From NCBI GenBank assembly GCA_016214695.1, contig JACRNY010000003.1, positions 62,001 to 126,000 of the forward strand: a DNA stretch of 64,000 nt. Reading direction: 5' to 3'. This DNA comes from Nitrosomonadales bacterium (GTDB taxonomy: Bacteria > Pseudomonadota > Gammaproteobacteria > Burkholderiales > Gallionellaceae). The notes below the pieces were generated by a model that ran no database searches, was not told where the DNA came from, and worked only from the letters and a program-made list of their open reading frames with translations. Positions within the stretch are counted from its first letter, which is position 1; the number at the start of each line of letters is the position of its first letter. The translations under genes and the position numbers were made by a program. Shown piece after piece: positions 1-64,000 of the stretch.

Positions 1-1
1 C

Positions 2-1237
2 GATTTCAACGACTACTGGAAACAAGGCTCCGATGCCGAGCTGTACCACTTCATCGGCAAGGACATCCTCTACTTCCACGCCCTGTTCTGGCCGGCGATG
101 CTGCAGCACGCCGGTTTCCGCACGCCGACCAAACTGTTCGCGCACGGCTTCCTCACCGTCAACGGCGAGAAGATGAGCAAATCGCGCGGCACCTTCATCA
201 CCGCGCGCAGCTATGTCGACCACATCAAGAACACCGAATACCTGCGCTACTACTACGCCGCCAAGCTGAACGGCACGATGGAGGACATCGACCTGAATCT
301 TGAGGATTTCGTGGCGAAGGTGAACAGTGATCTGATCGGGAAGTACATCAATATCGCAAGTCGGTGTGCGGGATTCATCAGCAAGAAGTTCGACGGCAAA
401 CTGGGGAATTTCGACTCGGCTGCAACGGCGGAATTCCAGACAGCCTTTGCCGATGGCGAGATCGCGCGCTGTTACGAAGAGCGCGACTACAGCCGTGCCC
501 TGCGCGAGATCATGCGTCTGGCCGATGTGGCGAACCAGTACATCGCCGAGAAACAACCCTGGGCGATGGCCAAACAGGAAGGCAAGGATGCCGAGCTGCA
601 TGAAGTCTGCTCGACAGCACTTACCATGTTCCGCGACCTGACGCTGTATCTGAAGCCCGTAATGCCTGAACTGGCCGCGCAAGTCGAAAACTTCCTGAAC
701 ATCAAACCGATCGCGTGGAGCGGCACATGGCAGTCATTGCCTGCCGGTCACACCATCAACGAATACAAACACCTGGCCACCCGCCTCGATCCCAAACTGA
801 TCGAAGCGATGGTCGCCGCCAACCAGGAAAGCCTGAAACCCATGACCGACTCCCATTCCGAGACACGCCACGCCGAGCACCAGCAGCATGCTATTTCGCC
901 CATCGCGGACACCATCAGCATCGACGATTTCGGCAAGATCGACCTGCGCGTGGCGCACATCGTCAATGCCGAGCATGTGGATGGTGCAGAGAAGCTGCTG
1001 AAACTGACGCTGGACATCGGCGAGGCGCAGCCGCGCACCGTGTTCGCCGGCATCAAGTCCGCCTACGATCCGGAGAAGCTCAAGGGCCGCATGACCGTGA
1101 TGGTCGCCAACCTTGCCCCGCGCAAGATGAAGTTCGGCATGTCTGAAGGAATGGTACTGGCGGCTTCGGGAGAAGCACCGGGATTGTTCATCCTGTCGCC
1201 GGATACGGGCGCTCAACCCGGCATGCGTATCAAATAG
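2..1237 (+). CDS. metG: Methionyl-tRNA synthetase, C-terminal part (5' end outside window)
   Basis: Charges tRNA-Met with methionine in the cytoplasm. The reading frame is open from the first bases of the window, so the start lies upstream. The visible part begins in the Rossmann catalytic core ([16 protein letters not shown]), continues through the KMSKS signature in [10 protein letters not shown], the alpha-helical anticodon-binding domain, and a C-terminal EMAP/Trbp111-type tRNA-binding domain (from about [15 protein letters not shown] to the end). That appended domain is typical of the long dimeric bacterial form. It converges on mscL. Assignment is secure; only completeness is limited by the window edge. 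Confidence 0.97.
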
Positions 1238-1294
1238 ACAAGTCGCTGTTCATCAGGGGCTGATCAGGACACCGCTGACGCCCCTCGCTCTTCC

Positions 1295-1684
1295 CTACTT
1301 CTTCAGCAAGTCGCGTATCTCGGCCAGCAGCAGCTCCTGATTCGAAGGCGCAGCAGGCGCGGCCTCGGCCTTTTTCTTCAGCGAATTGATCAGCCGTACC
1401 GCCATGAAGATGACGAAAGCGATGATCACAAAATCGATCACCGTCTGGGTGAACTTGCCATAGGCGATCACCACCGCAGGCGCACCCTCCGCCGCCTCCT
1501 TCACCGTGAAAGCCAGATCGACGAAATTCACCCCGCCCAGCAACACCCCGATCGGCGGCATCACCACATCACTGACCAGCGACGACACGATCTTGCCGAA
1601 CGCCGTGCCCACAATGACACCGACGGCCATGTCGATCACATTGCCGCGCATTGCAAAATCCTTGAATTCCCGGATGAGGCTCAT
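1295..1684 (-). CDS. mscL: Large-conductance mechanosensitive channel
   Basis: Inner-membrane pentameric channel that opens under membrane tension to release solutes during osmotic downshock. The 129-residue length is near the family norm. The N-terminal amphipathic helix ([16 protein letters not shown]) runs into TM1 with the glycine/alanine-rich gate ([17 protein letters not shown]), a periplasmic loop, TM2 ([16 protein letters not shown]) and a C-terminal helix ([13 protein letters not shown]). It stands alone, convergent with metG and co-directional with the downstream-oriented RAYT block. Confidence 0.97.
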
Positions 1685-1725
1685 GGCGTGCTCCTTTCAG
1701 TAGATGAAGTGAACTGCGAATACAA

Positions 1726-1755
1726 GTAGGGTGGGCACGCATTTGTGCCCACGCG
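1726..1755 (+). repeat. REP palindrome, left copy
   Basis: A 30-base element starting with the GTAG tetranucleotide, followed by an imperfect hairpin with arms GTGGGCAC and GTGCCCAC. The GTAG head plus palindrome is the layout described for REP sequences that work with RAYT transposases. It lies in inverted orientation to the copy at 2328-2358, on the other side of the RAYT gene. Confidence 0.85.
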
Positions 1756-1762
1756 AATGCGA

Positions 1763-2302
1763 TCAATCATACCCCACCTCACAATTCACCGAACCAGCCC
1801 AATCTTGGGCATACACCCCTTCGCGCACATATCGATGGAATGTCGAATATATCCAACCAGCCGCACACTGAGCATGACCGTGCTTTACCGGATTGAAGTG
1901 AATGTAATCGACATGTCTGGCAAAATCCTCTTCATCTCGAATCCGATGTTCCCAGAATCGCCGTTGCCAGATGGTCGCTTCTCGATGTTTAAGTTTTGAT
2001 GCAGTCAGCCAATCATCGCGTCGATATTCCTCTCCGCATGCCAGCGATACCGCGCGCTTGATCTTCAGCCATCGGGTCGAAAAGTCCGCATCCCCCTCTG
2101 GCAAAGTCCAAACGCAATGCAAATGGTCGGGCAGTAATACCCACGCGTCGATAACGAATGGACGCGTGGCGCGAGCGGTCTTGATTGCAGTATGTAGTGC
2201 ATTGCGAATCGACTCGTCACACAAGATCGGCCGTCGGCGATAGGTAACTACCGTGAAGAAATAGCTCGAGCCTGTTGTCGCAGCTCTACGGTAATGTGAC
2301 AT
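1763..2302 (-). CDS. REP-associated tyrosine transposase (RAYT, Y1/IS200-like)
   Basis: A 179-residue single-strand transposase of the IS200/IS605-like Y1 superfamily, thought to mobilise REP sequences. The family is recognised by the N-terminal block SSYFFTVVTYRRRPIL, the metal-binding histidine pair in LLPDHLHCVW, and the C-terminal YIHFNPVKHG block that carries the probable nucleophilic tyrosine. I chose the ATG at 2302 because a GGAG Shine-Dalgarno lies 9 bases before it; the frame also stays open to a TTG at 2317. The gene is framed on both sides by inverted REP palindromes of matching sequence, so gene and substrate sit together as a REPtron. It appears intact. Confidence 0.9.
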   Translation of the reverse strand: MSHYRRAATTGSSYFFTVVTYRRRPILCDESIRNALHTAIKTARATRPFVIDAWVLLPDHLHCVWTLPEGDADFSTRWLKIKRAVSLACGEEYRRDDWLTASKLKHREATIWQRRFWEHRIRDEEDFARHVDYIHFNPVKHGHAQCAAGWIYSTFHRYVREGVYAQDWAGSVNCEVGYD

Positions 2303-2327
2303 GGCGGGATACTCCAATTATTGGAAC

Positions 2328-2358
2328 CGCGTGGGCACAAGAAACGTGCCCACCCTAC
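2328..2358 (-). repeat. REP palindrome, right copy
   Basis: 31 bases whose reverse complement matches the left REP (1726-1755) apart from the loop: same GTAGGGTGGGCAC head, same GTGCCCACGCG tail, loop one base longer. Inverted placement of two REPs around the RAYT gene is typical of an ancestral REP/RAYT unit. Confidence 0.85.
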
Positions 2359-2361
2359 ATG

Positions 2362-2874
2362 TTATTTCTTCGCGCTGATCGCCGTAAGTATGCCTTGCAG
2401 AATAGCCACTGGCGTCGGCGGGCAACCGCTCACCACCACATCCACCGGAATGACATTGGCGACCTTGCCGCAGCTGGCGTAACTTTCACCGAATATCCCG
2501 CCGTCGCAGGCACAGTCGCCCACCGCTACGACGAGTTTGGGTTCGGGGGTGGCGTCCCAGGTGCGCTTGAGCGCTTCTTCCATGTGGCGCGAGACGGGGC
2601 CGGTGACGAGCAGCAGGTCGGCGTGGCGCGGACTGGCGACGAATTTGATGCCGAGACCTTCGATGTTGTAGTAGGCGTTGTTGACGGCGTGTATCTCCAG
2701 TTCGCAGCCGTTGCAGGAACCGGCATCGACCTGGCGGATGCTGAGCGCACCGCCGAACACATCGAGTATCTCCTGTTGCAGACGCTGTTCGATCAGGCGC
2801 ATGGACTCGTCCGCCTGCGGAGGCGTTTCGGTCTTGATGCCCGTTTTCAGTATTTGTTTGAGTATCTGATACAT
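2362..2874 (-). CDS. hyfI: Hydrogenase-4/complex I-like Fe-S small subunit (HyfI/HycG/NuoB type)
   Basis: A 170-residue homologue of the small subunit of group 4 [NiFe] hydrogenases and NuoB, which carries the proximal [4Fe-4S] cluster next to the large subunit on the cytoplasmic face. The four expected cysteine ligands are present: C54 and C57 in SCNGCELE, C121 in GDCACDGG, and C151 in GCPPTP. Its ATG overlaps the hyfG stop (ATGA at 2872-2875), so the two are translationally coupled. It is the last gene of the hyf-like operon. Since the partner large subunit lacks nickel ligands, this subunit more likely passes electrons to or from another site, perhaps quinone, than to a NiFe centre (inference). 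Confidence 0.88.
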   Translation of the reverse strand: MYQILKQILKTGIKTETPPQADESMRLIEQRLQQEILDVFGGALSIRQVDAGSCNGCELEIHAVNNAYYNIEGLGIKFVASPRHADLLLVTGPVSRHMEEALKRTWDATPEPKLVVAVGDCACDGGIFGESYASCGKVANVIPVDVVVSGCPPTPVAILQGILTAISAKK

Positions 2875-4424
2875 CAGAGATCCTGCCCTGTGTAACTCAG
2901 GTTGAACGACTTATTGATCAGCGGGAAATCCGGCACGATGTTGTCGATGACGGCGTGTTCCAGCAGCGGCCAGTTCTGCCAGGAAGGGTCGTGCGGATGC
3001 ACGCGCGCGAGCTTGCCCTCGGCATCGGTGTGGATGGCCACCATCACCTCGCCGCGCCAACCCTCGACCAGACCGATGCCGAAGCCGTTGGCGGGAAGTG
3101 TTTCCAGCAGGGCCGGCGCTTCCTTGTCGTGAATGAGGTTGACCATGATCTCGCGCTGCAGGCGCAACGATTCGAACAGCTCGTCGAAGCGCACGATGAC
3201 GCGCGCCGCAACATCGCCGTTGCGGTAGGTCGCCATCTTCACGTCCAGCTTGTCATAGGGCGCGCAGGCGAACTGCACGCGCGCGTCCCAGGCCTGCGCG
3301 CTGGCACGACCGGCCATGCCGCACAGGCCGAGCTGGGCGGCCAGTCTGGGCTCGACGCGGCCGGTGCCGATGAAGCGGTCCTGCACCCCGGCATGTTCGT
3401 CGTAGATGTTGCGCAGGATGCGCACCTCGCGCTCCAGCATGGCGCATTCTTCCTCGATCACGCGCTTGCCTGCGGCATCGAGATTCACCGTCACGCCGCC
3501 GGGAACGATCCTGTCCATCAGGTAGCGATGACCGAACAGCGCGGCGTTGTTGCGCAGCACCTGTTCCTTGAGTATCCAGAACTGGGCAAAACCGAACGAG
3601 AGCGCAACGTCGTTGCCGAGATAGCCGAGGTCGCCGAGATGGTTGGCGACGCGCTCGCGTTCCAGCAGTAGCGCGCGCAGCCACAAGGTACGGCTGGATG
3701 GCGTCACACCCGCGATGCTTTCCGCCGCCATCGCATAGGCCCAGGCATAAGCCACGGTGCTGTCGCCGCTCACGCGCCCGGCCAGCTTCGCGCCCTGTTG
3801 CAGGCTCATGCTCTCGAAGCGTTTCTCGATGCCCTTGTGCACGTAGCCGAGCCGCTCTTCCAGACGCAGCACGCGCTCGCCGATGATGGAGAAGCGGAAA
3901 TGCCCCGGCTCGATGATGCCCGCATGCACGGGGCCAACCGGGATCTCGTGCACCCCTTGGCCCTCCACCTGCACGAAGGGATAGGCATCGGCTTCCGCGG
4001 TGCGGCTCGCCGTCGCATCGAAATCCTTGCGCAGCGGGAAACTGCCGCTGTGCCATGCACCGTGGCGCAGCCACTTGCGGTGATCGTGCCCTTCCTGCGC
4101 GTAGATGCCGAGCAGATCGTAAGCCGCGCGCTGCATGCGCCCCGCCGCCGGGAAGATATGGCTGATGTCCGGATATTCCGGATGATGCGCAGGCAGCGGC
4201 ACACCCAGGCAGACCAGCCCGCTCTCGTTCATCAGCGCCACATGCAGCATGAACCAGCCACGTTGCTCGCGCGCATCGCAACCCCACAACGCCACCAGCC
4301 TGCCCCCGCCATCGCGCACCTGCTGGCAGATCTCCGGCAGCGCATGCGGCGCGACCTCGCCCGCCCAGGCCGGCACGGCATCGGTGAGTCGCTTCAGGTT
4401 CAGGCCGGGATGTTTAATCGGCAT
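2874..4424 (-). CDS. hyfG: HyfG/HycE-like large subunit lacking Ni-binding cysteines
   Basis: A 516-residue fusion of a NuoC-like N-terminal domain (about 1-160) and a NuoD/hydrogenase large-subunit domain (LRLEERLGYVHKGIEKRFE onward). In active group 4 [NiFe] hydrogenases the nickel is held by two CxxC pairs. Here the first, normally RVCGIC-like, reads RVSGDS (residues 217-222). The C-terminal pair is absent too: the protein ends in FNLSYTGQDL with no cysteine. The few cysteines present are not arranged as NiFe ligands. This matches the energy-converting-hydrogenase-related (Ehr) class, described as intermediate between group 4 hydrogenases and complex I. The hyf name marks family only, not hydrogen activity. 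Confidence 0.85.
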   Translation of the reverse strand: MPIKHPGLNLKRLTDAVPAWAGEVAPHALPEICQQVRDGGGRLVALWGCDAREQRGWFMLHVALMNESGLVCLGVPLPAHHPEYPDISHIFPAAGRMQRAAYDLLGIYAQEGHDHRKWLRHGAWHSGSFPLRKDFDATASRTAEADAYPFVQVEGQGVHEIPVGPVHAGIIEPGHFRFSIIGERVLRLEERLGYVHKGIEKRFESMSLQQGAKLAGRVSGDSTVAYAWAYAMAAESIAGVTPSSRTLWLRALLLERERVANHLGDLGYLGNDVALSFGFAQFWILKEQVLRNNAALFGHRYLMDRIVPGGVTVNLDAAGKRVIEEECAMLEREVRILRNIYDEHAGVQDRFIGTGRVEPRLAAQLGLCGMAGRASAQAWDARVQFACAPYDKLDVKMATYRNGDVAARVIVRFDELFESLRLQREIMVNLIHDKEAPALLETLPANGFGIGLVEGWRGEVMVAIHTDAEGKLARVHPHDPSWQNWPLLEHAVIDNIVPDFPLINKSFNLSYTGQDL

Positions 4425-4524
4425 CGTTCAAACCTCAATGAATAATCTGCACTGCAAATTTTGTGTTTCTGGTCTGCTGAAGGGGGAAAATACATCAACC
4501 CCATTTTTCTAACTTTGCTATTCC

Positions 4525-4809
4525 TCAAATAGGTAGCAAAAGGAAATTATGTAAACAATTACCCCCGTTAGAAGCCCAATTATTCTTTCCGAAGATGAGA
4601 ATTTTTTTTGGCCTAATAACACCACCCGCAACAAACATGGCCCAGTTCTGAAAGTATGCAAAGATTAGGTATCCTCCCCAAATAATGCCGAATACTGCCG
4701 CGCCAATAAAACCAGACAGCTTTGGCTTGGAAGTCATGAAATAGACTATCCACAACATAAACGGAACAACTACAAAAGTTCCTGCAATGTATCGAGCATA
4801 TTTACTCAT
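4525..4809 (-). CDS. Hypothetical small membrane protein inside the hyf operon
   Basis: 94 residues with two or three hydrophobic segments (YIAGTFVVVPFMLWIVYFM; LSGFIGAAVFGIIWGGYLIF; a weaker third) and a basic loop (VIRPKKILIFGK). No family recognised. Its DNA is visibly richer in A+T than the flanking hyf genes, and it interrupts the usual hyfF-hyfG adjacency, which suggests a late insertion. Its start follows the stop of a possible 45-residue ORF (4812-4949) by two bases. It has the right strand to be co-transcribed with the operon. Confidence 0.5.
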   Translation of the reverse strand: MSKYARYIAGTFVVVPFMLWIVYFMTSKPKLSGFIGAAVFGIIWGGYLIFAYFQNWAMFVAGGVIRPKKILIFGKNNWASNGGNCLHNFLLLPI

Positions 4810-4811
4810 CT

Positions 4812-4949
4812 TCAGTTACCAGAAAAAATACAAATCCCAAACAATAAATGAGCTAATGGCATCTGGCTCGAATTGTTTCCCCTAGCCACTCCCTCACCAA
4901 ATATCCCCAGCCCGCACAGCATCGCAGCTGCATATCCGATCCTTCTCAT
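4812..4949 (-). CDS. Possible 45-residue membrane/secreted peptide
   Basis: Short ATG-to-TGA frame starting MRRIGYAAAMLCGLGIFGEG, with a positive N-terminus and a hydrophobic stretch like a signal or membrane segment, and a second hydrophobic C-terminal stretch (LAHLLFGICIFSG). It lies in the AT-rich island within the hyf operon, only two bases upstream of the 94-residue gene. The close spacing is the main argument that it is real; coding potential over so short a length is weak evidence. Confidence 0.35.
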   Translation of the reverse strand: MRRIGYAAAMLCGLGIFGEGVARGNNSSQMPLAHLLFGICIFSGN

Positions 4950-4982
4950 CCCATTCTCCCCGCACAATTCATCTCTCATGCC

Positions 4983-6440
4983 TCACCCCAACAACGCCGC
5001 CGCCTGCCGATACCAGTCCGCCAGATAGGGCGGCATGTACAGACCCAGCATCAGCACCAGCAGCAGGTGGGCGAACACGGGCACCAGCGCGGGAGAATGC
5101 GGCAATGGTTTGGCGGTGGTCTCGCCGAACACGATGGGTTGTATCTTGCCGAAGATGGCGGCAAAGGCGACGCCGAGCGAGACCAGCAGGATGGGCGTGG
5201 CCCACGGGTATTCGTGCATGGCGGTGGTGATGATGAGGAACTCGCTGGCGAACACGCCGAACGGCGGCATGCCGAGGATGGCGAAGGTGCCCAGCGCCAA
5301 ACCCCAGCCGACCGTGGGGCTGACCTGCAGCAGGCCGCGGATGCTCTCCATCTGCTGCGTGCCGACCTTCTGCACGGCATGGCCGACAGCGAAGAAGATC
5401 GCCGACTTGGTGAGCGAATGCACGGTCATGTGCAGCATGCCGGCGAAGGTCGCCACCGGGCCGCCCATGCCGAAGGCGAAAGTGATCAACCCCATGTGCT
5501 CGATGGAGGAATAGGCGAACATGCGCTTGATATCCTTTTGCCGGAACAGCGAGAACGACGCCACCAGCACCGAGAGCAGGCCGAAGCCCATCATCAGGTT
5601 GCCGGCGAAGTGGGTGCCGAGCGAACCGTCCACCAGCACCTTGCTGCGCACCACCGCGCACAGCGCCACATTCAACAGCAGGCCGGAGAGCACGGCGGAG
5701 ACCGGCGTCGGACCTTCGGCGTGCGCATCCGGCAGCCAGCTGTGCAGCGGCACCAGGCCGATCTTGGTGCCGTAGCCGACCAGCAGGAAGATGAACGCCA
5801 GCTTGAGCACGGTGGGTTCGAGGTCGCCTTTCACTTCATTCAGATGCGTCCACAGCAGCGCGGTGCCGCCCTGCCCCAGCACGCGCTCGGCGGCGAAGTA
5901 CAGCAGGATGGTGCCGAACAGCGCCAGCGCGATGCCGACGCCGCACAGGATGAAGTATTTCCACGCCGCTTCCAGGCTGGCCGGCGTGCGGTACAGCGAC
6001 ACCAGCAGCACGGTGGTGAGCGTAGCCGCTTCCATCGCAACCCACACGATGCCCATGTTGTTGGTGGTAAGCGCGACCAGCATGGCGAAGGTGAACAGCT
6101 GGTACATGCTGTAGTACAGATGCAGCATGCCGGTGGTGAGCTTGCCGTGATGCTGCTCGATGCGCATGTAGGGGCGCGAGAACAGCGAGGTGGTGAAGGC
6201 GACGAAGGCGGTGAGCGCGACCAGGAACACGTTGAACTGGTCGATAAAGAATTGTTCGTGGAAGGCGACCTGCGGGCCGGACTCGACCACGCGCGCGGTC
6301 AGCACCACCGAGGCGGCGAAGGTGAGGAAACTCATCAGCGAGTTAAGCTCCGCCGCCCAGGAACGCGAGCCGAACACGGCCAGCAACCCACCACCCAGCA
6401 GCGGGATGAGCAACAGCGCGAGGAGTTGCAGGTCAATCAT
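4983..6440 (-). CDS. hyfF: Antiporter-like membrane subunit (HyfF, NuoL/M/N family)
   Basis: A 485-residue polytopic subunit of the proton-conducting arm, homologous to Mrp antiporters and NuoL/M/N. Family stretches include VWVAMEAATLTTVLLVSLYR, PLHSWLPDAHAEGPTPVSA and KRMFAYSSIEHMGLI, with the conserved glutamate in the former and lysines expected for proton translocation. I start it at the ATG at 6440 (MIDLQLLALLLIPLLGGG), which overlaps the end of hyfE by 8 bases; the frame continues upstream only as antisense-like arginine/serine-rich sequence inside hyfE. Two small ORFs separate it from hyfG. Confidence 0.9.
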   Translation of the reverse strand: MIDLQLLALLLIPLLGGGLLAVFGSRSWAAELNSLMSFLTFAASVVLTARVVESGPQVAFHEQFFIDQFNVFLVALTAFVAFTTSLFSRPYMRIEQHHGKLTTGMLHLYYSMYQLFTFAMLVALTTNNMGIVWVAMEAATLTTVLLVSLYRTPASLEAAWKYFILCGVGIALALFGTILLYFAAERVLGQGGTALLWTHLNEVKGDLEPTVLKLAFIFLLVGYGTKIGLVPLHSWLPDAHAEGPTPVSAVLSGLLLNVALCAVVRSKVLVDGSLGTHFAGNLMMGFGLLSVLVASFSLFRQKDIKRMFAYSSIEHMGLITFAFGMGGPVATFAGMLHMTVHSLTKSAIFFAVGHAVQKVGTQQMESIRGLLQVSPTVGWGLALGTFAILGMPPFGVFASEFLIITTAMHEYPWATPILLVSLGVAFAAIFGKIQPIVFGETTAKPLPHSPALVPVFAHLLLVLMLGLYMPPYLADWYRQAAALLG

Positions 6441-7095
6441 CCTTGAGCTTCTCCATGTGGGTGATGTCCAGGCTGTCGAAGGTCTCGCGGATCTGGAAGA
6501 AGAAGATACCGAAGATGAAGGTGGCGACCAGCACGTCGAGTGCGATACCCAGCTCCACGACCAGCGGCATGCCCTGTGTGGCGCTGGTGGCGGCGAAGAA
6601 CAGACCGTTTTCGAGCGCAAGGAAAGCGACCACCTGCGATACCGCCTTGCGCCGCGTCAGCATCATCAGCAGCGACAGCAGCACGCTGGCCAGCGCGATG
6701 CCAATCAGGCCGCGCGTGATGCCCTCGGCCAGTTGCGAGATGGGCGCGGCGAGGTTGAAGGAGAAGATCACCAGCGCGATGCCGACCAGCATGGTGGTGG
6801 GGATGTTGATCAGCGTCTCCACGTCCCAGCGCACGTTGAGCCGGTTGATCAGGCGGTGCAGCAGATACGGTAGCAGCAGCACCTTGAGCAGCAGCGTCAG
6901 CCCGGCCGAGTAATAGAGATGGTGCTGGTTGGTCGAGTACGCCACGATGAAGGTGCTCAGCGCCAGCAGCGCGCCCTGCCAGGCGAACAGATTGATCAAT
7001 GACAATATGCGGCGCTGCGCCAGCATGGCGAACGCGATCAGCAGCAGCAGCGCGGCCAGCAGGTTGATGAACTGTAGGGTGTACGGTATCTGCAC
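6433..7095 (-). CDS. hyfE: HyfE-like membrane subunit (NuoK-related)
   Basis: A 220-residue all-helical membrane protein related to NuoK/MnhC fused to extra helices, as in hydrogenase-4 component E. It has about seven hydrophobic segments, beginning with LQFINLLAALLLLIAFAML and including LALENGLFFAATSAT, which carries the conserved membrane glutamate, and ends in a soluble DITHMEKLKDD tail. It follows hyfC after three bases and overlaps hyfF. HyfE-type subunits occur in Hyf and Ehr complexes but not in the simpler Hyc formate hydrogenlyase, which supports a Hyf/Ehr-type assembly. Confidence 0.88.
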   Translation of the reverse strand: MQIPYTLQFINLLAALLLLIAFAMLAQRRILSLINLFAWQGALLALSTFIVAYSTNQHHLYYSAGLTLLLKVLLLPYLLHRLINRLNVRWDVETLINIPTTMLVGIALVIFSFNLAAPISQLAEGITRGLIGIALASVLLSLLMMLTRRKAVSQVVAFLALENGLFFAATSATQGMPLVVELGIALDVLVATFIFGIFFFQIRETFDSLDITHMEKLKDD

Positions 7096-7098
7096 TGG

Positions 7099-8058
7099 TC
7101 ACGCTCCCAATAAGAAATGGATGAGCAGACCGAGCACAGCCAGCAGGAAGGCGGTGCCGAGGAACTCGGGCGCGCGGAAGATGCGCATCTTGGCCATCAC
7201 CGTCTCCAGCACGGCCAGAGCGGCGCCCGCCAGCATCAGCTTCAACAACAGCAACGCGATGGCCAGCGGCAATCCCGCCCAGTTGCCCACCTCGGCGATG
7301 CCGTGCGGGATGAACAGCGCGATGCCGATGGAGATGTAGGCGAACAGCTTGAGACTGCTGGCCCACTCGATCAGGGCGAGATGGCGCGCGGAATATTCCA
7401 GGATCATCGCTTCGTGGATCATGGTGAGTTCGAGGTGGGTGCTTGGATTGTCCACCGGGATGCGCGCGTTCTCTGCCAGCAGCACGATGACGAAGGCCAG
7501 CGCGGCGAAGGCCAGACTGGGATACAGCACGAACTGGTGGTGCGCGAGAGTGTCAACGATGCGCGGCAACTGGGTGGAGTGGCTGATCATCGAGGCGGTG
7601 AACAGCACCATCAGCAGCGCCGGTTCGGCCAGGAAGGACACCAGCATCTCGCGCCGCGCGCCGAGCGAACCGAAGGCGGTGCCGATGTCCATCGCCGCCA
7701 GCGAGATGAACACGCGCGCCAGTGCGAACACACCGACCAACGCGATCACGTCGGCGGCCTGCGAGAACGGCAGGTCCACCGCAATGATCGGGATGATGGC
7801 TGCCGCCAGCCACATGCAACCGAACACGATGTAGGGCGTGACGCGGAACAGCGGCGAGGCGTTGTGCGCGATCACCGCATCCTTGTGGAACAGTTTGCGC
7901 AGCACGCGGTACGGCTGCAGCACGCCCGCACCGGAGCGGTTCTGCAGCCAGGCCTGGCACTGGTTGACCCAGCCGGTCAGCAGCGGTGCCAACAGCACCA
8001 CCAGCAGCAGTTGCGCGAGCTGGAACAGGATGGCGAAGAGCAGATCGTAGTCGGTCAT
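7099..8058 (-). CDS. hyfC: HyfC/HycD-like membrane subunit (NuoH family)
   Basis: A 319-residue NuoH-family subunit that links the peripheral Fe-S arm to the membrane arm. Typical features are the long amphipathic start (FAILFQLAQLLLVVLLAPLL), the loop GAGVLQPYRVLRKLFHKDAV, and the acidic loop ENARIPVDNPSTHLELTMIH near the quinone/electron-entry region in complex I. The ATG at 8058 overlaps the hyfB stop as ATGA; a second ATG lies three bases upstream. The frame upstream of that is shadow sequence inside hyfB. Confidence 0.9.
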   Translation of the reverse strand: MTDYDLLFAILFQLAQLLLVVLLAPLLTGWVNQCQAWLQNRSGAGVLQPYRVLRKLFHKDAVIAHNASPLFRVTPYIVFGCMWLAAAIIPIIAVDLPFSQAADVIALVGVFALARVFISLAAMDIGTAFGSLGARREMLVSFLAEPALLMVLFTASMISHSTQLPRIVDTLAHHQFVLYPSLAFAALAFVIVLLAENARIPVDNPSTHLELTMIHEAMILEYSARHLALIEWASSLKLFAYISIGIALFIPHGIAEVGNWAGLPLAIALLLLKLMLAGAALAVLETVMAKMRIFRAPEFLGTAFLLAVLGLLIHFLLGA

Positions 8059-10067
8059 CATACGAACACCAGCAGGACCACCAGCGTGACGAAGGTGTAG
8101 GTCAGGTACAGATGGATGCGCCCGTGCTGCAGCATCCCGGCCAGCAAGGAAAGTTTGCCCGTGAGCTGCTTGATCGGCAGGTAGAGGATGTACCACAGGC
8201 GGTCGTCGCTCTGCCCGTGATAGCGCGGGTGTGTGTCAAACGGACTGGGCACATCCCTTTCGATCTTGAAGAAGGGCTCGAAGATGCGGCGGATCGGCTG
8301 GCCGAAGCCTTCGGCGGTATCCTGCATGCGCGGGGTCTGTGCCGGGAAGCCGCAATCCCACGGGTCGCTGCGGCGCACGCGGCCGTGATAGAGATGGCGT
8401 ACCAGCACCGAGGCGAGCAGCATCACGCCCAGCACCGCGAGCAGGAAATACAGCGGGCTGTAGCTGGCGCGCCCGGTATCCACCGGGGCGAGGAATATCC
8501 AGTTGTCCGCAGCATTGCCGAGTTGCGCACCCAGCAGCATCTGCGACACATGATCGAGCTGTCCCACCACGAACACCGGCGCAAGGCCCAGCACGACACA
8601 GGCAAGCGCCAGCCAGCCCATGCCGATGCGTTCCCAGATGCCCGCATCGTGCGCATGCTCCAGCGCGTGCTCGCGCGGCTGGCCGAGGAAGATCACACCG
8701 TAGAATTTCACCATCACATACGCTGCCAGTGCCGCAGCCAGCGCGATCACCGCCGCCGCCACCGGCACCAGCATGTTGATGTAACTGTTGGGCAGGCCCG
8801 GCGACAACAGGAAGGCCTGCAGCAGCAACCACTCCGAGACGAAGCCATTGAGCGGCGGCAGGCCGGAGATCGCCAGCACGCCGACCAGCATCAGCATCGC
8901 CGCCCACGGCATGCGCCGGATCAGGCCGCCCAGCCGGCCCATGTTGCGCTCGCCGGTGCTGTGCAGGATGGCGCCGGTGCCGACGAACAGCAGGCTCTTG
9001 AACATGGCGTGGTTGAGGCTGTGATACAGCGTCGCAGTGAGCGCCAGCGCAGCCAGCGCATCCTTGCCGTAGACATGGAAGATGAGGGTGAGGCCGATGC
9101 CGACCAGCAGCAGGCCGATGTTCTCGATGGAGGAGTAGGCCAGCAGGCGCTTCATGTCGCCCTGCACCGCGGCGAACATCACGCCGAACACGGCAGTGAG
9201 CAGGCCCAGCGCCAGCGCCAGCACACCCCACCACCACAGCTGCGTACCGAGCAGATCGAAGCTGACGCGCAGGATGCCGTAGATCGCGGTCTTCAGCATC
9301 ACGCCGCTCATCAGTGCCGAGACCGGCGATGGTGCGGCTGGGTGCGCTTCGGGCAGCCACACATGCATGGGCAGCAGACCGGCCTTGGCGCCGAAGCCGA
9401 ACAGCGCCAGCAGGAAGGCGACGGAGGACCAGAACGAAGTCAGCTCAGCGGAGCGCATCGCATCGAAGGTGTAGGCACCGATGCCGTTGCCGCCCTGCAT
9501 CACGCCGAAGCTGAGCAGGATGGCGATGGCGCCGACATGCGCGATCAGCAGGTAGAGATAACCGGCTTTGCGGATGTCGGGGATGGCGTGGTCGGTGGTG
9601 ACGAGGAAGTAGGAAGCCAGTGCCATGGTCTCCCACGCCACCATGAACATGTAGGCGTCGTCCGCCACCAGCACCAGCGTCATGCCGACCAGGAACAGGT
9701 GATATTGCAGGCACAACAGGCCGAGCATGCCGCCGCTCATGGACCTGAAATATCCGGCGCCGAACAGCGATACGCCGAACGAGGCGCCGCCCAGCAGGAT
9801 GAGGAAGAAACCGGAGAGCGGATCGAGACGCAGATGGAATGGCAGGTCGGGCAGGCCGAGCGGCAGCACCATGATGTTCGTCGGTGCCGCGAGCGCCCAC
9901 AGGCCGGTGGCCGCCAGCAGCAGAGAGGCCAGCGCGCCGAGGGGGAAGATGACGTTGGTGATCAGGCGGGGCGCACGTTGCAGGAACAGGGCGGCCAAGC
10001 CGAGCACGATCCAGAACTGGACCAGCCAGGCAACCACGTCCAGCGGCAATATCCCGACAGCGTACAT
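8058..10067 (-). CDS. hyfB: Antiporter-like membrane subunit (HyfB, NuoL family)
   Basis: First gene of the operon, 669 residues, close to the length of E. coli HyfB. It is a polytopic proton-conducting subunit; recognisable blocks are MVAWETMALASYFLVTTDHA, PMHVWLPEAHPAAPSPVSA, KRLLAYSSIENIGLLLVG and NHAMFKSLLFVGTGAILH. The C-terminal part carries the HyfB-type soluble stretch (RVRRSDPWDCGFPAQTP). It starts 84 bases after the stop of the transglutaminase-like gene, and I see no strong terminator between them, so read-through from the envelope cluster is possible. With hyfF the complex has two antiporter-like subunits. Confidence 0.92.
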   Translation of the reverse strand: MYAVGILPLDVVAWLVQFWIVLGLAALFLQRAPRLITNVIFPLGALASLLLAATGLWALAAPTNIMVLPLGLPDLPFHLRLDPLSGFFLILLGGASFGVSLFGAGYFRSMSGGMLGLLCLQYHLFLVGMTLVLVADDAYMFMVAWETMALASYFLVTTDHAIPDIRKAGYLYLLIAHVGAIAILLSFGVMQGGNGIGAYTFDAMRSAELTSFWSSVAFLLALFGFGAKAGLLPMHVWLPEAHPAAPSPVSALMSGVMLKTAIYGILRVSFDLLGTQLWWWGVLALALGLLTAVFGVMFAAVQGDMKRLLAYSSIENIGLLLVGIGLTLIFHVYGKDALAALALTATLYHSLNHAMFKSLLFVGTGAILHSTGERNMGRLGGLIRRMPWAAMLMLVGVLAISGLPPLNGFVSEWLLLQAFLLSPGLPNSYINMLVPVAAAVIALAAALAAYVMVKFYGVIFLGQPREHALEHAHDAGIWERIGMGWLALACVVLGLAPVFVVGQLDHVSQMLLGAQLGNAADNWIFLAPVDTGRASYSPLYFLLAVLGVMLLASVLVRHLYHGRVRRSDPWDCGFPAQTPRMQDTAEGFGQPIRRIFEPFFKIERDVPSPFDTHPRYHGQSDDRLWYILYLPIKQLTGKLSLLAGMLQHGRIHLYLTYTFVTLVVLLVFV

Positions 10068-10151
10068 CTGGTGTATCCACCCCTTAATTGAATGCGCATC
10101 CGACTGACAGCCGATTCTACTCCCGCACCCGCATGCCGCCCAGAAATAGTC

Positions 10152-11744
10152 CTAGTGCCGGATCTCCACCACACGCCCCGGCCTGAGCTTCGCATAAGAT
10201 GGCATCGCCATGCCGACGCTGGCGCCGATATAGGTGGGGTCGGCGATGACATAGCGACTGCCCTGGTAATCGACCGTCGCAAACTCCGCCCTCGCCTGTT
10301 TGAGCGCCACGGCGGTGGTCATGTGTCCCGGATAGAGCAGCCCCACCGTCTTGATGCCAAGCAGTTCATGCACCAGCCAGGAGAACATCACGGAACGGTC
10401 TTCGCAGTCGTTGTAGGGATAGTGCAGCGACTCTTCGACGAAGAAATATTTCTCGCGGCCGAACTGTTCGTCGTCGGTCTTGTAGGCGAACGATTTCTGC
10501 ACGAAGGCGAGCAGGAAATTGACCGCTTCTTCCTCGTTCATCGTGGCAGTGTGTTTCTTCAATTCTGCCAGCAGACTCTGTCTGACCAGACTGCTGCCGT
10601 CGGTATCGAAGTAGAGCGGGAATTCCGACTGCGGGAACGATTCGAGGTATTCGACGAGACGGCGGTCGTAGGGCACGCTCAGCCGGATCTGCTCGCCCTT
10701 GTAGTCGAAGGACAGCATGCGCTGTGCCTGCACCGTGCGCGTGAAGCCGGTGGCGGCGCTGCCGATATCGAGCGCCCTGAGCTTGCCCGGATAGCTCGCT
10801 TCGTAGGTATAGAAGCTGCGGATGCTGTCGCCGCGGTCCGCCGCCAGCACCGCGTAATAGGTCTGCTTGCCCACCGCGGTGAACTTGGTCGAATACACCT
10901 GCTGCTGCACTGCGACGAACAGGTGTATGTCGGACCCCGCATAGCCAAGACGCACGTCATAGCCCGACTTGACCAGGAAATACCACAGCAGCAGGTTCTG
11001 TTCCGCCTTGCGTCCGGGTTGCAGCGCCTGCGCCACGCTACGCCAGAGCGTGACATAGCCCCAGTCGTCGAGCTTCAGTCTGCTGCGCGCCGCGTTGATC
11101 GCCTGGATGGTCGGCTCGTATTTGCTGCCGCTCATCATCAGCCAGAACGCACTCATCGCCTCGGGCTTGGCACCACCGGACAGACGATACGTTCTCCATT
11201 GCGGATCGAACACGAAACCGACCTGATTGCCGTAGAAGGCGATCTCCAGCATGTCCGCAGCGAGCGGCACCGGTTTCGGCTGGGGGGGCGGCGGAGGTGG
11301 CACGATGGGCTGGATGACAGGCGCAACCACCACCGGCGGAAGCTCGGGCGTCACGACTGGCGGCGCAACCGGTGCGGGCCTGACCTCGACGTCGGGGACA
11401 GGCGCAGGCGCGACTGGTGCTGGTGCTGGTGCTGGTGCTGGTGCTGGTGCTGGAGTCGGCGCGGGCGCTAGCGGAACGACCACCGGCACTTGTCTGGGCT
11501 TGGGCTCCTTGATGCGCACCTTGCCTTGATAGGTCTCGAACTCGCGCCACTGGCTTTTCAGGAAGTCGGCGAACTCGCCGTCCTGCTTCTCCTTGTAGGC
11601 GCGGAACTCGGTTCTGGTCTGTTGCACACCCTGTTGTTGCTGGCGCTGGTAAGCCTCGAACTCTTCCTGCGCGGTCGCTGCCGGGGCAGACAGACTCACT
11701 GAAAGAAGTACCGTTACTGCAAGCAATCTGCCGATCTCTCGCAT
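10152..11744 (-). CDS. Secreted transglutaminase-like protein with EFxxY coiled-coil and Pro/Ala linker
   Basis: 530 residues. A signal peptide (LLAVTVLLSVSLSAPAATA) is followed by a short helical segment with EFEAY, EFRAY, EFADF and EFETY at residues 28, 46, 57 and 68, spaced 18, 11 and 11 residues. A long proline/alanine-rich linker (about 80-160) and a C-terminal transglutaminase-like papain-fold domain follow. The candidate triad is C447 in NDCEDRS, H474 in YPGHMTTA and D502 in IADPTY. The domain could be a protease, amidase or inactive scaffold; substrate unknown. It ends the envelope gene cluster, 18 bases after an LPP20 lipoprotein. The same EFxxY motif occurs in the FecR-domain protein two genes upstream. 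Confidence 0.75.
   Translation of the reverse strand: MREIGRLLAVTVLLSVSLSAPAATAQEEFEAYQRQQQQGVQQTRTEFRAYKEKQDGEFADFLKSQWREFETYQGKVRIKEPKPRQVPVVVPLAPAPTPAPAPAPAPAPAPVAPAPVPDVEVRPAPVAPPVVTPELPPVVVAPVIQPIVPPPPPPQPKPVPLAADMLEIAFYGNQVGFVFDPQWRTYRLSGGAKPEAMSAFWLMMSGSKYEPTIQAINAARSRLKLDDWGYVTLWRSVAQALQPGRKAEQNLLLWYFLVKSGYDVRLGYAGSDIHLFVAVQQQVYSTKFTAVGKQTYYAVLAADRGDSIRSFYTYEASYPGKLRALDIGSAATGFTRTVQAQRMLSFDYKGEQIRLSVPYDRRLVEYLESFPQSEFPLYFDTDGSSLVRQSLLAELKKHTATMNEEEAVNFLLAFVQKSFAYKTDDEQFGREKYFFVEESLHYPYNDCEDRSVMFSWLVHELLGIKTVGLLYPGHMTTAVALKQARAEFATVDYQGSRYVIADPTYIGASVGMAMPSYAKLRPGRVVEIRH
11415..11450 (+). repeat. Hexanucleotide tandem repeat, 6 x TGGTGC
   Basis: Six perfect copies of TGGTGC. On the coding strand they give an Ala-Pro run in the linker of the transglutaminase-like protein. 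A six-base unit keeps the frame, so slippage would only change linker length. Confidence 0.9.
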
Positions 11745-11762
11745 ACGTCCTCCGCGTTAAGT

Positions 11763-12161
11763 CTATTGATCTCCAGGCACCAGCCACACCCACAGCACAT
11801 CGCTGGCAGGGTCGCGCCATTTCGCCTTGACCACCGCCTTGACGTCGACCTGCTGCACATCCTCGCGCGCCATCTGCGAACCGACCGTGCTTGCGCGACC
11901 GTTGCTCACCGTCGTGGAGAGCGTCTGGGCGGAACGGATACTGACGCCGAAGCGCTTGGCAAATTCCTCGCGCGCGCGCAGGGTCGCCAGCTCTTCCTGG
12001 GCGACCTTGCCGCGTATATGCATCCCGGCCGATGCGGAGACGCCATTGCCGGGGTTGTCTATCCAGGCCGGCCTGTCGTTGACAGCCTGTCTGGCCGGGG
12101 CCGCACATGCCGACAGCAGCGCCAGCAGAACGATCAAAACGATACGCTCGATCCCGTTCAT
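11763..12161 (-). CDS. LPP20-family lipoprotein (copy 1)
   Basis: 132 residues. It starts MNGIERIVLIVLLALLSACA with a clear lipobox (LSAC), so it should be lipid-anchored, probably at the outer membrane. The mature part opens with RPAWIDNP, typical of LPP20 proteins, followed by an alpha/beta LPP20 fold (EELATLRAREEFAKRFGV) and a VLWVWLVP end. I chose the ATG at 12161 because a GAGGGA Shine-Dalgarno precedes it; the frame stays open to a TTG overlapping the FecR stop. LPP20 relatives include Vibrio FlgP and Helicobacter LPP20, but no flagellar genes are nearby. Role unknown. Confidence 0.75.
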   Translation of the reverse strand: MNGIERIVLIVLLALLSACAAPARQAVNDRPAWIDNPGNGVSASAGMHIRGKVAQEELATLRAREEFAKRFGVSIRSAQTLSTTVSNGRASTVGSQMAREDVQQVDVKAVVKAKWRDPASDVLWVWLVPGDQ

Positions 12162-12172
12162 GGTCGCGTCCC

Positions 12173-12946
12173 TCAATCCTGCACCTGTTTCAGCCAGTCA
12201 TCGGCATAGGATTCGATGCTCTCCATATCCCTGACCGATTCGGCACTGAGCGGACGATCGACCACACGATTGCCGTCGAAGCTCGCCATGCGGTTCGCCC
12301 CAAGGCTGAATTCGCGTTTGTATTCGATGAACTCGCGCTCGGTGCTGGCCTTGTACTCTTCGAACGCCTTCTTCTCTTTGGCGATCGCATCCGCGGCCTG
12401 CTGCTTGTATGCCTCGAATTCGTCCAGTTCCGATTTACGGTGTATCTCGAATTCGCCTTCCAGACTGGCCACGCTGACTAGGCCCTTGCGCATCCCGATC
12501 TCGTTGCGTCCCTCGGTATCCGCGATCAGGAAACGCGTACCGCGCACGCCGATAGTGGCGGTCCTGGTGCGGACCTGGACATCCTGCTGGTCACCTTTCA
12601 GTTTGTTCAGGGCGTAGTAGATCATGCCCGTCAACTGGCGCAGGAAACCCGCATGGTCACGGTTCTCGCCGATCTCCACCTTGCTGTTCTTCTCCAGCAC
12701 GATGAAACCCTTGTTCCCCATGCGCACCACCGCACGACCATCCGGCCCGGTAGCCAGCACGTTCTTCGGCGGCAGCACACTGTTGGTACCGACCGACTTT
12801 TCCTTCTTGCCGGAAGCATCGCTGAGGACGACCTTGCCTTCCGCTTTGACGATCTCGATCTCATCGCCCGCCGCGACCGCCATGTTCGACAACATCAATC
12901 CGAACAGACAGCCGAACAGCGTCAGGCCTGACCCGATTACCCGCAT
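12173..12946 (-). CDS. Secreted FecR-domain protein with EFxxY coiled-coil tail
   Basis: 257 residues from the ATG at 12946 (GTGAGG Shine-Dalgarno just before). A GTG at 12958 overlapping the previous stop as GTGA is the alternative. After a signal peptide (ending NMAVAAGDE) comes a periplasmic FecR domain with the hallmark TIGVRGTRF (131-139). A charged helical tail then carries EFEIH, EFEAY, AFEEY and EFIEY with phenylalanines at 166, 177, 195 and 206 (spacing 11, 18, 11). There is no TM helix or sigma partner, so it is not a classical anti-sigma signal transducer. FecR domains of this exported type often accompany surface structures. Confidence 0.78.
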   Translation of the reverse strand: MRVIGSGLTLFGCLFGLMLSNMAVAAGDEIEIVKAEGKVVLSDASGKKEKSVGTNSVLPPKNVLATGPDGRAVVRMGNKGFIVLEKNSKVEIGENRDHAGFLRQLTGMIYYALNKLKGDQQDVQVRTRTATIGVRGTRFLIADTEGRNEIGMRKGLVSVASLEGEFEIHRKSELDEFEAYKQQAADAIAKEKKAFEEYKASTEREFIEYKREFSLGANRMASFDGNRVVDRPLSAESVRDMESIESYADDWLKQVQD

Positions 12947-12954
12947 GACGGACC

Positions 12955-13110
12955 TCACTTGCGCACTTCCGACGACAGCTCGCCTTGCGCCTCATGCGCA
13001 TGACCGCGCTGCACTTCCGGGCTGTGCACCGGCTTGACCGGCGCCTTGGCACAGGCAGCCAGGCCGAGGGTGATGAACAGTATGGACAGAATGAAAACCG
13101 GTTTGCTCAT
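12955..13110 (-). CDS. 51-residue lipoprotein
   Basis: A short ATG-to-TGA frame: MSKPVFILSILFITLGLAAC, a textbook lipoprotein signal with lipobox LAAC and Cys20 as acylation site, then only 31 mature residues rich in His, Glu and Lys (VKPVHSPEVQRGHAHEAQ). A GAGAGGAAC-type ribosome site precedes the ATG. Its stop overlaps a GTG of the FecR gene. It opens the distal half of the envelope cluster, downstream of a terminator. Family unknown; the lipobox and coupling make it a credible gene. Confidence 0.7.
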   Translation of the reverse strand: MSKPVFILSILFITLGLAACAKAPVKPVHSPEVQRGHAHEAQGELSSEVRK

Positions 13111-13144
13111 GTTCCTCTCCTTCAACATCTCACTCAGATACTTT

Positions 13145-13173
13145 CAAAAAGAAAGGGCAGCACGAGGCTGCCC
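13145..13173 (-). terminator. Intrinsic terminator after LPP20 copy 2
   Basis: On the minus strand, arms GGGCAGC and GCTGCCC (13155-13161 and 13167-13173) with a 5-base loop are followed by a T-rich tract (TTTCTTTTT). It separates the LPP20-2 gene from the small lipoprotein gene, so the envelope cluster has at least two transcription units. Confidence 0.8.
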
Positions 13174-13200
13174 ACTCCCAAAACATCATCTGCACGCGGG

Positions 13201-13644
13201 CTAGTTGGGCGTGACCAGCCAGATGTACAACTCGCCGCTTTGCGGATCGCTCCACTCTTCGACGACACGAGCCTTCTCAAGGATAAGGTCGACGCTGCTC
13301 TGCAGTCGCGTTTCCACATCCCCGCTTCTGCTCACTGCACCGGCACGATCCTCGACCCTGGACTGGTTCGTGGACTCGACCCGGACGCGCACCATCTGTG
13401 CCAGTTCCTGCCGTGCCTTCATCTCCGCCACGCGAAACTGCGCAGCACGCCCGCCCCAATCTTGCCTGGGTGCGGAGGCGACCACGCTGGTGTGACCCGG
13501 CTTTTCCGGGTTCAGCACCCACGCAGGCGCACCTGAAACCACTTTCCCGCTACCCGCACTCTGCCCCGCTCCGGCGCAGCCCAGCAAGAGCAGGGTTGCG
13601 ACCAGACAGACGGACAAACGCATCATGCGGGCAGGCATCGGCAA
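13201..13644 (-). CDS. LPP20-family lipoprotein (copy 2)
   Basis: 147 residues at most, with a lipoprotein signal (RLSVCLVATLLLLGC, lipobox LLGC). The mature part begins with a serine/glycine linker and APAWVLNPEKPGH, then the LPP20 core (AAQFRVAEMKARQELAQMV) and ends GELYIWLVTPN. The start is uncertain: the ATG at 13644, or ATGs at 13626/13623 which give a shorter signal peptide; none has a strong Shine-Dalgarno. It lies directly after the beta-barrel gene and before an intrinsic terminator. Divergent from copies 1 and 3, so probably not a recent duplicate. Confidence 0.75.
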   Translation of the reverse strand: MPMPARMMRLSVCLVATLLLLGCAGAGQSAGSGKVVSGAPAWVLNPEKPGHTSVVASAPRQDWGGRAAQFRVAEMKARQELAQMVRVRVESTNQSRVEDRAGAVSRSGDVETRLQSSVDLILEKARVVEEWSDPQSGELYIWLVTPN

Positions 13645-13647
13645 CTA

Positions 13648-14400
13648 TCAGAACTTCGCGTAGAGCGAGGCACCGACGGCAGTAATCTTCTCGGTCACGA
13701 TGAACGGATTGTTGGTATCCCCGTAGTTGTATCGATAGTTATTGTATTTTCCATCAACGACCACGCCAAAATTGGAGGAGAACGGGAACGTGTAGCTCGC
13801 CCCCAGACTGAAGCCCAAGGTCGAATTGGCCTTCGCTGAACGGTTATCACCCGTGGTCGACCATTTTCCGGACATCAAACCCAAACCGAGATTAACTCCG
13901 ACGATTCCGGCCTTGCCGGAAGCGATCGGGAAGCTGGCACCACCGCCGAAAACCAGGCCGCTGGTTTCAAATTTCTCGTCTATCCGGGTATAACCGATCT
14001 GGTGCAATTTTTCGTTGCCCAATGTTGTAGTGCCGGTCTTCAAGCCGATGTAAACGGTACCAGCAATACCGGTATTCTGATTCAGACTGCTCCCGCCGAA
14101 TATCAGGGCGGCATCCTCGCGCTTGAACTCTTGTTCAGCCGCCACTGGATTCAAATAAGCCCAGCCATCATGTTTTCCGGTTCCGCTGGAAAGCGCCAGA
14201 TCGACATAGAAACCATTATCTGCCGCAAAGGTCAGACCAAAATTCGTTGGTGAATAGGTGGATTTGGCAGTGATGTAATCTCCACTCAAGGAATAAGTAG
14301 AACTTGCCACACCTGCACGAATTTTCACTTCCGCCAGCGCCGATTGCGACATCAGCGCGGTTGCGACGAAGAGGCTGGATATCAGTACTGTCTTTTTCAT
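13648..14400 (-). CDS. Outer-membrane beta-barrel protein
   Basis: 250 residues: signal peptide MKKTVLISSLFVATALMSQS..ALA, then alternating amphipathic strands (VYIGLKTGTTTLG, LVFGGGASFPIASGKAGIVG, STLGFSLGASYTFPF) and a C-terminal ALYAKF ending in phenylalanine, the usual signal for BAM-mediated insertion. No specific family is recognised. It is somewhat lower in GC than its neighbours. Position between a coiled-coil periplasmic protein and LPP20-2 suggests it supplies the outer-membrane element of the envelope cluster. Confidence 0.7.
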   Translation of the reverse strand: MKKTVLISSLFVATALMSQSALAEVKIRAGVASSTYSLSGDYITAKSTYSPTNFGLTFAADNGFYVDLALSSGTGKHDGWAYLNPVAAEQEFKREDAALIFGGSSLNQNTGIAGTVYIGLKTGTTTLGNEKLHQIGYTRIDEKFETSGLVFGGGASFPIASGKAGIVGVNLGLGLMSGKWSTTGDNRSAKANSTLGFSLGASYTFPFSSNFGVVVDGKYNNYRYNYGDTNNPFIVTEKITAVGASLYAKF

Positions 14401-14431
14401 ATTAGTTCTCCCAGATTTAAGTTAATAATGA

Positions 14432-15526
14432 TCAGAACGTAAACGTCGGCTTCTCGATCCTGCGCACCGGAGCAGGAGCCGGTCGTGGCGCCTCTTCCTG
14501 TACTTCAGATTGTTCTTCTACTGCCTGCTCCTGCACTACCTTTTTCTTCTTGGTCTTGGCCGCTTTCACAGGAGCCTCTTCCACCGGCTCATCGGAGGCC
14601 TGCGAAGGATCCTGCACCTGCGAGAAATCGATGCGCCCGCCGACCATGTCATACACCTGGGAACGGATCGCCGCCGCCATCTGCTCGCGCAAGGTATCAC
14701 CGATGACCGGCTCCACACTGGCGGTGATGGTTGTTTCATACTCGGTCTCGCCCACCATGTGCTGGTTGGAGAACACCTTGTTCGAGAGCGTAGCCTGTAC
14801 CTCGCTGCGCAGCTCTTCCTTGCTCAGTTTGAAGTTCTTGACCTCGGTCAGGGAGTTGACGAATACCACCGACCCCATTTCCGACGCCTTCAGTTCGGCC
14901 GCTTTCTTCGAACGCTCCTTGCACACCGGGACGGAGTCATCGCCGCATGCCACGCGCTCGGTCGCGGTCACTTCTTTCTTCACCTGCAACACCAGCAGAC
15001 GCTCCTGCAACTGGGTGTCCACCACGCGATCCACATCCCGCTCAAAGGATTTCTGCAGACGCAGGAACTCGGCATATTTGGCGCTCGCATCGACATTGAG
15101 CGCATTGATCTTGCTCTCGGAATTGGACTTTTTATCCCTTGCATCCCTCAGGGCGCTGAATGCCTTCCTGTTCTGGTCTTCCGCCGCACGCAACTGCTCC
15201 TGCGAGATGGTGCCGGGATTGTCACGGTCGAATTCCTGCAATTTCTCCAGCTTCGTCTTGGCTTGGTCGTTCTCGGACTCCAGGCGACGAATCGATCCTG
15301 CCGCGGAACGCTTGTCTGCCTGGGCGACCACGATTTGCTTGCTGACCTCGTCCAGCTCCTTCACCTTGCCGGCGAGCAACACGCGCTGGTCGCGCAGATC
15401 GCCCAGCAATTCCGGGGCGATCGCGAACGATGCCGCATGGGCATTGGTGGCAAACAGCACGGTAACGGCCAGCGCCCGCAGTGTATGGCGCGGCGCAGCG
15501 GACAACTTCTCAAGCATCGATGACAT
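14432..15526 (-). CDS. Periplasmic coiled-coil protein with basic/acidic C-terminal tail
   Basis: 364 residues. A signal peptide (LRALAVTVLFATNAHAAS) precedes a long coiled coil (about 40-190, e.g. LLAGKVKELDEVSKQIVVAQ). A globular segment follows with a likely disulfide (CGDDSVPVC) and the stretch NSLTEVKNFKLSKEEL, which recalls the LPP20/FlgT-N type fold (weak resemblance). The end is a low-complexity KKKK/EE/PAPAP tail. The start could also be the second ATG, M4. It lies between the terminator after LPP20-3 and the beta-barrel gene. The tail might touch peptidoglycan or the outer membrane; function unknown. Confidence 0.65.
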   Translation of the reverse strand: MSSMLEKLSAAPRHTLRALAVTVLFATNAHAASFAIAPELLGDLRDQRVLLAGKVKELDEVSKQIVVAQADKRSAAGSIRRLESENDQAKTKLEKLQEFDRDNPGTISQEQLRAAEDQNRKAFSALRDARDKKSNSESKINALNVDASAKYAEFLRLQKSFERDVDRVVDTQLQERLLVLQVKKEVTATERVACGDDSVPVCKERSKKAAELKASEMGSVVFVNSLTEVKNFKLSKEELRSEVQATLSNKVFSNQHMVGETEYETTITASVEPVIGDTLREQMAAAIRSQVYDMVGGRIDFSQVQDPSQASDEPVEEAPVKAAKTKKKKVVQEQAVEEQSEVQEEAPRPAPAPVRRIEKPTFTF

Positions 15527-15560
15527 GGAACACCCTGGAATCTTTAAAACTCAAATCCTG

Positions 15561-15590
15561 AAAAAAAACAGCTCCGCATCACTGCGGAGC
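15561..15590 (-). terminator. Strong intrinsic terminator after LPP20 copy 3
   Basis: Minus-strand hairpin with 8-bp perfect arms GCTCCGCA/TGCGGAGC, loop of four, then TG and eight consecutive Ts. It lies ten bases past the LPP20-3 stop and isolates that gene as its own unit. Confidence 0.92.
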
Positions 15591-15599
15591 CTTGTATCG

Positions 15600-16199
15600 T
15601 TATTGCCCGGCGCCGACCTTCTGCTTGGCGATCTCGGCAGCCAGTTCGTCCTGGCCCTTTTGCGCCTTGAACTGCTGCCAGGCGGCCTGGTCGTTGTTCA
15701 TGCTGGTCTTGACGGCTGTCTCGGTCAGCTTCTGCGCTGCGGCTTCATCCAGACCCACCAGCACGTACATCGTGCCATCCGGCCCCTGGATGCTGCGGAA
15801 GATCTTGGTGCCCTGCAGGGTCTGGTCGGTGATCTGCTTGGTGACCGATGTGTTCACGCGATCCACGGTCTCTTTGCTGCCCGCGCCGGTGGTTTCGGCG
15901 TACTGCTTGATCATGTTTTGCACCTGCACCTTCATGTTCTGCGCCAGCTGCACGCGCGCTTCGGTGGCGGCCATCTGCTTCATGAAGGCGATGCCCGCCT
16001 CCGACTTCGCGGCGGAACCCACGGCCCCCACGGTCATCCCCTCGACCGGAGCATCACACACCCAGAGCGGGGCCGCCTGGCTGGAACCCGGGAACACGCA
16101 TTCGGCCACTTTCTCTTCCACCTTGGCGGGTGTGGAGGAACAGGCAGCAACGCCCATTGCAACGACGGCAGTCAACAGTACATTGGTGATCTTGGACAT
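15600..16199 (-). CDS. LPP20-family lipoprotein (copy 3)
   Basis: 199 residues. The lipoprotein signal is MSKITNVLLTAVVAMGVAAC (lipobox VAAC); the mature protein contains APLWVCDAP, the LPP20 core (ATEARVQLAQNMKVQVQNMI), and TMYVLVGLDEAAAQKL with a C-terminal helix extending about 50 residues beyond copies 1 and 2. An AGGAG ribosome site precedes the ATG. It is the first gene of the envelope cluster and probably monocistronic because of the terminator at 15561-15590. High expression is plausible from the strong terminator and ribosome site (inference). Confidence 0.78.
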   Translation of the reverse strand: MSKITNVLLTAVVAMGVAACSSTPAKVEEKVAECVFPGSSQAAPLWVCDAPVEGMTVGAVGSAAKSEAGIAFMKQMAATEARVQLAQNMKVQVQNMIKQYAETTGAGSKETVDRVNTSVTKQITDQTLQGTKIFRSIQGPDGTMYVLVGLDEAAAQKLTETAVKTSMNNDQAAWQQFKAQKGQDELAAEIAKQKVGAGQ

Positions 16200-16530
16200 T
16201 TGGAGACACTCCTAATCTGGATTGACAATATGAAATTCGATGAATCTGCTCGCGGCTTCCAGGACTGGATCTGGCCCGTAGCCTCCCATTTAGCGACTTC
16301 CAAGGTCGAAATCTACAGCATGGAGGAAGAAGCCACAAGACACCCATTCGGATCCCCGCCGGATTATGTGGCATTCCGGCACTCGGGGGAGACAATTCTG
16401 ATAACAAACATCCGCTTTCTTGCTGCGCTACGGGCATTGCATAGCCACGCGAGGCTTGCTCCGAATCCGGGGCAAGCAGGAATCGATTGGGAGCAAGACC
16501 CCGAACCGTGCCGGCAAGCCTGCAGATGGG
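16200..16530. other. Intergenic region, no gene seen
   Basis: About 330 bases between the LPP20-3 start and the stop of the Crp/Fnr gene. It should hold the promoter of LPP20-3 on the minus strand, but I cannot mark a convincing -35/-10 pair. Open frames across it have no recognisable product. Confidence 0.5.
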
Positions 16531-17244
16531 TCAGTGGGTACCACCCAGGAGTCGGCCGAATTCCGCCTGCACCACGCTATAGCATTCGCAGCACATTTTC
16601 TCGAGTTTCGGGCGGTTCAACACCTTGATATGTCCGCGGCTGTAATCGATCAAGCCCTTGTCGCGCAGTTCGCCCGCCGCCTCGGTGATGCTCTCGCGCC
16701 GCACGCCAAGCATATTGGCGATGGCCTCATGCGTCAGGCGAAAATCGTCGGAGAGCGACTTGTCGCTGATCAGTAGCAGGTGCTGGCACAGTTGCTGGCT
16801 GAGGGAGTGATGTTTCTCGCACACCACGGTCTGCGAAACCTGCGTCAGCGATGCCTGCGCATACAACAGCAAGGTGTCGCGCAGACTCGGCATGTTTCCA
16901 AGCAGTCCGCTCAGTTGTTCCGTCTCGATCTGAAAAACATGGCCGGACGTCTCCACCGTCGCCCAATACGGGATCACCGCACCGCCCAGCACCTGCGCGA
17001 CACTGAACATCCCTTCGTTGCCGATCACCGACACTCCTGCCGATTCTCCGTTCTCCAGCCGGTAAAACAACGCGATGGCGCTATCGATGGGGAAGAACAC
17101 GTGGGTCATGCGCTCGCCCGATTCGGCGAGATGCTCGCCCGCCTTGAGGTGCGCGACATGCAGGTGGGGGATCAACCCCTGAAGTTCATGGGGAAGCAAG
17201 GCGGCCAACAGGCGGTTCTGGTTTGGATTGTGGTGGTGTGGCAT
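16531..17244 (-). CDS. Crp/Fnr-family transcription regulator
   Basis: 237 residues from the ATG at 17244 (MPHHHNPNQNRLLAALLP); an upstream ATG at 17277 would add 11 residues. An N-terminal cyclic-nucleotide-binding-like beta-roll (GEHLAESGERMTHVFFPIDS) is joined by a long dimer helix to a winged helix-turn-helix (LTHEAIANMLGVRRESITEA). The FNR N-terminal four-cysteine cluster is missing, so it is not an FNR-type oxygen sensor; a CCECY motif near the C-terminus is notable. The ligand cannot be read from sequence. It stands alone between dnaE and the envelope cluster, which it might control. Confidence 0.85.
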   Translation of the reverse strand: MPHHHNPNQNRLLAALLPHELQGLIPHLHVAHLKAGEHLAESGERMTHVFFPIDSAIALFYRLENGESAGVSVIGNEGMFSVAQVLGGAVIPYWATVETSGHVFQIETEQLSGLLGNMPSLRDTLLLYAQASLTQVSQTVVCEKHHSLSQQLCQHLLLISDKSLSDDFRLTHEAIANMLGVRRESITEAAGELRDKGLIDYSRGHIKVLNRPKLEKMCCECYSVVQAEFGRLLGGTH

Positions 17245-17374
17245 TAACGTCTCTGTCTCTGTGATTGACCCACGCATCTGCGCTCATCGAAGCACGGTTT
17301 CAGATGACCACCTAAAACTGCTATCGAGAGCCCATCTGCACGATCTGTGTCAATGGAAAAACGCGGGCTCTCCT

Positions 17375-17389
17375 AAAACCCGACGGGTT
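17375..17389 (-). terminator. Possible weak terminator downstream of dnaE
   Basis: Six-bp arms AACCCG/CGGGTT with a one-base centre, followed on the minus strand by TTTT. Short, so only tentative. It lies in the roughly 230-base gap between dnaE and the regulator gene, in which I see no gene. Confidence 0.4.
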
Positions 17390-17476
17390 GCAAGACTAAC
17401 AAGATGCGCCCGAAACAGTCTGTACGGTAACACACGCTACCGGTTCGGCGAGCTAGTAGCAGAGCAGAGAGAAAGG

Positions 17477-20400
17477 TTATGTATAGACGACCTGCACATT
17501 CTGCGCGCCGCACAGGGTGCGCAGATTCTCGATCAATTCATCCGGCAGGGTGACCTGCCATTCATCTGCCGCTCGCAGCGAGGCGCTGCCGATCAGGTTG
17601 CAGTAATTGATCTGCACCGGACACTTGCCGCCGCACCAGGGCCTAAGAAGCTCCGTCAGCTGCGGCACACGTATCCCGTCGTCCATGGAGCAATTGATGT
17701 CCAGACGTTTGGCGAACGCGGCGCGGGCGGAGGCGAAGTCGTAGAGTTCGTCGGCGGTGACGCGCATGCTGCCGGAGTAGGCATCCAGTTCAGCCTTGCC
17801 ATTCACCACCAGCAGTTCATCGTCGCGTATCCAGGTGCGGTTCATGTCGAACAGTTCGCTGAACACCACCACCTCCAGTGCGGCACTGCCGTCGTCCAGC
17901 GTCAACACCGCCATCTTGCCGCGCCGCGTCTGCAGGATGCGCACGCCGCTGACCATGCCGGCCAGCACCAGCGTCTTCGCGTTGTTGCGCCTGCCGCCGC
18001 CGTAACCATTGCCGCCGCCGTTGCCGCTCGCGGGAACGATGATATCCGGCGTGACCTCCGCCAGCTTGTGCTTCACGAAGTGCGACAGCTCCGCCGCGAA
18101 CTCCTGATAGGGATGGCCGCTCAGGTAGAAGCCCAGCGCGCTCTTTTCCTGCGCCAGTTGCTCGCGCATCTTCCAGCGCGGCACGTCCGCCATCTGCAGC
18201 GGCATGGCCGCGCTCTCGTCGTCGCCGAACAGGCTGTTCTGGTTGGCCGCGCGCGCGTGCTGCTCGGCGCTGCCCAGTGCGGTATCGAGCGAGGCCAGCA
18301 ACTGGCAGCGGTGGTCATTGATGCTGTCGAACGCACCGGCGCGGATCAGCGCCTCGATGGCACGGCGGTTGACGATGCGCTTGTCGACGCGGCGGCAGAA
18401 ATCGAACAGGTCCCGGAACGGGCCCGTGGCGCGGGCCGCCACGATGTTCTCCACCGCAGCCTCGCCGGTGCCTTTCACTGCGCCGAGGCCGTAGGCGATG
18501 GTCTTTTCATCCACCGGGGTGAAACGGAACAGCGAGCTGTTGATGTCCGGCGCAAGGATGTTTACGCCCTGCTGCAGCGTGTCCTGGTAGAAAAAACTGA
18601 CCTTGTCGGTGTTCACCATTTCCGAGGTCATGGTCGAGGCCATGAACGCGGCCGGATAGTGGCATTTGAGCCAGGCGGTCTGATAGGCGACCAGCGAATA
18701 GGCGGCAGCGTGCGACTTGTTGAAACCGTAACCGGCGAACTTCTCCATGGTATCGAAGATCTCGTTCGCCTTCTTCTCGTCGATGCTGTTCTTCGCCGCG
18801 CCCGCCACAAAGATGCTGCGCTGTTCGGCCATCTCCTCGGCCTTCTTCTTGCCCATCGCGCGGCGCAGCATGTCGGCGCCACCCAGCGTGTAGCCGGCCA
18901 CCACCTGCGCCGCCTGCATCACCTGCTCCTGGTACACCATGATGCCGTAGGTGCTGCCCACCACCTTCTCCAGCAGCGGATGGGGCAGCACCACCTGTTC
19001 GCGGCCATGCTTGCGGTTGATGTAGTCCGGGATGAAGTCCATCGGGCCTGGCCGGTACAAGGCGTTCAGGGCGATCAGGTCGTCGATGCAGTCGGGCTTC
19101 GCCTTGATCAGCGTGTCCTTCATGCCGCGCGATTCGAACTGGAACACGGCGGTGGTATTGGCCGGCTTGAATATCCTGTCGTAGGTCTCTTTGTCGTCGA
19201 GCGGGATATTCTCAATAGAAAAATGCTGAGTGCTGAGTGCTGAGTGCCGAGTATCCGCACCGCCCCCGGTTTTACTCAGTCCTTTGATGTATCGAACCGC
19301 CCAGTCGATGATGGTCAGCGTGCGCAGGCCGAGGAAGTCGAACTTCACCAGACCGACTGCCTCCACATCGTCCTTGTCATACTGGCTGACCGTGCTCTCG
19401 CTGCCCTCGGCGCAATACAGCGGACAGAAATCGGTGAGCTTGCCCGGCGCGATCAGCACGCCGCCCGCGTGCATGCCGACGTTGCGCGTCAGATCCTCCA
19501 GGCGCATGCCCAGCTCCATCAATTCTTCCACGCCTTCTTCGCTGGCGATGACGGCGTTGAACTCCGGCTCCATCTCGCGCGCCTTTGCCAGCGATACCGG
19601 TTTCACGCCATCCAGCGGCACCAGCTTGGACAGGCGGTCGCACAAGCCATAGGGAAAATCCAGCACGCGGCCGACGTCGCGGATCACGCCCTTGGAGGCC
19701 ATGGTGCCGAAGGTGGCGATCTGCGACACGTTCTGCTGGCCGTAGTGGTGGCGCACATATTCGATCACGCGTTCGCGGCCGTCCTGGCAGAAGTCCACGT
19801 CGAAGTCGGGCATGGACACGCGCTCGGGATTGAGGAAACGCTCGAACAGCAGTTCGTAGCGCAACGGGTCGAGGTCGGTGATGCCGAGCGAATACGCCAC
19901 CAGCGAACCCGCGCCGGAACCGCGCCCCGGCCCCACCGGCACACCGTTGGGGAATTTATCGTCGCGGAAGGATTTCGCCCAGCGGATGAAGTCGGCCACG
20001 ATGAGGAAGTAGCCGGGGAACTTCATGTTGATGATGGTGTTGACCTCGAAATCCAGCCGCGCCTGGTATTCCGGCATCTTCGCGGCTCGCGTTGCGCCGT
20101 CGGGATACAGCTGCAGCATGCGCTGCTCCAGCCCGCGCTGCGATTCGCTGCGCAGGAAATCGTCCAGCGTCTCGCCGTTGGGCGTGGGGAAATCCGGCAG
20201 ATGCGGTTTGCCCAGTTTCAACGTGAGGTTGCAGCGCTTGGCGATCTCCACGCTGTTCTGCAAGGCCTCGGGCAGATCGGCGAACAGTTCCGCCATCTCG
20301 GCCTGGGTCTTGAAATATTGCTGCGCGGTGAATGCCTTTTGGCGGCGTTTGTCGTTCAACACATAGCCTTCGGCGATGCACACGCGCGCCTCATGCGCCT

Positions 20401-21028
20401 TGAAGTCGTCGATACTGAGGAACTGCACCGGATGCGTTGCCACCACCGGCAGCGCCAGCTCGGCGGCCAGCATCACCGTGGCGCGCAGATGCACCTCTTC
20501 GCGCGGCGCACCGTAGCGCTGCACTTCCAGATAGAAACGGTCGGGGAACAAGCCGGCATATTCCTGTGCCACGATTTTCGCGCTCGCCGCACTGCCGTTC
20601 AGCAATGTCGCGCCGACCTCGCCCAGGTGCGCCCCGGACAACGCGATCAAGCCGTCCGTCCCCGCACGCAGCCATTGCTTGCGAATCTCGGGGCGGCCGC
20701 GGTACTGGTTCTCCAGATAGGCTTGGGTGAGCAGCTCGCACAGGCGCAGATAACCGGCATGGGATTGGCATAACAGCAACAGCCGGAACGGCTGGTCGCG
20801 CACCGCATCGTTGCTGACGAACACGTCGCAGCCGACGATGGGCTTGATGCCCGCGCCGCGTGTGTCCTTGTAGAACTTCACCAGCCCGAACACGTTGGAC
20901 AGGTCAGTGAGCGCCAACGCCGGCATCGCATCCGCCTTCGCCGCCCCCACCGCTTCGCCGATGCGAACGATGCCGTCAGCGATGGAATACTCGCTGTGTA
21001 GCCGTAGATGAACGAAGGAGGGTTGCAT
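17477..21028 (-). CDS. dnaE: DNA polymerase III alpha subunit
   Basis: The replicative polymerase catalytic subunit, 1183 residues, slightly longer than E. coli DnaE. It opens with the PHP domain (FVHLRLHSEYSIADG), then the palm with the catalytic aspartates in PDFDVDFCQDGRE, the fingers and beta-binding region, and a C-terminal OB-fold (TLVLAGMVSGVRILQTRRG). Between WAVRYIKG and ENIPLDDKETY is an extra loop of about ten residues relative to E. coli, encoded partly by three copies of a seven-base repeat that also occurs near trmL. No neighbouring genes of replication are present. Confidence 0.97.
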   Translation of the reverse strand: MQPSFVHLRLHSEYSIADGIVRIGEAVGAAKADAMPALALTDLSNVFGLVKFYKDTRGAGIKPIVGCDVFVSNDAVRDQPFRLLLLCQSHAGYLRLCELLTQAYLENQYRGRPEIRKQWLRAGTDGLIALSGAHLGEVGATLLNGSAASAKIVAQEYAGLFPDRFYLEVQRYGAPREEVHLRATVMLAAELALPVVATHPVQFLSIDDFKAHEARVCIAEGYVLNDKRRQKAFTAQQYFKTQAEMAELFADLPEALQNSVEIAKRCNLTLKLGKPHLPDFPTPNGETLDDFLRSESQRGLEQRMLQLYPDGATRAAKMPEYQARLDFEVNTIINMKFPGYFLIVADFIRWAKSFRDDKFPNGVPVGPGRGSGAGSLVAYSLGITDLDPLRYELLFERFLNPERVSMPDFDVDFCQDGRERVIEYVRHHYGQQNVSQIATFGTMASKGVIRDVGRVLDFPYGLCDRLSKLVPLDGVKPVSLAKAREMEPEFNAVIASEEGVEELMELGMRLEDLTRNVGMHAGGVLIAPGKLTDFCPLYCAEGSESTVSQYDKDDVEAVGLVKFDFLGLRTLTIIDWAVRYIKGLSKTGGGADTRHSALSTQHFSIENIPLDDKETYDRIFKPANTTAVFQFESRGMKDTLIKAKPDCIDDLIALNALYRPGPMDFIPDYINRKHGREQVVLPHPLLEKVVGSTYGIMVYQEQVMQAAQVVAGYTLGGADMLRRAMGKKKAEEMAEQRSIFVAGAAKNSIDEKKANEIFDTMEKFAGYGFNKSHAAAYSLVAYQTAWLKCHYPAAFMASTMTSEMVNTDKVSFFYQDTLQQGVNILAPDINSSLFRFTPVDEKTIAYGLGAVKGTGEAAVENIVAARATGPFRDLFDFCRRVDKRIVNRRAIEALIRAGAFDSINDHRCQLLASLDTALGSAEQHARAANQNSLFGDDESAAMPLQMADVPRWKMREQLAQEKSALGFYLSGHPYQEFAAELSHFVKHKLAEVTPDIIVPASGNGGGNGYGGGRRNNAKTLVLAGMVSGVRILQTRRGKMAVLTLDDGSAALEVVVFSELFDMNRTWIRDDELLVVNGKAELDAYSGSMRVTADELYDFASARAAFAKRLDINCSMDDGIRVPQLTELLRPWCGGKCPVQINYCNLIGSASLRAADEWQVTLPDELIENLRTLCGAQNVQVVYT
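19227..19247 (-). repeat. Three 7-bp repeats (GCACTCA) within dnaE
   Basis: On the coding strand GCACTCA occurs three times in tandem, 21 bases in all, so the frame is kept; it is translated as part of the loop TRHSALSTQH. The same heptamer is repeated five times at 63035-63069. Any change by one unit would shift the dnaE frame. Confidence 0.9.
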
Positions 21029-21135
21029 GGTGCTCGCGGTAAGAATCTCGGAGAAATTTTACCACCGAGGACCGCGCATGCCGGGAAGAAATTGCCGCCA
21101 GCGGCATTCCGTCTGGCGTTAGAGGTGAAGCTGAC

Positions 21136-21393
21136 TTAGCCCTGAACCTTGCTCCGCTCGCGGTGTACGCGTTCTATCGCGACACAAAGGATGGAGATGT
21201 CCTGCTGATGCAGATCGGGAAAGGCATCATGCAGGGTGATACGCAGGAAGTGGGCCGAACTCGATACGCCCGAACCAAGCATGGGCTCGGCAACGTGATA
21301 TGCCTCCTCGAATATCCCGCGCAGATGAGGATTGGTGCGGCGCTCGACTCCGCCACTGGATGATGACATGCCCGGGCCGTTCGATACGTTCAT
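21136..21393 (-). CDS. Hypothetical 85-residue protein
   Basis: ATG preceded by a GAGAAAG ribosome site. The N-terminal twenty residues are Ser/Gly-rich and probably disordered; the rest is well mixed and could form a small alpha/beta domain (LRGIFEEAYHVAEPMLG, FLRITLHDAFPDLHQQDI, ILCVAIERVHRERSK). No signal peptide or TM segment. Family not recognised. It stands alone between dnaE and the tRNA-Ser region. Confidence 0.5.
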   Translation of the reverse strand: MNVSNGPGMSSSSGGVERRTNPHLRGIFEEAYHVAEPMLGSGVSSSAHFLRITLHDAFPDLHQQDISILCVAIERVHRERSKVQG

Positions 21394-21478
21394 AACATCG
21401 CTTTCTCAAAATGCATCCTGCCGACATTGTATGCGCGCAGAAGGGAAAAAGGGGCGGGATTGTTCGGCCAGGAAATTA

Positions 21479-21506
21479 AAAAGGACAGGGAGCCCCCTGT
21501 CCTTTT
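21479..21506 (-). terminator. Perfect 12-bp hairpin terminator beyond tRNA 3' remnant
   Basis: Arms AAAAGGACAGGG/CCCTGTCCTTTT, loop of four, flanked by A and T runs so it could stop transcription from either side. It sits next to the duplicated tRNA-Ser 3' end at 21503-21530, just as the terminator at 21736-21760 sits next to the intact tRNA. Confidence 0.8.
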
Positions 21507-21530
21507 GCATTTGGCGGAGAGGGAGGGATT
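21503..21530 (-). repeat. Duplicated 3' end of tRNA-Ser (remnant copy)
   Basis: A 28-base perfect copy of 21757-21784, covering the T-run of the terminator, the CCA end, the acceptor strand and part of the T arm of tRNA-Ser. Beyond it the similarity breaks off within the T arm, so this is not a functional tRNA. The roughly 225 bases between the copies hold only hairpins (for example AACACGCC/GGCGTGTT at 21673-21691) and no credible gene. Confidence 0.85.
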
Positions 21531-21735
21531 GCTCGGCTTTCGCGTTGCCTCCGCGAAAACCTCATCCCTCACTGCGTTCGGGACCGCCCTGCGGACGTCC
21601 TGCGCGAGCGGCTGGTGGCTACGGCCGCACTTTCGCGCTTAACGTTCGCATGCTCACGTTAGCCTGCGCCGCAACACGCCCTTGGCGTGTTGTCGAACCC
21701 GGAGATTTCGTCCACACTTCCACTGCACCAAATGT

Positions 21736-21760
21736 AAAACCGCCCACGAGGGGCGGTTTT
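21736..21760 (-). terminator. Terminator of tRNA-Ser
   Basis: Ten-bp arms AAAACCGCCC/GGGCGGTTTT with a five-base loop, immediately downstream of the tRNA on the minus strand and ending in Ts. Confidence 0.85.
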
Positions 21761-21765
21761 GCATT

Positions 21766-21856
<91 letters not shown>

Positions 21857-21953
21857 GTGACTCTGTCCCGGCGGAGGGTATATTTACAACATGCCGTCCG
21901 CCGAAGGGCGCGCATTTTACCAGCAAGCCGCGAAATTCGGGCAGAATGTTCGC

Positions 21954-23330
21954 ATGCGCAGCTTGCTCCCATTACAGATCGCTGTCGTCATCACCTTGTG
22001 CGCCTGGCTCTGGATCAAGACAACCGCTGTCGATCCCCTGCCGGACTGGCGCCTCGGCGAGCTGGTGGTCATCGTCCCGCCCGCCGACATGGAGGCCGAG
22101 AACGCCTTCGAGACCAATCTGGCCGAACTGTTCGCCCAGCAATTGCAGGTGAAGCCGAGGATCATCCCGATGGAGACCGATCAGGCCCTGCCCTTCCTGG
22201 CCGCGCGTCAGGCCCATCTGGCGACCGCCGCCCGCAGTTCCACCGACTATCCCCTGCGCTTCGGCAAGAGCTACCAGACGCTGGCCGAGCTGTTGATCTG
22301 CCACAACAGCACGCCCGACAGTCTCGACGAACTTCGCGGACGTGCGCTCGTTGTCGCTGCCGGCTCGCCGCAGGAAGCCGCCTTGCGTGAGGTACAGCGC
22401 GAATATGACAGGCTCAGTTGGCAATCGCAGCGCGACACTTCACCCGCCGAACTGCTGGAAGAGGTCGCCGACGGCAAGCTCGACTGCACCCTGGCCAATG
22501 AAGAGCAACTCGCGACCGCGCGGAATTTCTATACCAACCTGGGCGATGCGTTCGACATCGGCTCGCCTACCAACCTGTCCTGGGCCTTCACCAGCAACGG
22601 CGACGGCGCGTTGTTCGACGAGGCGCAGCAGTTCTTCACCCGCATCAAGCAGGACGGTACCCTGCGCCGCCTGCTCGACCGCTATTTCGGCCACAACGAC
22701 CGGCTGGACGCGATGGATGCCGAGGCTTTCATCACGATGTCGCGCACCCGCTTGCCGCACTACCGGCGCTGGTTCGAGGAAGCCGCCGACCTGACCGGTA
22801 TCGAATGGCAATTGCTGGCGGCACTGGCCTACCAGGAATCGCACTGGGACCCCAACGCCACCTCATATACCAATGTGCGCGGCATGATGATGCTGACCGA
22901 AGAGACCGCCGACCGCATGGGGGTGGAGAACCGGCTCGATGCGCATGCCAGCATCCTCGCCGGTGCGCGTTATCTGCAACTGCTCAAGGAACAACTGCCG
23001 CTGCGCATCAGCGAAGAAGACCGCCTGTGGATGGCCCTGGCCGCCTACAACCAGGGCATGGGCCACCTGGAGGATGCGCGCATCCTGGCGACCGAGGCCG
23101 GCCTGAACCCGGATGTCTGGGCGGATGTGAAACGCGTGATGCCTTTGCTGGCACGGCCTTCCGTCTACAAGAAGACCAAGCGCGGCAAGGCCCGCGGCGG
23201 CGAAGCGGTGATCCTGGTCGAGACCGTGCGCCTGTATCACGACATGCTGAAACGGCTGGAGACGCAGAATTCCCTGTACCAGTTGCCCAAGACGCCGTGG
23301 CACGGTCTGGTCGGCAAACTGATCAAATGA
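21954..23330 (+). CDS. mltF: Membrane-bound lytic murein transglycosylase F
   Basis: Cleaves peptidoglycan glycan strands to 1,6-anhydromuropeptides in the periplasm. About 458 residues from the ATG at 21954 (MRSLLPLQIAVVITLCAWLW, a signal/anchor); the frame also allows an ATG at 21891, but that adds a non-signal extension. An N-terminal SBP_bac_3-like regulatory domain (LGELVVIVPP to DRYFGHND) is followed by an SLT family 1 catalytic domain with the catalytic glutamate in AALAYQESHWDPNA and the MALAAYNQGMGH motif. It is the only plus-strand gene in this region and runs convergent with the SDR gene. Confidence 0.92.
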   Translation: MRSLLPLQIAVVITLCAWLWIKTTAVDPLPDWRLGELVVIVPPADMEAENAFETNLAELFAQQLQVKPRIIPMETDQALPFLAARQAHLATAARSSTDYPLRFGKSYQTLAELLICHNSTPDSLDELRGRALVVAAGSPQEAALREVQREYDRLSWQSQRDTSPAELLEEVADGKLDCTLANEEQLATARNFYTNLGDAFDIGSPTNLSWAFTSNGDGALFDEAQQFFTRIKQDGTLRRLLDRYFGHNDRLDAMDAEAFITMSRTRLPHYRRWFEEAADLTGIEWQLLAALAYQESHWDPNATSYTNVRGMMMLTEETADRMGVENRLDAHASILAGARYLQLLKEQLPLRISEEDRLWMALAAYNQGMGHLEDARILATEAGLNPDVWADVKRVMPLLARPSVYKKTKRGKARGGEAVILVETVRLYHDMLKRLETQNSLYQLPKTPWHGLVGKLIK

Positions 23331-23333
23331 CCT

Positions 23334-24122
23334 TCAGCGTCGCGCTGCAAGCAGGAAACGGTTGACCTCCAGCGCGATGCCGGCGAAGTCGATGCGCGGA
23401 CCGAACGCCAGCAGCCTGTTGAACAGGCCCGGCACGACCACCCCGCACCTGCGCTGCATACCCTCGAAACCCGCATGCGCCACATCGCGCGCCTCCATCG
23501 GTTTCCGCCAGTGGAACAGGCGCATGTGCTGCGCCCTGGCGGCCGCCTCGAAACCGCTGCGCGTCGGCCCCGGACACAGCGCTGTGACACTCACCCCGCT
23601 GCCGCGCAACTCGCGGCGGATGCCGCGCGAGAAAGACAGCACATAGCTCTTGCTCGCGAAATACACCGCCATGCCCGGTCCGCCCGGCTGGAATCCGGCC
23701 AGCGAGGCGACATTGAGTATCTTGCCGTGCCCGCGCGCGACCATGCCGGGCAGCACGAAACGGGTGAGCATGGTCAGCGTGGCGATGTTGAGATGGAGCA
23801 TGCGCTCGATGAGCTCGGGCGCCTCGGCAGCGAAGTCGCCGGCATCGCCGACACCCGCGTTGTTCACCAGCACATCGATGTCCGGCGCGATGGCAGCGAT
23901 GGCCCGCCACAATTCCGCTGCCGCCGACGGTTGCGCAAGATCCATCACGATGAAGTTCGCCGTGATGGCGTACATCCTGCCGAGATCGTCGGCGAGCTTC
24001 TGCAACAGCTCACCGCGACGCGCGACCAGTATCAGGTCGTAGCCGCGTGCCGCGAACAACGGTGCCAGCTCCATGCCGATCCCGGCAGATGCGCCGGTGA
24101 TGACTGCGGTCTTTCTCTTCAT
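23334..24122 (-). CDS. Short-chain dehydrogenase/reductase
   Basis: 262 residues. Classical SDR Rossmann fold with the cofactor motif TGASAGIG near the N-terminus, NNAGVGD, and the catalytic S...YxxxK pattern (NVASLAGFQ, VYFASKSYV). Basic residues after the second strand (VARRGELL) suggest NADP(H). I start at the ATG at 24122 (MKRKTAVITGASAG); upstream frame lacks coding character. Substrate unknown. Same strand as the ABC/outer-membrane operon and about 110 bases beyond it, possibly co-transcribed. Its stop is three bases from the mltF stop. Confidence 0.88.
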   Translation of the reverse strand: MKRKTAVITGASAGIGMELAPLFAARGYDLILVARRGELLQKLADDLGRMYAITANFIVMDLAQPSAAAELWRAIAAIAPDIDVLVNNAGVGDAGDFAAEAPELIERMLHLNIATLTMLTRFVLPGMVARGHGKILNVASLAGFQPGGPGMAVYFASKSYVLSFSRGIRRELRGSGVSVTALCPGPTRSGFEAAARAQHMRLFHWRKPMEARDVAHAGFEGMQRRCGVVVPGLFNRLLAFGPRIDFAGIALEVNRFLLAARR

Positions 24123-24234
24123 GGCAACCTCCCTGTGATCACATCTGCCGCAGCCAACACACGCTATTCCGGCGCAGCGATGGCCGGATCGCAGCCGCAG
24201 GCTGAGATGCAAGGCCGGCACATCCTCCCGGACG

Positions 24235-25554
24235 TCAGATGGAGGATTTGAGCCCCAGCGTGAAACTGCGGGTGAACAGCGCGCCCGCCTCCTGACGTGC
24301 CCCGCCCTGCGGCAGCACGGCCAGTGCGTAGATGCTCAGGCGCGGATGCAGCGTCGTCTCGCCATAGGCGGCGAACTCGCTGCCGTTGTCGGTGAGGTTG
24401 CGCGTGTACATCAATCGCCAGTAACCGGTCTCGCTCATCATATTGGCCTGCCACACGGCGTGGAAGTAGTCGCGCCCGAGCAGGCGCGGCATCAGGCCCA
24501 GCGGCAGACCGAACTGCGTGGTGGCGCGCTCGAAGTAGGCCGCCTCTTGCGCTTTGCTGTAGCCGTGGCCGTCGTGCAGATATTCGAGCATGAGCGACTG
24601 GCCGCTCTCGAAAGTGTATGAAGACCCGACCAGCATCGCGTTGCCGCGCGCCGAGGGTGACTGGATGAGATAGGGCTGCGCAGGATCTTCCGGTGAACCC
24701 AGTGCTACCGGCAACACCGACGAGCCGAATTCGCCGTACAGCATCAGTTCGTCGCTCAGAGTGTACTGGCCGTGTGCACCGTAGAACGCGCCAAGATGCG
24801 GCGCCCTGGCGGCTACCGCCCCCCAGGCGATCTCCTCGCCGCGCGTATCGAACTTCGCCAGCCAGCTGTTGCGCCAGGCATCCGGCTGCGCCGCGCCGTA
24901 GCCGGAACGCAGCACGCGAGCGATGGTAGTGCTGCTCTGCATGTCCGGTGTCCACGACACCTTCGCCACATCCATGCCGACCAGTTCGCGCATCGGGTCG
25001 GTGCGCCCGTTGTCGAAATAGAACGGACTCGACGGCGAACGGAACTGCCCCGCACCCCAGTTCAGCACATCGCGCCCGGCGGCGACGTTCCAGCCCTCGG
25101 CGGCGCGCACGCGCACCTGCCACAGGCTGGCATAACCTTCAGTGTGCGAACGTTGCCCGAAGCCGTTGCGCATCTCGCGCGTGCTGCCGATGAAACGCCC
25201 GGTGATGCGCACCGTTTCGTTATCCAGCTTGAAGCCTGCGCGCAACTCGGCCACCTCGCTCGCCTGCGGCAGGCGCGCGATCTGGTTGTACGGGTTGAGT
25301 ACGCTATCGTCGCGCAGCTTCATACGGCTGGCGTAGGTGTAGAGCGTGGCGTCGGTGGAGATGCGCCAGTCGGAGTCGTCGGCTAGCGCGATGGGGGACA
25401 TTACCAGCAGCAGCGCAGCCAAGAACAAATCCCCCCCAGCCCCCCTTTTCCAAAGTGGGGAGCCAGAGTTATGCGTTGCATGAATTTTTGTCGCCGTCTC
25501 CAGCCCCCCACTTTGAAAAAGGGGGGCGGAGGGGGGATTTAAACCCTGTCTCAC
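24235..25554 (-). CDS. Outer-membrane beta-barrel-like protein with repeat inserted in its N-terminus
   Basis: Up to 439 residues. The mature part looks like an outer-membrane barrel (DWRISTDATLYTYASRMKLR, AELRAGFKLDNETVRITGRF, a GGARQEAGALFTRSFTLGLK end). Its signal core (LFLAALLLVMSPIALA) starts only near residue 43. The residues before it (PLFQSGG, SPLWKRGAGGD) are translated from a palindromic repeat (25427-25540). The GTG at 25554 overlaps the stop of the LolA-like gene as GTGA, so coupling gives a start, but the original signal N-terminus has probably been replaced. The fourth gene of an ABC-permease-LolA-like-barrel operon; likely the outer-membrane partner. Confidence 0.7.
   Translation of the reverse strand: MRQGLNPPSAPLFQSGGLETATKIHATHNSGSPLWKRGAGGDLFLAALLLVMSPIALADDSDWRISTDATLYTYASRMKLRDDSVLNPYNQIARLPQASEVAELRAGFKLDNETVRITGRFIGSTREMRNGFGQRSHTEGYASLWQVRVRAAEGWNVAAGRDVLNWGAGQFRSPSSPFYFDNGRTDPMRELVGMDVAKVSWTPDMQSSTTIARVLRSGYGAAQPDAWRNSWLAKFDTRGEEIAWGAVAARAPHLGAFYGAHGQYTLSDELMLYGEFGSSVLPVALGSPEDPAQPYLIQSPSARGNAMLVGSSYTFESGQSLMLEYLHDGHGYSKAQEAAYFERATTQFGLPLGLMPRLLGRDYFHAVWQANMMSETGYWRLMYTRNLTDNGSEFAAYGETTLHPRLSIYALAVLPQGGARQEAGALFTRSFTLGLKSSI
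25427..25540. repeat. Long inverted repeat in the N-terminal coding part of the barrel gene
   Basis: Two imperfect arms of about 36 bases, each beginning AAATCCCCCC and running through CCCCCCTTTT and CAAAGTGGGG, in inverted order around a central spacer of about 40 bases. The arms are translated as SPLWKRGAGGD-like peptides. It resembles a dispersed intergenic palindrome but here lies wholly inside a reading frame. Confidence 0.85.
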
Positions 25555-26279
25555 TGCATCTGCCCCAGATCGAACTCAGCCGCCGCGATCTTCTTCACCT
25601 TCACGGTGCCGAATTCCATCACCGTCTCGGCATCGATCAGCGCGTCGCGGATGGTCATCCTGCTGATGAAGGGGATGCGCTTGCCGCCATGCTCGATGGT
25701 GTTGCCGTACTGGAAGGTGGCGGTCTTGAGCAGTTTGCCGCTGACCGAATAGAACTCGGCCTTGGTGCCGACCACACGCTTGACCGACACCCAGTAGCGG
25801 ATCTTGTCGTAGGTGGCGCGTTTGTGTTTTGCAGCCAGGTTCAGTACATGACATTCCTCGCCGTCGACGTTCTCGCTGCCCGCCAGTTCGGCATCGTAGT
25901 CGCCGGCGTAGTTGGTGGCGGCGATGTCGCCGTTGGATGCCTGCCCGCTCATGCGCTGGCGCGGTGAGATGGGGATGGGCTTGGACAGGCCCGGCCGCGT
26001 CATCCACATGTTGCGCTCCACCTGCAAGATCTTCGAGCCTTTGAAGCGCACCGGCTCCTGCGTCTCGGCCACGCTCGAATCGTCCACCGCCTTCACCAGG
26101 ATGCGCTGCGGCTCATCGTTGCGCTCGCCGTCGCGCGATTGCAGCCTGATCTCCCACACGATGCCGGGCAGACCGCCGCCGCGTGCCTGGTCGGAGTCCT
26201 TGAGGATGCTGTGCGCATCGGGGGCGGCGAATGCTGCTCCCGTTGCCACAAGCAGGATGAATCCAATTATTTTGTTCAT
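25551..26279 (-). CDS. LolA-like outer-membrane lipoprotein-sorting protein (PF17131 type)
   Basis: 242 residues: signal peptide MNKIIGFILLVATGAAFAA, then an open beta-barrel of the LolA-like superfamily. The block MWMTRPGLSKPIPISPRQRM and the hydrophobic-loop strands (YAGDYDAELAGSENVDGEECHVLNLAA) are typical of this outer-membrane lipoprotein-sorting protein family. These proteins are usually encoded next to MacB/LolC-like permeases, as here. It probably carries a hydrophobic substrate across the periplasm between the inner-membrane permease and the barrel protein (inference). Distinct from the true LolA at 31665-32279. Confidence 0.82.
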   Translation of the reverse strand: MNKIIGFILLVATGAAFAAPDAHSILKDSDQARGGGLPGIVWEIRLQSRDGERNDEPQRILVKAVDDSSVAETQEPVRFKGSKILQVERNMWMTRPGLSKPIPISPRQRMSGQASNGDIAATNYAGDYDAELAGSENVDGEECHVLNLAAKHKRATYDKIRYWVSVKRVVGTKAEFYSVSGKLLKTATFQYGNTIEHGGKRIPFISRMTIRDALIDAETVMEFGTVKVKKIAAAEFDLGQMQ

Positions 26280-26331
26280 TTCTCTTCCCTCATTTCAGAA
26301 TCACTGCACGTGCAAGCTGCAAGTTCCATAA

Positions 26332-26357
26332 CCCCTCTCCCGCAAGCGGGAGAAGGG
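26332..26357. repeat. Short palindrome, CCCTCTCCCGC family
   Basis: Arms TCTCCCGC/GCGGGAGA with a two-base loop in the permease/LolA-like gap. No T-run, so not a clear terminator. Similar CCCTCTCCC-type palindromes occur at 35278-35376, 41083-41119 and in the bioH and tauE/safE-like genes. Confidence 0.75.
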
Positions 26358-26363
26358 CGCAGT

Positions 26364-27623
26364 TCACACATGGCCCAATGCATCGATGATGTCCTTCTTC
26401 GCCGCCCGTCGTGCGGGCATGTACGCCGCCAGCGTACCCACCAGCCCCATCAGGATGAAAGTGAAGACGGTGCGTCCGATATCCAGATCGACCAGCAACG
26501 GTACCGGACTGGCGCTGTTGGGCGGAACGTAGGAGATGTTCGCCAGATTGATTCCCCAGCGCACCAGCAGCGCGATCAGCAGTCCGGTGACGCAACCGAT
26601 CAGCGTGAGCAGCATGGACTCCATGGTGAACAGCCGTATCACGCCGCTGCGCTTCAGACCGATGGCGCGCAGCGTGCCGATCTCGCGGGTGCGCTCGATC
26701 ACGGTCATGCCCATGGAGTTGGCCACGCTCATCACCACCACCGTCAGCACGATGTTGAAGATGAAACCGAAGATCATGTCGAACATGCCGTGAACCTGAT
26801 TGTAGAAGTCGGACAGGTCCTGCCAAGTCAGTATCTCGACCTCGAACCCCGCTGCCGCAAGTTTCGCCAGCAGGCGCTCGCGCATCTCCTCGGTCCTCGA
26901 TTCATCGTCGAGCAGGATGGTCAGCCGCTGCGCCCGCCCTTCCGCGTCCAGCAGGGTGCGCGCCAGCGCCAGCGAGACGAAGGCGAACTTGTCGTTGCTG
27001 CCCGCGTTGCCGGTATTGAAGGATTTGCCCAGGGTGATGTCGGCAGCATTGGCTTGTCCGCTCAAAGTGTTCACCAGCACCTGTGCCTGCTCGCCTTCCT
27101 TGAGATGCAGCATCTCGACCAGACCATCGCTCAGGCTCACCACCTCGGGTCTGTCCTTGTCCAGACGCATCCACATGTTGTCGAACATGCCGCTCTTGCG
27201 TTCGGTCTCGGTCAGCGAGCCTTCGCGCAGCTTCACCACCGCTTCCGGCTCGATGCCCTCGGCGATGAAGATGGTGCTGGCGCGGCCGTTGCTCACCAGC
27301 CCGCTCATGCCCAGACGCGGCGCGACCAGTTTGACGTGTTCCTCGGCACTAACCAGCTTGCTGATGGCGGCGACTTCCTGCGCAGTGAGCAGATAGCGTT
27401 CCGGATCGAGTTTTCCTTCCGTGCGCATGCCTTTTTTGTACAGCGTCAGGTGACCCAGCATCTCGCCGTGGATGGACTGGCGGCCAAGACCGTCGTAGAC
27501 GTTGTGCGTATAGCCCGCGAACAGCACGATGGCCGCGAAGCCGAAGGCGATGGCGAGCAGCGTGACCAGCGAACGGTGGCGGTTGCGCATCAGGCCGCGC
27601 AGGGCGAGTTTATAAATATTCAT
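26364..27623 (-). CDS. ABC transporter permease (MacB/LolC-FtsX type)
   Basis: 419 residues with the type VII ABC layout: TM1 at the N-terminus (SLVTLLAIAFGFAAIVLFAG), a large periplasmic MacB-PCD domain (about 45-280), then three C-terminal TM helices with the FtsX core (MFDMIFGFIFNIVLTVVVMS, MTVIERTREIGTLRAIGL coupling helix, VFTFILMGLVGTLAAYMPAR). Such permeases do mechanotransmission rather than conduct substrate through the membrane. It pairs with the ATPase upstream and the LolA-like carrier downstream. Its Shine-Dalgarno GGAGG lies in one arm of the large hairpin at 27621-27772. Confidence 0.9.
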   Translation of the reverse strand: MNIYKLALRGLMRNRHRSLVTLLAIAFGFAAIVLFAGYTHNVYDGLGRQSIHGEMLGHLTLYKKGMRTEGKLDPERYLLTAQEVAAISKLVSAEEHVKLVAPRLGMSGLVSNGRASTIFIAEGIEPEAVVKLREGSLTETERKSGMFDNMWMRLDKDRPEVVSLSDGLVEMLHLKEGEQAQVLVNTLSGQANAADITLGKSFNTGNAGSNDKFAFVSLALARTLLDAEGRAQRLTILLDDESRTEEMRERLLAKLAAAGFEVEILTWQDLSDFYNQVHGMFDMIFGFIFNIVLTVVVMSVANSMGMTVIERTREIGTLRAIGLKRSGVIRLFTMESMLLTLIGCVTGLLIALLVRWGINLANISYVPPNSASPVPLLVDLDIGRTVFTFILMGLVGTLAAYMPARRAAKKDIIDALGHV

Positions 27624-27772
27624 AAAACGCCTCCGAAAATTTCATTGTTCGGGATGCAGCGCAAGGCGCACGGCGCGCAACGACCGAGACATACCACCAA
27701 GGTAGGCGAGGGTGTGAGCACCGCGCAACGCCGCGATGCGCCCGAAGAATGAATTTGCGGTGGCGTTTTCAT
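27621..27772. repeat. Large imperfect hairpin filling the ATPase-permease gap
   Basis: Outer arms of about 33 bases pair with few mismatches (for example TTCATTGTTCGGG at one end and CCCGAAGAATGAA at the other; CATAAAACGCC against GGCGTTTTCATG). Further GC-rich complementarity lies inside. One end includes the ATPase stop codon and the other the permease start codon and its Shine-Dalgarno. It may be a dispersed MITE-like palindrome or an attenuating/translation-controlling hairpin. Confidence 0.75.
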
Positions 27773-28476
27773 GCCGTCACCTCATCGCTCACTATGTTGC
27801 CGTCGCGCAGCAATATCTTGCGGTCGACATGGTCGAGCAGGCGCTGGTCGTGCGTGGTGAACACGAAGGTCACCTTGCGTGCGCGATTCATCTCGCGCAT
27901 CAGCTCCACCACCATGCGGCTGTTCTCCGAATCCAGGTTGGCGGTCGGCTCGTCGGCGATAACCAGTTTGGGATCGACCACCAGCGCGCGTGCGATGGCC
28001 ACGCGCTGGCGCTGGCCGCCGGAGAGTTTATCCGGCAGGGAATCCTTGAAGCGTTCCAGCCCGACATCCACCAGCGCGGCCGCGGCGCGTGTGCGCGCCT
28101 CTTGCTCCGCCACGCCCTGAATCTGCAAAGGCAGCATCACGTTCTCCAGCGCGGAAAGTACCGGCACCAGATTGAAGTTCTGGAACACGAAGCCCAGTTT
28201 CCTGCTGCGAAACTCGGTGAGCGCGTCGTCGTCCAGCACGCGCGTGTCCTGCTCGTCGAAATGCACCTCACCCTCGGTAGGTGCGTCGATCAGGCCGATG
28301 ATGTTCATCAAAGTGGATTTGCCGCTGCCGGAAGGTCCCCACACGGCGAGGAACTCCCCGGCATGGATATCCAGCGAGATGCTGTTCAGCGCGTCGATGG
28401 TGGTCTCGCCCAGCAGGAAACGACGCTTGATGTTGCGCAGTTTCAGGATAGGCGGATGGTTTGCGTTATCGCTCAT
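27769..28476 (-). CDS. ABC transporter ATP-binding protein (LolD/MacB type)
   Basis: 235 residues from the ATG at 28476 (MSDNANHPPILKLRNIKRRF). Walker A GPSGSGKST, Q-loop region, signature LSGGQRQRVAIARAL, Walker B LVIADEPT and the H-loop VFTTHDQ are all present. Closest in style to LolD-type ATPases that power MacB/LolCE permeases. First gene of the operon ATPase-permease-LolA-like-barrel. What is exported is not evident; no peptide or antibiotic biosynthesis gene is nearby. Confidence 0.93.
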   Translation of the reverse strand: MSDNANHPPILKLRNIKRRFLLGETTIDALNSISLDIHAGEFLAVWGPSGSGKSTLMNIIGLIDAPTEGEVHFDEQDTRVLDDDALTEFRSRKLGFVFQNFNLVPVLSALENVMLPLQIQGVAEQEARTRAAAALVDVGLERFKDSLPDKLSGGQRQRVAIARALVVDPKLVIADEPTANLDSENSRMVVELMREMNRARKVTFVFTTHDQRLLDHVDRKILLRDGNIVSDEVTA

Positions 28477-28582
28477 ACTCGATTCCCTCTCGGTGATTCT
28501 CTGCTTCAACGCGATCGATGGAAGCCACAGCAAGAGATCGGCGCGCCGAAGAACAGCTTGTTGCGATGAAACGACAGAAACG

Positions 28583-28600
28583 GGGAGCGCAGCGCCCCCT
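28583..28600 (-). terminator. Possible terminator after serS
   Basis: GC-rich hairpin (GGGG...CCCC around GCGCTGCGC) six bases past the serS stop on the minus strand, followed by only a short T stretch (GTTTCTG). Tentative. Confidence 0.4.
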
Positions 28601-28605
28601 TCCGG

Positions 28606-29922
<1,317 letters not shown>

Positions 29923-29925
29923 TTA

Positions 29926-29956
29926 TTAGCCACAGAGAACACAGAGGTCACAGAGA
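29926..29956 (+). repeat. CACAGAG-family terminal repeat, left copy (31 bp)
   Basis: Begins TTAGCCACAGAGAACACAG. It is a perfect 31-base inverted copy of 30319-30349. It contains the last codons and the stop of the GxxExxY gene. The same family recurs at 40151-40247 and 42402-42484. Confidence 0.95.
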
Positions 29957-30313
29957 AATTCGCTTTACTCCACTGACCATCTGCTTTTCTCCAAAATTCA
30001 GTAGTAGCCCTCGCTTCAGACCCGTTGCTTTTAGATATGAGAGCACTTGCGCTGTCGCCACTTCCGGCAAAGTCCGCAGGGATTTGATTTCTACAACAAC
30101 TTCATTTGCAACAAGCAAATCCAGACGCTGCCCCTGAATCGCGCGACCTTTGTACATCACATCGACTGCCAGCTGCTGTTGAAACGACAGACCCATCAGC
30201 TCCAACTCAATGCACAGCGCCTCTTCGTAGATCGACTCCAGCAGTCCCGGTCCGAGGTTCTTGTGAACCTCAATCGCCGCTGCAATTATCTTCTCTGTCA
30301 GTTGATCTGCCAC
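29948..30313 (-). CDS. GxxExxY protein (PD-(D/E)XK nuclease-like fold)
   Basis: 121 residues. The family-naming motif is visible as GPGLLESIYEEAL near residue 21. Further family marks are the RLDLLVANEVVVEIKSL block, which carries the D...ExK core of a PD-(D/E)XK-type nuclease fold, and the VLSYLKATGLKRGLLLNFG end. The start is a GTG at 30313, six bases inside the right 31-bp repeat, which supplies an AGAGG/AGAGA ribosome-site-like sequence. The stop lies in the left repeat, so the gene fills the space between the two inverted repeats exactly. Function of the family is not established; the setting suggests a mobile-element role. Confidence 0.88.
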   Translation of the reverse strand: MADQLTEKIIAAAIEVHKNLGPGLLESIYEEALCIELELMGLSFQQQLAVDVMYKGRAIQGQRLDLLVANEVVVEIKSLRTLPEVATAQVLSYLKATGLKRGLLLNFGEKQMVSGVKRISL

Positions 30314-30318
30314 GACTA

Positions 30319-30349
30319 TCTCTGTGACCTCTGTGTTCTCTGTGGCTAA
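30319..30349 (-). repeat. CACAGAG-family terminal repeat, right copy (31 bp)
   Basis: Perfect inverted copy of 29926-29956. Its outer end provides the TAG stop codon of rarA (30346-30348). Confidence 0.95.
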
Positions 30350-31665
30350 TTCTTGTTTTTCGCCTTTTTGTCCAGCTCGCGCAGATGCGCCAGTTTCTCC
30401 GCGATTTTCGCTTCCAGCCCGCGTTCGGTGGGCTCGTAAAAACTCACTGGCGGCATGCCGTCGGGGAAGTAGTTCTCGCCCGCCGCGTAACCGCCTGCCT
30501 CATCGTGCGCGTAACGATAGTCCTTGCCGTAATCCAGCTGCTTCATCAATTTGGTCGGCGCGTTGCGCAAGTGCAGCGGTACTTCGCGCGAACCGTCCTG
30601 GCTGATGAAGGCGCGGGCGGCATTATACGCGACATAGCCCGCGTTCGATTTCGCCGCAACGGCCAGGTACAGCACAGCCTGCGCCAGCGCGAGTTCGCCT
30701 TCCGGCGAGCCGAGGCGTTCGTAGGTCGCGGCGGCATCATTGCACAGCTGGATGGCGCGCGGGTCGGCCAGACCGATGTCTTCCCAGGCCATGCGCACGA
30801 TGCGCCGCGCGAGGTAGCGCGGGTCGGCGCCGCCGTCCAGCATGCGCACCAGCCAGTACAGCGCGGCATCGGGATTGGAGCCGCGCACCGATTTGTGCAG
30901 TGCGGAGATCTGGTCGTAGAAGGCTTCGCCGCCCTTGTCGAAGCGGCGCATCTTCTGCGCCAGCGTGTTGTCGAGAAAAACAGTGTCGATGCTTGTCTTT
31001 CCCGCCGCCGCCGCCGCGGTCTGCAACTGTTCCATCACATTGAGCAGGCGGCGCGCATCACCGTCGGCATAACCGATCACACGCTCGCGCGCTGCCGCGT
31101 CGAAGATGACATCCGGCAATGCCGCCTGCAATGCGCGTTCGAACAATTGCCCCATCTCGGCTTCGGACAGCGATTGCAGCACATACACCTGCGCCCGCGA
31201 CAGCAAGGCGTTGTTCAGTTCGAACGAGGGATTCTCGGTAGTCGCACCGATGAAGGTGACCAGCCCCTGCTCGACGAAAGGCAGGAAGGCGTCCTGCTGT
31301 GACTTGTTGAACCGATGGACTTCATCCACGAACAGGATGGTGTGGCGGCCATTCTGCTGCAGCGTCTGTTCGGCCTGCGCGATGGCGTCGCGGATATCCT
31401 TCACCCCGGACAGCACCGCCGACAGCGGCACGAACTCTGCATCGAAGGCCGATGCCATCAGCCGCGCCAGCGTGGTCTTGCCCACGCCCGGCGGCCCCCA
31501 CAGGATCATGGAATGCAGCTTGCCGGACTGGAACGCGAGACGCAGCGGCTTGCCCTCGCCCAGCAGATGCGACTGGCCGATGACCTCGTCGATGTGCTTC
31601 GGACGCAGGCGCTCGGCGAGCGGTGCGGCTGGCTGGTTGGGCGCGAACAGGTCTGCCGTGCTCAT
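30346..31665 (-). CDS. rarA: Replication-associated recombination protein A
   Basis: 439-residue clamp-loader-like AAA+ ATPase (MgsA/WRNIP1) acting at stalled replication forks. Walker A GPPGVGKTT, Walker B ILFVDEVHRF, sensor region FIGATTENPSFELN, and the C-terminal tetramerisation domain (KSVRGSNPDAALYWLVRML; YPDG-like YFPDGM) are all visible. Its ATG overlaps the lolA stop. The neighbouring lolA-rarA-serS order is common in proteobacteria; here a GxxExxY element has entered between rarA and serS, and the final stop TAG comes from the element. Confidence 0.96.
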   Translation of the reverse strand: MSTADLFAPNQPAAPLAERLRPKHIDEVIGQSHLLGEGKPLRLAFQSGKLHSMILWGPPGVGKTTLARLMASAFDAEFVPLSAVLSGVKDIRDAIAQAEQTLQQNGRHTILFVDEVHRFNKSQQDAFLPFVEQGLVTFIGATTENPSFELNNALLSRAQVYVLQSLSEAEMGQLFERALQAALPDVIFDAAARERVIGYADGDARRLLNVMEQLQTAAAAAGKTSIDTVFLDNTLAQKMRRFDKGGEAFYDQISALHKSVRGSNPDAALYWLVRMLDGGADPRYLARRIVRMAWEDIGLADPRAIQLCNDAAATYERLGSPEGELALAQAVLYLAVAAKSNAGYVAYNAARAFISQDGSREVPLHLRNAPTKLMKQLDYGKDYRYAHDEAGGYAAGENYFPDGMPPVSFYEPTERGLEAKIAEKLAHLRELDKKAKNKN

Positions 31666-32279
31666 TACTCGCCCAGGACGTCTGCGCCTTTAGGCGGGGT
31701 AAAGCGGAAGCGCTGCGGCGACAGCGACGGATTGCTTTTCAATTCGGAAAAACGCAGCACGGTGTGATGGCCGAAAGCGTCGTGCAACTCCATCCGCACC
31801 AGCTCGGACTTGCCGTTGAAGGCCATGAGGATCTTCTCGAAAGTGGACTCGGACGATTTGGGCGTGGCTTGCAGCCATTCCAGACCGTCGCGCTCCTCGA
31901 TGTTCTTCAGATCGAAACCGCGCTCGATCTCGTTGCTGCCGGAGAGCAGCGCCGCCGGACTGCTGCCCAGGGCGGCATCCAGTTTCTTCACCGTGACCTG
32001 CTCCAGATCGACGTCATACAGCCAGAACTTCCTGCCGTCGCCGACGATGAGCTGCTCGTAGGGCTTGCGGTATTCCCAGCGGAACTTGCCGGGACGCTCG
32101 AACTGCATGGTGCCGGATGAATATTGAAGGCGCTTGCCGTTCTTGTCCTGCACTTCCTGGGTGAAGTTCGCCTGCGCGGAACGCGTGGCGGCGATGAACG
32201 ACCTGAGCTTGTCGGTGGCGGCGGCGTTGGCTTCGACTGCAGCCAGACAGAGCGCAGCGACACAGAGTCTCTTCAGCAT
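31665..32279 (-). CDS. lolA: Outer-membrane lipoprotein carrier protein
   Basis: 204-residue periplasmic chaperone that ferries lipoproteins from LolCDE to the outer membrane. Signal peptide MLKRLCVAALCLAAVEANAA, then the LolA barrel with ARSAQANFTQEVQDKNGKRLQ, GKFRWEYRKPYEQLIVGDG and the C-terminal FGHHTVLRFSELKSN. It sits in the conserved ftsK-lolA-rarA-serS block, two bases after ftsK. The many lipoproteins in this window would be its clients. Confidence 0.95.
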   Translation of the reverse strand: MLKRLCVAALCLAAVEANAAATDKLRSFIAATRSAQANFTQEVQDKNGKRLQYSSGTMQFERPGKFRWEYRKPYEQLIVGDGRKFWLYDVDLEQVTVKKLDAALGSSPAALLSGSNEIERGFDLKNIEERDGLEWLQATPKSSESTFEKILMAFNGKSELVRMELHDAFGHHTVLRFSELKSNPSLSPQRFRFTPPKGADVLGE

Positions 32280-32281
32280 GT

Positions 32282-34555
32282 TTATTCCGGCCTGGCCGGC
32301 GCCAGCACTTCGCGGTTGCCGTTCGCCTGCATGGTCGACACCAGCCCGGCCTTCTCCATCGCCTCGATCAGGCGCGCGGCGCGGTTGTAACCGATGCGCA
32401 GGTGGCGCTGCACCAGCGAGATGGAAGGACGGCGCGTCTTCAGCACGATCTCGACCGCCTGGTCGTACAGCGCATCGGCTTCGGCATCCCCGCCGCCGCC
32501 GTCGTATTCGCCCTCGGCCGGTTCATCCAGCGAAGTCAGCACGCCCTCGATGTAGTTGGGCTGGCCCTGCGCCTTGAGGTGTTCGGCGACGCGGTGCACC
32601 TCCTGGTCGGAGACGAAGGCACCGTGCACGCGCTGCGGGTGACCGCTGCCGGGCGGCAGGTAGAGCATGTCGCCCTGCCCCAGCAAGGACTCCGCGCCCA
32701 TCTGGTCGAGGATGGTGCGCGAGTCGATCTTGCTCGACACCTGGAACGCGACGCGCGTCGGCACGTTGGCCTTGATCAGGCCGGTGATGACATCCACCGA
32801 GGGCCGCTGCGTCGCCAGCACCAGATGGATGCCGGCGGCGCGCGCCTTCTGTGCCAGACGGGCGATGAGCTCTTCCACCTTCTTGCCCACCACCATCATC
32901 AGGTCGGCCAGTTCGTCGATGAAGATGACGATGTAGGGCAGTTCTTCCAGCGCCTCGGGATTCTCCGGCGTGATGGTGAACGGGTTGGTCAGCGGTTCGC
33001 CCGCCTTGATCGCATCGCGCACTTTCTGGTTGTAGCCGGCGATGTTGCGCACGCCCAGCGCCGACATCAGCTTGTAGCGCTTGTCCATTTCCTGCACACC
33101 CCAGTTGAGCGCGGAAGCGGCCTGGCGCATGTCGGTGACCACCGGCGCGAGCAGGTGCGGGATGCCTTCATAAACGGAGAGTTCCAGCATCTTGGGGTCG
33201 ACCAGCAGCAGACGCACCTGCTGCGGCGTGGACTTGTACAACAGGCTCAGGATCATGGCGTTGATCGCCACCGACTTGCCCGAACCGGTGGTGCCCGCCA
33301 CCAGCGCGTGCGGCATCTTGGCCAGGTCGGCCACCACCGGCTTGCCGGAGATGTCCTTGCCCATCGCCATGGTGAGCGGCGAACTCATCTCGGCATACAC
33401 CTGCGAACCGAGTATCTCGGACAGGTGCACGATCTGCCGCTTCGGGTTGGGCAGTTCCAACGCCATGTAGGCCTTGCCGGGGATGGTCTCGACCACGCGG
33501 ATGCTCACCACCGACAGCGCGCGCGCGAGGTCGCGCGCCAAATTGACGATCTGGCTGCCTTTCACGCCGACCGAGGGATCGATCTCGTAACGGGTGATGA
33601 CCGGACCGGGATAGGCGCCGACCACCTTGACCTCGACGCCGAAATCCTTGAGCTTGCGCTCGATCAGGCGGGAGGTGAATTCCAGCGTCTCGGCGGAGAC
33701 CACCTCTACTTGCTGCTTAGCTTCGTCCAGCAGGCGCAGCGGCGGCAGATCGGTATCGGGGATGTCGGCGAACAGCGAGACCTGCTTCTCCTTCTCCACG
33801 CGCGTCGAGCGCGGCACTTCCATCACCGGCATCTCGATGTGGATGGGCTGATGTTCCTCGACGCGCTTCTTCTCTTCTTCCACCACGATGCTGCGTTCCT
33901 GCATCGCCTGCGCGCCGATGCGCTTGTCCTGCCGGGTCTGCCAGGTGTTGCGCGCCCACAGGTACGATTCTTCCAGCACGCCGCCGAACCAGTCGACGAA
34001 GCGCAACCAGGACAGTCCGGTGTACAGGCTGAAGCTCGCCACCATCAAGGCTAGCAGGAACAGGGTCGCTCCGGTGAAGCCCAGTACATGCGCCAGCGCA
34101 CCGCCCAGCACGTCGCCCAGCATACCACCCGGCCTGAGCGGCAACTCGACCTGCCAGGTATAAAGGCGCAGGGCTTCAAGCGCGCTGCTGGCGAACAGCA
34201 GCACCAGGAAGCCGGACAAGGAGACCCACAGTGCGCGCTGGTCGAACAGGCTGTCGGCGCGCATGCGGCGGTAGCTGGCCCACACGCGCTGCAGCATCAG
34301 CGTGACCAGCCACCAGGCGGAGAAACCGAACAGGTACAGCAGCACATCTGCCAGCCAGGCACCAAGCACCCCGCCGGGATTGTTGGTGACGGCATTGCTC
34401 GCGCTATGCGACCAGGACGGGTCGGCACGGTCGAAACCGAACAGGATAAGGATCAGGTAGACCGCCACCGCCACCAGCAGCAGCCAGCGCGATTCGCGCA
34501 ACAGACCGAGCAGTCTTTCCGGCAAAGGTGGGCGGGGACTTGCGGGCAACGCCAT
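32282..34555 (-). CDS. ftsK: DNA translocase FtsK
   Basis: 757 residues: an N-terminal domain with four membrane segments, a short linker (shorter than in E. coli FtsK), and the motor domain with Walker [14 protein letters not shown], Walker [14 protein letters not shown], and the C-terminal gamma winged-helix domain ([20 protein letters not shown]) that reads KOPS. It pumps DNA at the septum for chromosome dimer resolution. I use the ATG at 34555, which overlaps the response-regulator stop as ATGA; a TTG lies one codon upstream. Confidence 0.96.
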
Positions 34556-35241
34556 CAATGCGCCTCGGTATCGGTGGGGGCGGGAGGCAGGAAACCGAGG
34601 CGGCGTGCGGCGCTGACCGCTTCCAGACGCGAATTCACGTGCAGCGCCTGGTATACGGCGGCAGTATGGATCTTGACCGTGCCCTCGGTCAGGTTCATCT
34701 TTTTGGATATCTCCTTGTTGGCGAGGCCGGCCGCGAGGTAGGTCAGCACCTCAAGCTGGCGCGAGGTCAGGCCGAACTTGGCTGCGCGTTGCGAACGCTT
34801 GTTCGCCACCGCTTCGCCCGGATCGACGTTGCTCACCGCCTGCTGCAGCAGTTGCGGCGGCAGGTAGACGCCGCCTTCCAGCACCATGCGCAGCGCCGAC
34901 AACATGATCTTGCTGGAAGACATCTTGGAGATGAAACCCATCGCGCCGGATTCCATCACGCTTTCGATGTCGTCGCGATGATCGGAACCGGAGACCACCA
35001 CCAGCGGGATATCGGGATGGCGCAGATGGAAGAACTGGATGGACGGCACGCCTTCGCTGCCCGGCATGTTCAGGTCGAGCAGGGCCAGATCGACATCGGG
35101 GTTGTCATGCACCAGCTGCAACGCATCCTGGAAATTCCCGGAATCCAGTATCTCGACCTCATCGGCCAGTTGCTGTAACACATAGCGCATACCATCGCGG
35201 AACAACGCATGGTCGTCGGCCATCAGCACCTTGATCTTCAT
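34555..35241 (-). CDS. LuxR/NarL-family response regulator
   Basis: 228 residues: receiver domain with acidic pocket D9/D10 and phospho-acceptor D56 ([13 protein letters not shown]), a linker, and a LuxR-type helix-turn-helix ([40 protein letters not shown]). It follows a hybrid histidine kinase gene by about 190 bases and overlaps ftsK, so it is probably the kinase partner and is co-transcribed with ftsK and lolA. Targets unknown. Confidence 0.92.
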
Positions 35242-35277
35242 AGCTCTCCCTGACCTCTCTTCAATCGTTGCAAGAAG

Positions 35278-35376
35278 CCCCTCTCTCCAACTCTCTCCCG
35301 CAGTGCGTGTGTTGTTGGAGCTTCAGCCCCTTACAACCACGACCCACCCTTTGCGGGCGAGCGGGAGAAAGAACGA
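35278..35376. repeat. Palindromic repeat between kinase and regulator genes
   Basis: Outer arms CTCTCTCCCGC and GCGGGAGAAAG enclose inner sequence with its own complementarity. Same CCCTCTCCCGC family as the palindrome at 26332-26357, but with the arms pushed apart by about 75 bases. It occupies most of the 190-base gap, in which I see no gene. Confidence 0.65.
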
Positions 35377-35432
35377 ACGTGAAAGACAATCTTCAAACCT
35401 CGCCCGCAATCATACCACTCCGCGCACGGGCT

Positions 35433-37250
35433 TTAGTTCTCGCCGTGCAATGCGAAATACATCATCGAACGCAGACGCACCGGCGCGATCGGCTTGTGCA
35501 GCAGGACCGCCCCGCTGGCGTGGATCTCGTTCAGCGTCTCGCTGGCGGTATCGCCGGTCAGCACCAGCACAGGCAAGTCGTTGCCCCACAGTTCGCGCAT
35601 CTGCTTGATCACGTGGATGGCCGTCTTGCCGTGCGGCAGGCGGTAATCGCACACCAGCACGTCCGGGCGCAGTTCGGCGATGTCCAGCTTGCGCATCACA
35701 TCTTCGGCATACTCCCCCGCGACCACCCTGCAGCCCCATTGCTCCATGAGGTCGTTGGACAGCTCGCGGATGTCCTGGTCGTCCTCCACCAGCGCCACCA
35801 CACTGCCGCTCAGATCGTATTGGGAATGGGTGATGACGAAGGGCTGCACCAGCCGTGCCACATCTCCGACCGGCACGGCAAAGCCGAACGTCGAACCGAC
35901 GCCGGGTTCCGAACGGACCTGCACCTTGCAGCCCAACAGCCCCTCGATGCGCCGCACGATGGCGAGCCCCAGCCCCAGCCCCTTGCGCCGGTCGCGGTGC
36001 GGATTATCGGCCTGATAGTATTCCTCGAAGATATGCGGCAACGTCTCCGGCCTGATGCCGATGCCGGTGTCTGACACTTCCAGTTCGATGCGCTCGGGCG
36101 AGCAGGTGCAATGCACCGCGACTCCGCCGTTATCGGTATAACGGATGGCATTGGAGATGAGGTTGCGCAGCATGCGTTCCAGCAGGAAAGGATCGCTGTA
36201 GATCACCATGGTGCAACCGCACGGCTCATGGCTGTCGCCCGTGCAGATCGGCAACTGGAAGCTCAGGCCCTTGGCCTGGGCGAGCGGCGCGAAATCGCCA
36301 TACAGGCGATCGAACAGGGAACCCAGCGTGAAGTGCTGCCAGCGCGGCTCGACGATGCCCGCATCCAGCCGCGACACATCGAGAAGGTCGTCGAACATGT
36401 CGACCAGCGCATTGACCGATTTGCCGATCTGGCCGGCAAGGCGCACGGTCTCCTTGTCCTTCGCCGTGTCCTGCAGCGCATCGGAAAACAGGCGCAGTGC
36501 CTGCAAGGGCTGGCGCAGGTCGTGGCTGGCAGTGGCGAGGAATTTGGACTTGGCCTGATTGGCCTGCTCGGCAGCTTGGCGCGATGTTTCTGCTTCGCGC
36601 TTGCGTTCCAGCAGCGCGCCGACCAGCCGTTCGTTCTCGAACCTGCGTCGTTGCGACTGCTCGAAAGTGAGGATCAGTTCCAGCGCCGACTTGAGCACGA
36701 AGATGCAGAACATGCTGAGCATGCTCGCCAGTATCCAGTGGGTGACGTCGTTCTCCCACGCCAGCCGCCCCATCAACGGTACGATCATACCCATCAGATA
36801 GATGAACATCGAGGGCGGGTGGAAAGGGTTGCTGGTCGCGGCGCCGGCCGCCATGCCCATCATCACGCAGATCATCAAGGCCTGATAGGCCAGGTCGCCG
36901 GGAACGAACATGAGCACCCCGGCGCTGCCCCAGGCGACTGCCGCCATCGCCGTGAGCCGCTTGAACAGGGTGTCCCACTCGCGATTCTGCGCGATCGTCT
37001 TCGACAGTGCGCGATGCCTGCGCCAGAAATAGAACTCGGTGGCGTGCACCAGATAGACAGCTAGCAACCAGCCCTGCAGCGCAGCATGCGAAACCTTGTC
37101 CCACATCAGCCACACCAGCAGCGGAGCGATGATCAGCTCCGCCACGAGCATCAGCGGGTAGCTGTTGATACGGGCACGGATCTGCTCGGCGCGGATCGGC
37201 AGATTTGTTTCGTCTATCTCAAATCGCAGCAGATCGATCAACGAATTCAT
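35433..37250 (-). CDS. Membrane-bound hybrid sensor histidine kinase
   Basis: 605 residues. The N-terminal sensor has about six hydrophobic helices (30-190) with no recognisable periplasmic domain, then a coiled coil, HisKA with phospho-acceptor H243 (ATASHDLRQPLQALRL), an HATPase_c domain (NLISNAIRYTDNGG; DTGIGI; GLGLGLAIVRRI) and a C-terminal receiver with D535 in VLVCDYRLPHG. The HDLRQPLQ form of the H-box is typical of kinases that act with NarL-type regulators such as the downstream gene. A cysteine-rich stretch (CTGDSHEPCGCT, HCTCS) in the ATPase domain is unusual. Start ATG overlaps the sco stop. Confidence 0.92.
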   Translation of the reverse strand: MNSLIDLLRFEIDETNLPIRAEQIRARINSYPLMLVAELIIAPLLVWLMWDKVSHAALQGWLLAVYLVHATEFYFWRRHRALSKTIAQNREWDTLFKRLTAMAAVAWGSAGVLMFVPGDLAYQALMICVMMGMAAGAATSNPFHPPSMFIYLMGMIVPLMGRLAWENDVTHWILASMLSMFCIFVLKSALELILTFEQSQRRRFENERLVGALLERKREAETSRQAAEQANQAKSKFLATASHDLRQPLQALRLFSDALQDTAKDKETVRLAGQIGKSVNALVDMFDDLLDVSRLDAGIVEPRWQHFTLGSLFDRLYGDFAPLAQAKGLSFQLPICTGDSHEPCGCTMVIYSDPFLLERMLRNLISNAIRYTDNGGVAVHCTCSPERIELEVSDTGIGIRPETLPHIFEEYYQADNPHRDRRKGLGLGLAIVRRIEGLLGCKVQVRSEPGVGSTFGFAVPVGDVARLVQPFVITHSQYDLSGSVVALVEDDQDIRELSNDLMEQWGCRVVAGEYAEDVMRKLDIAELRPDVLVCDYRLPHGKTAIHVIKQMRELWGNDLPVLVLTGDTASETLNEIHASGAVLLHKPIAPVRLRSMMYFALHGEN

Positions 37251-37834
37251 TTAATCGCTAACAACAGTTTGATGTCCTGCACCAAAAACTCTGCGCGCTG
37301 CCCGTAAGGCGCCAGCAGAACCGGCTTGCCGCCAGGCGCGATGAGATAGGTCCCCGCGGAATGGTCCAGGTCGTAGCCACCGTTCTTGTTCTGGTGGATC
37401 TGCCAGGTCACGCCGAACGCCTGCGCTGCTTGTGCGGTCGCCATGGTATCACCGGACAAGCCCTTGAAAGCAGGAAAGAATGCCGGCGGATATTGTGACA
37501 GGAGTTCGCGCGTGTCGCGCTGCGGATCCAGCGTCACGAACAACACCTGCACCTTGTCGGCATCCTTGCCCAGCATGCGCATCACCTGCGCCAGGTCGGC
37601 CAGCGTGGTCGGGCATATCTGCGGACAGTGGGTATAGCCGAAGAACAGCACCACGACCTTGCCGCGGTAATCCGCAAGACTGACGGATTTGCCGTCCGCC
37701 TCGTTGAGCCGGAAGTCGGCGCGTGCATATTGCGCACTGACGTCGCTGGCCTTGAACGGCGAAGGCAGCGTCTGTTCGCCGCAGGCAGAAAGGAACGACA
37801 GGGAAAGAAACAGAACCAGATTACGCCGCCACAT
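37247..37834 (-). CDS. SCO1/SenC copper-chaperone family protein
   Basis: About 195 residues from the ATG at 37834 (MWRRNLVLFLSLSFLSACGE, lipoprotein signal with lipobox LSAC). Thioredoxin-like fold with the copper-binding CxxxC in YTHCPQICPT and the distal histidine in DLDHSAGTYLI. Proteins of this family help build the CuA site of cytochrome c oxidase or act in periplasmic redox. It overlaps the tauE/safE-like gene by 14 bases and the kinase by 4. No oxidase gene is nearby. Confidence 0.92.
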   Translation of the reverse strand: MWRRNLVLFLSLSFLSACGEQTLPSPFKASDVSAQYARADFRLNEADGKSVSLADYRGKVVVLFFGYTHCPQICPTTLADLAQVMRMLGKDADKVQVLFVTLDPQRDTRELLSQYPPAFFPAFKGLSGDTMATAQAAQAFGVTWQIHQNKNGGYDLDHSAGTYLIAPGGKPVLLAPYGQRAEFLVQDIKLLLAIK

Positions 37835-38603
37835 GACACGCTCCCGTCCATCCATGGACTGCAAAGGTATATCCCACCTTGATCAAACCATACACACCCA
37901 GCGATGCGACCAGCCCGCCGGCGACCAGACGTACGCGCCGCGACTGCACCCAGCCCTTGACGCTCTCCCAGAACAGGCCGATCGCCAGCAGGTTTGGCAG
38001 CGTACCCAGACCGAAAGCCAGCATGACGAGTGCGCCCTGCATCGCACCGCCGCTCGCCAGTGCGGTGAGCAGCACGCTATACACCAGACCGCAGGGCAAC
38101 CAGCCCCACAGCGCGCCGAGCCCCAATGCCCGCGGCACCGTGTTCACCGGCAACAGCCTGGCGGTGTAGGGCTGCAAGCGCTTCCACAGACCGCCGCCCA
38201 GATGTTCCATGCGTCGTACCACACCCCATACGCCCGCCAGGTACAGTCCGAGAGCGACGAGCATGAAGGAAGACAAGGCGAACAACAGATGCTGCACCGG
38301 CACCGCATCGCGCATCAGCAACCCGGCCTGCCCCACCGCACCGACCAGTGCGCCTGCAGCCGTATAACTCAGGATGCGTCCGCTGCTGTAGGCCAGATGG
38401 AAGGGCCAGCGCGCAGAAGGACGACGATCCCTTGCCCCGGCTGGGGCAAGACGGTTGGCCCCTCCCCCGCTGGGGGAGGGTTCGGGTGAGGGCTTCGACA
38501 TTTGCGTGGTGAAGATGCCGACGATGCTGCCGCACATGCCGAGGCAGTGCACACCGCCGAGCAAGCCGACCAGAAACACGGCAAAGATACTGAATTCAGT
38601 CAT
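37821..38603 (-). CDS. TauE/SafE-like (DsbD/CcdA-superfamily) membrane protein with repeat insertion
   Basis: 260 residues from the ATG at 38603 (MTEFSIFAVFLVGLLGGVHC). Polytopic, with the HCLGMCG cysteine pair (C20, C24) in the first helix that marks the family often annotated sulfite exporter TauE/SafE or UreH-like. Members near sco genes are thought to help copper or haem delivery to oxidases. Residues about 35-62 (KPSPEPSPSGGGANRLAPAG) are translated from palindromic repeats at 38431-38480 and form an extra hydrophilic loop before RWPFHLAYSSGRI. Overlaps bioD and sco. Confidence 0.82.
   Translation of the reverse strand: MTEFSIFAVFLVGLLGGVHCLGMCGSIVGIFTTQMSKPSPEPSPSGGGANRLAPAGARDRRPSARWPFHLAYSSGRILSYTAAGALVGAVGQAGLLMRDAVPVQHLLFALSSFMLVALGLYLAGVWGVVRRMEHLGGGLWKRLQPYTARLLPVNTVPRALGLGALWGWLPCGLVYSVLLTALASGGAMQGALVMLAFGLGTLPNLLAIGLFWESVKGWVQSRRVRLVAGGLVASLGVYGLIKVGYTFAVHGWTGACHVAA
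38431..38480. repeat. Two palindromes inside the tauE/safE-like reading frame
   Basis: CTTGCCCC/GGGGCAAG (38431-38450, loop of four) and CCCTCCCCC/GGGGGAGGG (38460-38480, loop of three) lie ten bases apart and are translated in frame as a Pro/Ser/Gly-rich loop. Confidence 0.88.
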
Positions 38604-39276
38604 TGGTCTCTTGTTTGTCGAGCAGTTCCAGTTGCAGATGTGTGGCAGCCGCACGCGCATCGGGCTGCACCTGATACGGCACGATACCCAGCAGGGGCGC
38701 AGCGATGCGCTCGCGCAGGGCGTCGATATTCTCCTGCAATGCCGGCATGCCGGCATCGAGTATGTTCGCCACCCAGCCGGCGCATTCTAGTTGATGATCG
38801 GCGATCGCGCGCGTGCTCAGCAAGGCATGATTCAGACAGCCCAGCCGCATCCCCACCACCAGGATGACCGGCAGGTCCAGTTCCTTTGCAAGATCGGCGC
38901 TGGTCTGCTTCTCGTTCAGCGGCACCAGGAAGCCGCCGGCACCTTCCACGATCACCACATCCGCTTGTCCGGCCAGTTCGTGGTACGAGGTCAGGATGCG
39001 CTTGAAGTCGATGCGTGCACCTGCGTGGCGCGCGGCCAGATGCGGTGCGATGGCATGCGGAAAACAGTAGGGATTGACCTGCCCGTAGGTGAGCTGCATC
39101 GAACTCGCCGCGCGCAGGGCATTGGCATCGTCATTGTGGTCGTGCTCGTCGCAGCCGGCGGCCACCGGCTTGAAGCCAGCCACGCGCTTGCCTTGTGCCG
39201 CGTACGCGTGCAGCAACGCACAACTGACCAGTGTCTTGCCGACGCCGGTGTCGGTACCGGTGACGAAATAACTCAT
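38596..39276 (-). CDS. bioD: Dethiobiotin synthetase
   Basis: 226 residues. ATP-dependent ring closure of DAPA with CO2, the penultimate biotin step. P-loop GTDTGVGKT at the N-terminus, followed by VAGFKPVAAGC, and VVIVEGAGGFLVPLNEKQT as switch/Mg-binding blocks. Start overlaps bioC as ATGA; its stop overlaps the tauE/safE-like gene. Confidence 0.95.
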   Translation of the reverse strand: MSYFVTGTDTGVGKTLVSCALLHAYAAQGKRVAGFKPVAAGCDEHDHNDDANALRAASSMQLTYGQVNPYCFPHAIAPHLAARHAGARIDFKRILTSYHELAGQADVVIVEGAGGFLVPLNEKQTSADLAKELDLPVILVVGMRLGCLNHALLSTRAIADHQLECAGWVANILDAGMPALQENIDALRERIAAPLLGIVPYQVQPDARAAATHLQLELLDKQETND

Positions 39277-40142
39277 CGCCTGAAGTCCGTCCTGATGATG
39301 GCGCGACCGTCGGCCACCGTCTTCGGCGCAGCTTTCCAGGCATGTCCGTAGATGATCTCGAACGTCGCCGGCAGTTTGCCGTCGCGGCGCAGTTTCTCGT
39401 AATTCTCCGTCACCCGCTGCCAGGCCGCCTTGCCCATCATGCCCGGCGCACGCCCGGCGGTGGCATTGTGCGCACCTATGCTCTTCAGGTCCTGCATCAC
39501 CGCGCGCACATCATCGTAAGTCAGTGTGAGCCTTTCCATCTCCATGACCGGATCGGCGAATCCGGCATTCACCAGCATGTCGCCGATATCGTGCATGTCG
39601 GCGAAACGGTTGAGGTGGCTGTAACCGTCCACTCCGTGGAAAGCCGTGCGCAGTTCCTGCAGGGTATCCACGCCGAAGCTGGAGAACATCAGCAGGCCGT
39701 CGACCTTGATCACGCGCTGCAACTCGACGAAAGTGGCAGGCAGGTCGTTGCACCATTGCAGCGCCAGATTGGACCACACCATGTCCACGCTGCCGGTGGC
39801 GACGGGCAGCGCCTCGACATCGGCACACAGATAGCTTTCGCGTTGCGCTGCGAACAGCTTCTTCCACCAGCTCGATGTACCGCGCGCATGCTGCAGCATG
39901 CCGATGGCGATATCGAGCGCCGTGATATCCGCTTTCGGATAACGCTCGCCCAGCTGGCGCGTGCCCCAGCCCGTGCCGCTGCCGACATCGAGCAGGCGCG
40001 ACGGCCGGATCTTGATGATGTCCAGTTTCTCCAGCATGCGCACGCACACTTCGCGCTGCAGCACCGCCGCGGCGTCGTAGTCCTGCGCGGCACGGCTGAA
40101 GGCACGGCGTACTTGTTTCTTGTCTATTTCAAACTCATTCAT
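39273..40142 (-). CDS. bioC: Malonyl-[acp] O-methyltransferase
   Basis: 289 residues. Methylates malonyl-ACP with SAM to start pimelate synthesis for biotin. Class I methyltransferase motif RLLDVGSGTGWGTRQLGERY, then the post-motif aspartate ALDIAIGML, and the BioC-typical VWSNLALQWCNDLP and LLMFSSFGVDTLQELR. Preceded by the CACAGAG element that separates it from bioH. Confidence 0.95.
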   Translation of the reverse strand: MNEFEIDKKQVRRAFSRAAQDYDAAAVLQREVCVRMLEKLDIIKIRPSRLLDVGSGTGWGTRQLGERYPKADITALDIAIGMLQHARGTSSWWKKLFAAQRESYLCADVEALPVATGSVDMVWSNLALQWCNDLPATFVELQRVIKVDGLLMFSSFGVDTLQELRTAFHGVDGYSHLNRFADMHDIGDMLVNAGFADPVMEMERLTLTYDDVRAVMQDLKSIGAHNATAGRAPGMMGKAAWQRVTENYEKLRRDGKLPATFEIIYGHAWKAAPKTVADGRAIIRTDFRR

Positions 40143-40150
40143 TTAAAACC

Positions 40151-40247
40151 TTATTCGCCACAGAGATCACAGAGTACACAGAGATATATGCGCGTTGAAT
40201 TGCAGCTCTCTGTGATCTCTGTGATCTCTGTGTCCTCTGTGGCTATT
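40151..40247. repeat. CACAGAG-family inverted repeat without a gene (bioH-bioC)
   Basis: Left arm about 40151-40184 and right arm about 40207-40246, imperfect inverted copies of the GCCACAGAG...CACAGAG sequence that flanks the GxxExxY gene, separated by some 22 bases. The right end supplies the TAG stop of bioH (40243-40245). Confidence 0.92.
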
Positions 40248-41076
40248 TGTCTTTCGCTTTAAAAAAATCGGTTACCGCTTCCACGAATTGTTGTGGGTGC
40301 GACAGGAACGGAGCATGTGCCGCGCCCGCCACTTCGACCACGCGCGCCGACGGCATGGTCTGCGCCAGATAGTATGACGCCTCGGGCGGGGTCAGCTTGT
40401 CGCGCTCGCCGGCGATGAGCAGCGTTGGCTGCGCGATCTGCGGCAATCCTGCGCGCAGATCGGCATCGCGCAGTATCTCCAGCCCGCCGCGCAAGGCACC
40501 CATGTCGGGCTCGCCGCGGCTGAACAGGCGCTCGCGCAGCAGCGCCAGCAGTTCGCGCTCGTTCTCGCTGCCGCGCAATTGCAGCGCAATGAAGCGGCGC
40601 AGCGTGGCCGCATGGTTCTGCTCCAGTTCGGCGGCGAATTTTGCCAGCACTTCACCCGTCATGCCGAACAGCCAGTCTTCGCGTTCGGCGAAACACGGCG
40701 TGCTTGTCACCAGCACCAGCCGCCGCACCTTGGCCGGCTCGCGCCCGGCCCAATGCAATGCCACCTGCCCGCCCAGCGACCAGCCACATACGTTGAGCGG
40801 TTCGCTGAATTGCTGCGACAAGGCCTCGACCAGGTCATCCAGTAAAGCTAACCCCCTCCCCACCCCCCCCCCAGGGGGAGAGGGAGCAATCGCCATGTCC
40901 CGCTGCTGCGGGATATGAAGCATTGAACTCATGCCGAAGCCCGGCAGGTCAACGCTGATCACTTGAAAATCTTCAGACAGCTTCTGCGCCACATCCGTCC
41001 ACACGCCGCCGTGCATGCCCCAGCCGTGGATCAACAGCAGTGGTTCGCCGCTGCCTATGCGCTCAACATACAACAT
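40243..41076 (-). CDS. bioH: Pimeloyl-[acp] methyl ester carboxylesterase with repeat insertion
   Basis: 277 residues from the ATG at 41076 (MLYVERIGSGEPLLLIHGWG). Alpha/beta hydrolase that ends pimelate elongation: nucleophile in GWSLGG, acid in GERDKLTPPE, histidine in AGAAHAPFLSHP. Between DLPGFGMSS and LLDDLVEALS lies a loop (MLHIPQQRDMAIAPSPPGGG...) about 20 residues longer than in E. coli BioH, encoded by a palindromic repeat with a run of ten Gs. The frame is open upstream through another copy of the repeat, but that translation (LPLGEGSGEGRP) is repeat-derived. The C-terminal stop is provided by the CACAGAG element. Confidence 0.92.
   Translation of the reverse strand: MLYVERIGSGEPLLLIHGWGMHGGVWTDVAQKLSEDFQVISVDLPGFGMSSMLHIPQQRDMAIAPSPPGGGVGRGLALLDDLVEALSQQFSEPLNVCGWSLGGQVALHWAGREPAKVRRLVLVTSTPCFAEREDWLFGMTGEVLAKFAAELEQNHAATLRRFIALQLRGSENERELLALLRERLFSRGEPDMGALRGGLEILRDADLRAGLPQIAQPTLLIAGERDKLTPPEASYYLAQTMPSARVVEVAGAAHAPFLSHPQQFVEAVTDFFKAKDK
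40851..40888. repeat. CCCTCCCC-type repeat with C10 run, inside bioH
   Basis: C-rich arm CCCCCTCCCC, ten consecutive Cs (40863-40872), and a partly complementary AGGGGGAGAGGG arm. In the coding strand this gives PSPPGGGVGRG. The homopolymer is prone to slippage. Confidence 0.85.
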
Positions 41077-41082
41077 CGGCCT

Positions 41083-41119
41083 TCCCTCTCCCGAACCCTC
41101 TCCCAGAGGGAGAGGGGCC
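41083..41119. repeat. CCCTCTCCC palindrome just upstream of bioH
   Basis: Arms CCCTCTCCC and GGGAGAGGG around ACCC-containing centre, in the gap between bioF and bioH. On the minus strand its end GGGAGAGGGAAGG lies directly before the bioH ATG and can serve as the ribosome site. Confidence 0.8.
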
Positions 41120-41137
41120 AAACGACGCTGCGCGGAT

Positions 41138-42397
41138 TTATGATCTCCTTGTAAGCTCATGCAAGGCTCCGATGAGTCGATCGACATCCGCTTCGCTGTG
41201 CGCGGCCGACAGCGTGATGCGCAAGCGCGCGGTGCCCTGCGGCACGGTGGGCGGACGGATCGCCGCGACCCAGATGCCGCGTTCGCGCAGGCCCTCGCTC
41301 AGTTGCAAAGCCTGTGCATTGTCCCCGATCAGCAGCGGTTGTATCGCGGTGTCCGAGGGCATCAGCCGCCAGGGCAGGTCGGCCAGGCCGATGCGCAGTC
41401 GTTGCACCAGTTGTTGCAGTTGGGCGCGCAGCGCGTCACCGCGCTCGATCAGTTGCAGGCTCTGCAACAAGGCAACGGAAAGCGCCGGCGGGGTCGCCGT
41501 GGTGTAGACGTAGCTGTGCGCGTGATTGACCAAGGTATCGATGACCACCTGCTCCGCCGCAACGAATGCACCGGAGACGCCGGCGGCCTTGCCCAGCGTC
41601 GCCATGTAGATGATGCGCGGCGAGTCGATGCCGAAATGCGCCAGCGAGCCGCGCCCCTGCCTGCCCAGCACACCGAAGCCGTGCGCATCGTCGACGTACA
41701 ACCACGCATCATGTTGCTCGCACAGCGCCAGCATCTCGCGCAGCGGCGCGATATCGCCATCCATGCTGAACACCGCGTCGGTGATGACCAGTTTTCTGCC
41801 GTTTGGGGTCTGCGCCAGCAGTTGCGCAAGTTGCGCCATATCGCCGTGGCGGTAACGTTTGGTGTCGGCGCGCGACAACAACATCGCGTCGTTGAGCGAA
41901 GCATGGTTGAGCTTGTCGGCGAACACGGTGTCGCCCTTGCCGACCAGCGCCTGCACCACGCCGAGGTTGGCCATGTAACCGGTGGAGAACAGCAGCCCGG
42001 CGGGTTTGCCGACGAAGGCGGCGAGCTGTTGTTCGAGGCGATGGTGCGGCGCGAAATGCCCGCTCACCAGGTGCGCCGCACCCGCGCCGACACCCCATTG
42101 CTGCGCCCCCTGCTGCAAGGCAGCGACGAGTTGCGGATGACTGGCGAGGCCGAGGTAATCGTTGCTGCAAAAAGCGAGATAGGGTTTGCCGTGCGCCTCC
42201 GACACGTTACTGGCGCAGCCAGCCGTTTGCGGGAGGAGGCGCTCGGGCGGCACTCCCGCACCGTTGGCTACGCCACACTCTGTCGTGCCGCCCAAGACGA
42301 TGTGCGGCGACTGCGACGTATCCAGCGTGCGCCGCTTGCGCAGCAGGCTTTGCGCGGCGCGTTCGTCGAGTTCGATTTGCAGTTGGGTAAAAGGCAT
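41138..42397 (-). CDS. bioF: 8-amino-7-oxononanoate synthase with repeat insertion
   Basis: 419 residues from the ATG at 42397, longer than the usual roughly 385. PLP-dependent condensation of pimeloyl-ACP with alanine. Core motifs are intact: YLAFCSNDYLGLA, LVSGHFAPHHRLEQ, DDAHGFGVLG, and the region of the PLP lysine in ATLGKAAGVSGAF. Near the N-terminus, between RTLDTSQSPHIVL and GKPYLAFCSN, is an extra stretch of about 34 residues (TTECGVANGAGVPPERLL...) that coincides with a palindromic element. Position in the fold is the surface N-terminal arm, so activity may survive. Confidence 0.93.
   Translation of the reverse strand: MPFTQLQIELDERAAQSLLRKRRTLDTSQSPHIVLGGTTECGVANGAGVPPERLLPQTAGCASNVSEAHGKPYLAFCSNDYLGLASHPQLVAALQQGAQQWGVGAGAAHLVSGHFAPHHRLEQQLAAFVGKPAGLLFSTGYMANLGVVQALVGKGDTVFADKLNHASLNDAMLLSRADTKRYRHGDMAQLAQLLAQTPNGRKLVITDAVFSMDGDIAPLREMLALCEQHDAWLYVDDAHGFGVLGRQGRGSLAHFGIDSPRIIYMATLGKAAGVSGAFVAAEQVVIDTLVNHAHSYVYTTATPPALSVALLQSLQLIERGDALRAQLQQLVQRLRIGLADLPWRLMPSDTAIQPLLIGDNAQALQLSEGLRERGIWVAAIRPPTVPQGTARLRITLSAAHSEADVDRLIGALHELTRRS
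42229..42293. repeat. Structured palindromic insertion within bioF
   Basis: Nine-bp arms GGGCGGCAC (42245-42253) and GTGCCGCCC (42285-42293) plus a second pairing GCGGGAG/CTCCCGC that overlaps it. It lies in frame in the extra N-terminal stretch of BioF; the full inserted segment is probably about 100 bases. Confidence 0.7.
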
Positions 42398-42401
42398 CTT
42401 T

Positions 42402-42484
42402 TTGCCACAGAGCACACAGGGATCACAGAGAACGAAGCGCTCTGTTTTGCTTTTCTCTGTGTGCTCTGTGTTCTCTGTGGCTAA
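42402..42484. repeat. CACAGAG-family inverted repeat without a gene (bioB-bioF)
   Basis: Left arm from 42404 (GCCACAGAGCACACAGG) and right arm up to 42483, whose complement starts TTAGCCACAGAGAACACAG as at the GxxExxY locus. About 20 bases between arms. The right end carries the bioB stop TAG (42481-42483). Confidence 0.92.
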
Positions 42485-43473
42485 TGATTTTTGTCGGTCA
42501 ACGGGTACAAACCCAGCTTGTTCATCAGCGCCCGGTCACGCTCCACTTCCGGGTTGCCGGTGGTCAGCAACTGTTCGCCGTAGAAGATGGAGTTGGCGCC
42601 GCCGAGGAAACACAGCGCCTGCACGGCATCGCTCATCTCGCCGCGTCCGGCGGAGAGACGCACGAAGGCTTTCGGCATGGTGATGCGTGCCACGGCGATC
42701 ATGCGCACGAAATCGAGCGGGTCGATGTCTTCGGTCTCGGCCAGCGGCGTGCCTTCGACCTTGACCAGGTTGTTGATCGGCACGCTCTCGGGGTACGGAT
42801 CCATATTGGCCAGCTGTGCGATGAGTCCGGCGCGCTGGGTCAGGTTCTCGCCCATGCCGATAATGCCGCCGCTGCAGACGTTCATGCCGGCCTTGCGCAC
42901 GCGCTCCAGCGTGTCGATACGGTCCTGGTAGTCGCGCGTGCTGATGATGTTGCCGTAGAACTCGGGCGCGGTGTCGAGGTTGTGGTTGTAGTAATCGAGA
43001 CCGGCGACACGCAGCTGCTCGGTCTGTTCGTCGTTGAGCATGCCCAGCGTGGCGCAGGTCTCCATGCCCAGCGCACGCACTTCCTTGACCATCTCCACCA
43101 CGGCCTTCATGTCGTTCTCGGAGGGTTCGCGCCAGGCCGCGCCCATGCAGAAGCGACCGGCGCCGGCACTCTTGGCCGCCTTGGCCGCTTTCAGCACCTC
43201 TTCCACGTCCAGTATCTTCATGTTCTCCACCCCGGCGGAGTGATACGAAGACTGCGTGCAATAGCCGCAGTCCTCGGTGCAGCCGCCGGTCTTGATCGAC
43301 AGCAGGGTGGAGAGTTGCACGGCGTTGGGATCGAAGTTCTCGCGATGGATCTGCTGCGCGCGGTACATCAGGTCGGAGAACGGCAGCTTGAACAGGACCT
43401 CGATTTCGGCGACGCTCCATTGCCTTTGTTTGGTATCGGCAAGGCTGGCGGTTTCGGCGTGTGTGGTGTGCAT
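42481..43473 (-). CDS. bioB: Biotin synthase
   Basis: 330 residues. Radical SAM enzyme inserting sulfur into dethiobiotin. The [4Fe-4S] motif CxxxCxxC is in [14 protein letters not shown]; the [2Fe-2S] ligand cysteines and arginine are in the blocks [27 protein letters not shown] and the C-terminal [17 protein letters not shown]. First gene of bioB-F-H-C-D. bioA is not in this window. Divergent from comF with about 67 bases between, which must hold both promoters; no BirA operator could be recognised with confidence. Confidence 0.96.
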
Positions 43474-43540
43474 ATAGGTATGGATAAGTAAGTAGAATGG
43501 CTAAAGTTGCTTCGATGACCCGACGACAGGATCTGAAAAC

Positions 43541-44260
43541 TTGTCTATTTTATCCCATCGCCTATTTGACATCGGCCTAAAAATAACGCGCCTGCTGCCT
43601 GCCCAGCCCTGCCTGCTGTGCGGCGCCGAAAGCCACGCCGGTCTATGCTGCGAAGCCTGTGCCGCCGACCTGCCCCACCTGCTCGGGCTGCATTGTCCGG
43701 TCTGCGCCTTGCCGACCCCGAACGGGAGCGTGTGCGGCGAATGCCTGAGACAGCAGCCGCCTTTCGATCACACCGTGGCTGCATTCAGTTACGATTTTCC
43801 GCTCGACAAGCTGATCCAGGCGCTGAAGTTCCGCGAACAGCTGATCCTGGTCGACTTTCTGGCCGATGCGCTGGCGCAGCGCATCACCATCCAGCCGAAT
43901 TACATCGTGGCGCTGCCGCTGCATCCGGACCGCCTGCGCGAACGCGGCTTCAACCAGTCTCTTTTGCTGGCCCGCCGCATCTCCGATCGTCTGCATATCC
44001 CTTTGCTCGCGGACATCTGCAGCAGGGTGCGCAACACGCCGCCGCAATCCACGCTGCCCTGGAAAGAACGCGACAAGAACATGCGCCAGGCCTTCACCTG
44101 CAAGGACAGTGCCGAGGTGCGCGGCAAACATATCGCCATCGTCGATGATGTGATGACCACAGGAGCCTCGACAGGAGAGCTGGCGCGTGCGCTGAAACAG
44201 GCCGGCGCACGGGAGATCAGCGTGTGGGTGGTGGCGCGGACCATGCCGCACGACCATTGA
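43541..44260 (+). CDS. comF: ComF-family phosphoribosyltransferase-like protein
   Basis: 239 residues. N-terminal zinc-ribbon-like double CxxC (LLCGAESHAGLCCEACAADL, HCPVCALP, CGECLRQQ) followed by a type I PRTase domain with the PRPP loop IAIVDDVMTTGAST and ERGFNQSLLLAR. Linked to DNA uptake or DNA metabolism in several bacteria. The start appears to be a TTG at 43541, with AGGATC upstream; no in-frame ATG is close. Divergent from bioB, an arrangement common in betaproteobacteria, and convergent with mshN (three bases between). Confidence 0.88.
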   Translation: MSILSHRLFDIGLKITRLLPAQPCLLCGAESHAGLCCEACAADLPHLLGLHCPVCALPTPNGSVCGECLRQQPPFDHTVAAFSYDFPLDKLIQALKFREQLILVDFLADALAQRITIQPNYIVALPLHPDRLRERGFNQSLLLARRISDRLHIPLLADICSRVRNTPPQSTLPWKERDKNMRQAFTCKDSAEVRGKHIAIVDDVMTTGASTGELARALKQAGAREISVWVVARTMPHDH

Positions 44261-44263
44261 AGG

Positions 44264-45262
44264 TCACAATTCCTTGAGTTTTTGTTGCACGAATTCCTGC
44301 AACTGGGGATTCAGGCTGTTCGTACCGAGCGCTCGCTGATAGGTGGCGCGTGCCTCTTCCTTGTGCTGTGTCGCCTGCAAGGAGATACCCATGCCCATCA
44401 GCCACACGCCGTTATCGGGAGACAGGGCCAGCGCCTTCTGGAAGAAGGCGACTGCTTCCTGGTGCCGCTCCTGGCGCTGCAACAGGGCCGCCATGAACGC
44501 CTGGTAATCAGCCTGGTCTGCCGCATCCGGCAAGTTCTTCTGCAAGGTCTCCAGGGCCGACGGCAGGGCATTGCGTTCCACCTGCAGGCGCGCCAGCAAC
44601 ATCGCGAATGAAGCGTCGTGCGGATCGCGCCGCAATCCCCGCTGCAGTACGCGCTCGGCTTCCTCGTTGCGCTTCAGACTCAGCAACAGATTGACCCAGG
44701 CCTTGCGCGAAGCCTTGTGTGTCGGATCACTGAGCAACGCACTCTCATAGTCCGCCAGCGCATCGTCAATACGGCCTTCCCGCACCGCCTGATTGGCCTT
44801 GCCGAATTCGCTCTCGGCACGCTGCCGCGGGCTGATCACCTTGATCGGGGCTGCCGGCTCGGGAGTTGCCGGCAGATCCACTTCCGTACGACTGTCGGTC
44901 CGGCGCGGCGATCCCTTGCCACGGCCTGCCGGCGGCGACTCCACCGTCTCCTCGGCGATCACGGCGACAACAGCGGAGCTCGCTTGCACCGACTCCTGGA
45001 CTGCCACCGCATCGGAGATGCCCGGCACCAGTTGATATTGCGCAGTGCCCGTTGTCGCGGCAGGCACGATGGCAACGCCCTCTTCCCGCTCCAGATACCA
45101 TTTTCCCGCTGTCGCCAGCAGCAGCAACATCAGCATGGCAAGCAGGTATGGCGTCCAGCTCAAACGCTTGCGCGGCGGCACGGCACGGATCGACGCATCC
45201 GCCTGCGTCACATTCACGCCGCGCCTCTCCAGATCGTTGAGTACCTGATTGACCAGACTCAT
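44264..45262 (-). CDS. mshN: MSHA biogenesis protein MshN (TPR protein)
   Basis: 332 residues from the ATG at 45262 (MSLVNQVLNDLERRGVNV, the typical MshN start). One TM helix (LLAMLMLLLLATAGKWYL), a Pro/Ala-rich stretch, then C-terminal TPR repeats (FGKANQAVREGRIDDALADY, AVAFFQKALALSPDNGVWLM). A PAPRGKGSP-like part may be low complexity. Probably a scaffold for pilus assembly in the inner membrane and periplasm. Overlaps mshM as ATGA; last gene of the locus. Confidence 0.88.
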   Translation of the reverse strand: MSLVNQVLNDLERRGVNVTQADASIRAVPPRKRLSWTPYLLAMLMLLLLATAGKWYLEREEGVAIVPAATTGTAQYQLVPGISDAVAVQESVQASSAVVAVIAEETVESPPAGRGKGSPRRTDSRTEVDLPATPEPAAPIKVISPRQRAESEFGKANQAVREGRIDDALADYESALLSDPTHKASRKAWVNLLLSLKRNEEAERVLQRGLRRDPHDASFAMLLARLQVERNALPSALETLQKNLPDAADQADYQAFMAALLQRQERHQEAVAFFQKALALSPDNGVWLMGMGISLQATQHKEEARATYQRALGTNSLNPQLQEFVQQKLKEL

Positions 45263-46215
45263 CGCAGCCAGATGCCCCAAACGCCCAGTGCCAGCAGCGC
45301 AGCTGAGCCGAGCGCCAGCCATAGCCAGACCATCCAGTCCTGACGCGATTCCGGCGTATCGGCCGCCGCCTTCCTGACATGACCGGTCTGCACCTGCTGG
45401 CGACCTTCGGCGAAGGCCAGCATCAGCGCCTTGTGCGCGATGATATTGGTCAGTCTTGGCGTCCCGCGTGTGACGCGATGCATCAGATTGACCGCACCGG
45501 GATTGAACAGGGTTTCCCCCTTGAAGCCCGCCACCGCCAGGCGGTGGCGCAGGTAGCGATCCATCTCGTCGCGGTGAAGTCCCTGCAGCTGATACTGGAA
45601 GCTGATGCGCTGGCGCAGCTGGCGCACCGAATTCTGCTTGAGACGCTCGTCCAGTTCCGGCTGTCCGAACAGCACGACCTGCATCAGCTTGCGTTTCTCG
45701 GTTTCCAGGTTGGTCAGCAGGCGCAACACCTCAAGACTCTCCAGCGGCATCGCCTGTGCTTCATCGAGGCAGACCACCACACGCTTCCCCTCACGGGCGA
45801 AATTGAGCAACGTGCGGGTCAGTTCACGCAACAACTGGTGCTGATCGAAGGAGGTATCGATCTCGATGCGGAACTCGTCCGCCAGCGCCAGCAGCAGGCT
45901 GCGCGGCTCAAGGTATGGATTGGGGATATAGGCCGTGATGAATTTGGCCGCATGCCGCCCGCTGGTGCCGCCATCCTGCGTGCCGATGTCGGTCGTCGTT
46001 TCGCGGTCACTATTGAGCGTGGACAGGAACTTGCGGCAGAGCAGTGTCTTGCCGTTACCCACCTCGCCCACGATCTTGATGAAACCCTCGCCGCTACGTG
46101 CGGCGACCAGCAGCGTGTTCAACCCTTCCTGATAATTGGTACAGGCAAAGAAGAAACTGGTATCCGGCGTCAGCGAAAATGGGAATTCGCGCAGTCCGAA
46201 GTGAGCCAGATACAT
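45259..46215 (-). CDS. mshM: MSHA biogenesis ATPase MshM (ExeA-like)
   Basis: 318 residues. ExeA/GspA-type AAA+ ATPase: FGLREFPFSLTPDTSFFFAC start, Walker A VGEVGNGKTLL, Walker B VVVCLDEAQAM, sensor/arginine region QLRQRISFQYQL, and a C-terminal TM helix (WMVWLWLALGSAALLALGVW). Likely helps place the MshL secretin through the peptidoglycan. Five bases after mshL. Confidence 0.92.
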   Translation of the reverse strand: MYLAHFGLREFPFSLTPDTSFFFACTNYQEGLNTLLVAARSGEGFIKIVGEVGNGKTLLCRKFLSTLNSDRETTTDIGTQDGGTSGRHAAKFITAYIPNPYLEPRSLLLALADEFRIEIDTSFDQHQLLRELTRTLLNFAREGKRVVVCLDEAQAMPLESLEVLRLLTNLETEKRKLMQVVLFGQPELDERLKQNSVRQLRQRISFQYQLQGLHRDEMDRYLRHRLAVAGFKGETLFNPGAVNLMHRVTRGTPRLTNIIAHKALMLAFAEGRQQVQTGHVRKAAADTPESRQDWMVWLWLALGSAALLALGVWGIWLR

Positions 46216-46220
46216 GTCGT

Positions 46221-47894
46221 CTATCGTGACAGATTGTTCATGCGATCGCGGCTGCGGGCGATATCGTCGGACCAGTCCTTGTCGCTGTCGACCACAGTCG
46301 GCTTGAGCAGGATCACGAGTTCGCGCTTTTCACTGACCTTGCTGGTCTGCCCGAAGATCGATTTCGACAGCATCGGCAGACCGGACTCATCGCCGGCCGT
46401 GGCCTGGCGCATCAGGCCGCCGATGGCGACGATCTGACCGTCCTTGGCACGTACCACGCTATCTGTCTCGGAGATGGTGCTGGAAGGCACCGGCAGGTTG
46501 AAGGTGCCGATCACGCTGCCCATGTTGACCGACTTGTTGACCGTTGCCACCTTGCTGACCGAAGGATGCACGTGCAATACGATCTCGTTGTTCTCGTCTA
46601 TGCGCGGCGTCACATCGAGCATGATCCCGGAGAAGAAGGCGGTGGTCTCCACAGTCGGGGCAGTGACGGTGGCGGAGGAAGTCGCGGTGGCTCCGGTCAC
46701 GCTGCCCCCGGTCACCTTGGTCACGAAGAACTCGTCGGTACCGACCTTCAGCACGGCCTTCTGGTTGTTCAGCGTGGCGATGCGCGGACTCGACAGCACA
46801 TGCACGTCACCCTGCGTCTCCAGGAAGTTCAGCAGCGCGGCGAAGTTGCTGGTCTGGAAGGCCAGTCCGAACAGGGTGCCGGCGACCGCGCCCTGCGGCA
46901 GCGCGCTGGCCACATTCATGGACATGCTGGTACCCGGAGTCGACGTGATGATGCCGTTCGTCAGCGAACCGCCCAGTGTCGCCAGACTGGACCCGTTCGA
47001 AAGCTGCCCCGCGCTGACGCCGCTGTTGGGGCCGCTCTTGAAGACACCCCAGTTCACACCGGATTGATACGTCTCGTTCAACTGGACCTCGACGATCTTG
47101 GCCTCGAGGATCACCTGGCGTTCGACCGAGATCTGCGCCGCCTTCAGGTAGGCAGCGACGTTCTTCAGCTCATCCGGCATGGCACGCACCACGATCACTC
47201 CCGACATCGGACTGATGACCACGCTGCGCCCCTTCTCGGTCCCCACGATCGCTGCCAGGGATTTGTTCAGGTCATCCCAGAAATCCGAACTGGATGTCGT
47301 CGTGATGCGCGCACTGTCGCGGTTGGTCTGCGTCGTCGTCTGCTGACCGCCCGCGCTGCCGCTGACGACATCCGCCACGGAACCGGAAGCGACCCGGACC
47401 GAAGACTTGCCCTCGCGCTGGCCGGACAGATAGTTGACCTGGAAGATACGGGTCTGCAATGTCAGCGGCTGGATATAGATGCGGGTGCCGTCCACTCTGT
47501 AGTCATAACCGTACAGTTCGCGTATCGACTCCAGCGCATCGAACACCGTCACGTCCTTCAGGTTCAGTGAGATGGAACCTGCCACATCGGGATGCAGCAG
47601 CATGCTGTAGCGCGTACCGGACACGATGGCCATGAACACCTGGCTGGCGGAGGTGTTGTTGACCGCCAGATCGAAGCGGGTCTCGACCGGCTTGACATCG
47701 CTCTGCAGGTTGCCAACGGCAAGCGGCGGCAGCAGCGCCTGGCTGACCGCATCCGGTTTGCCGACAGCCTGACTCTCCTGTACGGCGACATCCATCTCCT
47801 GCTTGATCTGTCCCTTGACGGCCTTCCCGCCGCCGGACGCGCATGCTGTCAGCAATAGCGGCAGCAGGACAACGTAGAGTCGTTTCATTTGCAT
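46221..47894 (-). CDS. mshL: MSHA secretin MshL
   Basis: 557-residue outer-membrane secretin through which the pilus emerges. Lipoprotein signal MQMKRLYVVLLPLLLTACAS (lipobox LTAC), an N-terminal secretin/TonB short N domain (VFMAIVSGTRYSMLLHPDVAGSI), N1-type domains (VIVVRAMPDELKNVAAYLKA) and the C-terminal secretin domain (VLSSPRIATLNNQKAVLKVG; VVRAKDGQIVAIGGLMR). Overlaps mshK. Confidence 0.95.
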   Translation of the reverse strand: MQMKRLYVVLLPLLLTACASGGGKAVKGQIKQEMDVAVQESQAVGKPDAVSQALLPPLAVGNLQSDVKPVETRFDLAVNNTSASQVFMAIVSGTRYSMLLHPDVAGSISLNLKDVTVFDALESIRELYGYDYRVDGTRIYIQPLTLQTRIFQVNYLSGQREGKSSVRVASGSVADVVSGSAGGQQTTTQTNRDSARITTTSSSDFWDDLNKSLAAIVGTEKGRSVVISPMSGVIVVRAMPDELKNVAAYLKAAQISVERQVILEAKIVEVQLNETYQSGVNWGVFKSGPNSGVSAGQLSNGSSLATLGGSLTNGIITSTPGTSMSMNVASALPQGAVAGTLFGLAFQTSNFAALLNFLETQGDVHVLSSPRIATLNNQKAVLKVGTDEFFVTKVTGGSVTGATATSSATVTAPTVETTAFFSGIMLDVTPRIDENNEIVLHVHPSVSKVATVNKSVNMGSVIGTFNLPVPSSTISETDSVVRAKDGQIVAIGGLMRQATAGDESGLPMLSKSIFGQTSKVSEKRELVILLKPTVVDSDKDWSDDIARSRDRMNNLSR

Positions 47895-48355
47895 GACCTC
47901 TCCTTCTTTCTGGCTGCAACAGCTTTCGTTGCATGTCCAATCTTTTTAAGTTTTTTTGCTGGCACCGCGGCCGATTGTCTCGCTTCAGGCGTGTTGCAGC
48001 GCCTGTTCTTGCGTCCCTGGATGACGACATCGGGATAGAGCGAAATTTCGCGCCTGCCGTTGGCTCCCTGCAGCACCACGCTGTCCTCGCATACCGCCAT
48101 CAGTCTCTCCTCGCCCAGCTTGCCGCCCAGCGGCACCTGCTGCCCGTTGATGACTGCTGAACGGCGATCGGAAGAGATGATGATCGTCCGCAAGCCCTCA
48201 TCCGTGGGGGCCGCCTTGGCATCGCCGCCGGCGCTGCCGGGCACGAGGAACTCGGCGGCCGGACGCGTCGGGTCGGGCAGCACTTCCGCCTGCGATGCCG
48301 CACAGCTGATCGCCAGCGCAACCAGCACCGTCAACTTGCTCAGACTTGTAGCCAT
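47885..48355 (-). CDS. mshK: MSHA biogenesis protein MshK
   Basis: 156 residues with a signal peptide (TVLVALAISCAASQAEV) and the PilP/GspC-like hook: DPTRPAAEFLVPG, LRTIIISSDRRSAVINGQQV, SLYPDVVIQG. Basic C-terminal tail (KKLKKIGHATKAVAARKKER). Probably links inner-membrane platform to the secretin. Overlaps mshJ and mshL. Confidence 0.85.
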   Translation of the reverse strand: MATSLSKLTVLVALAISCAASQAEVLPDPTRPAAEFLVPGSAGGDAKAAPTDEGLRTIIISSDRRSAVINGQQVPLGGKLGEERLMAVCEDSVVLQGANGRREISLYPDVVIQGRKNRRCNTPEARQSAAVPAKKLKKIGHATKAVAARKKERSCK

Positions 48356-49017
48356 CGCTTGTCCAGACTCAGGGTATAAAGGGTCAGTCTCAATTCCGCC
48401 GTGGGATGCTCGACCACATTCAGCCTGGCCTCGCCCCAGAACATCTGCGTCGGCAGGTTCTCCAGCGCCGTCAGGTATTGCAGCAGATCCGGATAGCTGC
48501 CGCGCACGACGATCTCGACGCCGTGTTTGTACATCTGCTTCTCGTTTTCGGCGACCTGCACCGCCGCTGCATCGCCGGCGGGTTCGATGAACAGACTCAC
48601 CGGCAGGGTGTTGAGCGCGACCAGCTGCAGGTGGCCGTTCCTGCCCAGCACCTGCTCCAGCAGTTCCGCCATCTTCTCGGGCGGCACCAGCTTGTCGCGG
48701 CGTTCCTTCAGATAGGCGTCGCCCTCGGCGATCTGCTGGCGCAGCACGCGGATGCGTTCGCGCTGCGGTGAAACAGCGTCGGCCTGCTTGGCCTGCAGCA
48801 ACTCGGCCAACTGCGCCTGTATCTCCTTCATCTTCTCCTGCTGCTGCACGACCTGGGCGGACAACCCCTTCTGCTTGTTGAGCAACGGATTCAGGAACAG
48901 TGCGTCGATCAGCGACACCAGCAGAAAAGCCGCCGCGAAGAAGATAAGCGCGCGCTCGCGCAGGGACATGCCGTCGATCTTGCCGACGAGTTTGGCGAAT
49001 TGTTCCTGCAGTCTCAT
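48340..49017 (-). CDS. mshJ: MSHA biogenesis protein MshJ (PilO-like)
   Basis: 225 residues from the ATG at 49017 (MRLQEQFAKLVGKIDGMSLR), overlapping the mshI2 stop as ATGA. Single TM (ALIFFAAAFLLVSLIDALFL), a coiled coil, and a PilO/GspM-type ferredoxin-like domain ending in ELRLTLYTLSLDKRWL. Forms the alignment complex with MshI/MshI2/MshK. Confidence 0.88.
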   Translation of the reverse strand: MRLQEQFAKLVGKIDGMSLRERALIFFAAAFLLVSLIDALFLNPLLNKQKGLSAQVVQQQEKMKEIQAQLAELLQAKQADAVSPQRERIRVLRQQIAEGDAYLKERRDKLVPPEKMAELLEQVLGRNGHLQLVALNTLPVSLFIEPAGDAAAVQVAENEKQMYKHGVEIVVRGSYPDLLQYLTALENLPTQMFWGEARLNVVEHPTAELRLTLYTLSLDKRWLQV

Positions 49018-49643
49018 TTCTTCACCTCCGCCGCGGCGGCTGTCGAGTGCAGGCTGAATTCGACATAGCGCGCCGCCGGCTGTCCGGCATCCTGCTGCGG
49101 CCTGTGCATCTGCATGGCGGCGAAGCTCTTGCCGCGCATGACCTTCTCCTTGCTCAGCCGCTGGATGTAGACGGGGACGAGTTGCGGATCGACCACTGCC
49201 CCGCTCAAACTCATCTGCGCGCCGTCCCCGGTGATATCGAAGGCCGTCAGCCATAAACCCTTTATCGACTGCCGGGCGAATGCGCGCATGTATCCGGAAT
49301 AACCCTCGGTGTTGCCGATCGCACCGCTCTTCAGCAGGTTCAGCAGGGACTCCTGTGCAGCGGCCTCGGCTTCGATCTTCTTCAATTCATCTTCCAGCAT
49401 CTGGCTGGTCTGCTGTGGCGAGAACTCGCGGGTGAAGTTCGCCAGTTTCGTCTGCTCGGAAATGTAGTTCCTGTTCATCTCGGCGGTCTGCCTGGAGAGC
49501 AACTGGACCTGATAGACCGCGTAGGCATAGAACAGGATGGAACCGAGCATGATCAGCCCCAAAGCCTGCCCCATGGTGGCCACGGAGAAATATTTCTTCT
49601 GCTTCAGGAAGACCGGGTTGAAGAGGTTGATCTGCTGGCTCAT
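49014..49643 (-). CDS. mshI2: MSHA biogenesis protein MshI2 (PilN-like)
   Basis: 209 residues. QQINLFNPVFLKQKKYFS cytoplasmic motif, which in PilN proteins docks to the PilM-like partner, then TM (GQALGLIMLGSILFYAYAVY), a coiled coil and a PilN-like periplasmic domain. Overlaps mshI by four bases. Confidence 0.88.
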   Translation of the reverse strand: MSQQINLFNPVFLKQKKYFSVATMGQALGLIMLGSILFYAYAVYQVQLLSRQTAEMNRNYISEQTKLANFTREFSPQQTSQMLEDELKKIEAEAAAQESLLNLLKSGAIGNTEGYSGYMRAFARQSIKGLWLTAFDITGDGAQMSLSGAVVDPQLVPVYIQRLSKEKVMRGKSFAAMQMHRPQQDAGQPAARYVEFSLHSTAAAAEVKK

Positions 49644-50605
49644 AGCGCCTTCTTCTCCTGCCGCAGCGCCGCTCCCAGCGCCGGCAGCGCATGGCAGACA
49701 AACTCGCTGTCCGCCAGTTCGGGCACCGCAGCGATGTCCATCCCCTGGGCCAGGTCGAGCATCTCCACCGGCAGACCCATATTATCAGCCAGCACCTTGT
49801 CCAGGCCGAGTATGGCAGGGGCAGCGACCAGCAAGCGATTCACCGGGATGTGATGGAACTGGCGGTCGAAATAATCCAGCGAACGCTGCACCTCGAGCTC
49901 CACCCGATCCAGATACTGCTGGCGCAGACTCTCGTCGGCATCCTGCAACTGACCCAGCGTGATCTCGATGCGGCGGGCGAGGAACAGCTCCCCGTCGCAG
50001 GTGATGGTGAACAAGCCGCCTTCGTCGCCGAAGGCCAGCATGGCCAAGCCGCGCCCCTCGACCTCGTACAGTGCAGCGATGTTGCGCTGCGCCATCTCGG
50101 GGATGTCGATCACGCTCAACTCGATCTTGGCCTTTTCGAACTGACCGATACGCTTGCGTATCGTCTCGTTGGAGGCGGCAACGGCGTAGAGCGATTGCGG
50201 GCGGTCGCTGCCGTATTTGTTGGTGGGGATCTGCAATACATCGATAGTGGCATCGTCGATGTGGCAACTGAGGGAGTCCTTGATCTTCCAGCGTATCGCG
50301 GTCTTAAGCTCATCGACCGGGACGTTGGGTGCATCCACCATCAGCAACTGATATTCGCTGGCGCTCAGCAGGGTGGTCGCCCTCGCGGCACCGACCTGGT
50401 CTTCCTTACCGACTCTCTCCAGCGCGGCGGAAGACACTTCCGGTACAGGATGGAAGGAACACTTCGTCACTTGTGGCCGGGGACCCACATATCTGGCCTC
50501 GGCGACATGCACACCGCGCCTTCCGATGACGACAGCGATCCAGCCGCTGACGCGGTTGTTGCGCTTGAAAAGCCTCAGGAATTGCGGTATCTCCATAATC
50601 AGCAT
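49640..50605 (-). CDS. mshI: MSHA biogenesis protein MshI (PilM-like actin-fold ATPase)
   Basis: About 320 residues; start at the ATG at 50605 or 50596 (MEIPQFLRLFKRNN), neither with a strong ribosome site. Actin-like PilM/GspL fold (WIAVVIGRRGVHVAEARY; LMVDAPNVPVDELKTAIRWK; HIPVNRLLVAAPAILGLDKV). No TM segment, so cytoplasmic, as PilM. First gene of the mshI-I2-J-K-L-M-N block, which may have its own promoter. Confidence 0.88.
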   Translation of the reverse strand: MLIMEIPQFLRLFKRNNRVSGWIAVVIGRRGVHVAEARYVGPRPQVTKCSFHPVPEVSSAALERVGKEDQVGAARATTLLSASEYQLLMVDAPNVPVDELKTAIRWKIKDSLSCHIDDATIDVLQIPTNKYGSDRPQSLYAVAASNETIRKRIGQFEKAKIELSVIDIPEMAQRNIAALYEVEGRGLAMLAFGDEGGLFTITCDGELFLARRIEITLGQLQDADESLRQQYLDRVELEVQRSLDYFDRQFHHIPVNRLLVAAPAILGLDKVLADNMGLPVEMLDLAQGMDIAAVPELADSEFVCHALPALGAALRQEKKAL

Positions 50606-50606
50606 G

Positions 50607-50635
50607 AACTTAATTCACTAACCCCTTGCTGTCAA
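50607..50635 (-). promoter_or_regulatory. Possible promoter for the mshI block
   Basis: A perfect TTGACA (50630-50635, minus strand) with an A-rich stretch upstream and a weak TAAGTT -10 (50607-50612) at 17-base spacing. The resulting start would leave almost no leader before mshI. The same bases also form a CCCTTG/CAAGGG hairpin whose T-run is on the plus strand. Tentative. Confidence 0.35.
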
Positions 50636-50754
50636 GGGATTTTTTTACCAACCAATGTCTATTGCATGACACCGACTGACCACATCCCGACAGTGCCCAC
50701 CGGAACGGTTCAGACAATGGTGCGCAACAGTCCGCCCCTGACCGGATCCGGACA

Positions 50755-53700
50755 TCATCTTTCACGGCGATAGATGAAACTGTTGTTGCTCTTGTACACC
50801 CCGAAGGTCGCGGTGCCCGCGGTGACCGGCAGGTAGCCGGGGGCCGTCGGGCCCACCGTCGCCGTTCCTGCGCCCGCGCTCGGCTTCGCCAACCTGATGG
50901 TCAGCACGCCGTTCGCCAGATCGCCACTGGAAGGAGTCAGCGTCACCGCCGACGTACCCGTCCCGACCGGATAGCTCGCATTCAGCACCAGATTGGTGAC
51001 ACTGTCAGTCGTGCTGTTCATCCACCCGGTCGCCGTGTAGTACTGCGCCGTGGCGGTCAGGGTCAGCGGCAGCAACTCGGAACCGTAGGCATTCGAGACC
51101 TTGATGCGCCCGCTCAGCACCGCCACGCCGCCCTCGACCGAGGTCGTGGTCGGGAAGGTCAGCCGCTTCGAGGTCACCCCCTCCCCGCCCACCGCTTCGG
51201 TGGCACGGATGTAGATGTTGGTCGGCGCAGTCGGGATGGTCGTGAACTGGTACTGCTCGGCGAGCGTGGATGCCACGCCGTTGAGGAATCCAGCGAGTCC
51301 GGACACTGCCAGCGCTCCCGCGCCTGTCGGCACCACATCGGTGCCCGGCGCCGCCACAACGGTCAAGTCGGCCGTCCTGGCGAAACCGGTGAGCGTATTG
51401 TAGTTGGCCGTGGTGACACCACTGACGTTCTTCGCCGTCACCGACAGCGTGAACGACTGGCCGGAATAGACGAAACCGTCATACTGCAGCGGGCAGGCCC
51501 AGCCGGCCGGACAGGTCATCGGTACGAAGAAGCCGGGCTTGACCTCGACCGGCATCACCACCGTATCGAAATGGTCCGGATAGAAACGGCCCACATTGCC
51601 GCTCAGCGCCCCCGCCGCATCACCCGCCCCCAGATAACTGCCGTCGGCCACGCTGGGGGTCAGGCGGATGATGCCCACTTCCGGCCAGCTGAAGGCGGTA
51701 CCGGTGGCGATGCCCGCGGAGAAGGTGCCGAAGGTGCCGCTGACCGCCTCGACCGGCAACTCCATGTTCGCCACGGCATTGCTCGGCGTCAACTTGACGC
51801 TCTCCGGCGCGGCAGCCCCGCTCACCAGATCCACCTCGTTGCCGTAGTTCGGCGTCGCGGTGCCAAGACTGTTCACCGCGGTGACTGTCACACTGAATGC
51901 ATCTCCCGCCTTGATGAAAGCGGCGCCTGTGGCATCGGCGGCCGCCGGGTTGGCGAACCCGTCGCTGGTGCGCTCGATGGCGGACAGGACGAAGCCGGCC
52001 GGTTTCACCACGAAGGACGTACTGCGCCCCATCTGCGTGGTCACCGCACTGTTGCGCATGAACAATTCGACCGCGCCCACATCGTTGTAGTTGAAACTGA
52101 ACGGGCCCACGCTGGGTGTGGCCGCCGGAAAGACCAGCGCCCTGGATGCCGACCAGCTGGTCGGCGTCGCTCCGCTCGCCGTACACAGCGGCAATGTCGT
52201 TGTCGTCGCATCGTAGAAGGTCGCCTGCACGCCGGCATTGGCCACCGGGCTGACACAGGAGAGACCGAACTGCATGTTCACCGTGGTCGGATTCGTGCCA
52301 TGCAACTGGATCGGCACGTTGAGGGCATTGACCGCTGTGATATAGATGTTGCCCAGCGGCGTACCGGATGTCTGCGGTGACCATGCGATGGTGTTGCATT
52401 GCGCCCCGGAATCGACCGGTGTGCCATCAAGCGTGCAGGCACGGTCGGTGAACACATAGCCGGGCACGAAGATGGTGTCGCTCTTGCTCGCGGTGTTGTT
52501 GCCGAGCGAAGTATCGTTGGTCTGACCGCCCACAGTCGCCGTATTGGTGACGGTACCGGAAGCTCCGGCATCGACCGTCGCGGTGATGGTCAGCGAGGTG
52601 GTGGCACCGGCCGCAAGGCCGCCAACCTGCGAGCAGGTCACGACCTGCCCGGCGGCGCTGCAGGTCCAGCCGGCACTGCCGCCGACATAGCTCAGTCCGG
52701 CGGGCAGCGTATCGGTGATAACGATGGGACCCGAGTCGGCGTTGGGGCCGTAGTTGTTCACCACCATGGTGTAGGTGACGTATTGCCCCGGCGAGAAGGT
52801 GCCGCCGCTGGACATGCCCAAGCCCAGATCGGTCGCACTGATGGTGGAACCGACGCACACATCATCCACATGCCAGTAGTCCTGGTCGAACAGACCGGAG
52901 CCGGCCAGCATGCGGATGCGCAACTTGAAGTTGGCATGTTTGGCATCGGCCGGGATGGTGAAGCTGTTGGTTGCCGGCGTCAGCGTCGGCGAGAACACCT
53001 GGCCCTGGGTACCTGCGCCGGGGAAGGTGGTGCCGAGTTGCACCCAGGCACCGAGATTGTTGAGATACCAGACATCCAGCCCCTTGGCGACGGTATCCGG
53101 ATATTCACTGCCGGTGTTATTGGGTGTCGTGGTCACGATGCCGGTGCCGCGCTTGATCCAGAACGAGATGGTGTTGTTGCCGGAATTGGTGGACAGGTCG
53201 GTCGCCTTGGTGGTCGCGCTCACCGCGTTCCAGCGCAGGTCCATGTTGTGCGCGCCGTTCTGGAAATACGTCGAACCGATGCGCGCGTTGCCGGTCCCGG
53301 CCATGTCCCAGCGCGACAGGTCACCCTCGAAGGTGTCGCAGAACGGACCGCTGTAGGAGACGCCCGGCACCTCTTCCAGCACCACGTTGTCGACATGCCA
53401 GTAGTCGTAGCCGCGCACGCCGGGTGCACCGCCAGTGGTCGAACCGCTGCCGCTGCCGCCGGGCTGGGCGAAACGGAACTGGAACCCCGCGTGCAAGGCA
53501 TCGTCGGGCAGACCGATGACCGGCACGAGGATCTCGCCGGGGGCATCGTCCATCGGATATTGCGCCAGCACCACCCAGGTGCCGACGTTGTTCAGATACT
53601 GCACCTGGAACTCTTCGCCCGAGGTCGGAGTGAACGCGGGGACCGGCAGGGTACAGTTGGCGAAGGTATGCCACGTGTTGTTGCTGGGCCATTCGCTGAA

Positions 53701-55239
53701 ACAGTCGGAACCGCGGCGCAGCCAGAAGCTCAGGCGCGCACCGCCCTTGCCCGCCAGATTGATGACCGGGCTGGTCACGGTGACGTTGGTCCAGCGCATG
53801 AACAGCGAGCGGGTGGAATTGGCGCGCGGACTGGTGGGGGTGCTGTAGGGCGGGATGTCGGAATCGATGCCGGCGCAGCCGCGATTGCCGACCACGCCTG
53901 CACAACCCGCTCCGAGCGGACCGACCGCCCATGCGCCGTATCCCGGTGCCGTGCCCACCGACGTCGCCGCATTGGCGCCGCCGACGATCACCGAGCGCTC
54001 GAAATCGTCACAGAACAGCAGCCCCGGTGTACATACCGGAATGATCAGGGTGTAGGCCTGGCCGGTGAAGTTGCCGTTGCCCGCACCCGCTCCGCCCAAC
54101 GGCGTGCTGCTCGCATTGACGATGGAGTCATCATCCACCAGCCGCAGCGTCAGGGTGCCGACCGTGCCGGTACCGGTATTGGCGGTCACCGTATAGGTCG
54201 TGCCACTGCCGCTGATCCCGGTGATGCTGGCACCGGTCACGCCGCCTGCCGACAGCAGGGTGAAGTCGGATGCATCCACTCCCGTCACCGCAGTGTTGAA
54301 AAGCACCGTCCAGCTCACCGCCGTGTTCGCCGCAGTCGGATTGGCGCTGGCGGTATTGATCGATGTCACCGTGGGGGCCGGGCAGGCCGTAGCCGTGAAG
54401 GTGAGATCGCCACCGTTGGTAGTGCCGATGCCGTTCACGCCTTTGGCACGGAAGTGATAGGTCGCCCCGCAGGTCAAACCGGTCAAGTCGGCGGAAACGG
54501 CGGCATTCGCCGCATTGGCGGCCAACGGGCTGGTCGCTGCCGTTACCGTACTGCCGTAAGCAACTGTCGTTCCGTAATCGAAGGTGACCGTAGTGATCGA
54601 ACCGTTGCTGCTCACCGTGCCGTTCAGCGTCGCGGTGGTAGTGGTCACCGCAGTCGCGGCGTTGGTGGTCACTGTCGGCGCAGTGGGTGTGCATGCCGGC
54701 GAGGAAGTCACTTCGGTCAAAGTACCCAGATTGGTCGCCGCAGTGAGCCCCGTGATGGCCGAGGTACTGCCAGACAGGGTGATGTTGCCGCTCGCCAGCG
54801 GCGCGGAGGCCGTAGGGCGCAGCTGGATGCCCTGCCAGGTGAGCGTGTTGACTCTGGTGCTGATCTCGAAGACGTTGAACGTGATGGTGGTCGCGGTCAT
54901 GGAGGTGACCGGATACGAGGTATCGCGCGCAAGGTTGTTGATGTTCCGGGTGGCAGTACCATTGCCGGTCAGCCAGATGGTGACGGCTGAGGCCGTATTG
55001 AATTCGAATCCGGCCGGCGCGGTCAGGACGATATTCCCCACCCCGACCTCGCCCGCGTTCGCTTCCGAGATGGTCGGCCCGGTCAATGCCGTCCATGTCC
55101 CCGCTGCGCTGCATCCCGGCGCGGTGTTCGAGGGAATGGCGCCGCCTCCAGTAGCCAACGTGACAGTGGCCGCCTCTGCAGCCCCACCCAGAATCAGCAA
55201 ACCCAATGCTGCAAAAATCACTTTTGCGATGTTCTTCAT
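50755..55239 (-). CDS. mshQ: MshQ-like giant pilus-associated adhesin (DUF6701 type)
   Basis: 1494 residues from the ATG at 55239 (GGGGGA ribosome site; signal MKNIAKVIFAALGLLILGGA). In order: two beta-rich segments, including a fibronectin-like TATLNGTVSSNGSITTVTF and a SINTASANPTAANTAVSWTV segment; two jelly-roll/MAM-like modules, each opening with FCD(D/T)FE and closing with YWHVD(N/D)V; a DUF11 module (YTMVVNNYGPNADSGPIVI); and a large MshQ-type C-terminal region rich in Thr, Ser and Gly. It lacks a pilin N-terminus. Probably the tip or surface adhesin of the MSHA pilus. One reading frame, no breaks. Confidence 0.85.
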   Translation of the reverse strand: MKNIAKVIFAALGLLILGGAAEAATVTLATGGGAIPSNTAPGCSAAGTWTALTGPTISEANAGEVGVGNIVLTAPAGFEFNTASAVTIWLTGNGTATRNINNLARDTSYPVTSMTATTITFNVFEISTRVNTLTWQGIQLRPTASAPLASGNITLSGSTSAITGLTAATNLGTLTEVTSSPACTPTAPTVTTNAATAVTTTTATLNGTVSSNGSITTVTFDYGTTVAYGSTVTAATSPLAANAANAAVSADLTGLTCGATYHFRAKGVNGIGTTNGGDLTFTATACPAPTVTSINTASANPTAANTAVSWTVLFNTAVTGVDASDFTLLSAGGVTGASITGISGSGTTYTVTANTGTGTVGTLTLRLVDDDSIVNASSTPLGGAGAGNGNFTGQAYTLIIPVCTPGLLFCDDFERSVIVGGANAATSVGTAPGYGAWAVGPLGAGCAGVVGNRGCAGIDSDIPPYSTPTSPRANSTRSLFMRWTNVTVTSPVINLAGKGGARLSFWLRRGSDCFSEWPSNNTWHTFANCTLPVPAFTPTSGEEFQVQYLNNVGTWVVLAQYPMDDAPGEILVPVIGLPDDALHAGFQFRFAQPGGSGSGSTTGGAPGVRGYDYWHVDNVVLEEVPGVSYSGPFCDTFEGDLSRWDMAGTGNARIGSTYFQNGAHNMDLRWNAVSATTKATDLSTNSGNNTISFWIKRGTGIVTTTPNNTGSEYPDTVAKGLDVWYLNNLGAWVQLGTTFPGAGTQGQVFSPTLTPATNSFTIPADAKHANFKLRIRMLAGSGLFDQDYWHVDDVCVGSTISATDLGLGMSSGGTFSPGQYVTYTMVVNNYGPNADSGPIVITDTLPAGLSYVGGSAGWTCSAAGQVVTCSQVGGLAAGATTSLTITATVDAGASGTVTNTATVGGQTNDTSLGNNTASKSDTIFVPGYVFTDRACTLDGTPVDSGAQCNTIAWSPQTSGTPLGNIYITAVNALNVPIQLHGTNPTTVNMQFGLSCVSPVANAGVQATFYDATTTTLPLCTASGATPTSWSASRALVFPAATPSVGPFSFNYNDVGAVELFMRNSAVTTQMGRSTSFVVKPAGFVLSAIERTSDGFANPAAADATGAAFIKAGDAFSVTVTAVNSLGTATPNYGNEVDLVSGAAAPESVKLTPSNAVANMELPVEAVSGTFGTFSAGIATGTAFSWPEVGIIRLTPSVADGSYLGAGDAAGALSGNVGRFYPDHFDTVVMPVEVKPGFFVPMTCPAGWACPLQYDGFVYSGQSFTLSVTAKNVSGVTTANYNTLTGFARTADLTVVAAPGTDVVPTGAGALAVSGLAGFLNGVASTLAEQYQFTTIPTAPTNIYIRATEAVGGEGVTSKRLTFPTTTSVEGGVAVLSGRIKVSNAYGSELLPLTLTATAQYYTATGWMNSTTDSVTNLVLNASYPVGTGTSAVTLTPSSGDLANGVLTIRLAKPSAGAGTATVGPTAPGYLPVTAGTATFGVYKSNNSFIYRRER

Positions 55240-55315
55240 CTTCGTCCCCCAACCTGCCGCTTGCATATCCCTGTCCAGCTTATCCATCTCCAGCATCAAG
55301 GCCGGATGTATTTGC

Positions 55316-55735
55316 TCAAATCTTTGCGTTGATCACACGCAACACATAGTTCGACGTACCTGCCGCCCCCCACACCGCGCTGGCCGCGATGTCGTGACTC
55401 CACACGGTCGTCGTACCCTCTACCTGCGAGGCAGCCGTATAGCTCACGCTCACGGCGAACGGCGCCAGGTCACCACCCAGCGCGGTGGCGGTGCCGGGCG
55501 CGAACACCGTCGCCGCGGCCCGCGGCGTGGCCGGGTCCAGCGCGATGTTGTACGCCGCCCATTCGACGCCGGCATTGGCCGCGCGCAAGGCGCGCGAACC
55601 CATCACGTCCAGGGCCTGGCTCTGGTTCTGCGCGGTCGAGAAACTGACCATGGCCGCCCCCAGCCCCGCCATCACCACCAGCAGGAAGATGGCGGTGACC
55701 AGACTGAAACCGTTTTGCCTGCGCTTTGCCGTCAA
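55316..55735 (-). CDS. mshP: MSHA minor protein MshP
   Basis: 139 residues with a prepilin/PilX-like start (MTAKRRQNGFSLVTAIFLLV; G-F processing site, glutamate at +5 replaced). The rest is a small beta domain ending SNYVLRVINAKI. Eight bases after mshO. Likely part of the tip complex with MshO, MshD and MshQ. Confidence 0.85.
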   Translation of the reverse strand: MTAKRRQNGFSLVTAIFLLVVMAGLGAAMVSFSTAQNQSQALDVMGSRALRAANAGVEWAAYNIALDPATPRAAATVFAPGTATALGGDLAPFAVSVSYTAASQVEGTTTVWSHDIAASAVWGAAGTSNYVLRVINAKI

Positions 55736-55742
55736 TTCATCC

Positions 55743-56648
55743 TCACGGTATGTTGTTGATATGGATCTCTTGGTAAAGGTTCACGCTTTCGCCGCCGCGC
55801 GTGATCTTCAGCCTGACCGCCACCAGGCTGTTGCGCGCGTTGCTGGTATCGTAAACGAAACTGCATTCATGCACCTTGTCGGCCAGCAGTGCGTTCGATC
55901 CGCCCAGCGGAGGCGCCGCCTGCGCCGCGTTGAAACCATAAGCCCAATAACGCGTCAGCGTGCCCGTCCCGTCGCCGCTGCCATCCACCCCCGGATTCAG
56001 ACAGGCATAGGTGACCGCCTGTTCCGCCACCGGCACCACTTCGAAGCGATGTCCGTCCTGTTCCGCCGTGGTGGGGAAGTTGGCCGCCGCCGCCGTGTCC
56101 AGCCGCACCGTCGTCCTGCCATTGCCCGCGCCAGCGGCCGGCACCATGCGCCGCACGCTGGCGGCATTGCCCACCGCCAGGTAGGGGAAGTTACCCGACG
56201 ATTGCGTGCTGCCGATCACGATGGCATCGCCCTGCGCGAAATCCATGGCTGTACCGATGATCTCGAAACAGGTGTCTTTGCTGCCGAAGGCGAAGGCGCC
56301 GTCATCCACATCCCCCGCCACCGCGGCACAGGCACTACCGCCGCCCGCCGCGGTCACCCGGTAACGCCCGCCGTCGCGCGTCGGCAGGAACTCGATATAC
56401 GAGGAACCGGACGGGTTCGGCACACGGATGCTGTTCGGCACCGCCGTGCGCAGATCCCGCGCCAGCCGGCGCAGCGCCATATCGGCGATATCGGTCATTT
56501 CGGCGCGGCGCTCGCTGTCCACATAGCCCTGCACCGGCGCGCGGATGAACATCGCCACCATGCCGGCGATGATGCCGGTGATGACGATCACGACGATCAT
56601 CTCGATCAGCGTGAATCCCGCTTGCGCTCCAGAACGCGTACCCATCAA
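55743..56648 (-). CDS. mshO: MSHA minor pilin MshO
   Basis: 301 residues. Prepilin leader cut at AG|FTLIEMIVVIVITG with E5. A large C-terminal domain with four or five cysteines probably forms disulfides. Resembles PilW/GspJ-type large minor pilins that start the fibre. Overlaps mshD by four bases. Confidence 0.9.
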   Translation of the reverse strand: MMGTRSGAQAGFTLIEMIVVIVITGIIAGMVAMFIRAPVQGYVDSERRAEMTDIADMALRRLARDLRTAVPNSIRVPNPSGSSYIEFLPTRDGGRYRVTAAGGGSACAAVAGDVDDGAFAFGSKDTCFEIIGTAMDFAQGDAIVIGSTQSSGNFPYLAVGNAASVRRMVPAAGAGNGRTTVRLDTAAAANFPTTAEQDGHRFEVVPVAEQAVTYACLNPGVDGSGDGTGTLTRYWAYGFNAAQAAPPLGGSNALLADKVHECSFVYDTSNARNSLVAVRLKITRGGESVNLYQEIHINNIP

Positions 56649-57145
56649 TTTCCCGCCCTGTAACCGGTCACGACGGTCGCGTCACCCGACGGAGCGGCGA
56701 CCGTGACGGTGATCTGCACACCGCTGCCCGGCGTGATCGCCGTGCCGCCCAGGCTGGCGACCTGCGTCACGGCGACTGCGGTGATGTCATAGTTCTCCAG
56801 CCCCGGCACCAGCGCGTTGGTGGAGAAGTCGCGAATACCCGCCGTGGTGCTGTAGCCGTCGTAATCGCACACCGCGGTCACCGCGGAGCGCGGCGCATCA
56901 GCACCCAGAGTGCCGACACAGGCCGCCCCGGACAGATCCTGCAACTGGATCTCTTCCAGCATCGACTCGGCCACGGCCATCGCCTGCTTGCGCACCAGCG
57001 GGTCGGCACTGTGCCCGGTGACCTGGTTCATCACCAGCAATATGCCGGCCATCGCCGCGCTGACGATGACGATGAACAGGATCAGCTCGACGAGACTGAC
57101 GCCGCGTTGGCGCATGGTTGCCGCTTTATTGGACATAGCTGACAT
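56645..57145 (-). CDS. mshD: MSHA minor pilin MshD
   Basis: Up to 166 residues. Leader processed at RG|VSLVELILFIVIVSAAMAG (E5 present, valine at +1). I give the ATG at 57145 preceded by a GGAGA ribosome site; ATGs at 57136 and 57115 are possible and would shorten the leader. The gene overlaps the end of mshC. GspI/PilV-like. Confidence 0.87.
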   Translation of the reverse strand: MSAMSNKAATMRQRGVSLVELILFIVIVSAAMAGILLVMNQVTGHSADPLVRKQAMAVAESMLEEIQLQDLSGAACVGTLGADAPRSAVTAVCDYDGYSTTAGIRDFSTNALVPGLENYDITAVAVTQVASLGGTAITPGSGVQITVTVAAPSGDATVVTGYRAGN

Positions 57146-57569
57146 ACCCCGTCTCCGCCGCGATGCTGATCGCGGTCGTGCCCACCGTAATCGAATCAGC
57201 CGCGCCGGGGCGCCCCATGGCATCGAAGGTCACCGTCCACGGCAGCGTGCGGTTCACCGTCACGCCATCCTCGATCTGGCAACCGAGCACTCCGCCAGCC
57301 ACCTCGGTGCCGCACTCCGGATCCGCTGCTGCGGAGATGCTCACCGTCACCGGCGCATGCGCGGCGATGGCGAGCTTCTGCCCGTAACGCAGGGCGGACT
57401 TGACCCGGTCGGCCGCAGCGCGCGACTCGAACACGTCGTTATCGAAGAAACGCGGCAACACCACCGCCGAGACCACACCCAGGATGACAATGACAGTGAC
57501 CAGTTCCACCAGGGTGAACCCCCTCTGGCGAAACTTGCATGTGACCGCGGCGTTGACTGTTGTAGACAT
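57126..57569 (-). CDS. mshC: MSHA minor pilin MshC
   Basis: 147 residues. Processing at RG|FTLVELVTVIVILGVVSAV after an unusually long leader (MSTTVNAAVTCKFRQRG). The region ending ETGYVSYVQ is a small beta domain with a cysteine pair (DPECGTEVAGGVLGC). GspH/FimT-like. Confidence 0.9.
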   Translation of the reverse strand: MSTTVNAAVTCKFRQRGFTLVELVTVIVILGVVSAVVLPRFFDNDVFESRAAADRVKSALRYGQKLAIAAHAPVTVSISAAADPECGTEVAGGVLGCQIEDGVTVNRTLPWTVTFDAMGRPGAADSITVGTTAISIAAETGYVSYVQ

Positions 57570-57660
57570 TAATCTCTCGAATCCGCTTAGACGGACAAAG
57601 GAAGCTCGCTTGCCCGGCGGGCTTCTTTGGTCGATCCAACCGTACTGGCTGAATGGAAAG

Positions 57661-57681
57661 GTGGGCGACCAGCGCCCACCC
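57661..57681. repeat. REP-like hairpin between mshA and mshC
   Basis: GGTGGGCG and CGCCCACC arms around a five-base loop. Similar core to the REP sequences at 1726-1755 and 2328-2358, so it may be a further REP copy. In the mshA-mshC gap, in which no gene is seen. Confidence 0.6.
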
Positions 57682-57699
57682 CACCATCGTTCTCTTGCC

Positions 57700-57720
57700 G
57701 ATCCGGCAAGATGCCGGATC
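57700..57720 (-). terminator. Hairpin downstream of mshA
   Basis: Perfect nine-bp arms GATCCGGCA/TGCCGGATC, loop of three, 15 bases after the mshA stop. No T-run follows, so it more likely attenuates or protects the pilin mRNA 3' end than terminates fully; such a hairpin would let major pilin outstrip the minor pilins. Confidence 0.55.
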
Positions 57721-57734
57721 GTTTGCTTCAGCTA

Positions 57735-58166
57735 TCAGCAGCCGGAAACTGCGCTGCCCGGTGTAATACCACCGATTGCCGGCAACGAACCGTCAGGGGA
57801 AGCGTTATAACCCATGTAGCAGGTTGCGCTCTTGCCCATGCCGGTAGCAGTACTGATGAAACTGTAATCGGACGAGCGCACGGCTGCGCCAATACCGGCC
57901 GCATCATCTGTCGGGTAGCCGTTGGACATGGTGACGTTGCCACCTTCCATGGTCACCGTCACGTTCGATGCATAACCCTTGGCCAGCTGGGTCGCATGCG
58001 CCAGCACGGCGGCGGAAGACATCGCGCCGCCCAGACCCTTCATCGCTGCCAGATTGGCATCATCCTTCAGGTCGGCGAACTTGGGCAGCGCGGTCGCGGC
58101 CAGAATGCCGAGAATCACGATCACCACGATCAGTTCAATGAGCGTAAAACCTTGTTGCTTTTGCAT
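57735..58166 (-). CDS. mshA: MSHA major pilin MshA
   Basis: 143 residues. Class III leader MQKQQG| then [20 protein letters not shown] with E5, the polymerising helix; the C-terminal domain is rich in Gly, Ala, Ser and Thr and has a cysteine pair ([14 protein letters not shown]) for the D-loop disulfide. A GATAGGAGAG ribosome site precedes the ATG. A sigma-54 promoter lies upstream at 58275-58290. There is no second pilin (mshB) here. Confidence 0.93.
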
Positions 58167-58274
58167 AGTATCTCTCCTATCTTAAAATATTGAGGCCGCA
58201 GCCCCGTTTCTGCTTCTTGCACCGGCCTTGCCGTTCGCCGCAGCATCCGGCAGTCACTGGCGCGTTTCCAATCT

Positions 58275-58290
58275 AGCCAGAATCATGCCA
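58275..58290 (-). promoter_or_regulatory. Sigma-54 promoter of mshA
   Basis: On the minus strand: TGGCATGATTCTGGCT, matching the -24/-12 consensus TGGCAYG-N4-TTGCW with one mismatch (G for T before GC). An A/T-rich stretch (AAAAAACAAC) lies just upstream. The start would fall near 58262, giving a leader of about 95 bases. Sigma-54 control is usual for type IV major pilins. Confidence 0.75.
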
Positions 58291-58366
58291 GAAAGCAAGT
58301 TGTTTTTTCCGCTACAGCAAAGGCTTAGCGTAGTAAATTAAAGAAAAAGCTGACGGCGATTCGACA

Positions 58367-58984
58367 TTAATGACCGAGCCAGGACAACAGCAGCACCAGC
58401 ACATAGAGGCTGCCCAGTATCAGCAGCACGCCAGCCTGGCGGCCATGGCGGTACACATACTCATCCAGTCCGGCTCTGGTGACCTCCACCGGCTTCATGG
58501 CCTGGCGCATCGACACCCAGCGGTTCGCCCCCTGTTCGAAGTCGCGCAACAGGCTGGGGCGCAGCAGCAGGAACAGGCCGACGAAGGCGGCGAAGACCGC
58601 CCCCAGCAGGGCACTCAATACGAAGGCATCCAGCAGACCGCCGACGAACGCCGCCTGATAGCCATAGTGGCGCGCCAGACCGGCCACGGTGTTTGCGCGA
58701 TCCATGCTCACGGTGAAGAAGTAGACGATGTAGACGGCCCCGGCCAGGGTGAGCACGCCGCTGACCCGGCGATAGCGGTAGAACCAGGGATCCAGTGTGA
58801 CGGATTCTTCCAGCGACTGGTCCAGGTGCCGCGTGGAAATCCAGCGGTTGAGGATGCTGCCGAGCGCACGCAGGCGATACGGGGCCCACAACAGCAAGGC
58901 ACCGACGGCAATACCGGCCAGACTGCCGACCAAGAGGAATATCACGGCGGAACGCAGCAACAGGGACTCGACTATGGGATCCAT
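58367..58984 (-). CDS. Membrane protein of unknown function within the msh locus
   Basis: 205 residues from the ATG at 58984 (MDPIVESLLLRSAVIFLLVG). Four hydrophobic helices: an N-terminal one (AVIFLLVGSLAGIAVGALLL), VSGVLTLAGAVYIVYFFTV, VLSALLGAVFAAFVGLFLLL, and a C-terminal VLLILGSLYVLVLLLSW. The linking loops contain two related segments ending in NRW(I/V)S (SILNRWISTRHLDQ and GANRWVSMRQAMK), and basic tracts (RYRRVSG; YRHGRQAG), suggesting an internal duplication. Family not recognised. Sits between mshF and mshA. Confidence 0.7.
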   Translation of the reverse strand: MDPIVESLLLRSAVIFLLVGSLAGIAVGALLLWAPYRLRALGSILNRWISTRHLDQSLEESVTLDPWFYRYRRVSGVLTLAGAVYIVYFFTVSMDRANTVAGLARHYGYQAAFVGGLLDAFVLSALLGAVFAAFVGLFLLLRPSLLRDFEQGANRWVSMRQAMKPVEVTRAGLDEYVYRHGRQAGVLLILGSLYVLVLLLSWLGH

Positions 58985-58991
58985 ATGCACC

Positions 58992-59507
58992 TCACTCAAA
59001 CCAGCGATAGGGTTCGGCCGGCTCGAACAGCACGCTGACCAGCTCCTTCTCGGCGGGCCGCCCGACCTTGGGCTCATAGCCCAGCCGAACGCGGAAACGT
59101 ATCCATTTGCTGCCATCCTTGCCCGACGTAAAGTACTCGCTTCGGTTGAGGACGTAAACCATCTCGCGCGACTGCAGGTCGAACAGCCAGTTGCCGGGGG
59201 CCACCGCTCCGGGGGAGGGTGCATAGAACTCGCCCGCGTAGTTCTGCGGCTTCTGCTGCAGCCAGTTCACCGGATTGTCGATCATCAGACTGTCCAGTTC
59301 CTTGCGATTGTCCGCACCGCGGGCCACCAGCGCACCGTAACGCAACACCAGCGCGCTCTGGATCGCCCCGGAGACCTGTTGCATGGCGGTCTTCTCGGCC
59401 TGCTCCTGATAGAACGGGACGCGCATCAGGAACAAGCCGGCCAGCACCACCACGATGATGATGACGATGATGAGTTCGATGAGGGTGAAGCCGCGCCCGG
59501 TCTTCAT
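58992..59507 (-). CDS. mshF: MSHA minor pilin MshF
   Basis: 171 residues from the ATG at 59507 (ATGA overlap with mshG). Leader [25 protein letters not shown] with E5. The C-terminal domain holds KWIRFRVRLGYEPKVGRPAE. Follows mshG as in Vibrio MSHA loci. Confidence 0.85.
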   Translation of the reverse strand: MKTGRGFTLIELIIVIIIVVVLAGLFLMRVPFYQEQAEKTAMQQVSGAIQSALVLRYGALVARGADNRKELDSLMIDNPVNWLQQKPQNYAGEFYAPSPGAVAPGNWLFDLQSREMVYVLNRSEYFTSGKDGSKWIRFRVRLGYEPKVGRPAEKELVSVLFEPAEPYRWFE

Positions 59508-60748
59508 CAGTGCAACGCCGCCTTGCCCAGGTCCCACATCGGCAGGAAGATGCCCAGCGCGAGGATCAGCACCAGCCCGCCCAGCAGCACGATCATGATC
59601 GGCTCGATGTTGGCACTGAGGGACTTGATCTCGTATTCCACTTCGCGCTCGTACATGCCGGCGATCTCGAACATGAGACCATCCATATCGCCAGTCTCTT
59701 CGCCCACGGCGATCATCTGCAGCACGGTGGGATTGAACACCCCGGTCGCCGCCGCCGTGCGCAGGATGCTCTCGCCGCGCTCGACACCGTCGCGCATCTG
59801 CTCGACGCGGCTGCGCATGTATTCGTTGTCCACCACCAGCGCCACCGTGTTCAAACCCTGCACGATGGGGATGCCGCTCTTGAACGACAGTGCCAGGCTG
59901 CGCGCGAAGCGCGCCAGCGTCGCCTTCATGATGATGCGGCCGGCGATGGGGATATGGAACTTGTAGCGGTCCCATTTGTAGCGACCGTCCACGGTATTGA
60001 TCCAGGAGCGGAAGCCGACCACAGCCCCGACCAGCACCGCCAGCAGGAGGGGCCAGAAAGTCACCATGAAGTTCGAGAAACCGATCAGCACCCGGGTCAT
60101 CAGCGGGAGTTCGGCGTGGAAGCCCTCGAACACCTTGACGAAGGCCGGGATGACGAAGATGTTGACGATGACAATGGCGATCGCCATGGCGATCACGACG
60201 AACATCGGGTAGCGCACCGCCGATTTGATGCGTTCCTTCATGTCTTTTTCGAATTCGAGATGCTCATACAGACGCAGGAAGGTCTGGTCCAGCATGCCGG
60301 TCATCTCGCCGACCTGCACCATGCTGAGATAGAAGGGGGAGAACACCTTGGGGTGGCGGCGCATCGCGGTGGACAGCTCCCGGCCGCTGTCCAGGCTCTC
60401 GCGCAGATCCTGCAACATCGCGGAGAAGACCGGGTTACGGGTGGATTCCTGCAGGCCGGCCAGCGCGCGCATGATCGGGACGCCGGCCTTGAGCAGGGTG
60501 TACATCTGGCGGCTGAACAGCATCAGCTCCAGCGTGTCGACTTTCTTCTCGGTCGACAGACGCTTCCACAAACTGATCTGCTCCGGGGTGGTACCACTGC
60601 GCATGGCCTGCGATGTAAGCTTGATCTCGGTCGGCGTGATCCCGGTGTTCAGCAACTGGTCGGCGATGGCGCCGCTGTCCAGCCCTTCCAGCGAACCCTG
60701 CACCAGCTCGCCGCGCGCACTTCTACCCTTATAGGCGAATACCGGCAT
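59507..60748 (-). CDS. mshG: MSHA platform protein MshG (PilC/GspF family)
   Basis: 413 residues. Two T2SSF domains with three TM segments (MFVVIAMAIAIVIVNIFVIP, WPLLLAVLVGAVVGFRSWI, MIVLLGGLVLILALGIFLPM). Motifs MLFSRQMYTLLKAGVPI and VGEMTGMLDQTFLRLYEHLE are those of PilC/GspF. Inner-membrane rotor for pilus assembly, driven by MshE. Coupled to mshE (60748). Confidence 0.95.
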   Translation of the reverse strand: MPVFAYKGRSARGELVQGSLEGLDSGAIADQLLNTGITPTEIKLTSQAMRSGTTPEQISLWKRLSTEKKVDTLELMLFSRQMYTLLKAGVPIMRALAGLQESTRNPVFSAMLQDLRESLDSGRELSTAMRRHPKVFSPFYLSMVQVGEMTGMLDQTFLRLYEHLEFEKDMKERIKSAVRYPMFVVIAMAIAIVIVNIFVIPAFVKVFEGFHAELPLMTRVLIGFSNFMVTFWPLLLAVLVGAVVGFRSWINTVDGRYKWDRYKFHIPIAGRIIMKATLARFARSLALSFKSGIPIVQGLNTVALVVDNEYMRSRVEQMRDGVERGESILRTAAATGVFNPTVLQMIAVGEETGDMDGLMFEIAGMYEREVEYEIKSLSANIEPIMIVLLGGLVLILALGIFLPMWDLGKAALH

Positions 60749-62451
60749 CAGTCTTCCACTTGGTTGCTGATGCGCATCACCTCAGCCACCGATGTGTGGC
60801 CCAGCTTCATCTCGCGCAGGGCGGCATCGAGCAGGGTGCGGCCTTTGAGATGGTCGCGTGCGACTTGCATGAAATGCGCATTGTCCTCATGCGCAGCGGC
60901 ATCCACCAGCGCCTGACTCATCTCCAGCATCTCGTACACGCCCATGCGACCGTGGTAACCGGTGCCGTTGCAATGCGAACAGCCGCGGCCGTGCAGCAAG
61001 GTGCCCCAGTCGCCGCGCGCGACACCCTCCGCCTCCAGCCACTCAGTCTCTTGCGGTGTGGGCACATGCGTCTCGCTGCAGCTCTCGCACACGCGGCGCA
61101 ACAGTCGCTGCGCCAGCACGGCCTGCACCGACGACGCCACCATGTATTTCGGCGCGCCCATATCGACCAGGCGGAACAGCGTACCCGCAGTATCGCGCGT
61201 GTGCAGCGTGGAGAACACCAGGTGACCGGTCATCGCCGCGCGCATGCCGATCTGCGCAGTCTCGGCATCGCGCATTTCGCCGACGAGGATGACATCCGGG
61301 TCCTGGCGCAACGCGGAGCGCAGCACGCGCGAGAAAGTCAGCTCGATCTTCTCGTTCACCTGCACCTGGTTGATGCCGGGCAGGCGGTACTCGACCGGGT
61401 CTTCCACGGTGATGATCTTCTGGTCGACGGTGTTGATCTCGGCCAGGCCCGCATACAGGGTGGTGGTCTTGCCGGAACCGGTGGGGCCGGTGACCAGCAC
61501 CATGCCGTTGCTGCGCTGGATGATCTCGCGGAAACGCTTGAGCATGTCGGCCGGCATGCCGAGCTTGTCCAGAGTGAGGAAGCTGCCGCTCTGGTTGAGC
61601 AGGCGCATCACCACCGATTCACCGTACTGGGTCGGCATGGTGGAGATACGTACATCCACCGCCTGGTCGCGTACGCGGATATTGAAACGACCGTCCTGCG
61701 GCAAACGCTTCTCGGAGATGTCCAGGCCGGACATCAGCTTCAGGCGCAGAGCGAGCGAAGGCGCGATCTTGCTGTCGGCCTCGGTCTGCAGGTGCAGCGC
61801 ACCGTCGATGCGGAAACGGATCTGCACGCGCGTTTCCTGCGGTTCGATGTGGATATCGGAAGCGCGCACCTGGGTGGCATCGTCGAACATGGTCTGCAGC
61901 AGTTTGACCACCGGCGCCTCTTCCACGCCGACGGTGTCGCTCAGCGCACCGAAGTCGATGTAGGTGTCGCCCAGCTCCTCGGAGACCGCCTTGGCCAGGC
62001 CGGAGATCTCTTCGGTGCGGCGATAGACACGGTCGATGGTCTCCAGCAGCTGGCCTTCGGTGACCACGGCAACGTCGATGTCGCGTTTGAGCAGGCGCGC
62101 TATCTCGTCGAATGCGAACAGATCCGTCGGGTCGGCCATGCCGACCAGCAGCACGCCGTTGCGCTCCTCCAGCGCGACCGCGCGAAAGCGCCGCGCCTGG
62201 TTCTCCGGCAGACGGCGCACGATCTCGAGATTGACGTTGTAGTACTTGAGGTTGATGTACGGGATGTTGAGCTGCTTGGCGATCGCTTCGGAGATCTGGT
62301 CTTCGCTGACGAAGGCGTTGTCCACCAGCACGCGGCCGAGCTTGCGGCCGCTGCGCTTCTGTTGCTCCAGCGCGAACTGGAGTTGATCCATTGAGATGAG
62401 TTTCTGCTGTACCAGCAGATCGCCTAAGCGGATTTTCTCCGGACGCGCCAT
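60748..62451 (-). CDS. mshE: MSHA extension ATPase MshE
   Basis: 567 residues from the ATG at 62451 (MARPEKIRLGDLLVQQ). N-terminal MshEN domain with two tandem motifs (RLGDLLVQQKLISMDQLQ from residue 8 and KLGRVLVDNAFVSEDQIS from 37), the fold that binds c-di-GMP in Vibrio MshE. The C-terminal PilB-like hexameric ATPase has Walker A GPTGSGKTTT, Asp box ITVEDPVEY, Walker B LVGEMRDAETA, His box TGHLVFSTLHT and a zinc-type four-cysteine site (CESC and CSHC). First gene of the msh locus, divergent from trmL (92 bases between). mshT/pilT is not present here. Confidence 0.95.
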   Translation of the reverse strand: MARPEKIRLGDLLVQQKLISMDQLQFALEQQKRSGRKLGRVLVDNAFVSEDQISEAIAKQLNIPYINLKYYNVNLEIVRRLPENQARRFRAVALEERNGVLLVGMADPTDLFAFDEIARLLKRDIDVAVVTEGQLLETIDRVYRRTEEISGLAKAVSEELGDTYIDFGALSDTVGVEEAPVVKLLQTMFDDATQVRASDIHIEPQETRVQIRFRIDGALHLQTEADSKIAPSLALRLKLMSGLDISEKRLPQDGRFNIRVRDQAVDVRISTMPTQYGESVVMRLLNQSGSFLTLDKLGMPADMLKRFREIIQRSNGMVLVTGPTGSGKTTTLYAGLAEINTVDQKIITVEDPVEYRLPGINQVQVNEKIELTFSRVLRSALRQDPDVILVGEMRDAETAQIGMRAAMTGHLVFSTLHTRDTAGTLFRLVDMGAPKYMVASSVQAVLAQRLLRRVCESCSETHVPTPQETEWLEAEGVARGDWGTLLHGRGCSHCNGTGYHGRMGVYEMLEMSQALVDAAAHEDNAHFMQVARDHLKGRTLLDAALREMKLGHTSVAEVMRISNQVED

Positions 62452-62543
62452 AATTCCCCCTGTGTGACTTTTCCAGACACTGACTGATAAACGGAAGTTA
62501 GCCGTTTTTCCCCATACTGACAAGCATTTCGAGTGGTTTCCTG

Positions 62544-63014
62544 ATGTTCAATGTGATTCTTTACCAGCCGGAGATACCACCCAATACCGGCAACATCATC
62601 CGCCTGTGCGCCAATACCGGCGCACAGTTGCATCTGATCCGTCCGCTCGGTTTCGACCTCGATGACAGACAGCTGCGCCGCGCCGGACTGGATTACCATG
62701 AATACGCGCGCGTCCGGGTTTACGACAGTCTTGTCGAATGTCTGGACAGTCTCGGCGATGTCAGGACCTTCGCCTTCACCACCAAGGCTTCGCACCCCTA
62801 CCATGAAGTACCTTACCAGCGCGGGGATGCGTTCCTGTTCGGCCCGGAGAGCCGCGGCCTGCCTGCGGAAGTGTTAGCAGCATTCGTGCCCGAACGGCGC
62901 CTGCGTTTGCCGATGCTGCCGGACAACCGCAGCCTGAATCTGTCGAACACGGTGGCCGTGGCGGTGTTCGAAGCGTGGCGCCAGTGCGGATTCAAAAACA
63001 GTACCGAGTTCTGA
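62544..63014 (+). CDS. trmL: tRNA (cytidine(34)-2'-O)-methyltransferase
   Basis: 156 residues. SPOUT methyltransferase that modifies the wobble base of tRNA-Leu isoacceptors. Knot motifs LYQPEIPPNTGNIIRLCANT, FLFGPESRGLP and RSLNLSNTVAVAVFEAWRQ. The last residues (STEF) and the stop are part of a repeat that also supplies the end of gpsA. Confidence 0.95.
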   Translation: MFNVILYQPEIPPNTGNIIRLCANTGAQLHLIRPLGFDLDDRQLRRAGLDYHEYARVRVYDSLVECLDSLGDVRTFAFTTKASHPYHEVPYQRGDAFLFGPESRGLPAEVLAAFVPERRLRLPMLPDNRSLNLSNTVAVAVFEAWRQCGFKNSTEF

Positions 63015-63034
63015 GTTCCCAGTACCGAGCCGCC

Positions 63035-63069
63035 GCACTCAGCACTCAGCACTCAGCACTCAGCACTCA
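63035..63069. repeat. Five 7-bp repeats (GCACTCA) between trmL and gpsA
   Basis: GCACTCA x5 in tandem, preceded by CCGAGTTCTGAGTTCCCAG-type sequence and followed by GAACTCATGA. The stops of the two convergent genes lie in its flanks, both reading GAGTTCTGA on their own strand. Same heptamer as in dnaE (19227-19247). Confidence 0.92.
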
Positions 63070-63999
63070 GAACTCATGACCAGGTTGACGGCTGAGCAAT
63101 GCCTCGACCGCCTTGTCGGCAGCGAGGTTCTCGTACAACACGCGGTACACCCCCTCGCAGATGGGCATGTCGACACCCTGCTGCTGCGCGATGCGATGCA
63201 CTTCACGCGCGGTATAGACGCCTTCGGCCACATGCCCGAGTTCATTGAGGATGTTGGCCAGCGATTTATGCTGCGCCAGCAGCATGCCGACCTGGCGGTT
63301 GCGCGACAGGTCGCCGGTGCAGGTGAGGATAAGGTCGCCTACACCGGACAGGCCGCCCAGCGTCTCCGCCTTGCCGCCCATCTTCAAACCCAGTCGCGAC
63401 ATCTCTGCCAGACCGCGCGTGAGCAGGGCGGCACGGGCATTGAGCCCCATCTGCATGCCGTCGCAGATGCCCGCCGCGATGGCCAGCACGTTCTTGACCG
63501 CACCGCCGATCTCCACCCCCACCACATCGGTACTGGAATAGATGCGCAAACGCGGATGATGCAGGGCTTTCGCCGTACGCTGCGCGAACTCGCCATCACT
63601 GGAGGCCAGCGTCATCGCCGTGGGCTGGTTGCGCGCGACTTCCTGCGCGAAGCTCGGGCCGGACAGAACGCCGCGCGGGAAAGCGGCGGGCAACACCTCT
63701 TCCGCGATCTGGTGCGGGAAGCGCGAAGTCTCGCTCTCGAAACCCTTGCATACCCAGATCACCGAAACTGGCGAAGGCAGGCTGGCAAGCTGCTGCAGCG
63801 TGCTGCGCAAACCGGCGACCGGAACGGCGACGATGACCAGCTCGGCGTCAGCCAATGTATCGTTCAATGAAGTGGAAAGTCGGAGTTCGGCGGGAAGCGG
63901 GACATCCGGCAGGAAACGCTGGTTGTAGCGTTCGCGCACCATCACCTCTATCTCGCCGGCGTCACGGGACCACAGCGTGACTTGATGGCGCGGCGCGAA
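63067..63999 (-). CDS. gpsA: Glycerol-3-phosphate dehydrogenase [NAD(P)+], C-terminal part (5' end outside window)
   Basis: The frame is open to the window edge (FAPRHQVTLWSRDAGEIE), so the N-terminal GxGxxG motif is missing only because of the boundary. Visible blocks include IVAVPVAGLRSTLQQL, the catalytic lysine region GAVKNVLAIAAGICDGM, GLAEMSRLG, and SGVGDLILTCTGDLSRNR. Makes sn-glycerol-3-phosphate for phospholipid synthesis. The C-terminal HEF and stop come from the heptamer repeat region. Confidence 0.96.
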   Translation of the reverse strand, partial: FAPRHQVTLWSRDAGEIEVMVRERYNQRFLPDVPLPAELRLSTSLNDTLADAELVIVAVPVAGLRSTLQQLASLPSPVSVIWVCKGFESETSRFPHQIAEEVLPAAFPRGVLSGPSFAQEVARNQPTAMTLASSDGEFAQRTAKALHHPRLRIYSSTDVVGVEIGGAVKNVLAIAAGICDGMQMGLNARAALLTRGLAEMSRLGLKMGGKAETLGGLSGVGDLILTCTGDLSRNRQVGMLLAQHKSLANILNELGHVAEGVYTAREVHRIAQQQGVDMPICEGVYRVLYENLAADKAVEALLSRQPGHEF

Positions 64000-64000
64000 A

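Follow-up and report, generated by a model that had tools for sequence, protein, structure and literature searches.

A 121-codon gene enclosed on both sides by one and the same inverted repeat raises the question of what the gene and the repeats are to each other. In the 64,000-nt window (the whole stretch of DNA analysed here), this arrangement lies between ORFs which we take to be rarA-like and serS-like. The left-hand arm (29926–29956, + strand) consists of TTAGC, three CACAGAG 7-mers separated by two free bases each (AA, then GT) and a closing A, and an identical arm (30319–30349, − strand) faces it; both were located from the sequence, a repeat search and a 7-mer count. As the initial annotation had claimed, the two copies are perfect over 31 nt, and they reach 38 nt at 95% when extended, a pairing far beyond chance. 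CACAGAG itself occurs 20 times in the window vs 9.55 expected, a count reached in 0 of 100 shuffles. The gene (29948–30313, − strand; ORF list, Pfam and TIGR profiles) begins at a GTG codon 5 bases from the right-hand arm and, as first described, ends with a TGA inside the left-hand arm, and the interval has room for no other gene. Further out lie an A-run on one side (29917–29920, + strand) and GTTTT, a T-run, on the other (30355–30359, + strand), parts of an outer block that recurs in 24 elements of this genome.

The encoded protein belongs to the family known as GxxExxY (139 bits against TIGR04256, cut-off 35) or PDDEXK_3 (140 bits against PF13366, cut-off 22), with otherwise only a sub-threshold DUF and no known transposase domain among the Pfam profiles. 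Residues E26, D65, E75 and K77, invariant in 77 homologues, correspond to the conserved E, D and ExK of PD-(D/E)XK nucleases. A search of PDB sequences gave no match, and an AlphaFold2 model (pLDDT 95.6, pTM 0.88) found as its nearest Foldseek neighbour SSO0001 (PDB 4ic1; E 9.5e-4, the only match below 0.001), which we take to be Cas4, followed by lambda exonuclease (E 5.3e-3) and MGME1 (E 4.9e-2), with TM-scores of ~0.5. The signature residues and the modelled nuclease-like fold together make this a putative nuclease. A median dN/dS of 0.04 across eight orthologues, with synonymous changes often saturated, indicates strong purifying selection on the gene. Plasmids and phages are not suggested as its usual carriers by 8 of 72,556 plasmid records (tblastn, this protein as the only query) and five viral loci (pattern scan), searches that each reach part of the family. 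In the accessible text of the literature the family is mentioned in passing, and no description of its repeats or dispersed hairpins was found there, preprints and most subscription papers lying outside the search. Sixteen repeat strings matched, within the same accessible text, only animal papers (by title) and one Bacteroides fragilis PCR primer, which sits upstream of an invertible promoter.

The repeats are not restricted to the gene. Beyond those in the initial annotation, the window holds two gene-less CACAGAG hairpins, recognised from sequence and folding, one at 40157–40243 between bioC-like and bioH-like genes and one at 42404–42481 between bioF-like and bioB-like genes (presumed names); both junctions are empty in other congeners. 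Across the 2.66-Mb genome the CACAGAGNNCACAGAG pattern has 125 matches vs 0 for the reversed control, and at least 30 gene-less hairpins of CACAGAG design stand against two GxxExxY genes, the two matches of the PF13366 profile. The 30 places come from the stretches read, one or two of them having the exact pattern in one arm only, and at least two more were listed. The second GxxExxY gene of the genome (L032) is framed by a different unit, CGCCAAG.

Comparison of the 24 elements with three units in both arms, the gene-bearing one included, revealed CACAGAG units that are exact in 140 of 144 cases, inner spacers close to random (entropy 3.57 of 4 bits), and opposed spacers complementary in 9 of 48 cases vs 7.2 when shuffled. 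The interiors between the arms span 15–99 nt, or 364 nt where the gene is present, and a second conserved block lies 10–13 nt outside the arms, made up of an A-run in one flank and a T-run in the opposite flank, giving an outer consensus order of A-run, TTAGC, CACAGAG. Because the units are nearly invariant while spacers are near random and pair at chance level, it is the 7-mers that are kept and not the whole stem, and a stem selected along its full length is rejected. For two hairpins, folding of the single strand was tested and found to be good (z −7.4 and −7.2). An Rfam search gave no match at the hairpins. Terminator-like sites number nine in 29500–43000, vs 9.0 expected by chance, and since none of them overlaps the three hairpins, an intrinsic terminator (a GC-rich stem followed immediately by a T-run) was rejected as their identity. 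Long tandem arrays of the unit on one side only were seen in two places, CTCTGTGat downstream of the gene in L082 (G098) and CACAGAGaa at G032:C41:37039–37108, as if arms can expand.

The initial annotation had allowed that homologues of the gene might generally lack such flanks; in three samples of GxxExxY genes picked by protein only, inverted iterated flanks are the general state. The samples comprised 80 named loci (judging by record titles, from about 20 phyla and including two archaeal MAGs), 31 family loci and 30 phylum loci, the last dominated by one family (f33), and were scored by the inverted complementarity between 120 nt on each side, the control being the same geometry shifted into neighbouring DNA. 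A score of at least 15 was reached at 61/80 named and 24/31 family loci vs 8/290 shifted windows, and at 20/30 phylum loci vs 2/106; at a score of at least 20 the numbers were 42/80, 22/31 and 16/30, with 0/290 and 0/106 in the controls. Scores under 12 were obtained for 15 of the 80 named loci. Pairing the flanks of different loci, as a more stringent control, gives at least 12 in 40%, at least 15 in 20% and at least 20 in 5% of cases, values that are high because flavours (the repeat types) are shared or related across phyla. Units of the form CRCNRAG are mainly oriented as expected in the 19.2 kb of arms of the named loci (355 on the expected strand vs 71 on the other), the distal flanks having 362 on both strands of 121 kb. 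Four of five viral GxxExxY relatives are without such repeats; the fifth, on a viral contig (L305), has a frame of CACGAAG/CACAAAG-type repeats. In 14 control genomes PF13366 matched in three, none above the TIGR04256 cut-off.

GxxExxY genes differ in the unit that frames them, and the units seen include CACAGAG, CGCAAAG, CGCAGAG, CGCGGAG, CGCCAAG, CACGAAG, CACGAAA, CACGGAG, CGCAGATT, CACGGATGAA, ACAGGAT and CAGGAAA. Repeat flavour agrees with protein phylogeny: on a quickly made tree for 111 proteins, built from few columns and with many unresolved forks, the 99 rows left after dropping 12 without a clear unit need 39 unit changes vs a shuffled mean of 58.1 (minimum 53), and the 70 labelled named loci alone need 36 vs 42.4 (minimum 39). 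Protein identity likewise correlates with shared flank 7-mers (Mantel r 0.22, p 0.0002), also when the clade of CACAGAG genes with two-nt spacers is removed (r 0.18, p 0.0010). That clade (SH-aLRT 98) unites Gallionellaceae with Planctomycetota, Marinimicrobia, Hydrogenedentota and Ignavibacteriae, and since arms of one kind are found in most of its members, the gene seems to move along with its arms. Another fixed resident locus was observed at six CGCAGATT/CACAGATT-type genes (L087, L089, L230, L238, L239 and L241), which precede the same downstream ORF (MKFKIYRYNP..., presumably sdhB-like).

The abundance of four flavours is linked to the gene that bears them. Of 150 family genomes, 107 have no GxxExxY gene; where there is one, its flavour was judged by eye. 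The median numbers of matches in genomes whose gene has the flavour concerned, in those whose GxxExxY genes are all of other flavours, and in those lacking the gene were 62, 5 and 1 for CACAGAG, 24, 2 and 0 for CGCAGATT, 75, 2 and 0 for CACGAAA, and 13, 0 and 0 for CGCGGAG. With the four own-arm matches subtracted, the p-values in the same order were 5e-8, 2e-6, 5e-6 and 2e-4, and permuting flavours among the 34 genomes bearing one of the four gave p 5e-5, kinship being ignored in both. Left outside the flavour sets were a sub-threshold match in G118 (counted as no gene), a fragment in G048, variant flavours of G007 and G149, the CACGAAG, ACAGGAT and CACGGATGAA flavours, and, in G053 and G015, the CACAGAG genes with one-nt spacers (G015 under CACGAAA). 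High copy numbers of a flavour are found chiefly, though not exclusively, where the genome's GxxExxY gene has that flavour: CACAGAG-rich genomes in which no matching gene was found include G072 (209), G087 (182), G127 (101) and G082 (101), and CACGAAA-rich ones include G142 (98) and G037 (94).

The link is weaker in 50 named genomes, chosen from the 80, than in the 150 family genomes: the median number of copies elsewhere is 19 if the pattern is present in the flanks of the gene itself (n=14) and 0 if it is not (n=36; p 0.0035, kinship ignored), with exceptions of up to 215 copies. Within the genus, the seven genomes with the gene have 32–297 matches, and the 26 without have at most 31 in 24 cases and 182 and 209 in the other two. 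Independent contrasts on the starred branches of a RarA+BioF tree gave 3.4 in the same direction and 0 in the opposite one over ~4 pairs, falling short of significance because the pairs are too few.

The rarA-serS junction shows how the gene element itself behaves over time. Among congeners it is either occupied by the gene element, short and clean, or filled with other REP-like repeats, beside which a CACAGAG relic is found in two; the possibility, allowed for at the outset, that gene order and repeats are strictly vertical and never polymorphic thus does not describe this genus. At eight loci without the gene (L201, L202, L205, L206, L209, L210, L218, L225) the junction holds palindromic repeats with TGTAGG/GTAGGGTGGG ends, which resemble RAYT-linked GTAG repeats, and at L221 and L225 a CTCTGTG or CACAGAG relic stays beside them. 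The gene occupies this junction in 14 family genomes (in G098 only the rarA side was read), two of these copies being fragmented and two interrupted by a single in-frame stop each. Because it is found there so often and some copies are decayed, the rarA-serS copy looks old and repeatedly lost, a long-resident locus rather than a frequent mover.

Between the stop and start codons at the bioB-bioF and bioH-bioC junctions, some species carry a gene-less hairpin and others have none. The interior of the bioB-bioF hairpin, delimited by hand, has one orientation in six species, this one included, and is inverted in six, which reflects either a flip in situ or independent insertions. In G143, an interior of ~115 nt is common to six CACGAAA hairpins from different loci, at ~75–87% identity and in both orientations, and their flanks are unrelated apart from 53 nt shared next to one pair and a match of 14 nt at another; since they share the interior, the hairpin unit has been copied. 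That 53-nt left flank, common at 96% to L268 and L269 (G143:C17), is perhaps another adjoining repeat. Of the comparison of junctions that the initial annotation had proposed, the filled and empty states were found, but no target duplication is visible between them and the ends are not fixed, the relatives being too diverged.

It could be that another enzyme, for instance a RAYT, spreads the hairpins and that the GxxExxY gene, enclosed by the arms, is simply a passenger, a reading that would account for hairpin-rich genomes without a matching gene and for the other REP-like repeats that occupy the same junction in relatives, which resemble RAYT-linked GTAG repeats as far as the accessible part of PMC3733652 describes them. 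We consider it unlikely: one protein family, with a flavour of its own, turned up in all three samples, the flavours agree with the protein tree, hairpins are more numerous where the matching gene is present, and purifying selection on the gene is strong. If instead the protein were a nuclease that limits or edits the hairpins, or a repair enzyme whose gene is marked by the same repeats for self-regulation, its modelled resemblance to end-processing nucleases, the overlap of the arms with the start and stop region of the gene, and the two orientations of hairpin interiors at one junction would all be accommodated, but genomes with the gene have more matching hairpins, not fewer, and we consider this about as unlikely. 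That the hairpins are host regulatory or terminator elements, with mobility unrelated, suits their place between operon genes, the folding of the two tested and the binding factor implied by invariant 7-mers, yet it is the most doubtful reading, given that Rfam is without a match, terminator-like sites overlap none of the window's three hairpins, opposed spacers pair at about the shuffled rate, the same junctions are empty in congeners, and the flavour match is left without explanation. All three readings explain part of the data, and none explains that match.

The reading we regard as likely is a system resembling REPIN/RAYT, with an enzyme and non-autonomous hairpins, built on an unrelated nuclease of the Cas4/lambda-exonuclease type. 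The gene and its arms would together be the autonomous form of a hairpin element, in whose family every GxxExxY lineage encodes a small PD-(D/E)XK nuclease and has, on either side, inverted arrays of a short unit particular to it, here CACAGAG-NN-CACAGAG-NN-CACAGAG. Hairpins that share this unit but contain no gene would be the non-autonomous relatives of this form, spread to intergenic junctions and numerous mainly beside a matching gene, as REPINs are with RAYTs. The nuclease may recognise the iterated 7-mers as duplex, or as the hairpin of an extruded or single strand, and would cut at or near the element, after which host repair or replication could complete copying into a new junction. 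The suggestion in the initial annotation that gene and repeats form one mobile unit is supported overall. The architecture and its breadth, the flavour match, the presence or absence of hairpins at junctions and the dispersed copies with a common interior are observed; that the protein binds and cuts the repeats, and how transfer would proceed chemically, we infer.

Insertion sequences and MITEs are also dispersed inverted-repeat elements with gene-bearing and gene-less forms, a dispersal that the GxxExxY hairpins share; unlike them, the GxxExxY element is without a known transposase domain, and its interior and spacers vary around fixed short units. The window protein is a member of TIGR04256/PF13366, a family named by motif only, and its model has the PD-(D/E)XK core in common with Cas4 (SSO0001), lambda exonuclease and MGME1, from which it differs in being smaller and tied to its own flanking repeats, with a TM-score of only ~0.5.

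REPIN/RAYT systems, in the accessible parts of PMC3116915, PMC8049555 and PMC3733652, comprise hairpin-forming inverted doublets in intergenic space and an enzyme gene flanked by the same repeats, with copy number tied to the enzyme and the enzyme gene staying long at one place. As far as those parts go, the GxxExxY system is alike in having inverted doublets as hairpins in many intergenic copies (125 pattern matches, at least 30 hairpins), an enzyme gene flanked by its repeats, which it is taken to serve by correlation only, a hairpin copy number tied to the gene, and a gene long at one place. Set against the same text, it differs in that GxxExxY is a PD-(D/E)XK protein in which Pfam finds no Y1 (HUH) tyrosine transposase domain, there is no GTAG foot, the outer consensus being A-run, TTAGC and CACAGAG, and its arms are iterated 7–11-nt units with free spacers and opposed bases not selected to pair. 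By analogy it would work as REPIN/RAYT does, with one persistent enzyme gene and non-autonomous hairpins, but it is not RAYT/REP itself, because transposase domain and GTAG foot are both absent. The early comparison with RAYT and REPs as a mobile unit fits better than its author was in a position to see, given that hairpins without the gene are dispersed in the genome and their flavour goes with that of the gene; what it did not foresee is a gene copy that appears resident rather than often moving. We count the system as a new kind because it shares the defining features of no known family besides its protein's own name and fold; if any enzyme-plus-hairpin system is one kind, GxxExxY hairpins are a variant within it.

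In more general terms, we lean towards GxxExxY proteins being nucleases dedicated to mobilising a very widespread class of hairpins that has gone unrecognised, a second and independently evolved REPIN-like system, with many unexplained short interspersed repeats (CACAGAG, CGCAAAG, CACGAAG, CACGAAA, CGCAGATT, CACGGATGAA and ACAGGAT types) as their footprints and one protein lineage per repeat type. If so, a family known by motif alone and found here in about 20 phyla would gain both a function and a substrate, many short repeats whose origin is unexplained would be brought together, and the one-to-one correspondence would therefore amount to a readable specificity code from a 120-residue nuclease to a 7-mer, the natural nuclease-lineage/repeat pairs serving to decode DNA specificity. 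We know of no lone PD-(D/E)XK nuclease that transposes DNA; should one spread these hairpins, it would represent a route of DNA mobility distinct from DDE transposases, HUH transposases and site-specific recombinases.

The BioF-like protein contains an in-frame stretch of ~31 residues (44–74; window 42194–42286, − strand) that is skipped by the matches of its congeners, and stretches similar to this insert match elsewhere in several congeners, so that it looks like a small in-frame repeat insertion.
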